Part shown: in pieces, positions 1 to 38,174 of the stretch | Numbering within the stretch: position 1 is the stretch's first letter | How the letters are laid out: the number at the start of each line of letters is the position of its first letter | Source of the DNA: a virus | DNA: 38,174 nucleotides | Strand: one strand, 5' to 3' | IMG/VR virus record: IMGVR_UViG_3300007734_000664 | Span: 1 to 38,174 of that record | The notes under the pieces: generated by a model | Databases searched by the model: none | The model's input: only the letters and a program-made list of their open reading frames with translations | What the model was told of the DNA's origin: nothing | Position numbers and translations under genes: made by a program

Positions 1-127
1 TCTAATCCGCGTGGAACAGCCGGATTGGGGGCAACGCCCCCATATTTAGCACCCAACTTAAGAAGGTTATCCGTAGAGATAGCGTTGTCGGCCATCAATA
101 CTCCGTGACTTTTGTACGAGTTCTTGG
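1..127. repeat. 127-bp direct repeat, left copy (circular join)
   Basis: Bases 1-127 are identical to bases 38048-38174, the last 127 bases of the window. An exact end repeat of this length is what an assembler leaves when a circular or circularly permuted genome is closed with a k-mer of 127. It is most simply an assembly overlap rather than a physical terminal repeat. It covers the 3' end of the 616-aa gene and the start of the 868-aa gene, so both are complete only when the ends are joined. Confidence 0.93.
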
Positions 128-1945
128 ATTAGCCAAAATATTGGCATATTCCATGTCACCACCAAGAGCGTTGGCATAGTCAGACACAATCTGACGTTGC
201 AAAGCGTCTTTGAAACCACGAATCGTGGCATCAGTCCACTTCATATCGCGTTGAAATGTTTCGGGAGTAATGCCAAGATTTTTGTATTCGCGGCTCTCTT
301 CACTGGAGAATGCTTTGCCGGTAATAGATTGGCGATACGACTGCAATACAGTTTGGAGTTTTGCTCCCAACTCTTTGTATTCTGCGTTACCTATTTTGCC
401 AAACCAGTTCTTCAGTTTTTCCGTGCCGTATCCAATTAACCCTTCGGGCACGGGACCACCCTTGCTGTTACGCAACGCCATTAACGTGTCTTCAATGTCT
501 TCCATCTGACGAAGCGCCGTCATGCGGCCAGACATAGTGACTTGAGCTTGCACAGGTAGAGATCTCTGGGCAATAGACCTCATCAACTGTATTTGCCTCT
601 CCGGGTCCGTTGTGGCTGTCAAATCAGCAAGCAATTTCTTGCTCACGTCAGGGGATTTGCCAATTGTGGCAGACCGAAAGGCTGTTTGGATGTCAGGGGA
701 CAGAGCCGCAAACTTTGTTCTATCCTCTGTGGTTGCATACAAAGCATCCAAACGCGCCTGAGCAAGTGCCGTTAGCACCGGGTCGCGTGGCCTGTTATCT
801 TGCCGTGCAACGTATCCGGCATACCCAGCTTTTTGAGTATTGGTCAATCCATTAAACAAAGACTCAGCATTGCTGGTCGTTACTCCAGGAATATTCAAAG
901 ATCCTAGATATCCGACCATGCTAAGAGTCGAAGCATTTGCTTGTGGAGTTGGCTTCAGACTATCCAAAGACACTTGCGCTGAAGCTTTCTGCTCAGCAGT
1001 AGAATTAGGATCTCCAAGAATCGCAGCAAAAAGATCTCTGTTTGGAGGAACAGCTTTAGCTGCTGGTCCCGAAAAACGTTCCCCCGTAAGAGTGCTTCGT
1101 CCCACATCGCCAGGATTCTGATTAAGGATGACATCCTGTTGTCCGCTCATGCCAAGCAGAAACTTAGATACAGCAACAGCTTGTTGATTCGCAGGCAACG
1201 CTTTAATCGCCGCAAGGCTCCGGGTGGCACCTTGAAGAGTTTCAGCGGAAAACACTCCATTGTTGCCATACTTTTTGATTGCTGCTTCAGCAGCACCTAA
1301 TCGCATGTCTGTTGGATATTGAAGAATGCCGTACACGTCTTGCTGCATCAAATTCACAGCAGACGCATGGTGTTTCTCCATGCGCGTGTTGGCCGAATCG
1401 AGGATCTGGCTGTATTTGAACGCCTGCTCAGGAGCTACGCCCTTTTCAGCAAGTCCTTGCATGATGGCGTCAACATTCCATGTGTCCAAACCACTAATAC
1501 CAGGAGCCGCCATGTTCTTGTATTTGTTGGTCTGGGTAATGGTCGGAACAAAGCTTTTGCTCGGCAATACGCCGCTCACCTCGTCCGTGCCTTTGCCCAG
1601 CCAATCTGCTGGTTGAGCTTGCACACCGGGGTCAGAAACGCGGCGAACGCTCTGAACCTCCGTATCGGGTGTTCGCATCATCTCGTTGAATGCAACCTTT
1701 GACTTCTCGTTCTCTCGCCGATCTTTCGCTTCAGGGCTGTTGTAATCCGTGATGGCTTTCGACGCCATGTTGCTTAGCCCTTGCACGGCATTGCCCCATG
1801 CCTGCCCACGCTGCTCTTCCGCTCGGGCTTGGATCTCGCCAATCCGAAGCAAAGCCTGCGCTTTTGCCTCATCCCCTTTACCCATCAACTCGCTGATGGA
1901 GCCAATGTAGGGATTGACGAACGCCTCGTATTTAAAGGGCGGCAT
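95..1945 (-). CDS. putative internal virion / DNA ejection protein (616 aa)
   Basis: 616 aa, mostly polar and probably helical, with no membrane segment or catalytic motif that I recognise. It follows the 271-aa gene by a TAATG overlap and precedes the 868-aa gene by a TGATG overlap across the genome join. In P22-like phages the block between the neck proteins and the tail spike encodes proteins ejected with the DNA (gp7, gp20, gp16), and size and position fit that role here. The last residues (about 545-616) are Arg/Lys/Glu-rich. Function is inferred from position only; no specific homologue was identified. Confidence 0.75.
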   Translation of the reverse strand: MPPFKYEAFVNPYIGSISELMGKGDEAKAQALLRIGEIQARAEEQRGQAWGNAVQGLSNMASKAITDYNSPEAKDRRENEKSKVAFNEMMRTPDTEVQSVRRVSDPGVQAQPADWLGKGTDEVSGVLPSKSFVPTITQTNKYKNMAAPGISGLDTWNVDAIMQGLAEKGVAPEQAFKYSQILDSANTRMEKHHASAVNLMQQDVYGILQYPTDMRLGAAEAAIKKYGNNGVFSAETLQGATRSLAAIKALPANQQAVAVSKFLLGMSGQQDVILNQNPGDVGRSTLTGERFSGPAAKAVPPNRDLFAAILGDPNSTAEQKASAQVSLDSLKPTPQANASTLSMVGYLGSLNIPGVTTSNAESLFNGLTNTQKAGYAGYVARQDNRPRDPVLTALAQARLDALYATTEDRTKFAALSPDIQTAFRSATIGKSPDVSKKLLADLTATTDPERQIQLMRSIAQRSLPVQAQVTMSGRMTALRQMEDIEDTLMALRNSKGGPVPEGLIGYGTEKLKNWFGKIGNAEYKELGAKLQTVLQSYRQSITGKAFSSEESREYKNLGITPETFQRDMKWTDATIRGFKDALQRQIVSDYANALGGDMEYANILANPRTRTKVTEY

Positions 1946-2760
1946 TAGGCTGTCGCCACGGCATACTGCTCGTTGAAGCGGTCAGCGCCCGTCTGACGCC
2001 ACTGGTTGTACGACTGCACCCAGCTGTTGAACTGGTTGTTGTAGTCCTGCTGGGCGGCATTGGCGTTGGTTTGATACTGCATCTGGTTCGCGTTCGCGTT
2101 CGTGGCGTAGGCGTTCTGGGCATTCGCCTCATTGGTGTTGTAGGCGTTCTGCCGTGCCGTCTCATTCGTGCCGTAGGCATTGGAACGGCCCAGCTCGTTC
2201 GCGCTGTAGGCCTGGAAGGCGTTCCCGGCATTGGTGCCAAACGCATTCGCACGGTTCTGCTCGTTCGTGTTGTAGGCGTTCGCCGCGTTGCCGTAGTTCA
2301 TGGCGTAGGTGTTGTATCGGTTCTGCTCGTTGGTGTTGTAGTTCGTCAGATTCCGGTTGTAGATGTTGCCGTATTCCTGACTCGCGGCGTTCTGGCCGTA
2401 GTCGAGGATGTCCTTGAGATTGCCACCCGTGTTCGTGACGCCCCGTGCCGCGCCAGACCGCTCCAGCGCCTGCTGGCCCTGATTGAGCCGGAACTGGTAG
2501 CTGGGGTCTTGCTGCATGTCCCCAGCAGTCGGGGAGGCAAACGGCGTAGCCTGTTGATACTCCGGGCGGCTGAACGCATTCGGAGCCTGGTAATACGGCG
2601 ACGTGTAGGTGTTGGCCGCATACGGCGTCGGAGCCTGATACGGCGCGGACGGCGTGTAGGACGGCTGACCATACTGCGGAGTCGCAGGGGTCGTCGGGGC
2701 ACTGTAGTCAAACGTGCCCGCCAGCCCACGGATATTGGGGTTCGGTTGAAACGTGGCCAT
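1945..2760 (-). CDS. putative ejection protein with 11-residue tandem repeats (271 aa)
   Basis: N-terminal third (residues 1-80) is Pro/Tyr/Thr-rich and probably disordered. Residues 85-138 match a segment common in phage internal virion proteins (QFRLNQGQQALERSGAARG, then GGNLKDILDYGQ and YGNIYNRN). Residues 140-239 consist of about nine 11-residue repeats of the form [AN][YF]xTNExxRxN, a hendecad period compatible with a long helical or coiled-coil rod. The C-terminus (237-258) shares a motif with the 405-aa gene upstream. It lies between two other putative ejection proteins with TAATG junctions on both sides. The role is inferred from context and family resemblance. Confidence 0.8.
   Translation of the reverse strand: MATFQPNPNIRGLAGTFDYSAPTTPATPQYGQPSYTPSAPYQAPTPYAANTYTSPYYQAPNAFSRPEYQQATPFASPTAGDMQQDPSYQFRLNQGQQALERSGAARGVTNTGGNLKDILDYGQNAASQEYGNIYNRNLTNYNTNEQNRYNTYAMNYGNAANAYNTNEQNRANAFGTNAGNAFQAYSANELGRSNAYGTNETARQNAYNTNEANAQNAYATNANANQMQYQTNANAAQQDYNNQFNSWVQSYNQWRQTGADRFNEQYAVATA
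2044..2343 (-). repeat. 33-bp tandem repeat encoding hendecads
   Basis: About nine diverged 33-bp units within the 271-aa gene, each coding 11 residues with a conserved aromatic at position 2, T-N at 4-5 and N at 11. The units are diverged at the DNA level, so the period is maintained in protein rather than being a recent slippage product. Confidence 0.85.
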
Positions 2761-3977
2761 TACATGCCTCCCAGCGGATCGACGCCGCGATTGTTCCAGT
2801 CATTGTAGGCCTTCAGCCAGTTGTTCATCTGGCTGTTAAAGTCGTTCTGGCCCAGTGCCGTATTGGCCTGATTCGCCTGCGCGTTCTGTTGACCAAAGCG
2901 GTAGGCTCGACGCCGATCCGCCTCAGATGCCAGTGCCACGTCATTCGGTGAACCCATTGCCTCCGGCTGACCCAGTGCCGTGCGGGGCGCACCCATGCGC
3001 GTCCCACTCCACGGAGCCGGGTTGTAGGGCTGACCCATCTGATCGCCCTGTGCGGCCATGTAGGCATTGCCCGCCTGCCGATACTGGGCGTTGGTGCGAT
3101 TCCACGCATTCTCGGCCCCGGAATCGGCGAGGGCGGAGGGAGTGCCTGCCGGTGGCAACATGCCCTGCATCGTTTGCTGGAAGGCACGGGGCTGGAAGGC
3201 CGTGCTGGGCTGCAACATCGCCGCAGGCTGCATCGACGCTGAGGCCGCAGGCTGCGTCGCCACCCGTGTAACAGCCGCAGGCAGTGCCGCCCGTGCGCTG
3301 TAGGGCGTCGTCGGAGTGTTCACGATGTTCGCCATCGTGTTGTTAGGCGTAAGAGTAAGTGTCGGAGTAGCAGTCGCAGTAGGTGTAGAAGTGGAAGTAG
3401 GTGTCGAAGTAGGCGTCGGAGTAGGTGTCGGAGTGGGCGTGGGCCGAGGATTGTTCCCCGCACGCGCTGTCAACCGTGCTTCGGCTTGACCAAGCAACGT
3501 GGCAGGAGTAAGTGCCTGTGTATTGCCCGCCCGTGTCTGGTTGGCGCTAATCATCAGCGCCCTCACCATCCCGTCTAGTTCTTCTTGTGCAGCCTGATCG
3601 GGATTGCCAAAGCCTTTGGTCGCAGCAAAACTCTTCAAGCGCGACAACCAGCCACCCTGATCTCTATTGATCATGTCCTGAACAGCCGCGTCTTCTGGCG
3701 AGTAGTTCACTCCGCCAGGCAGTCGTGAAGGATCGGGTGGCGGTTGGTTATTTGTCGTTCCTGATGGCGCGGGTGTCGGTGCTGCATCAACAACCCATTT
3801 GCCTTCAACACTGTTCCAGTGATACCCCGGAGGCGCACCAAGGGGCGCACCTGTGTCTGGGTCCGATGGCGCATCAATCGCATCAAATCCCAATGCTTGC
3901 GCTGCGCGAGCTTCATCGCCCGGATTAGCTGCAATAAACCGGTCGTACGCCGCTTTCTGTGCTGCTGTCAGTGCCAT
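2760..3977 (-). CDS. putative structural/ejection protein with Thr-Pro linker (405 aa)
   Basis: 405 aa in three parts: an N-terminal segment (1-170), a Thr-Pro/Thr-Ser/Thr-Ala low-complexity linker (about 178-211), and an Ala/Gln/Asn-rich C-terminal part. Residues about 376-398 (GQNDFNSQMNNWLKAYNDW) resemble the end of the downstream 271-aa protein (QQDYNNQFNSWVQSYNQW), suggesting a shared docking or assembly motif. Linked to its downstream neighbour by TAATG. It sits inside the presumed ejection-protein block. No enzyme motif is visible and the specific function is unknown. Confidence 0.75.
   Translation of the reverse strand: MALTAAQKAAYDRFIAANPGDEARAAQALGFDAIDAPSDPDTGAPLGAPPGYHWNSVEGKWVVDAAPTPAPSGTTNNQPPPDPSRLPGGVNYSPEDAAVQDMINRDQGGWLSRLKSFAATKGFGNPDQAAQEELDGMVRALMISANQTRAGNTQALTPATLLGQAEARLTARAGNNPRPTPTPTPTPTPTSTPTSTSTPTATATPTLTLTPNNTMANIVNTPTTPYSARAALPAAVTRVATQPAASASMQPAAMLQPSTAFQPRAFQQTMQGMLPPAGTPSALADSGAENAWNRTNAQYRQAGNAYMAAQGDQMGQPYNPAPWSGTRMGAPRTALGQPEAMGSPNDVALASEADRRRAYRFGQQNAQANQANTALGQNDFNSQMNNWLKAYNDWNNRGVDPLGGM
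3345..3446 (-). repeat. Thr-Pro coding hexanucleotide repeat
   Basis: Imperfect 6-bp repeat (ACN CCN and related codons on the minus strand) encoding the Thr-Pro linker of the 405-aa protein. Mixed synonymous codons suggest an old, protein-level repeat. Such tracts are prone to length variation between isolates. Confidence 0.8.
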
Positions 3978-3986
3978 GTTGTGTCC

Positions 3987-4631
3987 TTAGCGTTTGACAT
4001 TGCCGGGCACGTAGTCCGGCAGAATCAGTTCAGGCGGCAGTTCCAAGCCCGTGCGCTGCAACGGGTCTGGTTCCACGTATTGAGCCTCGCGGAGCGCAGC
4101 CGGGTCTTCGTACGCCGTCACCTGCCGTGGCCCCTGACCCAACATTTCGCCCAGTGCGCCCAGTCGGCGCTGACGGTCGGCGTAGGTGGCGTAGGCGTTG
4201 TGCCCCGCCGCCAGATCCGACGCCCGGTTGTTGTACGCGCCCGTATTAAACATGCCCACATCCGTGCGGCCACGGGAGACTTCGCTGGCTCGGTTATTAA
4301 ACGAGGTGTCACCCGCTTGGTTGTAGCTGTTCCGCAGACCGGCAATGTTCTCGCCCCGGTCGTTCTGCATCCCCGCTCTCCACTGCTGGTAGTTGCCAGA
4401 CCGAGCCAGTTCGCTGTCCGCAGCTAGACGAGCAGCTTCTTCGCGCTGAAACGCCAGCTGTTTGTCGGCAGTCATCCCGCCAATGCGTGCGGCTTCGGTT
4501 GCGGCATCAGACTGAATGCGTGCGGCTCGACCCGTGGCCCGACCTTGTAAAGCAGCACCACCTATGGCACCAGCAGCAGTACCAGCTGCGGCCCCAATGA
4601 CACCAATAGTCGTTGCAGTTATTGCTGACAT
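3987..4631 (-). CDS. putative internal virion protein, Gly/Ala-rich N-terminus (214 aa)
   Basis: Starts at the ATG giving MSAITATTIG; an upstream TTG in the same frame is unlikely. Residues about 7-32 are Gly/Ala/Ile-rich (GVIGAAAGTAAGAIGGAAL) and could insert in a membrane, as in some phage ejection proteins. Residues 35-75 are helical and charged, the remainder Asn/Arg-rich. Its start overlaps the end of the oxygenase-like gene by 13 bases. Small size and location suggest a P22 gp7-like role, by position only. Confidence 0.7.
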   Translation of the reverse strand: MSAITATTIGVIGAAAGTAAGAIGGAALQGRATGRAARIQSDAATEAARIGGMTADKQLAFQREEAARLAADSELARSGNYQQWRAGMQNDRGENIAGLRNSYNQAGDTSFNNRASEVSRGRTDVGMFNTGAYNNRASDLAAGHNAYATYADRQRRLGALGEMLGQGPRQVTAYEDPAALREAQYVEPDPLQRTGLELPPELILPDYVPGNVKR

Positions 4632-5302
4632 GCAGATGCTCCTTCTTTGCAAAACACCACTTGCGTCAGTCGGGATTCATTGCCCACGCCATAGTTGGCA
4701 TAGATGGCACGCGAATGAAACAAACTGGCCGGGAAGATGATGGCTCGATTAAAAACCGCTGGCACATGGGCGCGAAGTGCCCATTGCGACAGATCACGCC
4801 ACGCCTGTCCTTCATTCAGTTTGTCCATAGGAGACATTGAAGAACTTTCCGTTGCGCCTGACCAACGATGACGCCAAAAGTCCGTGCCATCGTCCGTATC
4901 GGGTGTGTCTGTTAGATACAACAGTGCTGTCCACTCTCCCATGTCACGGTCGGTGTGAATGTAGTTGGGTTCAACCTGGCCTAAAGGGCTTCTCCGAATC
5001 AACGACAACGACGGAGTTAAATCAGGACGCACGCGATACAGCCAGTCGGTAAACTCTGTCTCTACGCACGCAGACAGCCCATGCCACTCCACGTCGCCTA
5101 CCAGATACGTCTGTGAGTCGGTGGAGCGTGCGTGACGGGCGTATGCAACAGGATCACGTAAGACCGCATCAAACACAGCAATCCGAGGGTCGTGAACCAA
5201 CACTGCATCAACGGTTGGCTCATGAGCCTCACCCAAGGCTTTCAAATGCAGAATCTCTGCATCATGTGTCAACTGTGTGGCGTAATCCACCGGGGCTAAC
5301 AT
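4619..5302 (-). CDS. putative 2OG-Fe(II) oxygenase (prolyl-hydroxylase-like)
   Basis: 227 aa from the ATG (MLAPVDYATQ); the upstream in-frame TTG is less likely. The signature of a 2-oxoglutarate/Fe(II) double-stranded beta-helix enzyme is visible: H116-x-D118 in YIHTDRDMGEW, the strand TALLYLTD, a distal His196 in PASLFHSR, and Arg211 as a possible 2OG-binding residue in SRLTQVVF. This resembles the DUF6445/prolyl-4-hydroxylase-like proteins seen in some phages, although I cannot confirm the family. It overlaps the GNAT gene by 7 bases and is cotranslated with virion genes, so a substrate among virion or host-envelope proteins is possible but not shown. Confidence 0.65.
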   Translation of the reverse strand: MLAPVDYATQLTHDAEILHLKALGEAHEPTVDAVLVHDPRIAVFDAVLRDPVAYARHARSTDSQTYLVGDVEWHGLSACVETEFTDWLYRVRPDLTPSLSLIRRSPLGQVEPNYIHTDRDMGEWTALLYLTDTPDTDDGTDFWRHRWSGATESSSMSPMDKLNEGQAWRDLSQWALRAHVPAVFNRAIIFPASLFHSRAIYANYGVGNESRLTQVVFCKEGASACQQ

Positions 5303-5736
5303 GACGCACAACTTTTCTGGTATGACGTTTCCGTTTGCGTGTAACCTAAACGCTCGTAAAGACGCCCTACACGTTCATTAGGCGCAACCATTTGGATGGT
5401 CAGAGCGTTCCTGCTTTTCGCCCATGTCTCAGCGGCTTTCATCAGGCGAATACCGTCTCCACGATGGTCTGGATTGACCCACCAGCAAATTTCTCCGGCA
5501 AACATGTCGCCAGACAGGAAATGCGGCGTACAAATCATGCCAATCATGCCTTCGATGTGCCCATCCTTTTCTAGAACAAGCATCGTGCATGTGTCAGTAG
5601 TGACCAGCATGTGCGCCATGCTTTCAATCTGTGCAGGGTTGTCCCGCAAGATATGCCGATACGCATCGGACTGGGCAAAGCGCATCCCCATGTCTACCAA
5701 TGCCGGAATGTCGTCCAACGTAGCGGTGCGAATCAT
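5296..5736 (-). CDS. GNAT-family N-acetyltransferase
   Basis: 146 aa, standard length for a single GNAT domain. It starts MIRTATLDDIPALVDMGMRF (typical GNAT strand 1/helix 1), has the central strand GMIGMICT and the acetyl-CoA loop region NPDHRGDGIRLMKAAETWA, and ends with NERVGRLYERLGYTQTETSY (motif B). The acetyl-CoA loop departs slightly from the usual Q/RxxGxG/A form. The start overlaps the previous stop as ATGA. It lies between neck/tail and ejection genes, paired with an oxygenase-like gene. The substrate is unknown. Confidence 0.85.
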   Translation of the reverse strand: MIRTATLDDIPALVDMGMRFAQSDAYRHILRDNPAQIESMAHMLVTTDTCTMLVLEKDGHIEGMIGMICTPHFLSGDMFAGEICWWVNPDHRGDGIRLMKAAETWAKSRNALTIQMVAPNERVGRLYERLGYTQTETSYQKSCASC

Positions 5737-6218
5737 AAAACCTGCTCACACGTCACATCGAGCCTGTACGCCATCGGCGTGGCTCCCACGGACGCATACG
5801 TCGTGGCGTAGGTAATGGCTGAGTTCTGATCTACCCGCACCAACACGGACAAGGTGCTGGTGGTCGCCGTCGTGTTGCCGGTCATGGCCACACTGGAGGT
5901 CGTACACGCCACCGCCTGCGTCCATCCAAACGTCACAATCAGCGAACTGCTGGTCGTCGCCGCCGTTGTCACCCGTGCCGCCATCGACAACCGATACAGC
6001 CCTGGCAGCACCGAGGCCAGCGAGAAGCTGGTTGGCGTAATCGACGCCACTTGCGCTGTAGCCGTAGCAGACGCGGACAGGACAGGCGTGCGGTCCAGTC
6101 GGTTGGCCAAGGCAATAAACCAATACCGCATGACCTGCGTGAACCGGCCAGAAATCTTGCCCTGCACCACAGGCGCATCCACGGCGTATTCCGGCAGGTC
6201 CGAGAGAAGGCCTGCCAT
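5733..6218 (-). CDS. putative tail/neck-associated jelly-roll-like protein (161 aa)
   Basis: Start chosen at the ATG overlapping the gp10-like stop codon (TAATG); the longer upstream reading is out of character. Residues 20-45 form a helix (GRFTQVMRYWFIALANRLD); residues 50-161 are Thr/Ser/Val-rich alternating strands like a beta-sandwich. It occupies the place of the P22 tail needle (gp26), directly after gp10, and could be a distal neck or needle-tip component. That assignment rests on gene order only. Confidence 0.7.
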   Translation of the reverse strand: MAGLLSDLPEYAVDAPVVQGKISGRFTQVMRYWFIALANRLDRTPVLSASATATAQVASITPTSFSLASVLPGLYRLSMAARVTTAATTSSSLIVTFGWTQAVACTTSSVAMTGNTTATTSTLSVLVRVDQNSAITYATTYASVGATPMAYRLDVTCEQVL

Positions 6219-7684
6219 TACCCCTGCCCAAAGAAGCCGCGCCCGTCGATCTCTGCGCCCATAATGCGCCACGGGATAGGGTCTGTGACCGTGATTTCTG
6301 GAACCCACACCTTCAAGCTACTAGGCAGTCGCGTCCAGACAACTTGGGCGTTATACGCACCCATAGCCCCGGCTGACGCCAGCCGCTCATTGGACCATGT
6401 CTTAGCATCAACGCTCGACCGCAGCATCACCTGAGGGTTCTGTCCCTGCCCCGACGATGTGCCCAAGCCCGACTCAAGAATCAGCTCCATGCGGCTGACA
6501 AACAGGCGACGGACGCTCGGAGCGCGGAACAACGGCGGCGGGATACGCAGGCGACGGATCAACGCCCCGTCGCACTCCGTGGTCAACGCCGTGTCCATGA
6601 TGCAGATCTGGCCGGTAATCCGATCCCCAACAAGATGCTGCCCAAAGGCGTAGCAATGGCTCCGTGGCGCCCAGACATCGTAGTCACCCGCTGCATCGTC
6701 CCAGACACCGCGTTCGTGCCACAGGCCCGTGCTGAGGTCAAACACCCATGTCTTGTTGGCTGACGGAAACGACAGGCAGTAGAACGTATGCCCGGCTTCG
6801 GAATACACCACCGCCTCAGCGTCTGTGATGATGAAGTCTCGGGCATAACTGGCAATGGCCGTCTCGACCGCGTAGGTGCTAATCCGCTGAGGAGTCACAC
6901 CCGTCGCCCCCACCACAATTCCCGCGCCGTCAGCGGTCTGTGAGAGCCAGCACATCGTGTTTCCGGCCAACTTTACGGAGAACGGAGCGGGTGTGCCGTA
7001 GCCAAACACCGCTCCAGGCACAGGCGAGAACGGGAAAGGCGACGTGCCAGCGTCATACCAGACTTCGCCTGTCTGCTCCCCAATCAGCCAGATCTGGCGA
7101 CTGCCATCGACCACCATGGCTTTCCACGGGTCCGGGGCAATACTGCGCTGGGCATACTGGGTTGCATCCCACGTCGTGCCGTCGTTCGGCTCTGAAATGT
7201 AGAACGTCGATGTCGCGGCGTCAAAGGCCAGAAAATAGCCGTCGATCATGCCGCACATCGTGCATTTGCCAGCAAGGGCGGAAATGGTCGTCAGTGTGTT
7301 GCTCGACAGGGTCAGCAAATACCCGTTCGTGCCGGAGGCAATGAGTAGTTCCCCGCCTGCATCGCCGTTGCTGGCAATCTGGGCGGGGTTGGGGTCATTG
7401 GCTACAGTCGGACTCGTGACAGCCACTGCCGTGTTGTTCGCAAACACTTGATAGACGGTGTTGCCAATGACGGCAAACGCCTTTCCCGCCATCGCAAACA
7501 GCGCACGGGTATTGACGTTTGCCACCACCGCGTATTCTTCAAAACCGGGGCAGGGATACAACGCCGCCGCCCACGGCACCGACTTGGATTCAATCGGTTC
7601 GGGGTACCAGTTCACCGTGCGTTCAAGGTCGGCAAACGGGCTTTGCGACTCGTAACTGCCTGACACAAAGCCTGGATACAGCAT
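6218..7684 (-). CDS. gp10-like packaged-DNA stabilisation (tail hub) protein
   Basis: 488 aa, close to P22 gp10 (about 472 aa). It opens with PGFVSGSYESQSPFADLERTVNWYPE, a characteristic start of the phage-stabilisation family (PF11134), followed by repeated beta-rich segments (PGFEEYA, GELLIASGTNGY, GYFLAFDAATSTFYISE) as in a propeller-like hub. It would seal the portal after packaging and carry the needle and fibres. It starts on the stop of the gp4-like gene and ends on the start of the next gene. Family assignment is from recognition without a search. Confidence 0.85.
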   Translation of the reverse strand: MLYPGFVSGSYESQSPFADLERTVNWYPEPIESKSVPWAAALYPCPGFEEYAVVANVNTRALFAMAGKAFAVIGNTVYQVFANNTAVAVTSPTVANDPNPAQIASNGDAGGELLIASGTNGYLLTLSSNTLTTISALAGKCTMCGMIDGYFLAFDAATSTFYISEPNDGTTWDATQYAQRSIAPDPWKAMVVDGSRQIWLIGEQTGEVWYDAGTSPFPFSPVPGAVFGYGTPAPFSVKLAGNTMCWLSQTADGAGIVVGATGVTPQRISTYAVETAIASYARDFIITDAEAVVYSEAGHTFYCLSFPSANKTWVFDLSTGLWHERGVWDDAAGDYDVWAPRSHCYAFGQHLVGDRITGQICIMDTALTTECDGALIRRLRIPPPLFRAPSVRRLFVSRMELILESGLGTSSGQGQNPQVMLRSSVDAKTWSNERLASAGAMGAYNAQVVWTRLPSSLKVWVPEITVTDPIPWRIMGAEIDGRGFFGQG

Positions 7685-8418
7685 TACGTGTCCGAGTAGA
7701 TGTTGTAGTGCGGCCCTGCGCCCCCAAACAGCACTCCCGCCACCCCCGACGACAAGTCCATCAGGCGCATGTTAGCGCGTTTGATATCGGCCTTTGCTTC
7801 CAGTGCCGCCATCTGCAATTCAGGCGTCAGGCCCGCATCAAAGGCGCTTGACAGTTCCTTGGCCAGACCCAGCCGCAAGAACCGACGATACCCCGGAGGC
7901 AACGCAATGGTGTCGGACAACGCCGTAAACTCTGACACAGGCGTCTGCACGTAGATGACGCCTTGCAGCGTCGTGCTGGTCGGGATGGGATACGGAATAA
8001 GCACACCCAGCCCCGCCGTATAGGTGGGGTTGTAATACCAGTTCTGGGGATACACCGAGGTCAACGCTTTCTGGGCAATGGCTGCGTAGCCATCTTCCGT
8101 CAGCACAGGCCCGAGGTTGTATTCAATGACCGGACTGACGCTGGTGTCTTGAAACCCAATATTGCTAATAGCCATCGGGCCGGTAGGCCGCGCTACGTCA
8201 ATCGTGCCGCCACTGCCAATCGTGTAGCTCGCGGCGGTGGACAACGTCCACGTCTTGCGCGTGATGGTGTAGACCGACAGGTCTTCCGTGGCTAGGCTGT
8301 TGATCCAATCGTTCAGCCGAGACAAGGCGAACGTGGAATCGTCTGCCGAGGCTGTTTCGCCCGTCTGGATAACCCGAAGGTCTTGCAGACTGGCCGTGAT
8401 CAGTTCCTGAACGGTCAT
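7684..8418 (-). CDS. gp4-like tail accessory / head-tail adaptor protein
   Basis: 244 aa. The N-terminus MTVQELITASLQDLRVIQTGETASADDSTFALSRLNDWINS is typical of the P22 gp4 tail accessory group (PF11650-like), in which an N-terminal helical domain docks on the portal ring. This version is longer than P22 gp4 (about 166 aa) and carries extra beta-rich sequence in residues 60-190 and a helical tail (195-225). It sits immediately before the gp10-like gene, the same order as in P22. Confidence 0.75.
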   Translation of the reverse strand: MTVQELITASLQDLRVIQTGETASADDSTFALSRLNDWINSLATEDLSVYTITRKTWTLSTAASYTIGSGGTIDVARPTGPMAISNIGFQDTSVSPVIEYNLGPVLTEDGYAAIAQKALTSVYPQNWYYNPTYTAGLGVLIPYPIPTSTTLQGVIYVQTPVSEFTALSDTIALPPGYRRFLRLGLAKELSSAFDAGLTPELQMAALEAKADIKRANMRLMDLSSGVAGVLFGGAGPHYNIYSDT

Positions 8419-8694
8419 CTAGACCTGATAGAGCGCGTTCATCAGGGTCGCAGTCGTCGTGGTGCTGTTCACACGGATACATTTGAGCGGCAACGTATCG
8501 CCTGCCGCCACAGTAAACGCACCTGTGCTGCCGTCTTCAAAGACCGCCACCACAATCCCCGCTCCGCCCACAAAAATGGACTCAGCCGGGATAGCCTTGG
8601 TTGCGGCACTGGCGCTATACGTGCTGCCGTCAAAGTTGACGGTGTCAGACTTGGTAATCAGCACCGACCGATTGAAAATGTTGCCCATCGCCAT
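8419..8694 (-). CDS. small head/neck-region protein (91 aa)
   Basis: 91 aa, beta-rich and neutral (VLITKSDTVNFDGSTYSAS, GGAGIVVAVFEDGSTGAFTVAAGD). It starts on the stop codon of the 161-aa gene (TGATG) and ends one base before the gp4-like start. Small beta-sandwich proteins here are often decoration or head-completion proteins in related phages; nothing in the sequence identifies a specific role. Confidence 0.7.
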   Translation of the reverse strand: MAMGNIFNRSVLITKSDTVNFDGSTYSASAATKAIPAESIFVGGAGIVVAVFEDGSTGAFTVAAGDTLPLKCIRVNSTTTTATLMNALYQV

Positions 8695-9179
8695 CAGTTC
8701 ACCTTCACTCTTTTGGGCCGGCCACGCTTACGCAGCACAGGCGTCGAAGGAATCTCGGGCAGATGTTCGTGCGTCGAATCGTCCGCACTCTTGGCTTCGC
8801 GCTGGGCGACTTCGCCCATGCGCTTGTCCGCAAAGTGCCGCATGGCCGCAATGTCGGCCATCGACTTCTGCGTGTCTTCATACCCCGCCAGAGCCAGGTC
8901 CGGCGTGTCATACCAACCCTGCTTGACAGCCTTGTCCAGCTCGTCCTGGCTGTTCACAATCTGCTGGCAGGACCGGGCAAACGCCTCGCCGACCGCATCG
9001 CCAACAGCCGCCAGTGGATCACCGCACATGACCTTGCCGTTCTCGCGGGCATGGGCCTGATACACCATCTTGGGAAATGGCTCGTAGCCATTTGCGCCCA
9101 TTCCGCCGTGGCGCTTTTGGGTGTTCCACTTGGCCATTTCGCGTGAATATTCGCTGTCGGGGTTCTGAATGATCGCCAT
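8694..9179 (-). CDS. hypothetical head-region protein with basic AT-hook-like tail (161 aa)
   Basis: 161 aa, helical and charged, Met-rich in the first third, ending in VLRKRGRPKRVKVN. The core RGRP flanked by basic residues is an AT-hook-like minor-groove binding motif, so the C-terminus may contact DNA; this is inference from one short motif. It lies between the coat-adjacent 210-aa gene and the gp4-like gene, in the region where head-completion proteins are encoded. No family recognised. Confidence 0.7.
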   Translation of the reverse strand: MAIIQNPDSEYSREMAKWNTQKRHGGMGANGYEPFPKMVYQAHARENGKVMCGDPLAAVGDAVGEAFARSCQQIVNSQDELDKAVKQGWYDTPDLALAGYEDTQKSMADIAAMRHFADKRMGEVAQREAKSADDSTHEHLPEIPSTPVLRKRGRPKRVKVN

Positions 9180-9234
9180 GTGTCCTCTGAAAAGAGAGGG
9201 ACGGCACGGTGCCGCCCCTCTTGTGACCAGTTAA

Positions 9235-9867
9235 TTACGCGACAGTGCCCGTGATGTTCGTGACAGTTCCAGCAATCGGAATCGCCGCAAACGCATTCCA
9301 CAGGCCGTTGCACGCCACACACTGCATGGCAATCGGTGCCGTGGCGTTGACCGTGACTACGTCGTACGACGCGCCCGCGCCAGACAACCCACCCGTGAAC
9401 GTCAGCACATGCGCCGCAGCGCCATTGCCAATGATCATCAGCGTGGTGCCGTCCATGTCCTTGGTCGGGACAGGAACAGTCAGGGTAATCACCGACGTGC
9501 CATTGAGAATGACACGCAGGTCCGTGCCCGCTGCCGGAAGCGTCAGGGTCGACGTCGCCGTGATGCTCTGCACCACAACCGCCCGAGACGCCTGATACGT
9601 CACAACTTCCTGCGCCGATGGAGTGGCAAAGTCTGTTGCCGCCCCATGCGTCACATTAGCCGTGATTTTGTGCGCGACCGTCGCGCTGCCATCAATGCCA
9701 CGCTGCACCGGCACCGTTGTGCCGGACACGTAGCTCTGCATGACCTTCATCATTTCCTGATCAACAAGCACCAGTCGTCCCGCCGCCACAGACGTGGCCG
9801 ACGCGACCACGATGCTGGTGTCGGTCAGGGCAACTGCCACTGACAGAGTCGTCGTTGCAAGTGCCAT
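9235..9867 (-). CDS. putative capsid-associated structural protein (210 aa)
   Basis: 210 aa and almost wholly beta-type: Ala/Thr/Val-rich with a VDQEMMKVMQSYVSGTTVPVQRGIDG segment often seen in small phage structural proteins. The second half (about 85-210) resembles a beta-sandwich (TLTLPAAGTDLRVILNGTSV, TLMIIGNGAAAHVLTFTGG). It follows the coat gene by 3 bases and would be made in similar amounts, consistent with a head decoration protein. Role inferred. Confidence 0.75.
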   Translation of the reverse strand: MALATTTLSVAVALTDTSIVVASATSVAAGRLVLVDQEMMKVMQSYVSGTTVPVQRGIDGSATVAHKITANVTHGAATDFATPSAQEVVTYQASRAVVVQSITATSTLTLPAAGTDLRVILNGTSVITLTVPVPTKDMDGTTLMIIGNGAAAHVLTFTGGLSGAGASYDVVTVNATAPIAMQCVACNGLWNAFAAIPIAGTVTNITGTVA

Positions 9868-9870
9868 GAC

Positions 9871-11109
9871 TTAACCCCAGATCCGCGCAGCAAGCCGCGC
9901 CTGAATAGTTGCCGCACCAATCAGGATGTCCAGACGGCTGGGATTCTGGTCCGTGCCGATCTGATACTGCTCGACCATCCTGATCGAGAACCCGAGTGCC
10001 TTGCTCCGTACCGTGGTCGAGTCTGCGCCCGCACCGGGCTTCATCAGGTCGGCCATCACGAAGGCAAACGCATCGGGGTGATAGAGGAACGACTGTGGTG
10101 AGGTAGTCGTCGCCAGCGTGCCGCTTGACGCCGAAGTTGCACCCAACACGGTGATGACCGCGTTGTCCGCCGGGGACGCATCCACCGTCTGGAGCTGACC
10201 CGAAGTCACAATCGACGGGCTAATCGGCAGCGTGGCCATCGCGCCACTGCTATCCGACGTATCTGCCGTCACCACAAACTGCTGGAGACGACCCGTGGAC
10301 GAGTAGGACAACGGATTGACGCTGTTCACGCCAGCGATGGTGAAGATGTCGCCCTTCTTGAGGGACGACGCACCAGACGCCCAGCCATCCGTCGCCAGCG
10401 TGCTGCCGGTCTGGCTTGCGCCGTTGACCAGTGGAGTAGACGCCGTGAACGTGCCAGTCGTGTGCGTCGGACGCACCGGATCCTGGAGCCACTTATCGAC
10501 GCCCAACTGCTTGCGCCCAAACATGCCCTCTTCGTAGTTCTCGGAGATGACAGCCGTGGGGTTAAACAGGGACGAGGTGGTGTTGGCCAGCGTAGACATC
10601 GCCAGCGGGTCCAGCACGGCCACACGGCCACGCAGGGGGGTGGACAGGTCCGTCAGCTTCACACCGGCCTGAAGGTAGGTCAGCGTGGCGCTGGGGGTCG
10701 TCCCGGGCGTTCCCACCGCCGAGTAGATGTCCCGGTAGACCGCGTTGAACGCCAGCACTTCTGCCGCGTTTGCCAGAGCCTCTGCACCCGGCTCGACATA
10801 CCGCGCACGGATGTTGTCGAGTTCGGTCGTCGCCTGCTGGCTGGAATAGCCAAAGGCCACGTTCTTCTGGTTGGTCAGCGAGATCGGAACCGTCTGGTCG
10901 TACAGGTTCTGGAGCTGGAGAGCCTGTCCGTCCGTAACGGTAAACCGCTGGGGGAGTCGAGCGTTCACGGTATTGCCGACTTTCGCACCGGCAATTTCAT
11001 ACTGGTCGTCGTAGGTCCGGTTGACGTTGGCGAGGAACACCAGCTTGTTAATAAAGCCGCGTGCTACTTCCTTGGTCGTCCAGGACGGGGTAGCAAGAGT
11101 ATTTGCCAC
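9871..11109 (-). CDS. major capsid (coat) protein, P22 gp5-like
   Basis: 412 aa, near the 430 aa of P22 coat protein. It opens with NTLATPSWTTKEVARGFINKLVFLANVNRTYDDQYEIAGAKVGNTVNARLP, the N-arm/E-loop pattern of the P22 coat family (PF11651), followed by the DNIRARYVEPGAEALANAAEVLAF helix. It is preceded by the scaffold gene and a strong promoter candidate, in line with high expression. It forms the HK97-fold shell. Confidence 0.9.
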   Translation of the reverse strand: MANTLATPSWTTKEVARGFINKLVFLANVNRTYDDQYEIAGAKVGNTVNARLPQRFTVTDGQALQLQNLYDQTVPISLTNQKNVAFGYSSQQATTELDNIRARYVEPGAEALANAAEVLAFNAVYRDIYSAVGTPGTTPSATLTYLQAGVKLTDLSTPLRGRVAVLDPLAMSTLANTTSSLFNPTAVISENYEEGMFGRKQLGVDKWLQDPVRPTHTTGTFTASTPLVNGASQTGSTLATDGWASGASSLKKGDIFTIAGVNSVNPLSYSSTGRLQQFVVTADTSDSSGAMATLPISPSIVTSGQLQTVDASPADNAVITVLGATSASSGTLATTTSPQSFLYHPDAFAFVMADLMKPGAGADSTTVRSKALGFSIRMVEQYQIGTDQNPSRLDILIGAATIQARLAARIWG

Positions 11110-11126
11110 GGGTCACATCCTCTGAG

Positions 11127-12035
11127 TTAGAGTCGTCCGCGTGCGCGGTCTGACGCATTCATCCGGCGAAAATGTTCGTCAAATGAGGTGTCATCCGACA
11201 CGGCAAACGCATCGGTTACGTGAGGCGATGTCCCGAGCGGCCTGATCGGGGGTTTCGCATTAGACACGGCTCGGGCTGAGGCACGCACGGGAGCAGCTTC
11301 GAGTCGGGCTTCCAGTTTCCCCATTTCCCGGTATGTTTCTGCCGGGTGCAGCGTGGAGATGCGCTGAGATTCGTCGGGATGGGCTGAGAGCCACTGGAGG
11401 ATCTGAATCCCCACAGGACTGTCCATCGCCAAATGCTGCATCGGCAGCGACATGGGCGTGTCGGGATTCAGCGAAGCATCAAAGTCAGGATTCTGTGACC
11501 GTGCTTCTTCCAGCCGTCCGTTCCACTGCGCCTTCTGTGCCTGCTGCGTCTGCTCGTATTGGTGCTGCTGATAGGACTGCGCCCGTTCGGCGTCTCGCTC
11601 CTGATGGCGCACGTCGGCCACAAAGGCGGACATGGCCATCGAGTAGTCCTCGTAGGCGTCAAACTGATCGACCGTGGGCACGCCAGGGATCTGTTTAAAC
11701 CGCGCCCAGTCGCCCCCACCCGGTGTGGGTTCAGTGCGAATCGGCTCGGCCATCGCCTGCATACGGGCTTCAGCCGCTTCGGCTCGACGTTCCGCCTCTC
11801 GTTGCTTGGCAACAGCAGACTTGACCGCTTCTGTGGGATCGCTTCGACGCTTGGCCTTGATGGGGGCGACATCAGGGACATCTGCGGGGGCTTCGACAGA
11901 CGGAGCTTCGTCCGTCGCGCTGGCCTCAACAGGAAGGGGGTCATCAGCAAAGGCGGTCTGAATTTGCTCAGCCGTCTCGTGATTACTATCAATCGTGATG
12001 TCGCCGTCCGTGACCTGACCTGCGTCTGTGTTCAT
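11127..12035 (-). CDS. scaffold protein (302 aa)
   Basis: Start set at the ATG giving MNTDAGQVTDG, which has GAGAGG just upstream; the in-frame extension before it reads as leader, not protein. 302 aa, like P22 scaffold (303 aa). It is acidic at the N-terminus, with a long Glu/Arg/Ala/Gln helical segment (about 75-190: KQREAERRAEAAEARMQAM, QQHQYEQTQQAQKAQW) and a short Arg/Asp-rich C-terminal end, as expected for a helix-turn-helix coat-binding tail. It lies directly before the coat gene, the conserved position of scaffold. Confidence 0.82.
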   Translation of the reverse strand: MNTDAGQVTDGDITIDSNHETAEQIQTAFADDPLPVEASATDEAPSVEAPADVPDVAPIKAKRRSDPTEAVKSAVAKQREAERRAEAAEARMQAMAEPIRTEPTPGGGDWARFKQIPGVPTVDQFDAYEDYSMAMSAFVADVRHQERDAERAQSYQQHQYEQTQQAQKAQWNGRLEEARSQNPDFDASLNPDTPMSLPMQHLAMDSPVGIQILQWLSAHPDESQRISTLHPAETYREMGKLEARLEAAPVRASARAVSNAKPPIRPLGTSPHVTDAFAVSDDTSFDEHFRRMNASDRARGRL

Positions 12036-12209
12036 ACGCCTCTCACAAAAGGGGGGAATACAAAACAAAAGGCGCGTCTCACGGCTATCTGCCGGAAACA
12101 CGCCCCCTCGTCGTGTGTCCCCTTGTCGTCTCACCCGCTGGGGAGCGGTTGTCGGCGCGGTCATGACTCGCGCCCGAGTGAGAACGTCAGCTCTATTTAA
12201 TTCACGGCC

Positions 12210-12238
12210 ATTATCACCAGATTTATGCTGTAGGTCAA
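12210..12238 (-). promoter_or_regulatory. internal late promoter before scaffold and coat
   Basis: On the minus strand TTGACC (12238-12233) is followed after 17 bases by GATAAT (12215-12210): 5/6 matches to each sigma-70 hexamer at ideal spacing. It lies in the 208-bp gap between the DUF6321-like gene and scaffold, the largest gap in the late operon, leaving a leader of about 165 nt. Confidence 0.65.
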
Positions 12239-12243
12239 TTGCC

Positions 12244-12534
12244 CTATTTATTTCTCTTGCTAATTGCTGCCGCTTTCGATCGGGCGTCTTCCTTGCTCGA
12301 TGCTCCCCACGCCTTGAGAGACAACGCTAACCGCGTCGGATCGCCGTCCGGTTCGGTCATTGGCCCTAACATGTTGCCCATGCGGGCCAGAAAGCTGGCC
12401 CTGCGTGGGTTATCGCCTGATTTAACAGGGGGACGCAACGTGCCTCCGGTTTCGGCGTGATATGACGCTCGACCCTTGGCGTTAAGACCACCTTCAGGGT
12501 TCTTGCCTTCTTTGCGCGTCCAGGCAGCACTCAT
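12244..12534 (-). CDS. DUF6321-like small phage protein (96 aa)
   Basis: Starts at the ATG overlapping the previous stop (ATGA), giving MSAAWTRKEGKNPEGGLNAKGR. This opening (W-x-R-K-E-G-x-N-P-x-G-G-L-N-x-K-G-R) is that of the DUF6321 group of small phage proteins near portal and coat genes. The C-terminus (LARMGNMLGPM, LALSLKAW) also fits. Function is unknown; it is basic and may bind nucleic acid or virion components. Confidence 0.78.
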   Translation of the reverse strand: MSAAWTRKEGKNPEGGLNAKGRASYHAETGGTLRPPVKSGDNPRRASFLARMGNMLGPMTEPDGDPTRLALSLKAWGASSKEDARSKAAAISKRNK

Positions 12535-12842
12535 TTGTTTCCCCAACCAAAGGACTTTTTGCCTTTGACAAATGCCCCGCGTTCGCGGTCATACCCTACT
12601 TCTAGTTGATTAGCAGGATTGCGCCCCACAGTCACAGACCCTTGCACTGGCTCACGTATGTCTTTTTTGACAGATATGCGTACTGGGCCTTTGTCCACAG
12701 ACGTTTCTAGGCCTCGTCCTGTAAACGACAATCCTTTGACAAGGTCACGTAATGTCCCTGTCAGCGATGTCTCATCTTCCTCGTCGTACGCAGACACAGT
12801 ACCTTTGAACGGCGAGTCAGACTTTGGCATTTTCAGGCCCAT
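12531..12842 (-). CDS. hypothetical basic protein (103 aa)
   Basis: 103 aa, starting on the portal stop codon (TAATG). Beta-type with alternating charge (TSVDKGPVRISVKKDIREP, GSVTVGRNPANQLEVGYDRERG) and a basic end (KGKKSFGWGNK). Its place between portal and scaffold suggests a head-assembly role, but no family was recognised. Confidence 0.7.
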   Translation of the reverse strand: MGLKMPKSDSPFKGTVSAYDEEDETSLTGTLRDLVKGLSFTGRGLETSVDKGPVRISVKKDIREPVQGSVTVGRNPANQLEVGYDRERGAFVKGKKSFGWGNK

Positions 12843-15361
12843 TACATCTCCTCCGGCATCTGCTGGGCGTCTGCGGCCACATCCTCAGGCGTGCCTTCCA
12901 TGTCCCTCCCGCCGTTCTGGGCTGACAACGCTGCATCCTGCTGCGCGTCCTGCCTCGACCCTTCTTGGGCCTGAGACGCGTCCTGCGCGGACTGCTGACT
13001 GGCTTGACCTGCGGCTTGCTCCGCTTGTTCTTGCTGCGCCATGACGCCCTGCATCGCCATCTGCTGTTGGTGATACTGATCAGACGCCTGTGACATGGCG
13101 TCAAAGTGCTGGCTGGCCCCTGTGCCTACGCGGTTGACCTCAGCGGCAAAGATGTTCGCCGCTTCGTCGGCGCGGATCTTCATCGCCGTGATGGCCAGTT
13201 GCGTTTCGTTCCGCATCCGCTCTAATTCCAGCTTGGTGGCCTGCTCGTTCTGGGCTGTTTCAGCCTGCATCTGAAGTTTCTGCCCGTCCGCTTCCAGCAA
13301 GCGCGTCTTTTCGTCCAGCGCCTTGGTCAACTGCTCCACCATCTGCCCGGCCTGCTGCAACTGCTGCTGCAATTGCTGCGGATTGGGCTGATTGGTCTGT
13401 TCCTGCAAGGGCGGCGGGAGTAGCTTCTTGACCCGCGCTGCCGCTTCCAGATGGCCGGGGAAGTCGCGGAATTTGAGATAGATGTCGCCCAAGATGGGGA
13501 ACAACTGCGGCTGTGCTTGGAACAGATTGCCCAGTTCATCCGCGCCTTCTTCCGACCGGCTCTTGTAGCTCTTGCCAATCGTGACTGACACGCCATACCG
13601 ACCCTTTTTCAGGTCGTAATTCTGGACTTTGGGGCCGGGTAGCGGCTGCGGAGCCATCGGCATGGTCGGCGCACCGGGCGGCATGACACCGGGAGGCAAC
13701 GGACCGGCATTGACACCCGGCGGCACAGGCGGCGGCGGCGGCGGTCCTTGCGGAGCCATCCCCTGCGGAGCCATCCCCTGCGGCGGCATCGGCGCACGCT
13801 GTGGGCGCTGTGTTTGCGGGTTCATCGTGAACGGCGCATTGAGCATGACGGTGCGCGGGTTGTCTTCCGCATCGAGCAACCGGGCCACGCGTCCGGGCCG
13901 GTCATAGATATACGGGATCAAGTCCAGCACAACCTTGGCTTCATAGGTCAGGCTGATCTCAGCCAGATTATCGATAAAGTGGCTGGATCCGGCCTGATGC
14001 TGCTGCTGCAACGCCATAACAGCCCGACCGCTCTTGGCATTCGTCGCCTGTTGGCCGAGCGCACTCTCGTAGGCTCCTGTGCCTTCGTGAATAAACTCCC
14101 GCGCCTGCTGCAACAGCAACATGCTCGGCCCCAAGCGGGACGTATCAACCTGCGTGCGCTGCGGCGGGGGCGCAGGCGTGCCGTTTAGGGACACGTTGCG
14201 GTAGCGCAGGTAGGGAAAGTTGCGGACGTTGGCGAGCTGCCACTCTTGTTCGTGGCCTTCTTCCTGGCCCTCGACCATCGTGTAAGGCGCTTTGGTTTCA
14301 AGGCTGGCCATTTCAACAGCACTGGACGCACTGTAGTTCAGCAACCGGACAGCATCTTTGTTTGGCTCAATCATGCCCACCCAACGCCGTTCGCTTTCAA
14401 ACGGAATCAGTTCCCGGCCAATGACTGGAATAATAGGAATGTAGCGCCCATCCTGCGTCTGGGCCGGTTCTAATTCTTCAATAGCGTTAATGACCGACCA
14501 ATACAGCACCGGAAGTTCTTCGTCGGCGCTCCGGGCCTCGTCTCCCATTCGGGCCGTGCGGCCTTCGGGAATCTCGTCGTCATAACTGTCCGACCCGTCG
14601 TCCAGCAACACCCGGCGTTTGGGCGACTTTTCCAGCCGATAGTATTCCGCCACGCGGACAGCGCGTCCTGCGCCTTCGTCGCCTGAGACCCAGTGCTGGG
14701 TATCGGTGCCAAGGGCGGACAGTTCGTCTTCGGTAAACGACGCCATCTGGCTGTTGGGATAACGGCGCTTATACGTATCCCACGGCATGTCGTTGACGAT
14801 GAACGCCCATGTGCCGTCCGAAAAGTCCGCTTCCTGAGCAAATGGGTCCAGCACCACGCTGGCCTGCTGCAAGATGCGTTTGATCATAATGCGCTGATCA
14901 AAAGCATTCTCTCCGTCGGGGTCGCGTTCGGTAATCACACGGTAAAAACCGCGTCCTGCTTTGACGGCCCGTTCAAACGCCCAACTCCGCGCCAGACTCG
15001 CACGGCTATCCACTTCAATACGCCGATACAAACCTTGCAGCACCTCAGCGGTGTCGTCGTCAGCGGTATCGGAGAGCGGGTGAATGCCGATGCCCAGATG
15101 CGCGGCTTTCTCGGCATTAATTGTCAACTGGATGGGATGGTCGAGCGTGGGGATGGACAGCATCGGGCGCTGCGGAATCGCCACACCGCCCACCAGCTGC
15201 GGTTTGCGCTGTTCTTTGACATCGTTGGGCCAGGATAGTTCCGGCACCTGAAACCGCAGCGCATCAATCTCGCGTTTGCGTTGATCGCCGTCCGCATCGA
15301 CGCCCAGCTTGAAGCGGTCGAGGGCTTTCTTGATGCCGTCTGAGCGGTCGATAGCCATCAT
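12842..15361 (-). CDS. portal protein, P22 gp1-like
   Basis: Start chosen at the ATG overlapping the terminase stop (TAATG), giving MMAIDRSDGIKKALDRF; 839 aa, longer than P22 portal (725 aa). The core (1-510) has the P22-type portal pattern: YRRIEVDSRASLARSWAFERAVKAGRGFYRV, then the RILQQASVVLDPFAQEADFSDGTWAFI segment. It is followed by a Pro/Gly/Met-rich linker (about 520-585) and a long Gln/Glu helical region (about 630-800), which would form an extended barrel like that of P22 portal. It is the dodecameric DNA gate and terminase docking ring. Confidence 0.9.
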   Translation of the reverse strand: MMAIDRSDGIKKALDRFKLGVDADGDQRKREIDALRFQVPELSWPNDVKEQRKPQLVGGVAIPQRPMLSIPTLDHPIQLTINAEKAAHLGIGIHPLSDTADDDTAEVLQGLYRRIEVDSRASLARSWAFERAVKAGRGFYRVITERDPDGENAFDQRIMIKRILQQASVVLDPFAQEADFSDGTWAFIVNDMPWDTYKRRYPNSQMASFTEDELSALGTDTQHWVSGDEGAGRAVRVAEYYRLEKSPKRRVLLDDGSDSYDDEIPEGRTARMGDEARSADEELPVLYWSVINAIEELEPAQTQDGRYIPIIPVIGRELIPFESERRWVGMIEPNKDAVRLLNYSASSAVEMASLETKAPYTMVEGQEEGHEQEWQLANVRNFPYLRYRNVSLNGTPAPPPQRTQVDTSRLGPSMLLLQQAREFIHEGTGAYESALGQQATNAKSGRAVMALQQQHQAGSSHFIDNLAEISLTYEAKVVLDLIPYIYDRPGRVARLLDAEDNPRTVMLNAPFTMNPQTQRPQRAPMPPQGMAPQGMAPQGPPPPPPVPPGVNAGPLPPGVMPPGAPTMPMAPQPLPGPKVQNYDLKKGRYGVSVTIGKSYKSRSEEGADELGNLFQAQPQLFPILGDIYLKFRDFPGHLEAAARVKKLLPPPLQEQTNQPNPQQLQQQLQQAGQMVEQLTKALDEKTRLLEADGQKLQMQAETAQNEQATKLELERMRNETQLAITAMKIRADEAANIFAAEVNRVGTGASQHFDAMSQASDQYHQQQMAMQGVMAQQEQAEQAAGQASQQSAQDASQAQEGSRQDAQQDAALSAQNGGRDMEGTPEDVAADAQQMPEEM
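13736..13800 (-). repeat. 15-bp tandem repeat in portal Pro-rich linker
   Basis: Tandem units encoding PQGMA (three near-identical 15-bp copies) followed by a run of proline codons. It lies between the portal core and its C-terminal helical extension. Confidence 0.75.
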
Positions 15362-16788
15362 TATGCGGACATCCATCCTGTGTCAGACACCCGCGCTGGG
15401 TGCGATGACAGTGCCGGTCGCGGAGCCACTTTCATGTGTTCGCGCCCAGAAATGATCAAATACCGTGTCGCATCCATCAAATGGTCTGACACTTTGACAA
15501 TCTTGCCTTGTTCGTCTCGATGATACTTGCGGAACTCACTGCGCCAGTTCGACAGGTGTTCTTGTACCACAAGTCGCCCTGACACCAACAAATTCCACGT
15601 TTCCGTCAATCCCGCTTCGACCGCATTGACCGCCGGTTCTAAGTGCAGGCCAAGACGGGCGTAGATGTCGATCAGTTTGCGCCCATCGGCCTGACTGCTG
15701 CCAGAACTGGCTGGATCGATCACGCCGTGCATCCAGGCTCCGCGTGCCCTCACGCCTTCGGCATGGCTGGCGGGTTCGCCGTGCCCCCGGTAATGCTCGT
15801 CGTACAACACAATGCGCCCGGAGCCGGGGTCTTGTGCGCCCCAGATGACAGCCGTGCGGTTCCAGCCCACATCCATCGCGTAGACACGCGGCCAACTCGC
15901 AGGAATCTCGGTGGTTGGCACCAGAATCTCGCGTTCGGCAATAGGATAAATGGCTCCCGACCCCAACGACGGTTCGCCTTCTGTCCGAGCGGCAATCTGA
16001 TAGGGCGGCGTTGTGGCCATCAGCGCCCGACGTTCTTCGTCGTCCAGATGGGGCACATCTTTCCATCCGGCCTGAATGAACGTCTTAAAGTCTGCCGCCG
16101 CATCCGTTTCCGGCTCAAGAAATCCTTTGACGACTTCCGACATGCCCTGCAACGGAGTGAACGTCACCATGACAATGCCCTTGGTCGTCACCGTCCGGTA
16201 GAGCATTTCGGTGTAGCAGTCTGCCGGAGGTTCTTCGTCGCACCAGATGATGTGCTTGCTGGTGCCTTCAAACGACTGTCGGCCCTGTTCGTAGGTCTTC
16301 AGGCCCAACAGGCTCGTGCCGCCGGACGCATGGCGAATGACTGCGCCTTCCAACGCGCCGGGCAACCCGCGTGAGCTGATGGTTGAAGCAATGAGATGCG
16401 CTGGAATCATGCCGGTGCCAGGCATCTGCACACTGCCCAGCAATTTGGCCTGCACAATGTCGCGTGTGGTTTGGCTGTTGGTGCCGACGGCCCACGCTTC
16501 AACGGGAGTCGCAAACCGCCGCCCTTCCCACCACGCCGGATACAGGCCGGTGAGGTGACAGGTCATTTCGTACGCTCCGGCTTCGGACTTGCCCACCCGG
16601 TTGGCGGCCATAAACAGCCGCTCTTTGTAGCGTTTGCCTGCGGAAAAGAAGTCGAGGTGCTTGAGATAGCCGGTGCGGGCCAGCGGGCCGGTATCGGCAA
16701 AGAAGGTGGTAAACCGTGCAGTCGAGCGCCGAACGGCTTCGGCAATCAGCCGGTCGTATTGCAACCGTTCGTCAACGGTGAGTGGCAT
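15361..16788 (-). CDS. terL: terminase large subunit (packaging ATPase/nuclease)
   Basis: 475 aa, normal length. ATPase: Walker A AANRVGKSE (61-69, Lys67) and Walker B IIWCDEE (180-186) with catalytic Glu next to the Asp pair, then the coupling segment VMVTFTPLQG (207-215). Nuclease, RNase H-like: Asp306 (AMDVGW), Asp358 (GVIDPA) and Asp439 (DHLMDATRYL), the expected acidic triad. It packages DNA through the portal encoded next. TAATG overlaps at both ends. The first 11 codons are nearly duplicated at the start of the 98-aa gene upstream. Confidence 0.95.
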   Translation of the reverse strand: MPLTVDERLQYDRLIAEAVRRSTARFTTFFADTGPLARTGYLKHLDFFSAGKRYKERLFMAANRVGKSEAGAYEMTCHLTGLYPAWWEGRRFATPVEAWAVGTNSQTTRDIVQAKLLGSVQMPGTGMIPAHLIASTISSRGLPGALEGAVIRHASGGTSLLGLKTYEQGRQSFEGTSKHIIWCDEEPPADCYTEMLYRTVTTKGIVMVTFTPLQGMSEVVKGFLEPETDAAADFKTFIQAGWKDVPHLDDEERRALMATTPPYQIAARTEGEPSLGSGAIYPIAEREILVPTTEIPASWPRVYAMDVGWNRTAVIWGAQDPGSGRIVLYDEHYRGHGEPASHAEGVRARGAWMHGVIDPASSGSSQADGRKLIDIYARLGLHLEPAVNAVEAGLTETWNLLVSGRLVVQEHLSNWRSEFRKYHRDEQGKIVKVSDHLMDATRYLIISGREHMKVAPRPALSSHPARVSDTGWMSA

Positions 16789-17084
16789 TACCCCTTTGCC
16801 CTCGACAGAGTGTTGTCCGTGACTCCCGCCAGGTCTTCACGGGCGCACGCGTCCATAAACTCCACAATAGACGTGTTGACACGGGCCACACGCAAGGCTT
16901 CGAGTCCCACACGTTGTAGTTCACGGAGGTTTGCTATGAGGTCACGCGTTGTGTCCCATGGGGCAGACATCACAGCCGTCTGATAAATTCGCAATGCCGC
17001 AATTTCTGCCTGAGACATGTCTGTCCGCTGTCTCGGCATGTGTGGCGTATTGTATTGCTTCCGTTTTTCAACGGTTAGTGGCAT
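16788..17084 (-). CDS. hypothetical protein sharing TerL N-terminal codons (98 aa)
   Basis: 98 aa, helical. Its first 11 residues (MPLTVEKRKQY) match the start of the large terminase (MPLTVDERLQY), and 28 of the first 33 bases agree, indicating a local duplication of the terL start. The remainder (MSQAEIAALRIYQTAV, RDLIANLRELQRVGLEALRVARVN) does not resemble TerL. It overlaps the previous gene by 10 bases and ends on the terL start codon. Function unknown; a packaging accessory is possible from position. Confidence 0.7.
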   Translation of the reverse strand: MPLTVEKRKQYNTPHMPRQRTDMSQAEIAALRIYQTAVMSAPWDTTRDLIANLRELQRVGLEALRVARVNTSIVEFMDACAREDLAGVTDNTLSRAKG

Positions 17085-17314
17085 GTGTCGGTGGGGACTA
17101 CGTCGGGTGTCAGGACAGCCGCTGCGGGGATGTCGGGCAGGACGATGTGATCCCGGCCTGCTGCCACCAACTGATCCAGCATAGCCACAATGGCCAGCCG
17201 AATCTCGTCAAACGACCGCTCAACCGACACATGCAGGTGAGTCAACGCTGTTTCGACAGCGGCGTCGTAGGCGCGTGTGTCGGGCGTGGTCGGGGGAACG
17301 TGTGGCTGTGACAT
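17075..17314 (-). CDS. hypothetical small protein (79 aa)
   Basis: 79 aa, acidic, with one clear amphipathic helix (YDAAVETALTHLHVSVERSFDEIRLAIVAMLDQLV, residues 15-50). It lies 3 bases after the putative small terminase gene and overlaps the 98-aa gene. No family recognised; cotranslation with terminase genes suggests a packaging-related or structural accessory role. Confidence 0.65.
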   Translation of the reverse strand: MSQPHVPPTTPDTRAYDAAVETALTHLHVSVERSFDEIRLAIVAMLDQLVAAGRDHIVLPDIPAAAVLTPDVVPTDTCH

Positions 17315-17317
17315 GAT

Positions 17318-17842
17318 TTATGACTCCAGCTTCTTGAGAAGGGCCGTGAGGTGTGTGGCCAGTTCCGCATCCGTCAGCACGGAGGTGGGCGTGGTGGTGA
17401 CATCCAGGTCGAGACTCTGCTTGGCCTGTCCAAACATGCGGTCCATGATGTCCTTGAGAATCGGCGCACTCGGCGCAATGGCCGACAGCCGGTAGACCTC
17501 TTCTCCCGCCTCCAGTTTGGCCGACATGACAGCCGGATCGGTGACTGGCTCCCATTTGCCCTTGGCGTCTCGCGCCTGCATATGGGTAATGCCTTCTGCC
17601 GCCGTCAACTGCGCCTCGACCAGCCGGTCAAACCGCCGCGACACCGCCTCTTTCCACGCCGCCAGCAGTGCCGCCTTCTCCCGCACCGCCGCCGAGGGAT
17701 TGATGCGCCCGCTGGCGACCGTGTCGCCCTTCTTGCGCCCGCCCTTGTTGCCGAACGTGCCCCCCGGCTTGCGCTTGACGACAGGCGTCACCGCCTCCAG
17801 CGCCTCCACCGTCTGCGGAATGTCTGCCGTCTTGTCGTCCAT
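17318..17842 (-). CDS. putative terminase small subunit (174 aa)
   Basis: Start set at the ATG giving MDDKTADIPQ; the in-frame sequence before it is low-quality (leader-like) and is rejected as coding. 174 aa, in the usual TerS range. Residues 20-45 are a basic Gly/Arg/Lys segment (KRKPGGTFGNKGGRKKGD) suited to DNA contact; residues 55-100 are helical (REKAALLAAWKEAVSRRFDRLVEAQLTAAEG), and the C-terminus (140-174) is helical. First gene of the late operon, two genes before terL. TerS assignment is from position and composition. Confidence 0.65.
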   Translation of the reverse strand: MDDKTADIPQTVEALEAVTPVVKRKPGGTFGNKGGRKKGDTVASGRINPSAAVREKAALLAAWKEAVSRRFDRLVEAQLTAAEGITHMQARDAKGKWEPVTDPAVMSAKLEAGEEVYRLSAIAPSAPILKDIMDRMFGQAKQSLDLDVTTTPTSVLTDAELATHLTALLKKLES

Positions 17843-17958
17843 GTGGCCCAGTTTACTCCAGTTTTTGGGAGGGTCGTCTTTCGCACCCTCAGCGGGGACA
17901 TTCTTTTTTCTTTCAGTCCCCGGCTTCGTTCTTTTCCGCCGCGATGTCGCTGTCAAAG

Positions 17959-17987
17959 AGTATACCGAGAGTGTTTTTTTGTCCAGC
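17959..17987 (-). promoter_or_regulatory. candidate late promoter
   Basis: On the minus strand TATACT (17964-17959) is preceded by an A7 tract and TGGACA at a short 15-base spacing. A second element, TTGACA (17956-17951), lies immediately downstream. The position about 110 bases before the first late gene fits a late promoter, but spacing is suboptimal and an activator may be needed. Confidence 0.4.
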
Positions 17988-18172
17988 AGAAAGCGTGGTC
18001 CGTGGTGCGGGGAGAAAGATGCGACAGCCGGTGTATCCAAGGAACGCGCCAGTTTCGCGGGGTATGAGGGGGGGACCGGGGGGAATCCCCGCCCCGAAAG
18101 CGATTCGCCTTCCGATTCCGGCTGGGTCAATCGCCCTACTGCCACCGGCCGGCCGATTAGGGCAGATGCCCT

Positions 18173-18285
18173 CCATCCAGGCTCACTAGCACCTGGATGG
18201 CCTAACACCTGGATGATCGGTAGCACCTGTTAGCACCTGGATGGCCTAGCACCTGGATGGCGTAGCCGGTCCTAGCACTTGGATG
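18173..18285 (+). repeat. iteron-like cluster, TAGCACCTGGATGG
   Basis: Six direct copies of TAGCACCTGGATGG or close variants begin at 18187, 18203 (TAACACC variant), 18221 (truncated after CCTG), 18231, 18247 and 18273 (CACTT variant). An inverted CCATCCAGG at 18173-18181 faces the first copy. Start-to-start spacings are 16, 18, 10, 16 and 26 bases. Such clusters are usually binding sites for a replication initiator or a repressor. It lies exactly between the divergent arms. Confidence 0.85.
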
Positions 18286-18339
18286 CATAACCTCCGGTGA
18301 CAATTCTCTGGCTCGTATCACTACGCAAGTACAGAGGGC

Positions 18340-18369
18340 TTGACAACGTCGGGCGATCCGTGCGACAGT
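18340..18369 (+). promoter_or_regulatory. candidate early promoter
   Basis: Consensus TTGACA at 18340-18345 with a weak -10 (GACAGT, 18364-18369, 18-base spacing), upstream of the first early gene. The 11 bases GTACAGAGGGC just before it recur near 22969, before the nuclease-like gene, so the pair may bind a common factor. Confidence 0.4.
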
Positions 18370-18384
18370 AGGCGCACGTTGAAC

Positions 18385-18401
18385 GCGGGCACAACGCCCG
18401 C
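18385..18401 (+). promoter_or_regulatory. leader hairpin 1
   Basis: GCGGGC-ACAAC-GCCCGC stem-loop (6-bp stem, 5-base loop), 20 bases before the ATG of the 55-aa gene. It sits between the candidate promoter and the ribosome site AAGGGG. First of a series of stem-loops placed before early genes. Confidence 0.7.
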
Positions 18402-18420
18402 CACTATTAAGGGGTTCACG

Positions 18421-18588
18421 ATGACGCCAAACATGATCACCTTGAATGACCTAGTAAGCCTCGCTCGGTTTGTCTCTGAGTTGGTACGGCAAGGCGTGAT
18501 GTTTACGGTATGGTCCGAAGACATTACAGACGGACGGATGCAAGTTGTGTTTACCGCGTGGCACGTAACCTTAACAGGTGGGTTCTGA
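18421..18588 (+). CDS. hypothetical small early protein (55 aa)
   Basis: Starts at the ATG giving MTPNMITLNDLVSLARFV, with AAGGGG eight bases upstream; in-frame sequence further upstream runs through the promoter and hairpin and is not coding. One amphipathic helix (8-24) then strands (GVMFTVWSEDITDGRMQVVFTAWHVT). First gene of the early arm. No family recognised. Confidence 0.65.
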   Translation: MTPNMITLNDLVSLARFVSELVRQGVMFTVWSEDITDGRMQVVFTAWHVTLTGGF

Positions 18589-18600
18589 CGTACGTTGACC

Positions 18601-18616
18601 GCGTCACTCCTGACGC
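18601..18616 (+). promoter_or_regulatory. leader hairpin 2
   Basis: GCGTCA-CTCC-TGACGC stem-loop (6-bp stem) before the 36-aa gene. The surrounding pattern ACCGCGTnAnTCCnGACGCnACC recurs before the 79-aa gene at 18801-18823. Confidence 0.7.
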
Positions 18617-18636
18617 TACCAATTGCGAGGGTAACG

Positions 18637-18747
18637 ATGCATAAAATCTTTGTGGAAATAGTCGCGGTCGGGGTAGGAATCGCGTGCCTCGGAGCGTGGG
18701 TAGGAATCTGTCTAGCGATCGCCGTATCGATGGAAGTAGCCCGATAG
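18637..18747 (+). CDS. 36-aa single-span membrane protein
   Basis: MHKIFVEIVAVGVGIACLGA and onward: one hydrophobic span (about residues 5-32, ending CLAIAVSM) and short polar ends. GAGGG lies 6 bases before the ATG and a hairpin lies upstream of that. Very short membrane proteins made early may act on the host envelope, but no function can be assigned. Same strand and spacing pattern as its neighbours, which supports it as a real gene. Confidence 0.6.
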   Translation: MHKIFVEIVAVGVGIACLGAWVGICLAIAVSMEVAR

Positions 18748-18753
18748 GTCGAA

Positions 18754-18819
18754 ACGGCGGGGTCGCCCCGTCGTCGCCTGGTAATGCCAGGCCTGATGAG
18801 ACCGCGTTATTCCCGACGC
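18754..18819 (+). promoter_or_regulatory. three consecutive leader hairpins before the 79-aa gene
   Basis: Stem 1: ACGGCGGGG-TCG-CCCCGTCGT (18754-18774, 9 bp with one G-T). Stem 2: GCCTGG-TAATG-CCAGGC (18776-18792). Stem 3: GCGTT-ATTCCC-GACGC (18804-18819), the same element type as leader hairpin 2. The 91-base gap thus folds almost completely before the ribosome site AGGAG. Confidence 0.7.
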
Positions 18820-18838
18820 CACCGACTAGGAGCAGACA

Positions 18839-19078
18839 ATGAGTCAACATTACAGCGATCCGGCACGAGCAGATGAGCAGTACGCCTTGCCGAATGTCGA
18901 GGTTTTCTACATGTCGCAGGGCGAGATAGACGGCCTAGTGGGCGACGATGCAGATACAGAGTTGCACGAACAGGGATGGTATTTCTGGTTTTGCTTCCCA
19001 GGCTGCCTGCCAGACTCCGATCCGATTGGGCCGTACGCGAGCGAGCAGCTGGCGATTGACGCGGCGAAGGAAGAGTAG
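18839..19078 (+). CDS. hypothetical acidic early protein (79 aa)
   Basis: 79 aa, acidic, with an aromatic cluster (EQGWYFWFCFPGCLPDSDPIGPY, residues 44-66) and a C-terminal SEQLAIDAAKEE helix typical of small phage proteins of unknown role. AGGAG lies 6 bases before the ATG. Preceded by three stem-loops. Confidence 0.7.
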   Translation: MSQHYSDPARADEQYALPNVEVFYMSQGEIDGLVGDDADTELHEQGWYFWFCFPGCLPDSDPIGPYASEQLAIDAAKEE

Positions 19079-19109
19079 CCATGAGACCAGATACCCCGAC
19101 ATAGCCCCC

Positions 19110-19138
19110 TTGCACTGATACCACGGACGTGGTATACA
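19110..19138 (+). promoter_or_regulatory. early promoter, copy A
   Basis: TTGCAC (19110-19115), 17-base spacer, TATACA (19133-19138). The spacer and -10 lie in ACGTGGTATACATATCTCAG (19127-19146), which recurs exactly at 20601-20620. ATACCACG-GA-CGTGGTAT around the spacer is an 8-bp inverted repeat and could be an operator. Confidence 0.65.
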
Positions 19139-19157
19139 TATCTCAGCGAACACCGCA

Positions 19158-19173
19158 TCGGACGGCCTTCCGA
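19158..19173 (+). promoter_or_regulatory. leader hairpin, CGGCC-loop type (copy a)
   Basis: TCGGA-CGGCCT-TCCGA, flanked by ACCGCA and CACCG, 20 bases before the ATG of the first 66-aa gene. One of five of this type with conserved loop start CGG and covarying stems. Confidence 0.75.
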
Positions 19174-19193
19174 CACCGCGAGAGTGAGACTCC

Positions 19194-19394
19194 ATGATCA
19201 AAAGTTTCAACACAAAATTGTCATTCTACGAGCGAGAAGAATTGATCACCTACAACGGCGTGTGGGGTTCTCTGTGGGTTCTGTGGGTTCGCAACCAATG
19301 CTTGGGCCGTACGTTTGTCCCCGGTTCTCGTCCGACACGGGAGACAGTCATGGAGTCTCTGTATCACTCCTGCGTACGCGACACCGACTACTAG
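19194..19394 (+). CDS. hypothetical early protein, 66-aa paralogue A
   Basis: 66 aa, MIKSFNTKLSFYEREELITY, then a Trp-rich GSLWVLWV segment and a FVPGSRPTRE motif, ending RDTDY. It is a paralogue of the 66-aa gene at 20881 (13 differences by my count). It has its own promoter copy and hairpin directly upstream. No family recognised; the duplication suggests dosage or diverged targets. Confidence 0.75.
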   Translation: MIKSFNTKLSFYEREELITYNGVWGSLWVLWVRNQCLGRTFVPGSRPTRETVMESLYHSCVRDTDY

Positions 19395-19402
19395 CACCCG
19401 CA

Positions 19403-19418
19403 TCGGACGGCCCTCCGA
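19403..19418 (+). promoter_or_regulatory. leader hairpin, CGGCC-loop type (copy b)
   Basis: TCGGA-CGGCCC-TCCGA just after the stop of paralogue A, within TAGCACCCGCA and CACCG flanks, 22 bases before the next ATG. Confidence 0.75.
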
Positions 19419-19440
19419 CACCGTGAAAACGAGGACAGAC

Positions 19441-19680
19441 ATGACGAGCTATACGATCACGACGATGCATTTCAGCGCAGATAGCCAAACACGGGAACAC
19501 GTGACGTTCTATACGTCCGGCGGGTACGTGACGTATACCGATCGGGACGGGAACGACCGGCAGATCTGCGACCGACTCCAGACCTCCGGCGACACGCTGC
19601 GCTCCAGCGAAACGGGATTGGCACGGACGATACGCCGTCACCTGCGTCTAGCACGCTACGACGCGCAGCGCGAGTACTAG
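19441..19680 (+). CDS. hypothetical early protein (79 aa)
   Basis: Start at the ATG giving MTSYTITTMHFSADSQTREH; the upstream in-frame stretch overlaps the previous gene and a hairpin and is rejected. GAGGA lies 7 bases before the ATG. Beta-rich first half (YTITTMHF, HVTFYTSGGYVTYT), Arg-rich helical end (TGLARTIRRHLRLARYDAQR). No family recognised. Confidence 0.7.
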   Translation: MTSYTITTMHFSADSQTREHVTFYTSGGYVTYTDRDGNDRQICDRLQTSGDTLRSSETGLARTIRRHLRLARYDAQREY

Positions 19681-19687
19681 CACCCGA

Positions 19688-19706
19688 GCCGGAGCGGTTC
19701 TCCGGC
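19688..19706 (+). promoter_or_regulatory. leader hairpin, CGG-loop type (copy c)
   Basis: GCCGGAG-CGGTT-CTCCGGC (7-bp stem), right after the preceding stop codon, flanked by CACCCGA and ACCG. The stem differs from copies a, b and d by compensating changes. Confidence 0.75.
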
Positions 19707-19764
19707 ACCGTTTACACAACCTCGCAGGGGGGGTATATCTCTCTCTGCCACCCGAAAGGCGCAT

Positions 19765-20523
19765 ATGCAAACCCTCAAGAAATACCGGTACTCTGATCCA
19801 GTCCCCTCTTCCGCCGTGGTATGGCGTGGACGGTCCGCCTTTGACGGATCGCCCATTGTGGCGATTGTCACCGGCTTACATGGTGATTCTAAGAATGGCA
19901 AGACCGGCCGGCGCCTGGCTCAACTCTTCATTCTTTGTGAGGACGCATCACCGCTTGATGCAATCATGATCGGCCTCGATGAGGGGATCTGTGGCGATTG
20001 TCCTGCCCGTGGAACGTACTGTTATGTACGCGTAGCTCAGTCTCCCACGGCGGTATATCACGCGTATACGCGGGGATCATATGTATCTATGCGCCCCGCT
20101 GATGTGGCGACGCACCTAGCGTCAAAGGGTATGGGGATTCGAATCGGCGCATATGGGGATGGTGCCGCCGTGCCTGTATCTGTTCTCGAATCGATCACGC
20201 ACGGTATTTTCCATACCGGCTACACTCACGCGTGGCGTAAACGTCCCGACCTGGCGCCGTTCCTCATGGCCTCGGCGGATAGTGCAGTGGATCAAACTGA
20301 CGCGTCAGAAAGTGGTTGGCGTACGTTTCGTGTGCGAAGAGCCACAGAAGATCTCGCAGTAGGGGAAATCGCATGTCCGGCGTCAGAAGAAGCAGGGCGG
20401 CGTACGAGCTGCGATAGTTGCGCGTTATGTGATGGAGCGCGGGACCAAGATCTGCGAAAGAGTATCGCGATCATTGTCCACGGCGCAAAGGTCGGCACGT
20501 TCCTGAAAATGGCTACAGTCTAA
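19765..20523 (+). CDS. conserved phage Cys-cluster protein, DUF7227-like (252 aa)
   Basis: 252 aa. The motifs LHGDSKNGKTGRRLAQLFIL, GICGDCPARGTYCYV (four Cys-rich positions about 71-83) and AVYHAYTRGSYV are shared with a widespread family of uncharacterised phage proteins. A second Cys cluster occurs late (CPASEEAGRRTSCDSCALC, about 207-225). The two clusters suggest metal or Fe-S binding; a distant relation to DUF5131/Gp37-type proteins is possible but unproved. It is the largest gene in the small-protein region and ends just before a perfect 20-bp palindrome. Confidence 0.75.
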   Translation: MQTLKKYRYSDPVPSSAVVWRGRSAFDGSPIVAIVTGLHGDSKNGKTGRRLAQLFILCEDASPLDAIMIGLDEGICGDCPARGTYCYVRVAQSPTAVYHAYTRGSYVSMRPADVATHLASKGMGIRIGAYGDGAAVPVSVLESITHGIFHTGYTHAWRKRPDLAPFLMASADSAVDQTDASESGWRTFRVRRATEDLAVGEIACPASEEAGRRTSCDSCALCDGARDQDLRKSIAIIVHGAKVGTFLKMATV

Positions 20524-20532
20524 TCAACCGGC

Positions 20533-20552
20533 GGGGGAGCATATGCTCCCCC
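20533..20552 (+). other. perfect 20-bp palindrome
   Basis: GGGGGAGCATATGCTCCCCC, 9 bases after the stop of the 252-aa gene. It can form a 10-bp stem with a minimal loop. There is no T-tract after it, so it is a possible processing site, attenuator or protein-binding site rather than a standard terminator. Confidence 0.8.
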
Positions 20553-20583
20553 ATTCCCAGAGGTATACGTCATGAGGCGGAAC

Positions 20584-20612
20584 TTGAAGTAGTCCCACAT
20601 ACGTGGTATACA
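20584..20612 (+). promoter_or_regulatory. early promoter, copy B
   Basis: TTGAAG (20584-20589), 17-base spacer, TATACA (20607-20612), inside the second exact copy of ACGTGGTATACATATCTCAG (20601-20620). It drives the 68-aa gene and paralogue B. Confidence 0.65.
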
Positions 20613-20630
20613 TATCTCAGTAGTACCGCA

Positions 20631-20646
20631 TCGGACGGCCATCCGA
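20631..20646 (+). promoter_or_regulatory. leader hairpin, CGGCC-loop type (copy d)
   Basis: TCGGA-CGGCCA-TCCGA with the same ACCGCA/CACCG flanks as copy a, 20 bases before the ATG of the 68-aa gene. Confidence 0.75.
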
Positions 20647-20666
20647 CACCGTGAAAGCGAGAACCT

Positions 20667-20873
20667 ATGGCATACGTTGACCCCAATTTCCCCAGCAAAA
20701 AGGCCTTCCTTGCGGCTATCAAGGCTGGTGCACGGCTAGCCGTTTACTCACCCGGCCCGTTTCCCGTCACACAGAATGGCCGGGTTTCAATTGAAGGTCC
20801 GCATTTCCCCCAGCCCCATAAATGGTACGCCTCAGCGATTGTCGCGGACGGCATTGTCGTGTTCGGCAAGTAG
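20667..20873 (+). CDS. conserved small phage protein (68 aa)
   Basis: MAYVDPNFPSKKAFLAAIKAG, then YSPGPFP, IEGPHFPQPHKWYA and VADGIVV: a pattern found in many small early proteins of phages of Gram-negative bacteria, with no assigned function. 68 aa is full length. It sits between promoter copy B with its hairpin and paralogue B, where the first module has no such gene. Confidence 0.8.
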   Translation: MAYVDPNFPSKKAFLAAIKAGARLAVYSPGPFPVTQNGRVSIEGPHFPQPHKWYASAIVADGIVVFGK

Positions 20874-20880
20874 GCGCGAC

Positions 20881-21081
20881 ATGATCAAAAGTTTCTACAC
20901 GAAGCTCTCTTTTTACGAGCGTCTAGAATCGATCACCTATAACGGCACGTTCGGATCTCTGTGGGTTCTGTGGGTGCAAAATGGGTTCTGTGGCCAAACC
21001 TTTGTGCCTGGTTCTCGTCCCACGCGGGAACAAGTCAGAGAGTCTCTGTATCACTCCGGGGTACGCGACACTGACTACTAG
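20881..21081 (+). CDS. hypothetical early protein, 66-aa paralogue B
   Basis: MIKSFYTKLSFYERLESITY and onward, with the same length and ends as paralogue A and 53 of 66 residues identical by my count. The start follows the previous stop by 7 bases with only a weak ribosome site (GGCGCG), so it may depend on coupling. A longer in-frame reading upstream runs antisense to logic through the 68-aa gene and is rejected. Confidence 0.75.
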   Translation: MIKSFYTKLSFYERLESITYNGTFGSLWVLWVQNGFCGQTFVPGSRPTREQVRESLYHSGVRDTDY

Positions 21082-21087
21082 CACTTG

Positions 21088-21103
21088 CGGGACGGCACTC
21101 CCG
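21088..21103 (+). promoter_or_regulatory. leader hairpin, CGG-loop type (copy e)
   Basis: CGGGA-CGGCAC-TCCCG after the stop of paralogue B. The flanks TAGCACTTG and CACCGTTTACAC match copy c. The stem covaries relative to the other copies. Confidence 0.75.
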
Positions 21104-21134
21104 GCACCGTTTACACGCAAACGAGGGACAGAAC

Positions 21135-21437
21135 ATGGCACTGAGCTTCTCTAAACTCACGACCGGCGCGTGGGGCATTCGCGGCACTAACATCACAATC
21201 GGTGTGCCGCTCGTAGTGACACGGAGAGATGGCTCGACAACCCGCGCAGTGGCTTCGCACATACTCTGGACGAGCGAGGATGGGATTCAACTCGCTGCTG
21301 TCGCAGAGCCTCCACGCAGCGCGTCCACGCACCGCAGCGGACGGCGTGGATGCAGTTGCACTGACTCCTGCTGCGCTCGTGGGTGTCGATGCGAGGCGCA
21401 GTGCAACTGCCAAGGTGGGCCAATTTACGATTGTTAA
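21135..21437 (+). CDS. hypothetical protein with Cys-rich tail (100 aa)
   Basis: N-terminal 60 residues are a small beta domain (KLTTGAWGIRG, GVPLVVTRRDGSTTRAVAS, WTSEDGIQLAAV) of a type common in phage early proteins. Residues 70-100 hold nine Cys (RGCSCTDSCCARGCRCEAQC, CQGG, DC), suggesting a zinc-binding tail. GAGGG precedes the ATG; hairpin copy e lies in the leader. Confidence 0.7.
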   Translation: MALSFSKLTTGAWGIRGTNITIGVPLVVTRRDGSTTRAVASHILWTSEDGIQLAAVAEPPRSASTHRSGRRGCSCTDSCCARGCRCEAQCNCQGGPIYDC

Positions 21438-21494
21438 TTCAGTAGAGAAATAACAAATGAATATCTTCCTAATCGTATCGACAGAGGTACAACG

Positions 21495-21770
21495 ATGAAA
21501 AGCCAACCCGCGCAGACGCAGGATCAGCGGTGGACAAAGCGTGTCACCGATCTATTGCTTAACAAGACGATTGTGGAAGTGGCGTTTATGTCCGATGCGG
21601 AAATGCGCGACCACGGCTGGGATTCTCGGGCCGTGATGTTTAGGCTGAGTAGTGGCGAATGGATCTATCCCTCACAAGACGATGAGGGAAACGGCGCAGG
21701 ATCGCTCTTTACGACGCATAAGCAGTGCTCGACTATTCCAGCGCTTGACCCCATAGAGGAACAGTTATGA
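21495..21770 (+). CDS. conserved small phage protein (91 aa)
   Basis: 91 aa. LLLNKTIVEVAFMSDAEMRDHGWDSRAVMFRLSSGEWIYPSQDDEGNGAG is a recognisable pattern of small phage early proteins (a beta-barrel-like fold with a PSxDDEGN motif). AGAGG lies before the ATG. The 57-base leader is AT-rich and lacks the hairpin seen before its upstream neighbours. Confidence 0.75.
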   Translation: MKSQPAQTQDQRWTKRVTDLLLNKTIVEVAFMSDAEMRDHGWDSRAVMFRLSSGEWIYPSQDDEGNGAGSLFTTHKQCSTIPALDPIEEQL

Positions 21771-21952
21771 CACCCAACACCGAGATTACGCGACTCGCTC
21801 AGGCACTGGTGATGGCCATTACGGCCCCGCAGGGACGCGAGGAGGACGCAGACCGGCTGGCGCAGCAGATGGCCCACGGGATGGCCGCAGAGGCCATCGC
21901 AGCGGCCCAGGAACTGGCCCTGTACGACCTGCAAGATCGGCTGGGGGCGTGA
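21767..21952 (+). CDS. hypothetical small helical protein (61 aa)
   Basis: 61 aa, Ala/Glu/Gln-rich and helical throughout (LAQALVMAITAPQGREEDADRLAQQMAHGMAAEAIAAAQELALYDLQDRL). Starts with an ATGA overlap and ends with a TGATG overlap, so it is in a tightly coupled run. Function unknown. Confidence 0.65.
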   Translation: MTPNTEITRLAQALVMAITAPQGREEDADRLAQQMAHGMAAEAIAAAQELALYDLQDRLGA

Positions 21953-22158
21953 TGATTATCCGAATCCAAGACGGCGCAGACTGGAACATTGCGCGAGTGT
22001 GTAAACGTCACAAGTGGGCGTCAATCGAGTACACAGAGGAAGCGAGACTGTCGGAACCGGAACCGTGCCCCATGTGCGAGGCGCTCACCGACGACGCATC
22101 CGCGATGAGATATCTCGTCCACAAAGAGGCGGGACGGCTGGCGGGGGTGACAGATTGA
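21952..22158 (+). CDS. hypothetical protein with CxxC (68 aa)
   Basis: Start chosen at the ATG overlapping the previous stop (TGATG). Residues 17-43 contain C-x(n)-CPMC, which with His20 or Cys could form a small metal site. The C-terminal helix (ALTDDASAMRYLVHKEAGRLAG) is charged. No family recognised. Confidence 0.65.
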   Translation: MIIRIQDGADWNIARVCKRHKWASIEYTEEARLSEPEPCPMCEALTDDASAMRYLVHKEAGRLAGVTD

Positions 22159-22238
22159 CGCGCACGACGGCGATACTCTGCGGGGGCTTGATGGGCTGGG
22201 TGATCGGGGCGCTGCTGGTGCTGGAAGGGGTGTTTTGA
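22155..22238 (+). CDS. 27-aa membrane miniprotein, TTG start
   Basis: The TTG at 22155 overlaps the previous stop (TTGA) and gives MTRTTAILCGGLMGWVIGAL-LVLEGVF, one hydrophobic span. GGCGGGGG lies upstream. Non-ATG start and short length make it uncertain, but it fills the gap between two genes exactly. Confidence 0.4.
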   Translation: MTRTTAILCGGLMGWVIGALLVLEGVF

Positions 22239-22239
22239 C

Positions 22240-22422
22240 ATGGACGGCTATACCTGGCTGACGGGCCACGCCATCTCCGGCACGTTGGCGGCACTGGCCA
22301 TCGCCCTGACCGTGGCGATCACGGTCGGAGCGTTAGACGCGCTGATCGAGTGGGTGGCGCTGCGGCAGGGCGAGGACTGGCGCGGCGAGGGGAACACGCC
22401 GCCTTCTCGCTGGTGGCGTTGA
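22240..22422 (+). CDS. 60-aa membrane protein
   Basis: MDGYTWLTGHAISGTLAALAIALTVAITVGALDALIEWVALRQ: one hydrophobic span about residues 10-32, then a charged, Trp/Arg-ending tail likely in the cytoplasm. GAAGGGG lies 9 bases before the ATG. Last gene of the small-protein region. A role at the host membrane is possible; no family recognised. Confidence 0.65.
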   Translation: MDGYTWLTGHAISGTLAALAIALTVAITVGALDALIEWVALRQGEDWRGEGNTPPSRWWR

Positions 22423-22434
22423 CCACCGTTTCCA

Positions 22435-22497
22435 CGCCCCAGATGTAACCGTACACAATCCCGTCGGATCTGTGCGGTTACATAATCCATTGGGGCG
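22435..22497. other. nested inverted repeat
   Basis: Outer arms CGCCCCA (22435-22441) and TGGGGCG (22491-22497); inner arms ATGTAACCG (22443-22451) and CGGTTACAT (22475-22483), with ACACA/TGTG also able to pair. The double symmetry is strong for 63 bases and suggests an RNA structure or a dimer binding site. Confidence 0.75.
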
Positions 22498-22532
22498 GCA
22501 GTTCGTGCTAGAGTAGCGCCCAGACACAAGAA

Positions 22533-22563
22533 AAGACGCCAGCCCGGCTAGAGCTGGCGTCTT
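22533..22563 (-). terminator. Rho-independent terminator on the minus strand
   Basis: AAGACGCCAGC (22533-22543) and GCTGGCGTCTT (22553-22563) form a perfect 11-bp stem with a 9-base loop. Read on the minus strand, the stem is followed by TTTTCTT; on the plus strand there is no U-tract. It therefore looks like a terminator for leftward transcription, although no leftward gene is evident nearby. Confidence 0.6.
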
Positions 22564-22995
22564 GGATACGGCGATAGGGACTCGCTATACCGTGAGAGGA
22601 GTTCATCCTACCACGGTCCCACCTTCGCCCCGTCCCGACAACCTTCTGGCCCACGCGAGTCACTCACGCACGATGCGAGTGGACCGATCCTGGCTGGGGT
22701 GGATTCACAGGCCGCAAGGTCTGCCCAGCGGCTCTCGGACATGCTCCGGCGAGGGGGCGACGTGCCACGCCTCACGACCCTCGACCATCGGCTCACGGGG
22801 ACTGATCCCCGGTCAGTCGGACATGCCGCAGACCTAAAGGATGATCGGGTGTGGGCATCAGTGCCAGCAGTCACACGCGAGGCCAAGGGGGTCTGGCGAG
22901 AGGTCGGCCATCGAGGCCGTTCACCGGGGGTTCTCTCTACAGAGAGGAGCCAAGGGTAAGAGGCGTACGTACAGAGGGCGTGTCAAGATAGGCCC

Positions 22996-23493
22996 ATGGA
23001 CATGACGTTGAACGCCGCTGAACAGAAATTAGCGCGCTTCCTTGCCCTGTCGAGAACCAGTAGCAACCGACAGGCCGGTGTCACCAACGCCAAACGGGCC
23101 GACCTGACCGACGCCGAGATCGACCTTGACGGCGTGGGAGCAGAACTGGCGTGGTGTCGGCTGGCGAACGTCTACCCCGACCTGACCCTCTCGCCCCGTA
23201 GCGGGGGCGCAGACGCGACGTGGGCCGGACGCACGGTGGACGTGAAAACGACGCGCTACGCCACCGGCAAGCTCATTGCCGTGCCGTCCAAAGCACATGC
23301 ACCCTGCGACCTGTATGCCCTGATGATCGGGACGTTCCCGACCTACCGGTTCGTCGGCATGGCCACGGCTGATCACCTATTGGCCGCTGAGAATATCCGC
23401 AACCTGGGACACGGGCCGACGTATACCCTCGCGCAGGACGCCTTGACGCCGCCCAGCGTGTTACACTTGTCGCATGGAACCTCAACGACTTAG
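22996..23493 (+). CDS. putative PD-(D/E)XK nuclease (165 aa)
   Basis: 165 aa. A restriction-endonuclease-like core is visible: Glu50 in DGVGAELAW, Asp73 in GGADATWAGR, and Asp82-x-Lys84 in TVDVKTTR. It is followed by strand CDLYALMIG and the YRFVGMATADHL segment common in phage-encoded nuclease-fold proteins. It overlaps the HTH gene by 20 bases. It could degrade host DNA or process replication intermediates; specificity is unknown. Confidence 0.6.
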   Translation: MDMTLNAAEQKLARFLALSRTSSNRQAGVTNAKRADLTDAEIDLDGVGAELAWCRLANVYPDLTLSPRSGGADATWAGRTVDVKTTRYATGKLIAVPSKAHAPCDLYALMIGTFPTYRFVGMATADHLLAAENIRNLGHGPTYTLAQDALTPPSVLHLSHGTSTT

Positions 23494-23734
23494 GCGAGAT
23501 GCATGGCCCCCGAGCTGGATCAAGCATCTCCGGCGCGACATTCTGAAGGAAAACGTGTCGGCCTTTGCGGCCCACTGGTGCAGTGAGAAGGGATTGGCCT
23601 TCTCCGCACGCACGGTGGAGGCGTGGGAGCAGGGCCGACGCACCCCGCCGCTGTTTGTCCGCATGGCGATGACGAAAAGCGTGGTGCGTCTTCGTCTGAA
23701 GGGGCATGTCATTCGATTGCCCGGTCAGCCGTAA
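23474..23734 (+). CDS. XRE-like helix-turn-helix regulator candidate (86 aa)
   Basis: 86 aa, basic. The segment FSARTVEAWEQGRRTPPLFV (43-62) is the recognition-helix end of an XRE/Cro-type HTH domain; the preceding helix (WIKHLRRDILKENVSAFAAHWCSEKG) would be helices 1-2. The first ten residues are Arg-rich. A TTGACA promoter inside a GC inverted repeat lies just downstream and could be its operator. No partner repressor gene is seen in divergent orientation. Confidence 0.6.
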   Translation: MEPQRLRRDAWPPSWIKHLRRDILKENVSAFAAHWCSEKGLAFSARTVEAWEQGRRTPPLFVRMAMTKSVVRLRLKGHVIRLPGQP

Positions 23735-23738
23735 CACC

Positions 23739-23775
23739 GGGGGGGTTGACATCCCCCCTGCGACAGACGTAGGAT
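23739..23775 (+). promoter_or_regulatory. promoter with -35 inside an inverted repeat
   Basis: TTGACA (23746-23751) and TAGGAT (23770-23775) with an 18-base spacer. The -35 box is in the loop of GGGGGG/CCCCCC arms (23740-23758), an arrangement suited to repression. It drives the regulator and recombination block. Confidence 0.6.
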
Positions 23776-23782
23776 GACCTCA

Positions 23783-23800
23783 CCGTCCAATCCCGGACGG
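23783..23800 (+). promoter_or_regulatory. leader hairpin before the leader peptide
   Basis: CCGTCC-AATCCC-GGACGG (6-bp stem) followed by CACC and then GAGGAG. Same layout as the hairpins in the 18.4-21.1 kb region. Confidence 0.65.
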
Positions 23801-23819
23801 CACCTGCGAGGAGCAGCGC

Positions 23820-23864
23820 ATGTTTACACATTCAGCACGACTACGGAACGGGGGGCATCAGTGA
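23820..23864 (+). CDS. 14-aa leader peptide candidate
   Basis: ATG with GAGGAG 6 bases upstream encodes MFTHSARLRNGGHQ and stops with a TGA that overlaps the next ATG (TGATG). The best ribosome site in the area belongs to this short frame, so it probably controls translation of the regulator gene by coupling. Confidence 0.45.
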   Translation: MFTHSARLRNGGHQ

Positions 23865-24034
23865 TGCTCCGCGTTCGTCTCCCCGGCGCTCTATATCGGC
23901 TGGCACTCGACGCTTGTGGCGGCAACAACACCCTCCTGAACACCGCGATCGTCAGGCTTCTTGAGCATGACGATTGGCTCGAACAGATCGTGGACGAAAT
24001 CGGGCAGCACGTCGCGGAAGAAGGTGCAGAGTGA
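23864..24034 (+). CDS. ribbon-helix-helix (CopG/Arc-like) regulator candidate (56 aa)
   Basis: Start at the ATG overlapping the leader-peptide stop. MLRVRLPGALYRLALDACGGNNTLLNTAIVRLLE fits the ribbon-helix-helix plan: basic strand (LRVRLP), helix 1, a turn with Asn, then helix 2 (LLNTAIVRLLE). 56 aa is typical for Arc-like proteins. It ends TGATG with the next gene. Likely DNA-binding dimer; target unknown. Confidence 0.6.
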   Translation: MLRVRLPGALYRLALDACGGNNTLLNTAIVRLLEHDDWLEQIVDEIGQHVAEEGAE

Positions 24035-24324
24035 TGGTGCCTGAGGCTCTGCGCGATGCGTATTACTGGGTCGAGTCAGCGGGACAGATCGAGGAGTTCC
24101 TCGACCTGTCGTCTGTGGACGCGGCACAGTATGCCGACGAGGCCACGGAGAACTTTTCTCAGGCGCGTCTCGACGGTCCCGAATGGGCCGGGGCCAGTGT
24201 GACGGTCGATCACCTGCTGGCGCTGCGAAATTTCCTTCTCCTCCGCCGTGCGGCAGAGGAAGACGCCGAGCGACAGGAACACCTAGAGAACCAGATGGAC
24301 AACCCTTTTTACGAGGAGAGATAG
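24034..24324 (+). CDS. hypothetical acidic protein (96 aa)
   Basis: Start at the ATG overlapping the previous stop (MVPEALRDAYYW). 96 aa, acidic and helical (WVESAGQIEEFLDL, HLLALRNFLLLRRAAEEDAERQEHLENQ). It ends directly before erf without a gap. Its small size, acidity and place before the recombination block are compatible with a DNA-mimic or recombination accessory, but there is no direct evidence. Confidence 0.65.
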   Translation: MVPEALRDAYYWVESAGQIEEFLDLSSVDAAQYADEATENFSQARLDGPEWAGASVTVDHLLALRNFLLLRRAAEEDAERQEHLENQMDNPFYEER

Positions 24325-24906
24325 ATGAACACGTCCCCCGAGTTGAATCACCTCGCCACGGCGCTGGCACTGGCACAGGCCGACATTGCTGGCGCACACC
24401 GCAACAGCGATAACCCGTTTTTCAAGTCGAAGTACAGCGACCTGGCGTCGTGCTGGTCGGCTGTCCGCGAACCGCTGACGAAGAACGGCCTATCGATTGT
24501 CCAGCACCCCAGCGCCAGCGGCAGCACCGTGTCGCTGGAGACTGTCCTGCTCCACAAGTCGGGCCAGTGGATGTCCGGTGTGATGACCGCGACGGCCAAA
24601 GACTCTAGCCCACAGGCGCTCATCAGCATCGTGACCTACCTGCGCCGGGCCGGGTTGTGCGCCATCGCCAGCGTTGCCCCCGTCGATGACGACGCCGAGA
24701 GCGCCCAGTCTCACGCCCCTGCCGTGATTGTGCCCCCGGATTTTGAGGCGTGGCTCGACGATCTGACCGCCGTGGCCGACAACGGCGAAACGGCACTGAA
24801 GGCGGCGTGGACGGCCTCGTCTGCGGCGTTGCGGGCGCATCTGACCACGCACCAAGAATCAACGTGGACGGCCCTCAAGGCCCGTGCGAAGGCGGCGGCG
24901 AAATGA
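24325..24906 (+). CDS. erf: ERF-family single-strand annealing protein
   Basis: 193 aa, near P22 Erf (204 aa). Diagnostic segments: NPFFKSKYSDLASCWSAVREPLTKNGLSIVQ (31-61), the beta-strand TVLLHKSGQWMSGV, and LISIVTYLRRAGLCAIASVAPVDDDAE (95-121), the family's TYxRRxxLCA...DDD motif (PF04404). The C-terminal 70 residues are a helical partner-binding domain. It anneals complementary strands and is coupled (ATGA) to its exonuclease partner. Confidence 0.9.
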   Translation: MNTSPELNHLATALALAQADIAGAHRNSDNPFFKSKYSDLASCWSAVREPLTKNGLSIVQHPSASGSTVSLETVLLHKSGQWMSGVMTATAKDSSPQALISIVTYLRRAGLCAIASVAPVDDDAESAQSHAPAVIVPPDFEAWLDDLTAVADNGETALKAAWTASSAALRAHLTTHQESTWTALKARAKAAAK

Positions 24907-25556
24907 TCATCCACACCATGGAGCAGCGCAGCCCCGAGTGGATGCAGATGCGGGTCGGGAAACTGACCGCATCTGCGGCGAAGGGGATGCTGAAAACCAT
25001 TAAGGCCGGGTTTTCGGCTGAACGGGCTGATTTGCGGATGCAACTGGCCTGTGAGCGCCTGACGGGGCTGTCCTGCGAGACGCCGTTTACACCCACCGAC
25101 GCGGTGCAGCGCGGCATCGACAAGGAGGCAGACGCCATCCGGGCCTACGAGGCGCTGACGGGGATGCTGGTGGGTCGCGTGGGCTTCATGGAGGCAGAGG
25201 GCTGTCCCGCCGGATGCAGCCCTGACGGGGTCGTGGAGGGGCAGGACGGGTTCTACGGGCTGGTGGAGATCAAGTGCCCGACCACGAAGGTGCATATCGG
25301 CTATCTCCGAGGCGGCGTGGTTCCGGCGCTGTATCAGACCCAGCTCACCCATACCTTGTGGGTTGCAGGGCCGGAATACGGCTACATCGATTTTGTGTCG
25401 TTCGATGACCGTCTGCCGCCGGGATTGCAGCTGTTCGTGGTGCGCCAGCAGCGGGATGAATCGGTCATGGACGCACACCAGATGGCGGTCGAGGTGTTTC
25501 TGGCAGAAGTGGATGCGGAAATCGAGGCGCTCTTGGCGCTTCAGGGAGGTCTGTAA
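24903..25556 (+). CDS. lambda-exonuclease-like (YqaJ) recombination nuclease
   Basis: Start at the ATG overlapping the erf stop; 217 aa. Motifs of the YqaJ/lambda exonuclease family (PF09588): QRSPEWMQMRVGKLTAS at the N-terminus, GIDKEADAIRAYE, and the PD-(D/E)XK core CSPDG (Asp108) with VEIKCP (Glu122, Lys124), then YQTQLTH. It resects double-stranded ends to make substrate for Erf. Together they form a phage two-component recombination pair. Confidence 0.88.
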   Translation: MIIHTMEQRSPEWMQMRVGKLTASAAKGMLKTIKAGFSAERADLRMQLACERLTGLSCETPFTPTDAVQRGIDKEADAIRAYEALTGMLVGRVGFMEAEGCPAGCSPDGVVEGQDGFYGLVEIKCPTTKVHIGYLRGGVVPALYQTQLTHTLWVAGPEYGYIDFVSFDDRLPPGLQLFVVRQQRDESVMDAHQMAVEVFLAEVDAEIEALLALQGGL

Positions 25557-25822
25557 TGGCTGAGAAAGTGTTTCTGAAGTGTTCGGCGAAGGAAAAGACG
25601 TTTGCGAGTGGCGGGTCGATTCTCAATCTGGGGTTCAAGGTCGCGGATCTGATCGAGTTCGCCCAGCGTCATGCGAACGACAGGGGCTATCTCAACCTCT
25701 GCGTGAAGTCCCGGCTCGAGGTCGGCAAATTCGGAGACACGCATTCGGTCACGCTCGATACCTGGGTGGCAAAGCCGAAGGCCGCAAATGGTCCCACGGA
25801 TGACGACCCGATCCCGTTCTGA
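25556..25822 (+). CDS. putative single-stranded DNA-binding protein (88 aa)
   Basis: 88 aa, starting on the exonuclease stop (TAATG). Beta-rich middle (GYLNLCVKSRLEVGKFGDTHSVTLDTWV) and an acidic C-terminal tip DDDPIPF that closely resembles the SSB tail DDDIPF used to recruit partners. Small size and location with annealase and exonuclease support an SSB-like role; an OB fold is inferred, not shown. Confidence 0.65.
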   Translation: MAEKVFLKCSAKEKTFASGGSILNLGFKVADLIEFAQRHANDRGYLNLCVKSRLEVGKFGDTHSVTLDTWVAKPKAANGPTDDDPIPF

Positions 25823-26058
25823 TGTGGTCTGCACTGCTGCGCTGGTGGCGTGGCGCTGGCTCACACGCCGCCTTCGTCCCGTCCCTCGACGATCTGGGCA
25901 CAGTCTCGACCCTGTGGCTCCGTCAGCACCGGCAACAGGACCACGGCTCGTTCGACGGCGTGACGTGGACCTGGCCGCAGAAGAACAAGCCCCGTACGGA
26001 CGTGGAACACACTTGCGTCCGTGACACGCACACCGACACCTCCGATCCTCACGCCTAA
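25822..26058 (+). CDS. hypothetical Trp-rich protein (78 aa)
   Basis: Starts with a TGATG overlap (MWSALLRWWRGAG). The N-terminus is Trp/Arg-rich; the C-terminus is polar and His/Asp/Thr-rich (HTCVRDTHTDTSDPHA). An overlapping longer reading in another frame at 25788-26024 was rejected because it lacks coupling. The last 38 bases overlap the next frame. Function unknown. Confidence 0.5.
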   Translation: MWSALLRWWRGAGSHAAFVPSLDDLGTVSTLWLRQHRQQDHGSFDGVTWTWPQKNKPRTDVEHTCVRDTHTDTSDPHA

Positions 26059-26188
26059 CCAGCGTGAGGACTACGAGGAACGCGCAGCCATTCTGGAGTT
26101 TGAGGCGGGTCTGACCCGCGAGGAGGCAGAGAAATGGGCGGCACACTGGTGTTTCGGCACACCCCTGACGCAACCTGTCCTGTGGTAG
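26021..26188 (+). CDS. small phage protein, GTG start (55 aa)
   Basis: PILTPNQREDYEERAAILEFEAGLTREEAEKWAA resembles small helical proteins common in phages and mobile elements (ERAAIxEFxxGLxREEAE). The GTG at 26021 is the most likely start; there is no strong ribosome site and it overlaps the previous gene, so it is probably reached by coupling. Function unknown. Confidence 0.55.
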   Translation: MTRTPTPPILTPNQREDYEERAAILEFEAGLTREEAEKWAAHWCFGTPLTQPVLW

Positions 26189-26207
26189 CAGACCGGGACG
26201 TGCAGTC

Positions 26208-26399
26208 GTGACGTGCGGGTGTGGATGCGGTCGGACGATGCGGCCCCTGAATCCCCGGCGGCAGTATCACCCGGAGTGCAACGGCCAGTCGGTAGCACGC
26301 CTGAAGCGCGTGTATACAGGCACCAGCCGACCGGAGAATGCCCTGTGGATTGAGGCGCGGTATCAGGCGACACGGGCCGCACGGAAGAGAGCGGCATAG
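26208..26399 (+). CDS. small zinc-finger-like protein, GTG start (63 aa)
   Basis: GTG start giving MTCGCGCGRTMRPLNPRRQYHPEC: Cys3-x-Cys5-x-Cys7 with His21/Cys24 could form one zinc site, like the small recombination- or replication-associated zinc proteins of other phages. The remainder is basic (VARLKRVYTG, RYQATRAARKRAA). It ends one base before the methylase start. Confidence 0.6.
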   Translation: MTCGCGCGRTMRPLNPRRQYHPECNGQSVARLKRVYTGTSRPENALWIEARYQATRAARKRAA

Positions 26400-26885
26400 A
26401 TGGACAGCGCCGTCATGTTTTCACGGCAGTCCGACGAGGGGGCCACGCCACGCCCTGTCTTTGAGGCGCTCGATGCCGAGTTTGGCTTCACCCTTGACGC
26501 AGCGGCGACGGCGATCAATGCCCGGTGTGATACGTACCTGACACGGGAACAGGACGCGCTCCAGTTGTCCTGGGGGCAACAGGCGGTGTGGTTGAACCCT
26601 CCGTATAGCCAGTGCGCCGTGTTCTTGGCCAAAGCCGCTGTGGAGGTCGCACAAGGCTGCACAGTGGTGTGCTTGGTTCCGAGCCGTACGGATACGCGGT
26701 GGTGACACCGGCATGTCTGGGACGCAACCCGGCATCAACCCCGACCGGGCGTCGAAATACGGTTCTTGCCGGGGCGGTTGAAGTTCAGTGACGCCAAGAA
26801 CGCCGCGCCGTTCCCATCCGTGGTGCTGGTCTTCCGGCCCGTGTCTCCTGATATGTGCAGTGATATGTGCGCTATATGTGCATGA
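26400..26885 (+). pseudogene. phage Dam-type adenine methyltransferase, interrupted by in-frame TGA
   Basis: The first 101 codons match phage DNA N6-adenine methyltransferases (PF05869): TPRPVFEALDAEFGFTLDAAAT, the catalytic NPPY in VWLNPPYSQ (about 64-72), and TVVCLVPSRTDTRW. Family members continue with a second Trp and His; here that Trp codon is TGA (26703-26705). The same frame then continues without interruption with the family's C-terminus (EIRFLPGRLKFSDAKNAAPFPS, VVLVFRP) to a stop at 26883-26885. One base change (TGG to TGA) explains it. The product is either truncated, made by readthrough, or the base is an assembly error. Confidence 0.85.
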
Positions 26886-26902
26886 GGTGTGCTGATGTGT
26901 GC
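26851..26902 (+). repeat. iteron-like array before the O-like gene
   Basis: Five direct copies of ATATGTGC or variants start at 26851, 26863, 26874, 26885 (AGGTGTGC) and 26895 (ATGTGTGC): spacings 12, 11, 11 and 10 bases, about one helical turn. They lie at the end of the methylase frame and 52 bases before the replication gene. This fits an initiator-binding origin. Confidence 0.7.
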
Positions 26903-26953
26903 AGAGAGTGTGTGTCCTTGCGCTAGTCCTCGTGTCGTGAGACAGTCCACCTA

Positions 26954-27754
26954 ATGTCAGGCTACACGAAACTGTTCAACTCGATCTTGATGTCCTCCGT
27001 GTGGGAGGAGCCTGTGGACTCACGCATTGTGTGGGTCACGTTACTGGCGCTGGCCGACCAGCACGGCCATGTGGACGGCACCATCCGCAGCCTGGCCCGT
27101 GTGGCCCGTGTGTCCCTTCCCGCGTGTGACATCGCCATCACCACGTTCCTCTCGCCTGATCCGAATGACCGCAGCGGGGTGGCAGAGGGCCGGAGAATCG
27201 CGGCGGACCCGGGAGGGTGGGTGATCGTGAATCACTCCACCTACCGCCACAGGATGAGCGAAGACGAGCGCCGGGAGCGCGATAAGCTCAGAAAACGGTC
27301 TATTCGCGCTGTGTCCGCAGCGAGTCCGCTTGTGTCCGAGTTTGTCCGCGATGTCTCACAAGCAGAAGCAGAAGCAGAAGCAGAAGCAGAACAAAAGCAG
27401 ATCAGACGAAAAGCAAGAAAGGGCGTTAGCCCCGCGACAAGCGCGGAGCCGCCAGCCGACACCCGTCTGACGTTCAGCACCACAGGCCGACCGACGGCGT
27501 GGCATCTCACACAGGCACAGGTGGATGACTGGGTGGGCGTCTATCCCGGCCTTGATGTGCTGGGCGAATGTCGCAAAGCCTCGGCGTGGCTGGCGGCGAA
27601 CGGGCGCAAAACCGCGTCAGGTATGCCGCGTTTCCTTGTGAGCTGGCTGAATCGCACCACGAACGGGCTGGGACGCGCTGGCACGTCCACCCGTCTCGGC
27701 AAGCCTGACCCGTGGGCCAACTTCTCGATGGAGGATGACGATGACCCGAAGTGA
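26954..27754 (+). CDS. O-like phage replication initiator / replisome organiser (266 aa)
   Basis: The N-terminal domain (1-115) has the winged-helix pattern of phage replication proteins: YTKLFNSILMSSVWEEPVDSRIVWVTLLALADQHGHVDGTIRSLARVARV. Residues 135-150 are an Ala-Glu repeat linker. The C-terminal domain has WVGVYPGLDVLGECRKASAWLAANGRKTASGMPRFLVSWLNR, common in phage organiser proteins. It would bind the repeat array just upstream and recruit the helicase through the next gene. Confidence 0.75.
   Translation: MSGYTKLFNSILMSSVWEEPVDSRIVWVTLLALADQHGHVDGTIRSLARVARVSLPACDIAITTFLSPDPNDRSGVAEGRRIAADPGGWVIVNHSTYRHRMSEDERRERDKLRKRSIRAVSAASPLVSEFVRDVSQAEAEAEAEAEQKQIRRKARKGVSPATSAEPPADTRLTFSTTGRPTAWHLTQAQVDDWVGVYPGLDVLGECRKASAWLAANGRKTASGMPRFLVSWLNRTTNGLGRAGTSTRLGKPDPWANFSMEDDDDPK
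27361..27390 (+). repeat. AGCAGA hexamer tandem repeat
   Basis: Five perfect copies of AGCAGA inside the O-like gene, encoding the Ala-Glu linker. It is a pure slippage-prone repeat, unlike the diverged repeats elsewhere in the genome. Confidence 0.85.
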
Positions 27755-28298
27755 GTTCAAAACCGAAATGGCCCGGATGGCCGGGTTGCGCTTCCCCCCT
27801 GCCGTCATGGAGACGCACTGGGAAGGCTTGCAGGGCGTGGACATTGCCGACCTGCACCGGGGCGTGACACGCGCCATTCTCAGCCGGTCGGAGTTCCCTA
27901 CTCCGGCGGAACTGAGGGCCGACGCCGACGCCGAGCGTGTGATACCCCGAGAAGGCCCCTCGCATGACCGTGGCGAGGTTTTGTTGGACGCGCCCATCCC
28001 CCTCGGCGTCTTGCCGGATGGAACCGTCCTACCAGCCGCTACGCACGCCTGGACGTATTCCTGCGAGAACTGCTCCGACTCGGGCTGGCAGTCGGTCTGG
28101 TGCGGGTCAGGCCGGTCAGCCCATGCCTGGGTGCAGGTGGCGGCTGATTGTGGGCGCTACATTACGCACGGGGGGCACGAATTTGCCCGGAAATGCGCGT
28201 GTTGGGATACGAATCCGGTTTTGGTGGCAGCGCGGAACCGTCAGCGGAAATACGCCCAAGAACCTGCGGAGACGAAGCGATACGGGGGGCGGCGATGA
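27741..28298 (+). CDS. putative helicase-loader-like zinc protein (185 aa)
   Basis: Start set at the second ATG (MTRSEFKTEM), which has GGAGG 6 bases upstream; the ATG at 27735 is an alternative. N-terminal helical domain (1-60: FKTEMARMAGLRFPPAVMETHWEGLQGVDIADLHRGV), then a zinc-ribbon-like region CENCSDSGW ... HEFARKCACWDTNP (about 107-160). This architecture and the position after an O-like gene match phage helicase-loading partners. It has no ATPase motif. Confidence 0.6.
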   Translation: MTRSEFKTEMARMAGLRFPPAVMETHWEGLQGVDIADLHRGVTRAILSRSEFPTPAELRADADAERVIPREGPSHDRGEVLLDAPIPLGVLPDGTVLPAATHAWTYSCENCSDSGWQSVWCGSGRSAHAWVQVAADCGRYITHGGHEFARKCACWDTNPVLVAARNRQRKYAQEPAETKRYGGRR

Positions 28299-28468
28299 CC
28301 TGCGCCCATTGTCGGGCAGCGGACGCAGGGGCGTGGCTGTGCGCGGGATGCAAAGACATGCCGTTGTGTCGAGGATGTGCCATTGAGGTCGGGTTGTTTG
28401 GCGTCGGACCAGCCAAAGCCCTGACGGAACCGAAGAAGGTCTGGCGACACGCGAGGAGAACAGCATGA
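28295..28468 (+). CDS. zinc-ribbon protein (57 aa)
   Basis: Start at the ATG overlapping the previous stop (ATGA). Three CxxC pairs: CAHC, CAGC and CRGC within the first 30 residues, then a basic tail (EPKKVWRHARRTA). Likely a one- or two-zinc miniprotein; partner unknown. Confidence 0.65.
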   Translation: MTCAHCRAADAGAWLCAGCKDMPLCRGCAIEVGLFGVGPAKALTEPKKVWRHARRTA

Positions 28469-28821
28469 GCGATGACGGACGGTGCAGGACGTGCGGCACG
28501 ATCACCAATATAGAAAACGGTATGAGTGCTATTCCTCCCTATGAAGAACCCCCTCAACCTGTGGGATGGCCTGACGCGCTGTGGAAGGCTCGATGCGATC
28601 CGTTTACGTATGTGATGTGCTTGCGAAATGGGCAAATGTGGCGGTTCGAATCTGCGTGTGTGTGCGTCGATGCGGCTTTTGTCCATCTTGTCTACGTCCG
28701 TGCCGAATCGTCGAAGACAGGATCCATTGGGAACGGTCGTGGGCCATCGATGTTTGACAGAGGCGTAGACGTGCGGATCGCGGACATTGTCTGGGTGGCT
28801 GATTGCCCTGAAGGATCATGA
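28465..28821 (+). CDS. hypothetical protein with N-terminal CxxC (118 aa)
   Basis: 118 aa: CRTC at residues 7-10, a proline-rich segment (IPPYEEPPQPVGWP), then a beta-type region (MCLRNGQMWRFESACVCVDAAFVHLVYV) with further Cys. ATGA overlaps at both ends place it firmly in the operon. Not recognised. Confidence 0.65.
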   Translation: MSDDGRCRTCGTITNIENGMSAIPPYEEPPQPVGWPDALWKARCDPFTYVMCLRNGQMWRFESACVCVDAAFVHLVYVRAESSKTGSIGNGRGPSMFDRGVDVRIADIVWVADCPEGS

Positions 28822-29306
28822 TCATCATCGCCATCGACCCCGGCCCTGAGCGCAGCGGCTACGTCGTGTTTGACGGAAAGAAATTACTGGAATACGGATG
28901 GGACAAGACGGCAGACATTCGGGACGCACTGGACGCATGGCGCGAGTGCCACACATCTGTTGTGTTTGAGGGCGTTGAAAGTTACGGAATGGCTGTGGGG
29001 GCAGAGACGTTTGAGACGGTGTTCGTGACCGGGCGTCTGTATGAGTTAGCCGTACGGTGTTATGACGACAAGCGGGTCAGCCGCATCTACCGCAAGGCCA
29101 TCAAGCTCCACTTGTGCGGGTCAGCCCGTGCGAAGGACGGCAACATCCGCGTGGCGCTGCTCGACCGCTTCGGCGGGGCCACGGCCGCGAAGGGCACGAA
29201 GGCAGAACCGGGGCCGCTCTACGGCGTGTCAGGGCACTGCTGGGCGGCGTTGGCGTTAGCGGTGACGTGGTGGGACCAGCAGGGAGGCACAGATGGATCA
29301 CGATGA
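28818..29306 (+). CDS. RuvC-like Holliday junction resolvase candidate (162 aa)
   Basis: RNase H-fold signature: MIIIAIDPGPERSGYVVFDG (Asp7), then VVFEGVESYG (Glu51, Glu54) and the C-terminal GVSGHCWAALALAVTWWD (an Asp in the final helix), the acidic set of RuvC-type nucleases. Length is standard. It would resolve recombination or replication junctions before packaging. Start overlaps the previous gene (ATGA). Confidence 0.8.
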   Translation: MIIIAIDPGPERSGYVVFDGKKLLEYGWDKTADIRDALDAWRECHTSVVFEGVESYGMAVGAETFETVFVTGRLYELAVRCYDDKRVSRIYRKAIKLHLCGSARAKDGNIRVALLDRFGGATAAKGTKAEPGPLYGVSGHCWAALALAVTWWDQQGGTDGSR

Positions 29307-29628
29307 CATGGTGAAAGCGCCGGAGGCGTTCACGGCTCATTCGGCGTGGCGTAAGGCGCGGCCCATCTACACGGGCGTCTTGCGCTACTTCCCCGACGCG
29401 CTGATGGCGGTCGCGCATTGCTCCCAGGTAGGCAACGACCAGCACAACCCCGGCCAGCCGGTGCATTGGGACAAGAGCCTGTCGTCCGACGAGGCCGACG
29501 CGCTGGTGCGGCATCTGCTAAAGGCCGGGACACTGGACACAGACGGGGTGCGGCACAGCGCGAAGGTGGCGTGGAGAGCGTTGGCGTTGCTTCAGCGCGA
29601 ACTGGACGGAGAGGGACAGAATGGCTGA
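29293..29628 (+). CDS. dATP/dGTP diphosphohydrolase N-terminal-like protein (111 aa)
   Basis: The segment YTGVLRYFPDALMAVAHCSQVGNDQHNPGQPVHWDKSLSSDEADALVRHL followed by GVRHSAKVAWRALALLQRELD is that of the former DUF5664, now dGTP_diPhyd_N (PF18909), which includes MazZ-type enzymes of phages with 2-aminoadenine DNA. It would hydrolyse dGTP/dATP to monophosphates. No PurZ-like gene is visible here, so base replacement is not implied. Confidence 0.75.
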   Translation: MDHDDMVKAPEAFTAHSAWRKARPIYTGVLRYFPDALMAVAHCSQVGNDQHNPGQPVHWDKSLSSDEADALVRHLLKAGTLDTDGVRHSAKVAWRALALLQRELDGEGQNG

Positions 29629-29872
29629 GACAGTGATTCCTGAGGTGACGGTGCTGCACTGCCCGAATTGCGACAGCGACCTGTGGGTCGTGGCGCATCG
29701 CGTCTTGGCCGTGAAAGGCCACATCGCCGTCGAGAGCAGCGAGTCCCGCGCTCATTCCTGTTTGTATTGCAGCTATACCTACGAGCAGCGACTCCCGCAA
29801 AACGACGACGGCTGGCAGAAACGGTCGCAGCCCGTGGTGCCGCCCGTAATCGGAGAGGATGACGGGGCATGA
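29621..29872 (+). CDS. zinc-ribbon protein (83 aa)
   Basis: CPNC (14-17) and CLYC (47-50), each next to beta strands (LHCPNCDSDLWVVAHRVLAV, HSCLYCSYTYEQ), form a typical single zinc ribbon. The C-terminal tail is acidic and proline-containing. ATGA-type coupling at both ends. Role unknown; one of several such proteins in this block. Confidence 0.7.
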   Translation: MAETVIPEVTVLHCPNCDSDLWVVAHRVLAVKGHIAVESSESRAHSCLYCSYTYEQRLPQNDDGWQKRSQPVVPPVIGEDDGA

Positions 29873-30075
29873 GTAACCGCGAGTTAAAGACTGGGGATCG
29901 ATTCACGATCACCAGAATCGTGCAGCCTGACTATGACTCCTACGCCGTAATCCACCTATCTGGCGGCGTGGCATTCGGGTGCGGCAAGCAGTGGTTCGAC
30001 GCGGAAGATCCACAGGTCGGCTCAGTCGTGGTGTTTGGGGCAGATGGGCATTTCCACACTGAGCCACAGCCATGA
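29869..30075 (+). CDS. hypothetical small beta protein (68 aa)
   Basis: 68 aa, mostly strands: ELKTGDRFTITRIVQPDYDSYAVIHLSGGVAFGCGKQWFD, like a small barrel. Coupled by ATGA to both neighbours. No family recognised. Confidence 0.65.
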   Translation: MSNRELKTGDRFTITRIVQPDYDSYAVIHLSGGVAFGCGKQWFDAEDPQVGSVVVFGADGHFHTEPQP

Positions 30076-30317
30076 CCTGTCCTAGCTGTAACGGCGTCTC
30101 TGGCGGCTGCGCGACGTGTATTAAGGAATACGCTGACGCGACCGATCAGAGCGGACTATGGCGTTGTGGGCACAAGAACCAGATGGCTAATGACACGCGA
30201 GTGGTGACGGACGCAAACGGGGTGGCGCATCTGGAGCGCATCCCGCAGCGGTTTGTTGTGGTCAAGGACGGCGTGTTCTGCACCGAATGTAGCCAGGTAG
30301 TCGAGCGCACGGCATGA
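30072..30317 (+). CDS. zinc-ribbon protein (81 aa)
   Basis: CPSC (3-6), CATC (13-16), then CGH and a late CTEC: enough ligands for one or two zinc ions. Middle section is beta-type (VVTDANGVAHLERIPQRFVVVKDGVF). Coupled by ATGA on both sides. Confidence 0.65.
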   Translation: MTCPSCNGVSGGCATCIKEYADATDQSGLWRCGHKNQMANDTRVVTDANGVAHLERIPQRFVVVKDGVFCTECSQVVERTA

Positions 30318-30841
30318 TCGTGACACGCACGCAAACCTATGCGGTCTGCCCCTCCTGCCAGAAGGACGCGGGGCAAGTGGACCACCTGCTCGGGAGGGCG
30401 ACTGAGACGCGCTGGTATTGCGAGTCCTGCGGCTGCGCCTATCGGCTTGTGTTCGACGGCGCAGGAGGCGTGGACATCTCCGTTGCGCCTGGGCGCAAGG
30501 TGAAGACGGTGAACGTGCTACAGCTGCCACCGCACCCCACGCCGGTTTACTTCGTCGTGCCGGGGATGCGGTTCGATGGGCCTGACGCTGGCGGCAGTGA
30601 CTACTCGCAAGACGAACGAAACGCGTTCTTCTACGAGTCACACTCCTGCCCGACGAACTGGCTCAAGCCGGAGATGGTCTACGTGGACGGCGACAGCGAC
30701 CCGCACGGGCTGCTGAAGTTCGTCACGGCGCGGGACAGGGACAGCCTGCCTCCTGACGAGGACTACGGGCCGAACGCGCACGATGACGCGCTCGTGGCGC
30801 TCATCGAGAGCGCGATGGATAAGCCGAAAGACGGCGCATGA
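30314..30841 (+). CDS. hypothetical protein with N-terminal zinc ribbon (175 aa)
   Basis: Zinc ribbon CPSC ... CESC (12-42) followed by a beta-rich domain (VKTVNVLQLPPHPTPVYFVVPGMRF) and an acidic second half (YVDGDSDPHGLLKFV, DEDYGPNAHDDALVALIESAMD). It is the largest of the zinc-ribbon series. Function unknown; the C-terminal part could be a small enzyme or binding domain, but no motif is diagnostic. Confidence 0.65.
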   Translation: MIVTRTQTYAVCPSCQKDAGQVDHLLGRATETRWYCESCGCAYRLVFDGAGGVDISVAPGRKVKTVNVLQLPPHPTPVYFVVPGMRFDGPDAGGSDYSQDERNAFFYESHSCPTNWLKPEMVYVDGDSDPHGLLKFVTARDRDSLPPDEDYGPNAHDDALVALIESAMDKPKDGA

Positions 30842-30912
30842 CATGCCCACGCTGCCACGGCACGGGCTGCACGAACTGTGAAGGCTCAGGAACACTCGCA
30901 GGAGGCAGATGA
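30838..30912 (+). CDS. 24-aa DnaJ-type zinc-knuckle miniprotein
   Basis: MTCPRCHGTGCTNCEGSGTL and four more residues. CPRCHGTG and CTNCEGSG match the CxxCxGxG repeats of the DnaJ zinc domain, here as a complete tiny gene. ATGA overlaps with both the upstream stop and the downstream start leave no spare sequence, supporting translation. Confidence 0.55.
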   Translation: MTCPRCHGTGCTNCEGSGTLAGGR

Positions 30913-31466
30913 TTCACTCCCTGGTCGGCCCGTTGCCACGGCACCACTACGTCTACGTGGACGCGACGTTTACACATCGCACGGTCCAAGGACCGCGCTA
31001 CCAACCCGCTGTGTGGTTTGGCCTGACCAGCACACCAGGCCGCATGTGGGGCTGCACGGTGATGCTGGAGAGTGGGGCTGTTTATCGGAGCCTGCCGCCG
31101 CACGCGCTGGCTTTCTCGATGCACCCCGAGGAGCCGTGGGGCGCACAGGACGCGCAGACGTGGGACTGCTACGGGACGGACTTCTCGACGCTGGAATATC
31201 CCTATCTGGCAGGGCTACGGTGCGTGGCTAAGGCAGGACAACAGGAGTTATCTGGGCAACATCTGTTCTCTGCTGCGCCCATCGGGGATGGGTTTAGCCA
31301 GGTGCCGGAACAGGCAAAGGAGTTTCACTTCCTGCATCTCGAAAACGGGCGACTGACTATCCAGCCCACCAACCGCATCGTCTACGAGGAACGGTCGTTC
31401 ACCGTCGGCCCGATGGCCTTCCCGCACGGGCTGGCACGGCAGACCGAAATTTATAGCTGCGAGTGA
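30909..31466 (+). CDS. conserved phage protein of unknown function (185 aa)
   Basis: 185 aa with HYVYVDATFTHRTVQGPRYQPAVWFGLTSTPGRMWGCTVMLESGAVYRSLPPHALAF at the N-terminus, a pattern I associate with a conserved group of phage proteins of unknown role, then a polar C-terminal half (PAKEFHFLHLENGRLTIQP region). Last gene of the early arm, ending about 95 bases before the convergent late arm. Confidence 0.7.
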   Translation: MIHSLVGPLPRHHYVYVDATFTHRTVQGPRYQPAVWFGLTSTPGRMWGCTVMLESGAVYRSLPPHALAFSMHPEEPWGAQDAQTWDCYGTDFSTLEYPYLAGLRCVAKAGQQELSGQHLFSAAPIGDGFSQVPEQAKEFHFLHLENGRLTIQPTNRIVYEERSFTVGPMAFPHGLARQTEIYSCE

Positions 31467-31469
31467 ACG

Positions 31470-31546
31470 TCGCCGCTGCCGAGCCATCTCTCTCGGGTCT
31501 CGGAATGAGTGGGGTCGAGCGAGTTCCCAGCCTTGGGCAGCGGCGA
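31470..31546. terminator. convergent-arm inverted repeat, possible bidirectional terminator
   Basis: TCGCCGCTGCC (31470-31480) and GGCAGCGGCGA (31536-31546) are perfect 11-bp arms around a 55-base loop, located exactly between the ends of the rightward early and leftward late arms. There is no T-tract in either direction, so a Rho-assisted or structural end, or RNA duplex stop, is more likely than a standard intrinsic terminator. Confidence 0.5.
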
Positions 31547-31560
31547 ACACACCGAGTGTA

Positions 31561-31770
31561 TCAGCGACGGCGCAGCAGGTCTGACACCACGCCCGGCAGG
31601 TCGAGCGGCTGGCTTGTCACCAGCCTGAGCAGCAGGTTGACACCCGCAATGGCCCCAACCTGGACGTTCTGATCGACATCCGGCAGCACCTTTCCGTAGC
31701 TGTTGGCGACGGAGAGCAGCACTGCTGCCGCGTTGAACCACATCGTTTTGGAGAGAAACGCTTTCTTCAT
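31561..31770 (-). CDS. holin-like small membrane protein (69 aa)
   Basis: MKKAFLSKTMWFNAAAVLLSVANSYG, then VQVGAIAGVNLLLRLVTSQPL: two hydrophobic stretches (about 10-24 and 36-50) with the N-x-x-LR-x-x-T-x-x-P ending shared by a common class of small phage holin-like proteins. Last gene of the late arm, suitable for timing lysis. Confidence 0.6.
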   Translation of the reverse strand: MKKAFLSKTMWFNAAAVLLSVANSYGKVLPDVDQNVQVGAIAGVNLLLRLVTSQPLDLPGVVSDLLRRR

Positions 31771-31779
31771 GTCCGTGTC

Positions 31780-32418
31780 CTACTGAGCCGGAATTGGCCC
31801 GCCGACCGCGAGATTGCAATTCGCGGGATTACCCTGCCCCGCGTCCGTGATGAATCCCTGCCCTGTGGCCACTGGCCCACCGTTCAACGTCTCACCCAAG
31901 GGGCAGCGACAGTCTGCCAGCTTGACACCGTTCACCGACTTGGCGGGTGAACAGGCAAACGAAAAGCAGTTGACGACGGGGGCAACGATACTAGGCGCTC
32001 CCGCACACACCTGACCCGTGACCGCCGTCTTGGACAGCGGGGATGTGGCCCAGCCGTTAATGGCCTGCGGGATGTGCTGGCGGAAGCTGTAGAGGCTCCA
32101 CACGCCGTTCTTCGATGGAGCCGCGCAGGAGCCACGCATGTTGCCGCCCGTCACGTCCGCAATCGCTGCGCCCTTCAACACCGGGCACATGCACGACATC
32201 TCTGGGTAGGACGCAAACCCGCCACCCTCCACCCGCGCCCGAATCATCTTCGGACTGCCGTCAGGATTCAGCACTGGGGTGCAGTTGCTGGCCGCACAGA
32301 GGGCGAAATCTCCTGTGCAAGCCTTGATACCTGCTGGCAGGGGAATGGGCGACTGGGCCGACGCCACACACGCCATCACGCACACCATCACGCTGAGCAG
32401 CCAGACGCGCTTGATCAT
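31780..32418 (-). CDS. secreted Cys-rich protein (212 aa)
   Basis: Signal peptide (MIKRVWLLSVMVCVMACVASA, cleavage after Ala21 before Gln). The mature part has 12 Cys in pairs (SCMC, NCFSFAC, DCRC), consistent with disulfides in the periplasm or outside. Gly/Pro-rich loops, no enzyme motif. It overlaps the DUF5675-like gene by ATGA. Possibly acts on the envelope during lysis or coats the cell; unassigned. Confidence 0.7.
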   Translation of the reverse strand: MIKRVWLLSVMVCVMACVASAQSPIPLPAGIKACTGDFALCAASNCTPVLNPDGSPKMIRARVEGGGFASYPEMSCMCPVLKGAAIADVTGGNMRGSCAAPSKNGVWSLYSFRQHIPQAINGWATSPLSKTAVTGQVCAGAPSIVAPVVNCFSFACSPAKSVNGVKLADCRCPLGETLNGGPVATGQGFITDAGQGNPANCNLAVGGPIPAQ

Positions 32419-32909
32419 GGAAATCCTGTCGCGTCTTCTTTCGACGCTGCTGAGAATGTTTCCGAAGTGGTGACTCTGGGCGTCACGATGTCCAGCCAGA
32501 CCAGATCGCCTGCCGCTACGCAGGCCGAGATGCGTTTTTGCACCTCTGTCATTGCGTCACGCGAATGCAGGATCTGCATCTCCGCACCCGTCTCGACCGA
32601 AAACACTCCACGCTGCGTGCCGACCAGAATGCAGCCTGTGGTGTCGGCTTTGTTGTTATTGCCAGGATGAATTCTGATGCCCTCAAACATCGGCACGGAA
32701 TGCAGGATGGGGAGCATTCTCTGGAACCGCTGGCTGCGGCTGATCGTGACGCGATACGTCCCAGACGGGATGGCCGTATCCCCAATCAGCTTGACACCAT
32801 CAGGCCGCACGGGGTCTTCCAGCGTCTGGCACACGTAGCCGTCCTCAAACGTCATCGTGCCCAGTGTGCGGGAGTCGGTGCAGTCGTCCCGCACCATGTA
32901 AATGGTCAT
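32415..32909 (-). CDS. DUF5675-like protein, candidate lysis enzyme (164 aa)
   Basis: MTIYMVRDDCTDSRTLGTMTFEDGYVCQTLEDPVRPDG, then IPSGTYRVTISRSQRFQ and the motif IRIHPGNNNKADTTGCILVG (His101 and Cys111 region). This fits DUF5675 (PF18925). The H-x-G-N...T-x-GC arrangement recalls the His/Cys motif of L,D-transpeptidases, though that relation is inference. No other endolysin is evident, making this the best candidate for cell-wall attack. Confidence 0.7.
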   Translation of the reverse strand: MTIYMVRDDCTDSRTLGTMTFEDGYVCQTLEDPVRPDGVKLIGDTAIPSGTYRVTISRSQRFQRMLPILHSVPMFEGIRIHPGNNNKADTTGCILVGTQRGVFSVETGAEMQILHSRDAMTEVQKRISACVAAGDLVWLDIVTPRVTTSETFSAASKEDATGFP

Positions 32910-33106
32910 TGAGACATCATCTTGTCGAGCTTGGTGTCAATGGCAGAGAGTGACGACAGCGTCAACATGTGCCGTTCTTCCATCTGCCTGTAGCGTTCCG
33001 CACAGACGGCTTCGTGGGTATTGACACGCCCCTCAAGACGAATCAGCCACACGATTACGGCGACAGCAGACACCGCAGGAATGCTCATCAAAATGTTGGC
33101 TGTCAC
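32906..33106 (-). CDS. single-span membrane protein with coiled coil (66 aa)
   Basis: GTG start overlapping the previous stop (GTGA). One N-terminal hydrophobic span (residues about 5-22, SIPAVSAVAVIVWLI) followed by a charged helix (RLEGRVNTHEAVCAERYRQMEERHMLTLSSLSAIDTKLDKMM). This is the plan of inner-membrane spanin or holin-accessory proteins; position in the lysis block agrees. No partner outer-membrane spanin gene was identified. Confidence 0.6.
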   Translation of the reverse strand: MTANILMSIPAVSAVAVIVWLIRLEGRVNTHEAVCAERYRQMEERHMLTLSSLSAIDTKLDKMMSQ

Positions 33107-33312
33107 AATATGTCAACCACTTTCAGTGGAGGCAGATACGTCCACGTTTTGGTCTTCGGGTGATACGTGTCTCCGCATTGCGGCGGGGGCACAGTCTTTG
33201 TGGTATCGACAAACAGATAGCTGCTGTCAGGTGGGACAGGAATGTTGTCCTCGCCGCTCCATGTCGCGTAGCACACGTAATCACTCGTCCGCGTTTCAGC
33301 AATCGTCGGCAT
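33103..33312 (-). CDS. hypothetical small protein (69 aa)
   Basis: MPTIAETRTSDYVCYATWSGEDNIPVPPDSSYLFVDTTKTVPPPQCGDTYHPKTKTWTYLPP: aromatic- and Pro-rich, like short virion accessory proteins downstream of fibre genes. TAATG with the upstream gene and GTGA with the downstream one. Not recognised. Confidence 0.65.
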   Translation of the reverse strand: MPTIAETRTSDYVCYATWSGEDNIPVPPDSSYLFVDTTKTVPPPQCGDTYHPKTKTWTYLPPLKVVDIL

Positions 33313-33887
33313 TAGTAAAACTCCACCACTTGGTAACTGCTGACATTCGTGCCGGTGCCGACCGCACGGCTGGCTGTCACCGTTGTAGCGTTGGTCAGTG
33401 TTAGCCGTGTTGTGATGGTCTGCGGGGACGCAAGTTCTGTGGTGGAATACCGCAGATCAAACAACTGACTCTTGCTCGTATTGACCGTGGTAATCGTTGC
33501 GGTGTTCGACCCAACCGACGCGAGTGTGATGGTGCCGCGCTGGACAGACTTAATCACACCCGGCCAGTATTCGATAACTTCGTACGATGTCCGCAACACA
33601 TCGCCCGTGTTGGTTGTGCGAGTGGCGGTGACGGTGGTGGCATTCGTGAACACCACAGTGCCCGTGGACGCATCCCAGCGGCCTACTGCGCCATCACCAT
33701 CCTGCGACACGGACAACACGCTGTTGTTTAGGTCCACCGTGCTAATAGTGGCTGCGGCGGTTGAAGAGCCATTCGGCACCGACAACACGCCACGCTGAAT
33801 GGAGCGGATCATCGACCGCTGCCCGAACTGCGCGACCCGCGAGTCAAGCGCCGAGCCAGTGAGAATCTTCTGTGGGCCTTGTCGCAT
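33312..33887 (-). CDS. beta-rich virion protein with internal duplication (191 aa)
   Basis: Two repeats of about 80 residues: IRSIQRGVLSV / IKSVQRGTITL, FTNATTVTATR / LTNATTVTASR, and SYEVIEYW / SYQVVEFY. All beta-type, as in fibre or decoration domains. Placed 3 bases after a small beta protein and in the block after the fibre-like gene, so a tail-appendage role is plausible. Confidence 0.7.
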   Translation of the reverse strand: MRQGPQKILTGSALDSRVAQFGQRSMIRSIQRGVLSVPNGSSTAAATISTVDLNNSVLSVSQDGDGAVGRWDASTGTVVFTNATTVTATRTTNTGDVLRTSYEVIEYWPGVIKSVQRGTITLASVGSNTATITTVNTSKSQLFDLRYSTTELASPQTITTRLTLTNATTVTASRAVGTGTNVSSYQVVEFY

Positions 33888-33889
33888 GA

Positions 33890-34258
33890 CTACGGGGTAA
33901 TTCTGTTGACGTAACCGGTGACGGTGATGACGTTGGTCGTCGCCGCAAACACTTTGACAGTGAGCGCCACAGAACCACTGCCCAGCAAAGGTAGGCCTGG
34001 CACGGCCATCACCAGCCCCGACTTGAACGGCACGGTCAGAACGATGTTCTGGTTGGGCGCAGTCGCCCCGCCAAACTCAATGGTCGTCAGCACGTCCGCC
34101 GTGTGCGCGTTGTACAACCAGAGCCACACTTCGTCAATGATCGTGGCACTGGTGCCGGTGGTGTGGACCGTGGTGCCAGCGGTAGACGTGGCCGCGACAA
34201 GGACAGCCTGCCCTTGAGTAGAACCGGAGAACGGAATTTTTGCTACAGCGTTTGCCAT
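33890..34258 (-). CDS. small beta-rich virion protein (122 aa)
   Basis: Ala/Thr/Val-rich strands (GQAVLVAATSTAGTTVHTTG, SGSVALTVKVFAATTNVITVTGYV), neutral, no signal peptide. Directly after the fibre-like gene. Composition resembles decoration and fibre-associated proteins. Specific role unknown. Confidence 0.65.
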   Translation of the reverse strand: MANAVAKIPFSGSTQGQAVLVAATSTAGTTVHTTGTSATIIDEVWLWLYNAHTADVLTTIEFGGATAPNQNIVLTVPFKSGLVMAVPGLPLLGSGSVALTVKVFAATTNVITVTGYVNRITP

Positions 34259-34267
34259 GTGTGACTC

Positions 34268-35521
34268 CTAGCCGAATGTCTGCATCTGAACGTAGTCAAG
34301 CCCGCCTACGGCTACTTGGAACGACGGCAACACGCCCACGCCATTATCGGTCAGCACAAAGCCAGCCGTAGACGGTGCAATCGACTGCTGCACACCCGTT
34401 GCCGTCGTGCCAGCCGCCAGCACCGCGTAGGCGGTCGTGGCCGTTGCACGTCCTGAGCCTCCACTGGCCACGTCCAACGGCGTCGTCAGCGTCAATCCCG
34501 CCGCGTTGATCGTGCCAGTCAGTGTTGGCGAGGCGCTCATCACCACATTGCCCGTGCCTGTCACGGGATTGCTGACCAGGGCTTTCCCCGCGTCCGTAAA
34601 CATCGCCTGCGAGGCGGTTGCACTGGTAAAGACGGGGGCAACAGTGAACGTCCCCACACCCGTCACTCCCAACGTGCTTGAGAACGTGCCCGTCGTCGCC
34701 CCGACTGCTGCCAACGTGCTTGTCCCCACCACCGTCAGCGTGTTGCCAACCGTGGCGTTTCTGGACAGGAACAGGTCGCGGGGCCGACTCGCCCCTGCCT
34801 TGCCAATGTCGTAGGTCGCATCGACAAACAGCAAATCCTGCGCGATGGGGTTGGGAATCGTGGCAGCAATAGCCGACGTTGCAGCCAGGATGAGCGTCGA
34901 GGTGGTATCAGCCACACCCACCACCCGCGCCAGCGCCGGAGCGGAGGTCGTAATCCCTCCCGCCGTGGCCGACACGTAATAGGTGCTGCCGACCACCACT
35001 GCACTGGCCGTCGTCGCCAGACCCGCCAACCGAATCGTCCCCGCCGTGTTGATGGGAATGGCCGATACCGCCATGCCAATCGACTGACAGGTGGTGCTGC
35101 TGACCGCAAAGTCGGCATCGGTCAGATACCACAGGCCCGGTGTCAGGGCCGGCGATTCCAGCCCTGAGGAGAGGTAGCAGACCTGTCCAGCCGCCACGGC
35201 TACGCCGACCGTGCCCTGGATGTCGAGGTTGACCGCTGAGCCGGGCACAGACAACACGTTGTCCTGCGTGCGGATGGTGGCTCCGGCGCTCGTCTTGTAC
35301 ACGAACTTCATGTTCGCGCCCGCCGCCAGGTAGGCCACATACCGCCCCGCGCTGTCCGCAACAATCGGATTGGCGTTCGCCACCGACAGGGCGGCGGTGG
35401 TGTACGTCGCCGCAGCGGTGGTCGTCCCAGCGGTGTAGGTGTAGATCAACGCACCGGAGACAGCGACTCCGGTGTCGTCAAGGACCGTCTGAAAGGGCGT
35501 CGGAGTGAGTGTGCCTGCCAT
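34268..35521 (-). CDS. tail-fibre-like protein (417 aa)
   Basis: N-terminal anchor-like domain (MAGTLTPTPFQTVLDDTGVAVSGALIYTYTAGTTTAAATYT), typical of short-tailed phage fibres, then Gly/Thr/Ala-rich repetitive beta sequence (DLFLSRNATVGNTLTVVG, TGTFSSTLGVTGVGTFTV) and TASGGSGRATATTAY-like region. It ends without a visible endorhamnosidase or other enzyme domain. Presumed host-contact protein. It is the first gene after the 868-aa ejection protein. Confidence 0.8.
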   Translation of the reverse strand: MAGTLTPTPFQTVLDDTGVAVSGALIYTYTAGTTTAAATYTTAALSVANANPIVADSAGRYVAYLAAGANMKFVYKTSAGATIRTQDNVLSVPGSAVNLDIQGTVGVAVAAGQVCYLSSGLESPALTPGLWYLTDADFAVSSTTCQSIGMAVSAIPINTAGTIRLAGLATTASAVVVGSTYYVSATAGGITTSAPALARVVGVADTTSTLILAATSAIAATIPNPIAQDLLFVDATYDIGKAGASRPRDLFLSRNATVGNTLTVVGTSTLAAVGATTGTFSSTLGVTGVGTFTVAPVFTSATASQAMFTDAGKALVSNPVTGTGNVVMSASPTLTGTINAAGLTLTTPLDVASGGSGRATATTAYAVLAAGTTATGVQQSIAPSTAGFVLTDNGVGVLPSFQVAVGGLDYVQMQTFG

Positions 35522-35535
35522 TTATCTGTGCCTCA

Positions 35536-38142
35536 TTACCATGTCGCCCTACCGGGCCTTGCAACAGGCTTTGTCGTTTTAATTGAGCCTACGCCTTCCC
35601 ATGCCGTAGAAGATGCGTCTGTGATGCGTTTCATCAGGTTCGTGATGGCTTCTGGCGTGCGTGGAATGCGGAATGTGCCATCGTCGGGAATTGTAATAGC
35701 AATCGTTTCCGTATATGGGCGTGGAACGTTCACGCGCTTCCCCTTGGCACTGATGCCTGTCGTGTCCCACTTTGCAACCGCCGTCTTTGCAGGCTTCATT
35801 TCTTCCATCAATGCGGCTAACACACGTCGTTTGATTTCCATTGCTTTTGTAACGCCTTGAACGTCAATCACCCGAGAGACTTCAGATTCAATCTCTTTGG
35901 CAGCTTCTGCTGGCGTATCCATAGCTTGTGCCGTCTTTGACACCGTGGCTGTTGCGGGCTGCACATCTTCAACAGTTGGCTTCGCTGTTCGCAGTTTCTT
36001 CGCAGATCGTTCACGTTTTGCCACGCTTGTTTCTACGTTGTTTGCACGAACCGGAGGGGCTGCTAAGTAAACTTCTTCGCCTGCCTTCAAACCTCTATCC
36101 GGTAGGATTTCGCCTTCCAATACATTGGCTGAAGAGACTCCACGTTGTGGCACGGGAGTCACAATAACGTCAGGGTCACGCACTGAAGACATTGTCCGCA
36201 CCCGTGGTTCACCACGCGAAGGTCGTCCACCTACAGGAGCAGAACCTGTGAATGGAACCTGCTGTGGCGTCATCACACCACCGGGTGATTCAAGCCCTTC
36301 AAATCCACCCGGCTGATTGGCCCCACCTGTGCGAGGAGGAGACTGCGGAATAGCATCAGGATCTCCGGCATTGTATTGAATACCTTTGGTTTTGATATTG
36401 CTTGTGCTGCCGCCAGCTGGCAATCGTAACTGCACACGCGACACAAACGGTTCATAACCAGGAACAACACCGGAAGTATCTTGTGCAGAACTCTGCGCTG
36501 AAATACCTAACTTTGTAGCTCCCAACAAACCTCTGGTGGGTGGACGTTGAGGCAAAATTTGGGAACTCGGAATTTGATCGTATTCATTGCCAGCCGCTCG
36601 ATTGATCATGTTGCTCAATCGGGCACGCGCACGCGGGCTATTCCCAATGGCTTTACGCGCAAGATTGGCCGCGCCAAAAGCCACACCCAATTCTGGGTCT
36701 ACCACATAACCCGTGGCACCTCCCAAGCCTACTGAGGTGGCAACGTCGGCATACGACAACACACTCGGTCTTTTAGCTCCCGACTTGTACAATCCATCAA
36801 GGATGTTGTAATTGTCACTTTCAAAGTCCAACAAATCGGCAATAGGAGGCAGGGCCGTCTTCAGATCGCTGCGCACACTGTTCGACAAATCAACTAATGC
36901 CGCTTGAGCGGACAACTGACTGGGATCGTTTTTGAACGACGGTTGAGTACGAGCAGCATCAAGGAATTTCTTCACTTCATGCGCGATCTTTGGATCGACT
37001 GCCACCTTCCCGTCTACTTCAGCAGCAAACTTTTGCGCCGTTGCTGCCAGGGCATCAAGGTCTTTAGAACCCTTAAAATATCCAGCCAACGACCGAAGTT
37101 GGTTAGCCAAGTTCGTAGAATCCGACAAAGGAATTGCTGCTATGGTGAGATCATCCAACATAAGATCAATACGGTTGTTGGCTTTTGTCAGGTCTGCTAA
37201 AGCGCGGTCTTGCTGCTGTGAAATGGACCCTGTATAGCCTCGACTTGCCGCAGATGACGCCGATGTGGGTTTTTCTGCGCGTCCCGCTGCGCGATTAGAC
37301 GCATTGGCGCGTTGGGCTGTCTCTGTGTCTGCGTACTCGGGAGCACGCAATATCTTGGGTATGCGAGATCCTGATGTTGGAGCCATCAATCGGAAAGGCA
37401 ACTGTAGAATCTTGCCAGCCGCAGGCGTGGCTCCACCCAACAAAGCGCCCAGGGTCATGTCTCTCTGGAAATCTTTGAATGTCGTCGGCTGACCTTGCAC
37501 ATACCGACTCGCGCTGTTTTCAATAGGCGCAACAACAGCACCAGTCACGGCGCTTTGAGCGGATGTCTTAAGAAGCTCTTTAGGATTGATTCGTGCCAGC
37601 AAACCGGCTTCAGTCGATGCAGCGCCTGACGCCAGTTTCCCGGCCAGATACCGTTCGACATTAGGCGCAATCTTTTGCAACATGGCTCGTCCCGCACCCG
37701 TCACAAGTTTCCCCGTGGGGATGGCTCCAAATCCTGTCGCTAGGCCAATCCTTGTGAGATCTTGTTCTGTGCCGTCGTACAACTCCCCTAAAGATTCTCC
37801 AATACCAGCTCCCAATGCGCCAAGAGCAGGAACAGCGTATGGAGCAAACGGTCCAGTCAACGTCCCGGCCAGTGAACCAGCCACCGCTGGCACCACGCGC
37901 AGACCCGTGGAGATAGCCGCATCTCCCCACGATCTGTCTGGGGGCTGTTGAGGTTGTTCTGTCGGCAGTAGCGATTCAAGAGACGCACCATTTTTAAGGC
38001 GTTCCAAATCAGCCCGAAACGCACGTTCTTTCGTCGTGGAGGGGAAATCTAATCCGCGTGGAACAGCCGGATTGGGGGCAACGCCCCCATATTTAGCACC
38101 CAACTTAAGAAGGTTATCCGTAGAGATAGCGTTGTCGGCCAT
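35536..38142 (-). CDS. large putative DNA ejection protein (868 aa)
   Basis: Start at the ATG (MADNAISTDN) overlapping the 616-aa stop across the genome join; an in-frame TTG one codon earlier is not favoured. Residues about 78-180 are Gly/Ala/Val-rich (AGSLAGTLTGPFAPYAVPALGALGAGIGESL), able to interact with membrane, as in gp16/gp20-type ejection proteins. The middle (300-420) is helical with DNA-like charge; the C-terminus (700-868) is Lys/Thr/Pro-rich. Presumed to be injected with the genome and help form a conduit. Confidence 0.75.
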   Translation of the reverse strand: MADNAISTDNLLKLGAKYGGVAPNPAVPRGLDFPSTTKERAFRADLERLKNGASLESLLPTEQPQQPPDRSWGDAAISTGLRVVPAVAGSLAGTLTGPFAPYAVPALGALGAGIGESLGELYDGTEQDLTRIGLATGFGAIPTGKLVTGAGRAMLQKIAPNVERYLAGKLASGAASTEAGLLARINPKELLKTSAQSAVTGAVVAPIENSASRYVQGQPTTFKDFQRDMTLGALLGGATPAAGKILQLPFRLMAPTSGSRIPKILRAPEYADTETAQRANASNRAAGRAEKPTSASSAASRGYTGSISQQQDRALADLTKANNRIDLMLDDLTIAAIPLSDSTNLANQLRSLAGYFKGSKDLDALAATAQKFAAEVDGKVAVDPKIAHEVKKFLDAARTQPSFKNDPSQLSAQAALVDLSNSVRSDLKTALPPIADLLDFESDNYNILDGLYKSGAKRPSVLSYADVATSVGLGGATGYVVDPELGVAFGAANLARKAIGNSPRARARLSNMINRAAGNEYDQIPSSQILPQRPPTRGLLGATKLGISAQSSAQDTSGVVPGYEPFVSRVQLRLPAGGSTSNIKTKGIQYNAGDPDAIPQSPPRTGGANQPGGFEGLESPGGVMTPQQVPFTGSAPVGGRPSRGEPRVRTMSSVRDPDVIVTPVPQRGVSSANVLEGEILPDRGLKAGEEVYLAAPPVRANNVETSVAKRERSAKKLRTAKPTVEDVQPATATVSKTAQAMDTPAEAAKEIESEVSRVIDVQGVTKAMEIKRRVLAALMEEMKPAKTAVAKWDTTGISAKGKRVNVPRPYTETIAITIPDDGTFRIPRTPEAITNLMKRITDASSTAWEGVGSIKTTKPVARPGRATW

Positions 38143-38174
38143 CAATACTCCGTGACTTTTGTACGAGTTCTTGG
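38048..38174. repeat. 127-bp direct repeat, right copy (circular join)
   Basis: Exact second copy of bases 1-127. Position 38142 corresponds to position 95, so the minus-strand gene starting here directly follows the gene ending at 95. The two form a TGATG stop/start overlap across the join, which supports true circular continuity of the late operon. Confidence 0.93.

Follow-up and report, generated by a model that had tools for sequence, protein, structure and literature searches.

The window analyzed here, the whole 38,174-nt stretch of viral DNA whose numbering is used for all hairpin positions, carries a set of early + strand genes between positions 18300 and 24300, nine of which are preceded by a leader hairpin on the same strand. 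The first hairpin, GCGGGC.acaac.GCCCGC with the tail CACT (18385..18401), lies 19 nt before the ATG at 18421, with TTGACA at 18340 just 5' of it. It is followed by GCGTCA.ctcc.TGACGC with the tail TACC (18601..18616; 20 nt to the ATG at 18637), which scored 24.3 bits with our covariance model R1, and by GCGTT.attccc.GACGC with the tail CACC (18804..18819; 19 nt to the ATG at 18839), which adjoins the 3' end of a ribozyme. Five hairpins belong to a class with a CGG loop: TCGGA.cggcct.TCCGA (19158..19173; 20 nt to the ATG at 19194), TCGGA.cggccc.TCCGA (19403..19418; 22 nt to the ATG at 19441), GCCGGAG.cggtt.CTCCGGC with the tail ACCGTTTACAC (19688..19706; 58 nt to the ATG at 19765), TCGGA.cggcca.TCCGA (20631..20646; 20 nt to the ATG at 20667), which has an orthologue in the related genome L103, and CGGGA.cggcac.TCCCG with the tail GCACCGTTTACAC (21088..21103; 31 nt to the ATG at 21135). 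The last, CCGTCC.aatccc.GGACGG with the tail CACC (23783..23800), stands 19 nt before the ATG at 23820.

All the hairpins named in early-gene leaders by the first-pass annotation are present. Their placement 15–40 bases before the ATG holds for the spacings of 19–31 nt but not for the gene at 19765, with its 58 nt, and of the two flanks said to be common to the five CGG-loop elements, CACCG on the right occurs in all five while CCGCA on the left is confined to the three TCGGA copies. Within the window, no such hairpin was found before the gene at 20881 (a paralogue of that at 19194), the gene at 21495 or the translationally overlapping genes. Several hairpins lie 6–12 nt 3' of the preceding gene's stop codon. 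A separate RNA of about 550 nt at 22440–22990 is conserved and probably structured.

Promoter-like sequences occur 5' of the hairpin in four leaders. A sigma-70-like promoter, TTGCAC-17-TATACA (19110..19138, + strand; repeat D8), was not returned by the consensus scan and contains in its spacer the palindrome ATACCACGgaCGTGGTAT, possibly an operator; a second copy of this repeat reads TTGAAG-17-TATACA (20584..20612, +). At TTGACA-18-TAGGAT (23746..23775, +), the stem of the 23783 leader begins 7 nt after the -10 box, at the expected transcription start, and a distance of about 7 nt from the -10 box was found in all six records of this leader.

The number of these hairpins far exceeds chance. 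On the + strand of 18300–24300 we found eight hairpins of at least 5 bp directly 5' of YACC followed by a ribosome-binding site and start codon, while 200 dinucleotide shuffles of the early + strand gave a mean of 0.3 and a maximum of three; across the shuffle comparisons, seven to eight hairpins were observed against 0.3–0.8 expected. The same scan gave none on the opposite strand and background numbers in the late region. When a covariance model was built from related phages alone, the top ranks were taken by five window leaders (E 0.002–0.009), and covariation reached 0.75 in unrelated leaders versus 0.17 for shuffles. The model was limited to relatives' elements with 16-nt hairpins, because MAFFT misaligned hairpins of unequal length. 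The covariance search suggested earlier has yielded both paired change and further instances, with a model drawn from relatives rather than from the five CGG-loop elements. Among 4227 Rfam families, none matched other than the hammerhead.

Pairing is kept while the stem letters vary: 38 leaders hold 31 distinct stems of 5–13 bp, mostly 5–8 bp, with loops of 4–8 nt. Paired differences were found between unrelated leaders and also within one orthologous leader traced over six records. Because the three TCGGA stems (19158, 19403 and 20631) do not differ, the paired change described in the first-pass annotation applies, inside the window, between different leaders and not among these copies. Two classes of loop are conserved, A..C and CGG. 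In nine non-orthologous leaders of the main type, loop position 1 is A in eight and position 4 is C in all nine; the CGG loop is kept together with the tail CACCG in several genomes. Main-type leaders run from the stem through YAC(C/T) to the start codon, and the distance from the 3' base of the hairpin to the start is 19–21 nt in 24 of 30. An unselected scan likewise gave a spacing peak at 19–22 nt, and control starts showed no peak. A pseudoknot between CGG in the loop and CCG in the tail of the CGG class is unlikely on steric reasoning, as 1–3 nt would need to span a stem of 5–7 bp. The spacer GTTTACAC of this class was rejected as part of the element, being a repeated octamer that also occurs elsewhere in the same genomes.

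The leader at 18385 is the same in L103 and L084, and in L084 the orthologue of the 19403 leader reads GCCGGGA.cggtac.TCCCGGC. Some leaders of L045 and L049 have stems of 8–11 bp closed by UNCG tetraloops (ttcg, tacg, tccg), which are very stable, as would be expected if the leader needs stability. L065 has its own repeated leader, which is unstructured, and more distant relatives are without the hairpins. When DNA was scanned for the CGG-hairpin pattern, 20 contigs were returned, which by a rough estimate is about what chance would give; two of these were true relatives. Searches for close relatives with two small early proteins gave no useful loci, and no DNA similarity to deposited phages was found. 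One hit fell in a 5.7-kb contig of a Spartobacteria MAG, which is too weak for naming a host. By their sequences, the carriers are a group of uncultured phages with the hairpin before most free-standing early genes. The proposal that cis-acting RNA elements are spread across the small-gene region is supported by covariance, by recurrence in related phages and by the near-fixed distance from the start codon.

Just 5' of the 18804 hairpin lies a feature missed in the first-pass annotation, a complete type II hammerhead ribozyme that is predicted to be self-cleaving (18747..18803, + strand). Detected by Rfam RF02276 and by our own architecture scan, it has the order GGTC-GAAA-stem III-TC^-stem I-CTGATGA-GACC, with the catalytic core (CTGATGA at 18793, GGTCGAAAC at 18747) and an NUH cleavage site. 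Stems III (8 bp) and I (6–7 bp) are closed and stem II (4 bp) is open. Cleavage is predicted between 18775 and 18776 (GTC^G), 28 nt 5' of the hairpin. L103 has the same arrangement, again in one leader per genome, and its stem III of 7 bp has changed letters that still pair. The gene behind this leader encodes 79 aa in the window and 252 aa in L103. Core, stem order, open stem II and closed stems I and III agree with published type II hammerheads (RF02276; PMC3088659), but the scores of 26.7 bits (E 5e-5 per record) in the window and 29.4 bits (E 3e-6 per record) in L103 are below the gathering threshold of 37 bits, and here the ribozyme stands directly against a leader hairpin. No type II hammerhead match was obtained in 14 control genomes, nor in PaP3 and EBPR podovirus 1. 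By eye, UAAUG in loop I could pair with CGUUA in the 5' arm of the window's leader hairpin, with one mismatch in L103; a pseudoknot of loop I with the tail after stem II is common, not universal, in type II hammerheads.

On the best reading, the leader would act where cistrons meet, affecting the start of translation, the stability of the transcript or both. Since the hairpins exceed shuffles, the stems covary, the spacing is near-fixed and a hammerhead adjoins one hairpin, we tentatively favor, at a little under an even chance, a portable leader that would let every small cistron be translated independently, as an insulator and 5' stabilizer. The cassette would run from hairpin through YAC(C/T) and a short A/C-rich linker to the Shine-Dalgarno sequence and start codon, so placed that the hairpin may form a fixed mRNA border just outside the region occupied by the 30S subunit at the start codon. 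Behind a promoter this border would lie close to where the transcript begins, and elsewhere it would follow the preceding stop codon by a few nucleotides; in one leader, the hammerhead would cut the RNA 28 nt 5' of the hairpin and create the new 5' end. Against the insulator reading, the loop letters of most leaders are conserved beyond what stability alone would require, and in one in vitro study translation was not raised by single hairpins on their own, though those hairpins stood further upstream (PMC11087576). Exposure of the ribosome site was set aside as the hairpin's role and is weakly supported: in folding predictions, accessibility gained only slightly over leaders with shuffled hairpin letters.

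Conserved loop classes over variable stems are also what protein-bound translational operators would show, in which a phage or host RNA-binding protein reads loop and tail, blocks or helps 30S binding and switches the early genes as a set. The spacing would put the bound protein against the ribosome site, but the UNCG loops of some L045 and L049 leaders fit poorly, and none of the early proteins has a Pfam match suggestive of RNA binding; we consider this explanation rather unlikely. RNA processing or 3'-end protection, in which the hairpins would mark cleavage sites between cistrons or block exonucleases at the preceding gene's end, would suit the hairpins soon after stop codons and the hammerhead, which gives the earlier suggestion of transcript processing direct support in one leader only. 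It appears improbable, as leaders close to a promoter lack an immediately preceding gene, the spacing is kept relative to the next start codon, and stems of 5–8 bp are short substrates for RNase III. Recombination joints, homogenized leader repeats that allow small-gene exchange with folding as a secondary matter, could explain the different genes behind the hammerhead leader in the window and L103 and the unstructured repeat of L065, but would need equal sequence where stems vary and pairing is kept, and are very improbable. DNA-level elements, either operators or phage N4-type hairpin promoters, would also be inverted repeats 5' of genes, yet we give them almost no credence, with stem sequence not conserved, promoter-like sequences already 5' in four leaders, loops of 4–8 nt and restriction to one strand.

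If the insulator reading is correct, these phages would have a naturally repeated RNA leader that conserves base pairing and start-codon distance and leaves the sequence free. Such leaders would offer a ready series of variants for studying what a hairpin bordering the ribosome site does to initiation and decay. The one found beside a hairpin here suggests a possible job for phage hammerheads, namely to define the 5' end of the cistron that follows. A broader proposal, which we regard as doubtful, is that a covarying hairpin with a recognized loop about 20 nt from the start serves as a portable border that renders free-standing early genes independent in expression, perhaps recognized by a phage protein or directly by the ribosome, and that self-cleaving ribozymes were recruited to cut it free. 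Engineered ribozyme-hairpin insulators would then have a counterpart in nature.

The E. coli ompA mRNA has a 5'-terminal stabilizing stem-loop, which like the present hairpins lies 5' of the ribosome-binding site, at the start of the transcript or close to it; here each genome has many copies, some of them within operons, at a near-fixed distance from the start codon. The T4 gene 43 translational operator also has a hairpin 5' of the start codon whose loop letters are conserved, but serves one gene, lies about 40 nt upstream and has a known bound protein (PMC3014915). The parallel drawn earlier with mycobacteriophage start-associated sequences is fair. The cluster K SAS, whose 13 nt at the start are fixed (GGGATAGGAGCCC), and the ESAS, a sequence-conserved 17-bp inverted repeat, likewise recur where non-structural genes with larger upstream gaps begin translation, and about half of the SAS have the inverted repeat just 5' (PMC3203893). 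In our leaders, by contrast, the mostly 5–8 bp stems covary and have no set sequence, and pairing, loop class and tail are kept; GGGATAGGAGCCC was absent from all leaders read, and no conserved 17-bp ESAS-type repeat was found among their 31 distinct stems. RiboJ, a hammerhead followed by a 23-nt hairpin, raises expression (PMC6206723), and the window's hammerhead leader appears to resemble such insulators in arrangement, both having the hairpin after the hammerhead and 5' of the ribosome-binding site. In insulators of this type, ribozyme cleavage together with the hairpin evens out expression of the gene that follows. The window's leader is not a member of that type: RiboJ is engineered, whereas here the ribozyme is natural, of type II and found in one leader per genome in two genomes, with the hairpin alone in the other leaders. 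The parts are of known kinds and the combination is new; as far as sequence analysis goes, what is added here is the near-fixed start-codon spacing, the two loop classes, the adjoining type II hammerhead and the absence in distant relatives.

The window (38,174 nt) spans an entire virus record in IMG/VR and carries terminase, portal and head genes of podovirus type on its - strand and small early genes on its + strand from 18.4 kb onward. The early region had no DNA-level match to deposited phages, among which the closest terminase is that of EBPR podovirus 1 (49%), while terminases of IMG/VR relatives reach up to 97% to that of the window. Related loci (L-numbers below) were located via the terminase, a 252-aa early protein and the Erf protein.

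All the leader hairpins named in the first-pass annotation are present in the window sequence. Between 18300 and 24300 on the + strand, eight hairpins of at least 5 bp lie immediately 5′ of YACC and a ribosome-binding site with start codon, compared with an average of 0.3 (maximum 3) over 200 shuffles; this pattern was found 0 times on the opposite strand of the interval and at background level in the remaining genome. When the hairpin-to-start distance was fixed at 17–23 nt and the whole + strand scanned, seven matches were obtained, every one in the early region (300 shuffles: mean 0.81, maximum 6). Together with 18385, whose tail is CACT, the hairpin-bearing leaders total nine. No leader hairpin precedes genes overlapping their upstream neighbour, nor those at 20881 or 21495. 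A 66-aa early gene occurs in two copies (19193–19397 and 20880–21084, 80% DNA identity), with a leader hairpin before the first copy only.

To describe the leader, 38 examples from nine records, gathered by eye, were compared, among which 31 distinct stems were found. In the 30 leaders of the main type or of the short-tailed CGG class, the 3′ base of the hairpin lies on average 20.2 nt from the start codon (19–21 nt in 24 of 30), and in the eight with a longer GTTTACAC-like tail 25–31 nt. When 254 possible starts were scanned without selection, the distances likewise peaked at 19–22 nt, and two control sets gave no peak. YAC(C/T) follows the stem immediately. Taking the stem as 5 bp, the main-type loop nearly always carries A as its first and C as its fourth base; second-class loops begin CGG, and UNCG tetraloops occur in some L045 and L049 leaders. 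The octamer GTTTACAC/GTGTAAAC, also found within the CGG-class tail, has 23 copies in L049 (in 12.6 kb), 10 in L084, 5 in L103 and 6 in the window; most of the other loci counted have very few copies or none.

Hairpins are situated either 3′ of a promoter-like sequence (18340, 19110, 20584, 23746) or 6–12 nt past a stop codon. In each of the six records, the 23783 stem starts about 7 nt past the −10 box, where transcription start would be expected. At 19110–19138 and 20584–20612, and in L103 at about 4000–4030, the spacer of a promoter-like sequence that precedes a hairpin leader holds a palindrome (CCACG..CGTGG), a possible operator. An inverted repeat, CGGGGGGG/CCCCCCTG, at 23738–23760 holds the −35 box TTGACA in its loop. 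Upstream of the first early promoter, TAGCACCTGGATGGCC repeats occupy 18187–18275, and L103 and L084 have different repeats of the GTCAA..TTGACGG type; such repeats are possibly iterons or repressor sites.

The first-pass annotation had further noted that stem bases change in pairs, and this was borne out both between non-orthologous leaders and in an orthologous one. Seven leaders from relatives only, standing before different genes, gave a covariation score of 0.75 (0.17 shuffled, at most 0.15 in slid versions), with both sides changed in four of five pairs; 100% of their cells are paired, a value that is partly circular because these leaders were found by pairing, the variety of pair types being less so. 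The orthologous 23783 leader, identified in six records by its promoter and downstream gene, had 92% of cells paired compared with 31–53% when slid, and three pairs with both sides changed. A covariance model trained on the seven leaders, with the window searched without filters, returned leaders 18598, 18801, 19155, 19400 and 20628 as its top five matches (E 0.002–0.009), although one training leader is the orthologue of 20631 and the three TCGGA matches are thus not fully independent; for the two GCGT matches, downstream genes differ from those of the nearest training leaders. Leaders 23780 and 18382 ranked sixth and ninth, among background.

The same architecture with different stems recurs several times each in L103, L084, L049 and L045, and once or a few times each in L105, L026, L024 and L127. 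In the distant relatives L037, L065, L069 and L081 the hairpin pattern was at background, L065 having instead a repeated unstructured leader (CGAAC..GGAGG). A tail scan of all viral contigs (CACCGTTTACAC..ACGAGG), blind to pairing, hit contigs of this lineage only, and all those inspected had a hairpin immediately upstream. In other phages with a 252-aa protein homologue, leader hairpins are also repeated but differ in spacing and are unrelated in sequence; TTCGGA.cttg.TCCGAA, for example, lies 17–20 nt upstream of the start in L117. Phages rich in small genes may therefore commonly carry leader hairpins. Among these phages with distant homologues (L117, L118–L122), GCGCC..GGCGC hairpins also occur, and several hairpins lie closer to the start codon. 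L049 additionally has a tRNA-Gln gene (2142–2215).

A search against Rfam by E-value matched the type II hammerhead RF02276 at 18747–18810 (E 0.00085 with 151 nt searched), at a score under the gathering cut-off, and we regard it as a putative ribozyme. Its core is complete: GGTC-GAAA-CGGCGGGG-tcg-CCCCGTCG-TC^, with ^ the predicted cleavage, continuing GCCTGG-taatg-CCAGGC-CTGATGA-GACC. L103 has the same layout with stem III CGGGGGA-ccg-TCCCCCG. Across all loci gathered, an architecture scan found the hammerhead only in the window, L103, other copies of the L103 record and its near twin, and 14 control genomes gave no type II match. A leader hairpin lies directly 3′ of the ribozyme in both window and L103, before a 79-aa gene in the former and the 252-aa gene in the latter. 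By eye, loop I could also pair with the first hairpin bases; in many type II hammerheads the tail pairs with loop I (PMC3088659).

The 22440–22990 interval (+ strand, about 550 nt) lacks a convincing gene and is conserved in L103, L084 and L129. RNAalifold predicted 161 pairs from three sequences, 29 changed on both sides, and Rfam gave no match above threshold; the interval is probably a large structured RNA.

Pairing, loop class, tail and start-codon distance are conserved, while stem letters, upstream promoter or stop codon, and downstream gene vary, which points to action at the RNA level at each cistron's border. The reading we put first is a structural one, in which the hairpin would act in the start of translation and in keeping the transcript stable. 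A protein-bound switch, favoured by the conserved loop letters, comes second. Simple unmasking of the ribosome site is insufficient, since folding predicted no strong gain in exposure from the hairpin. In one published study, single hairpins located further upstream did not by themselves increase translation (PMC11087576); RiboJ, an engineered hammerhead plus hairpin, increases expression (PMC6206723).
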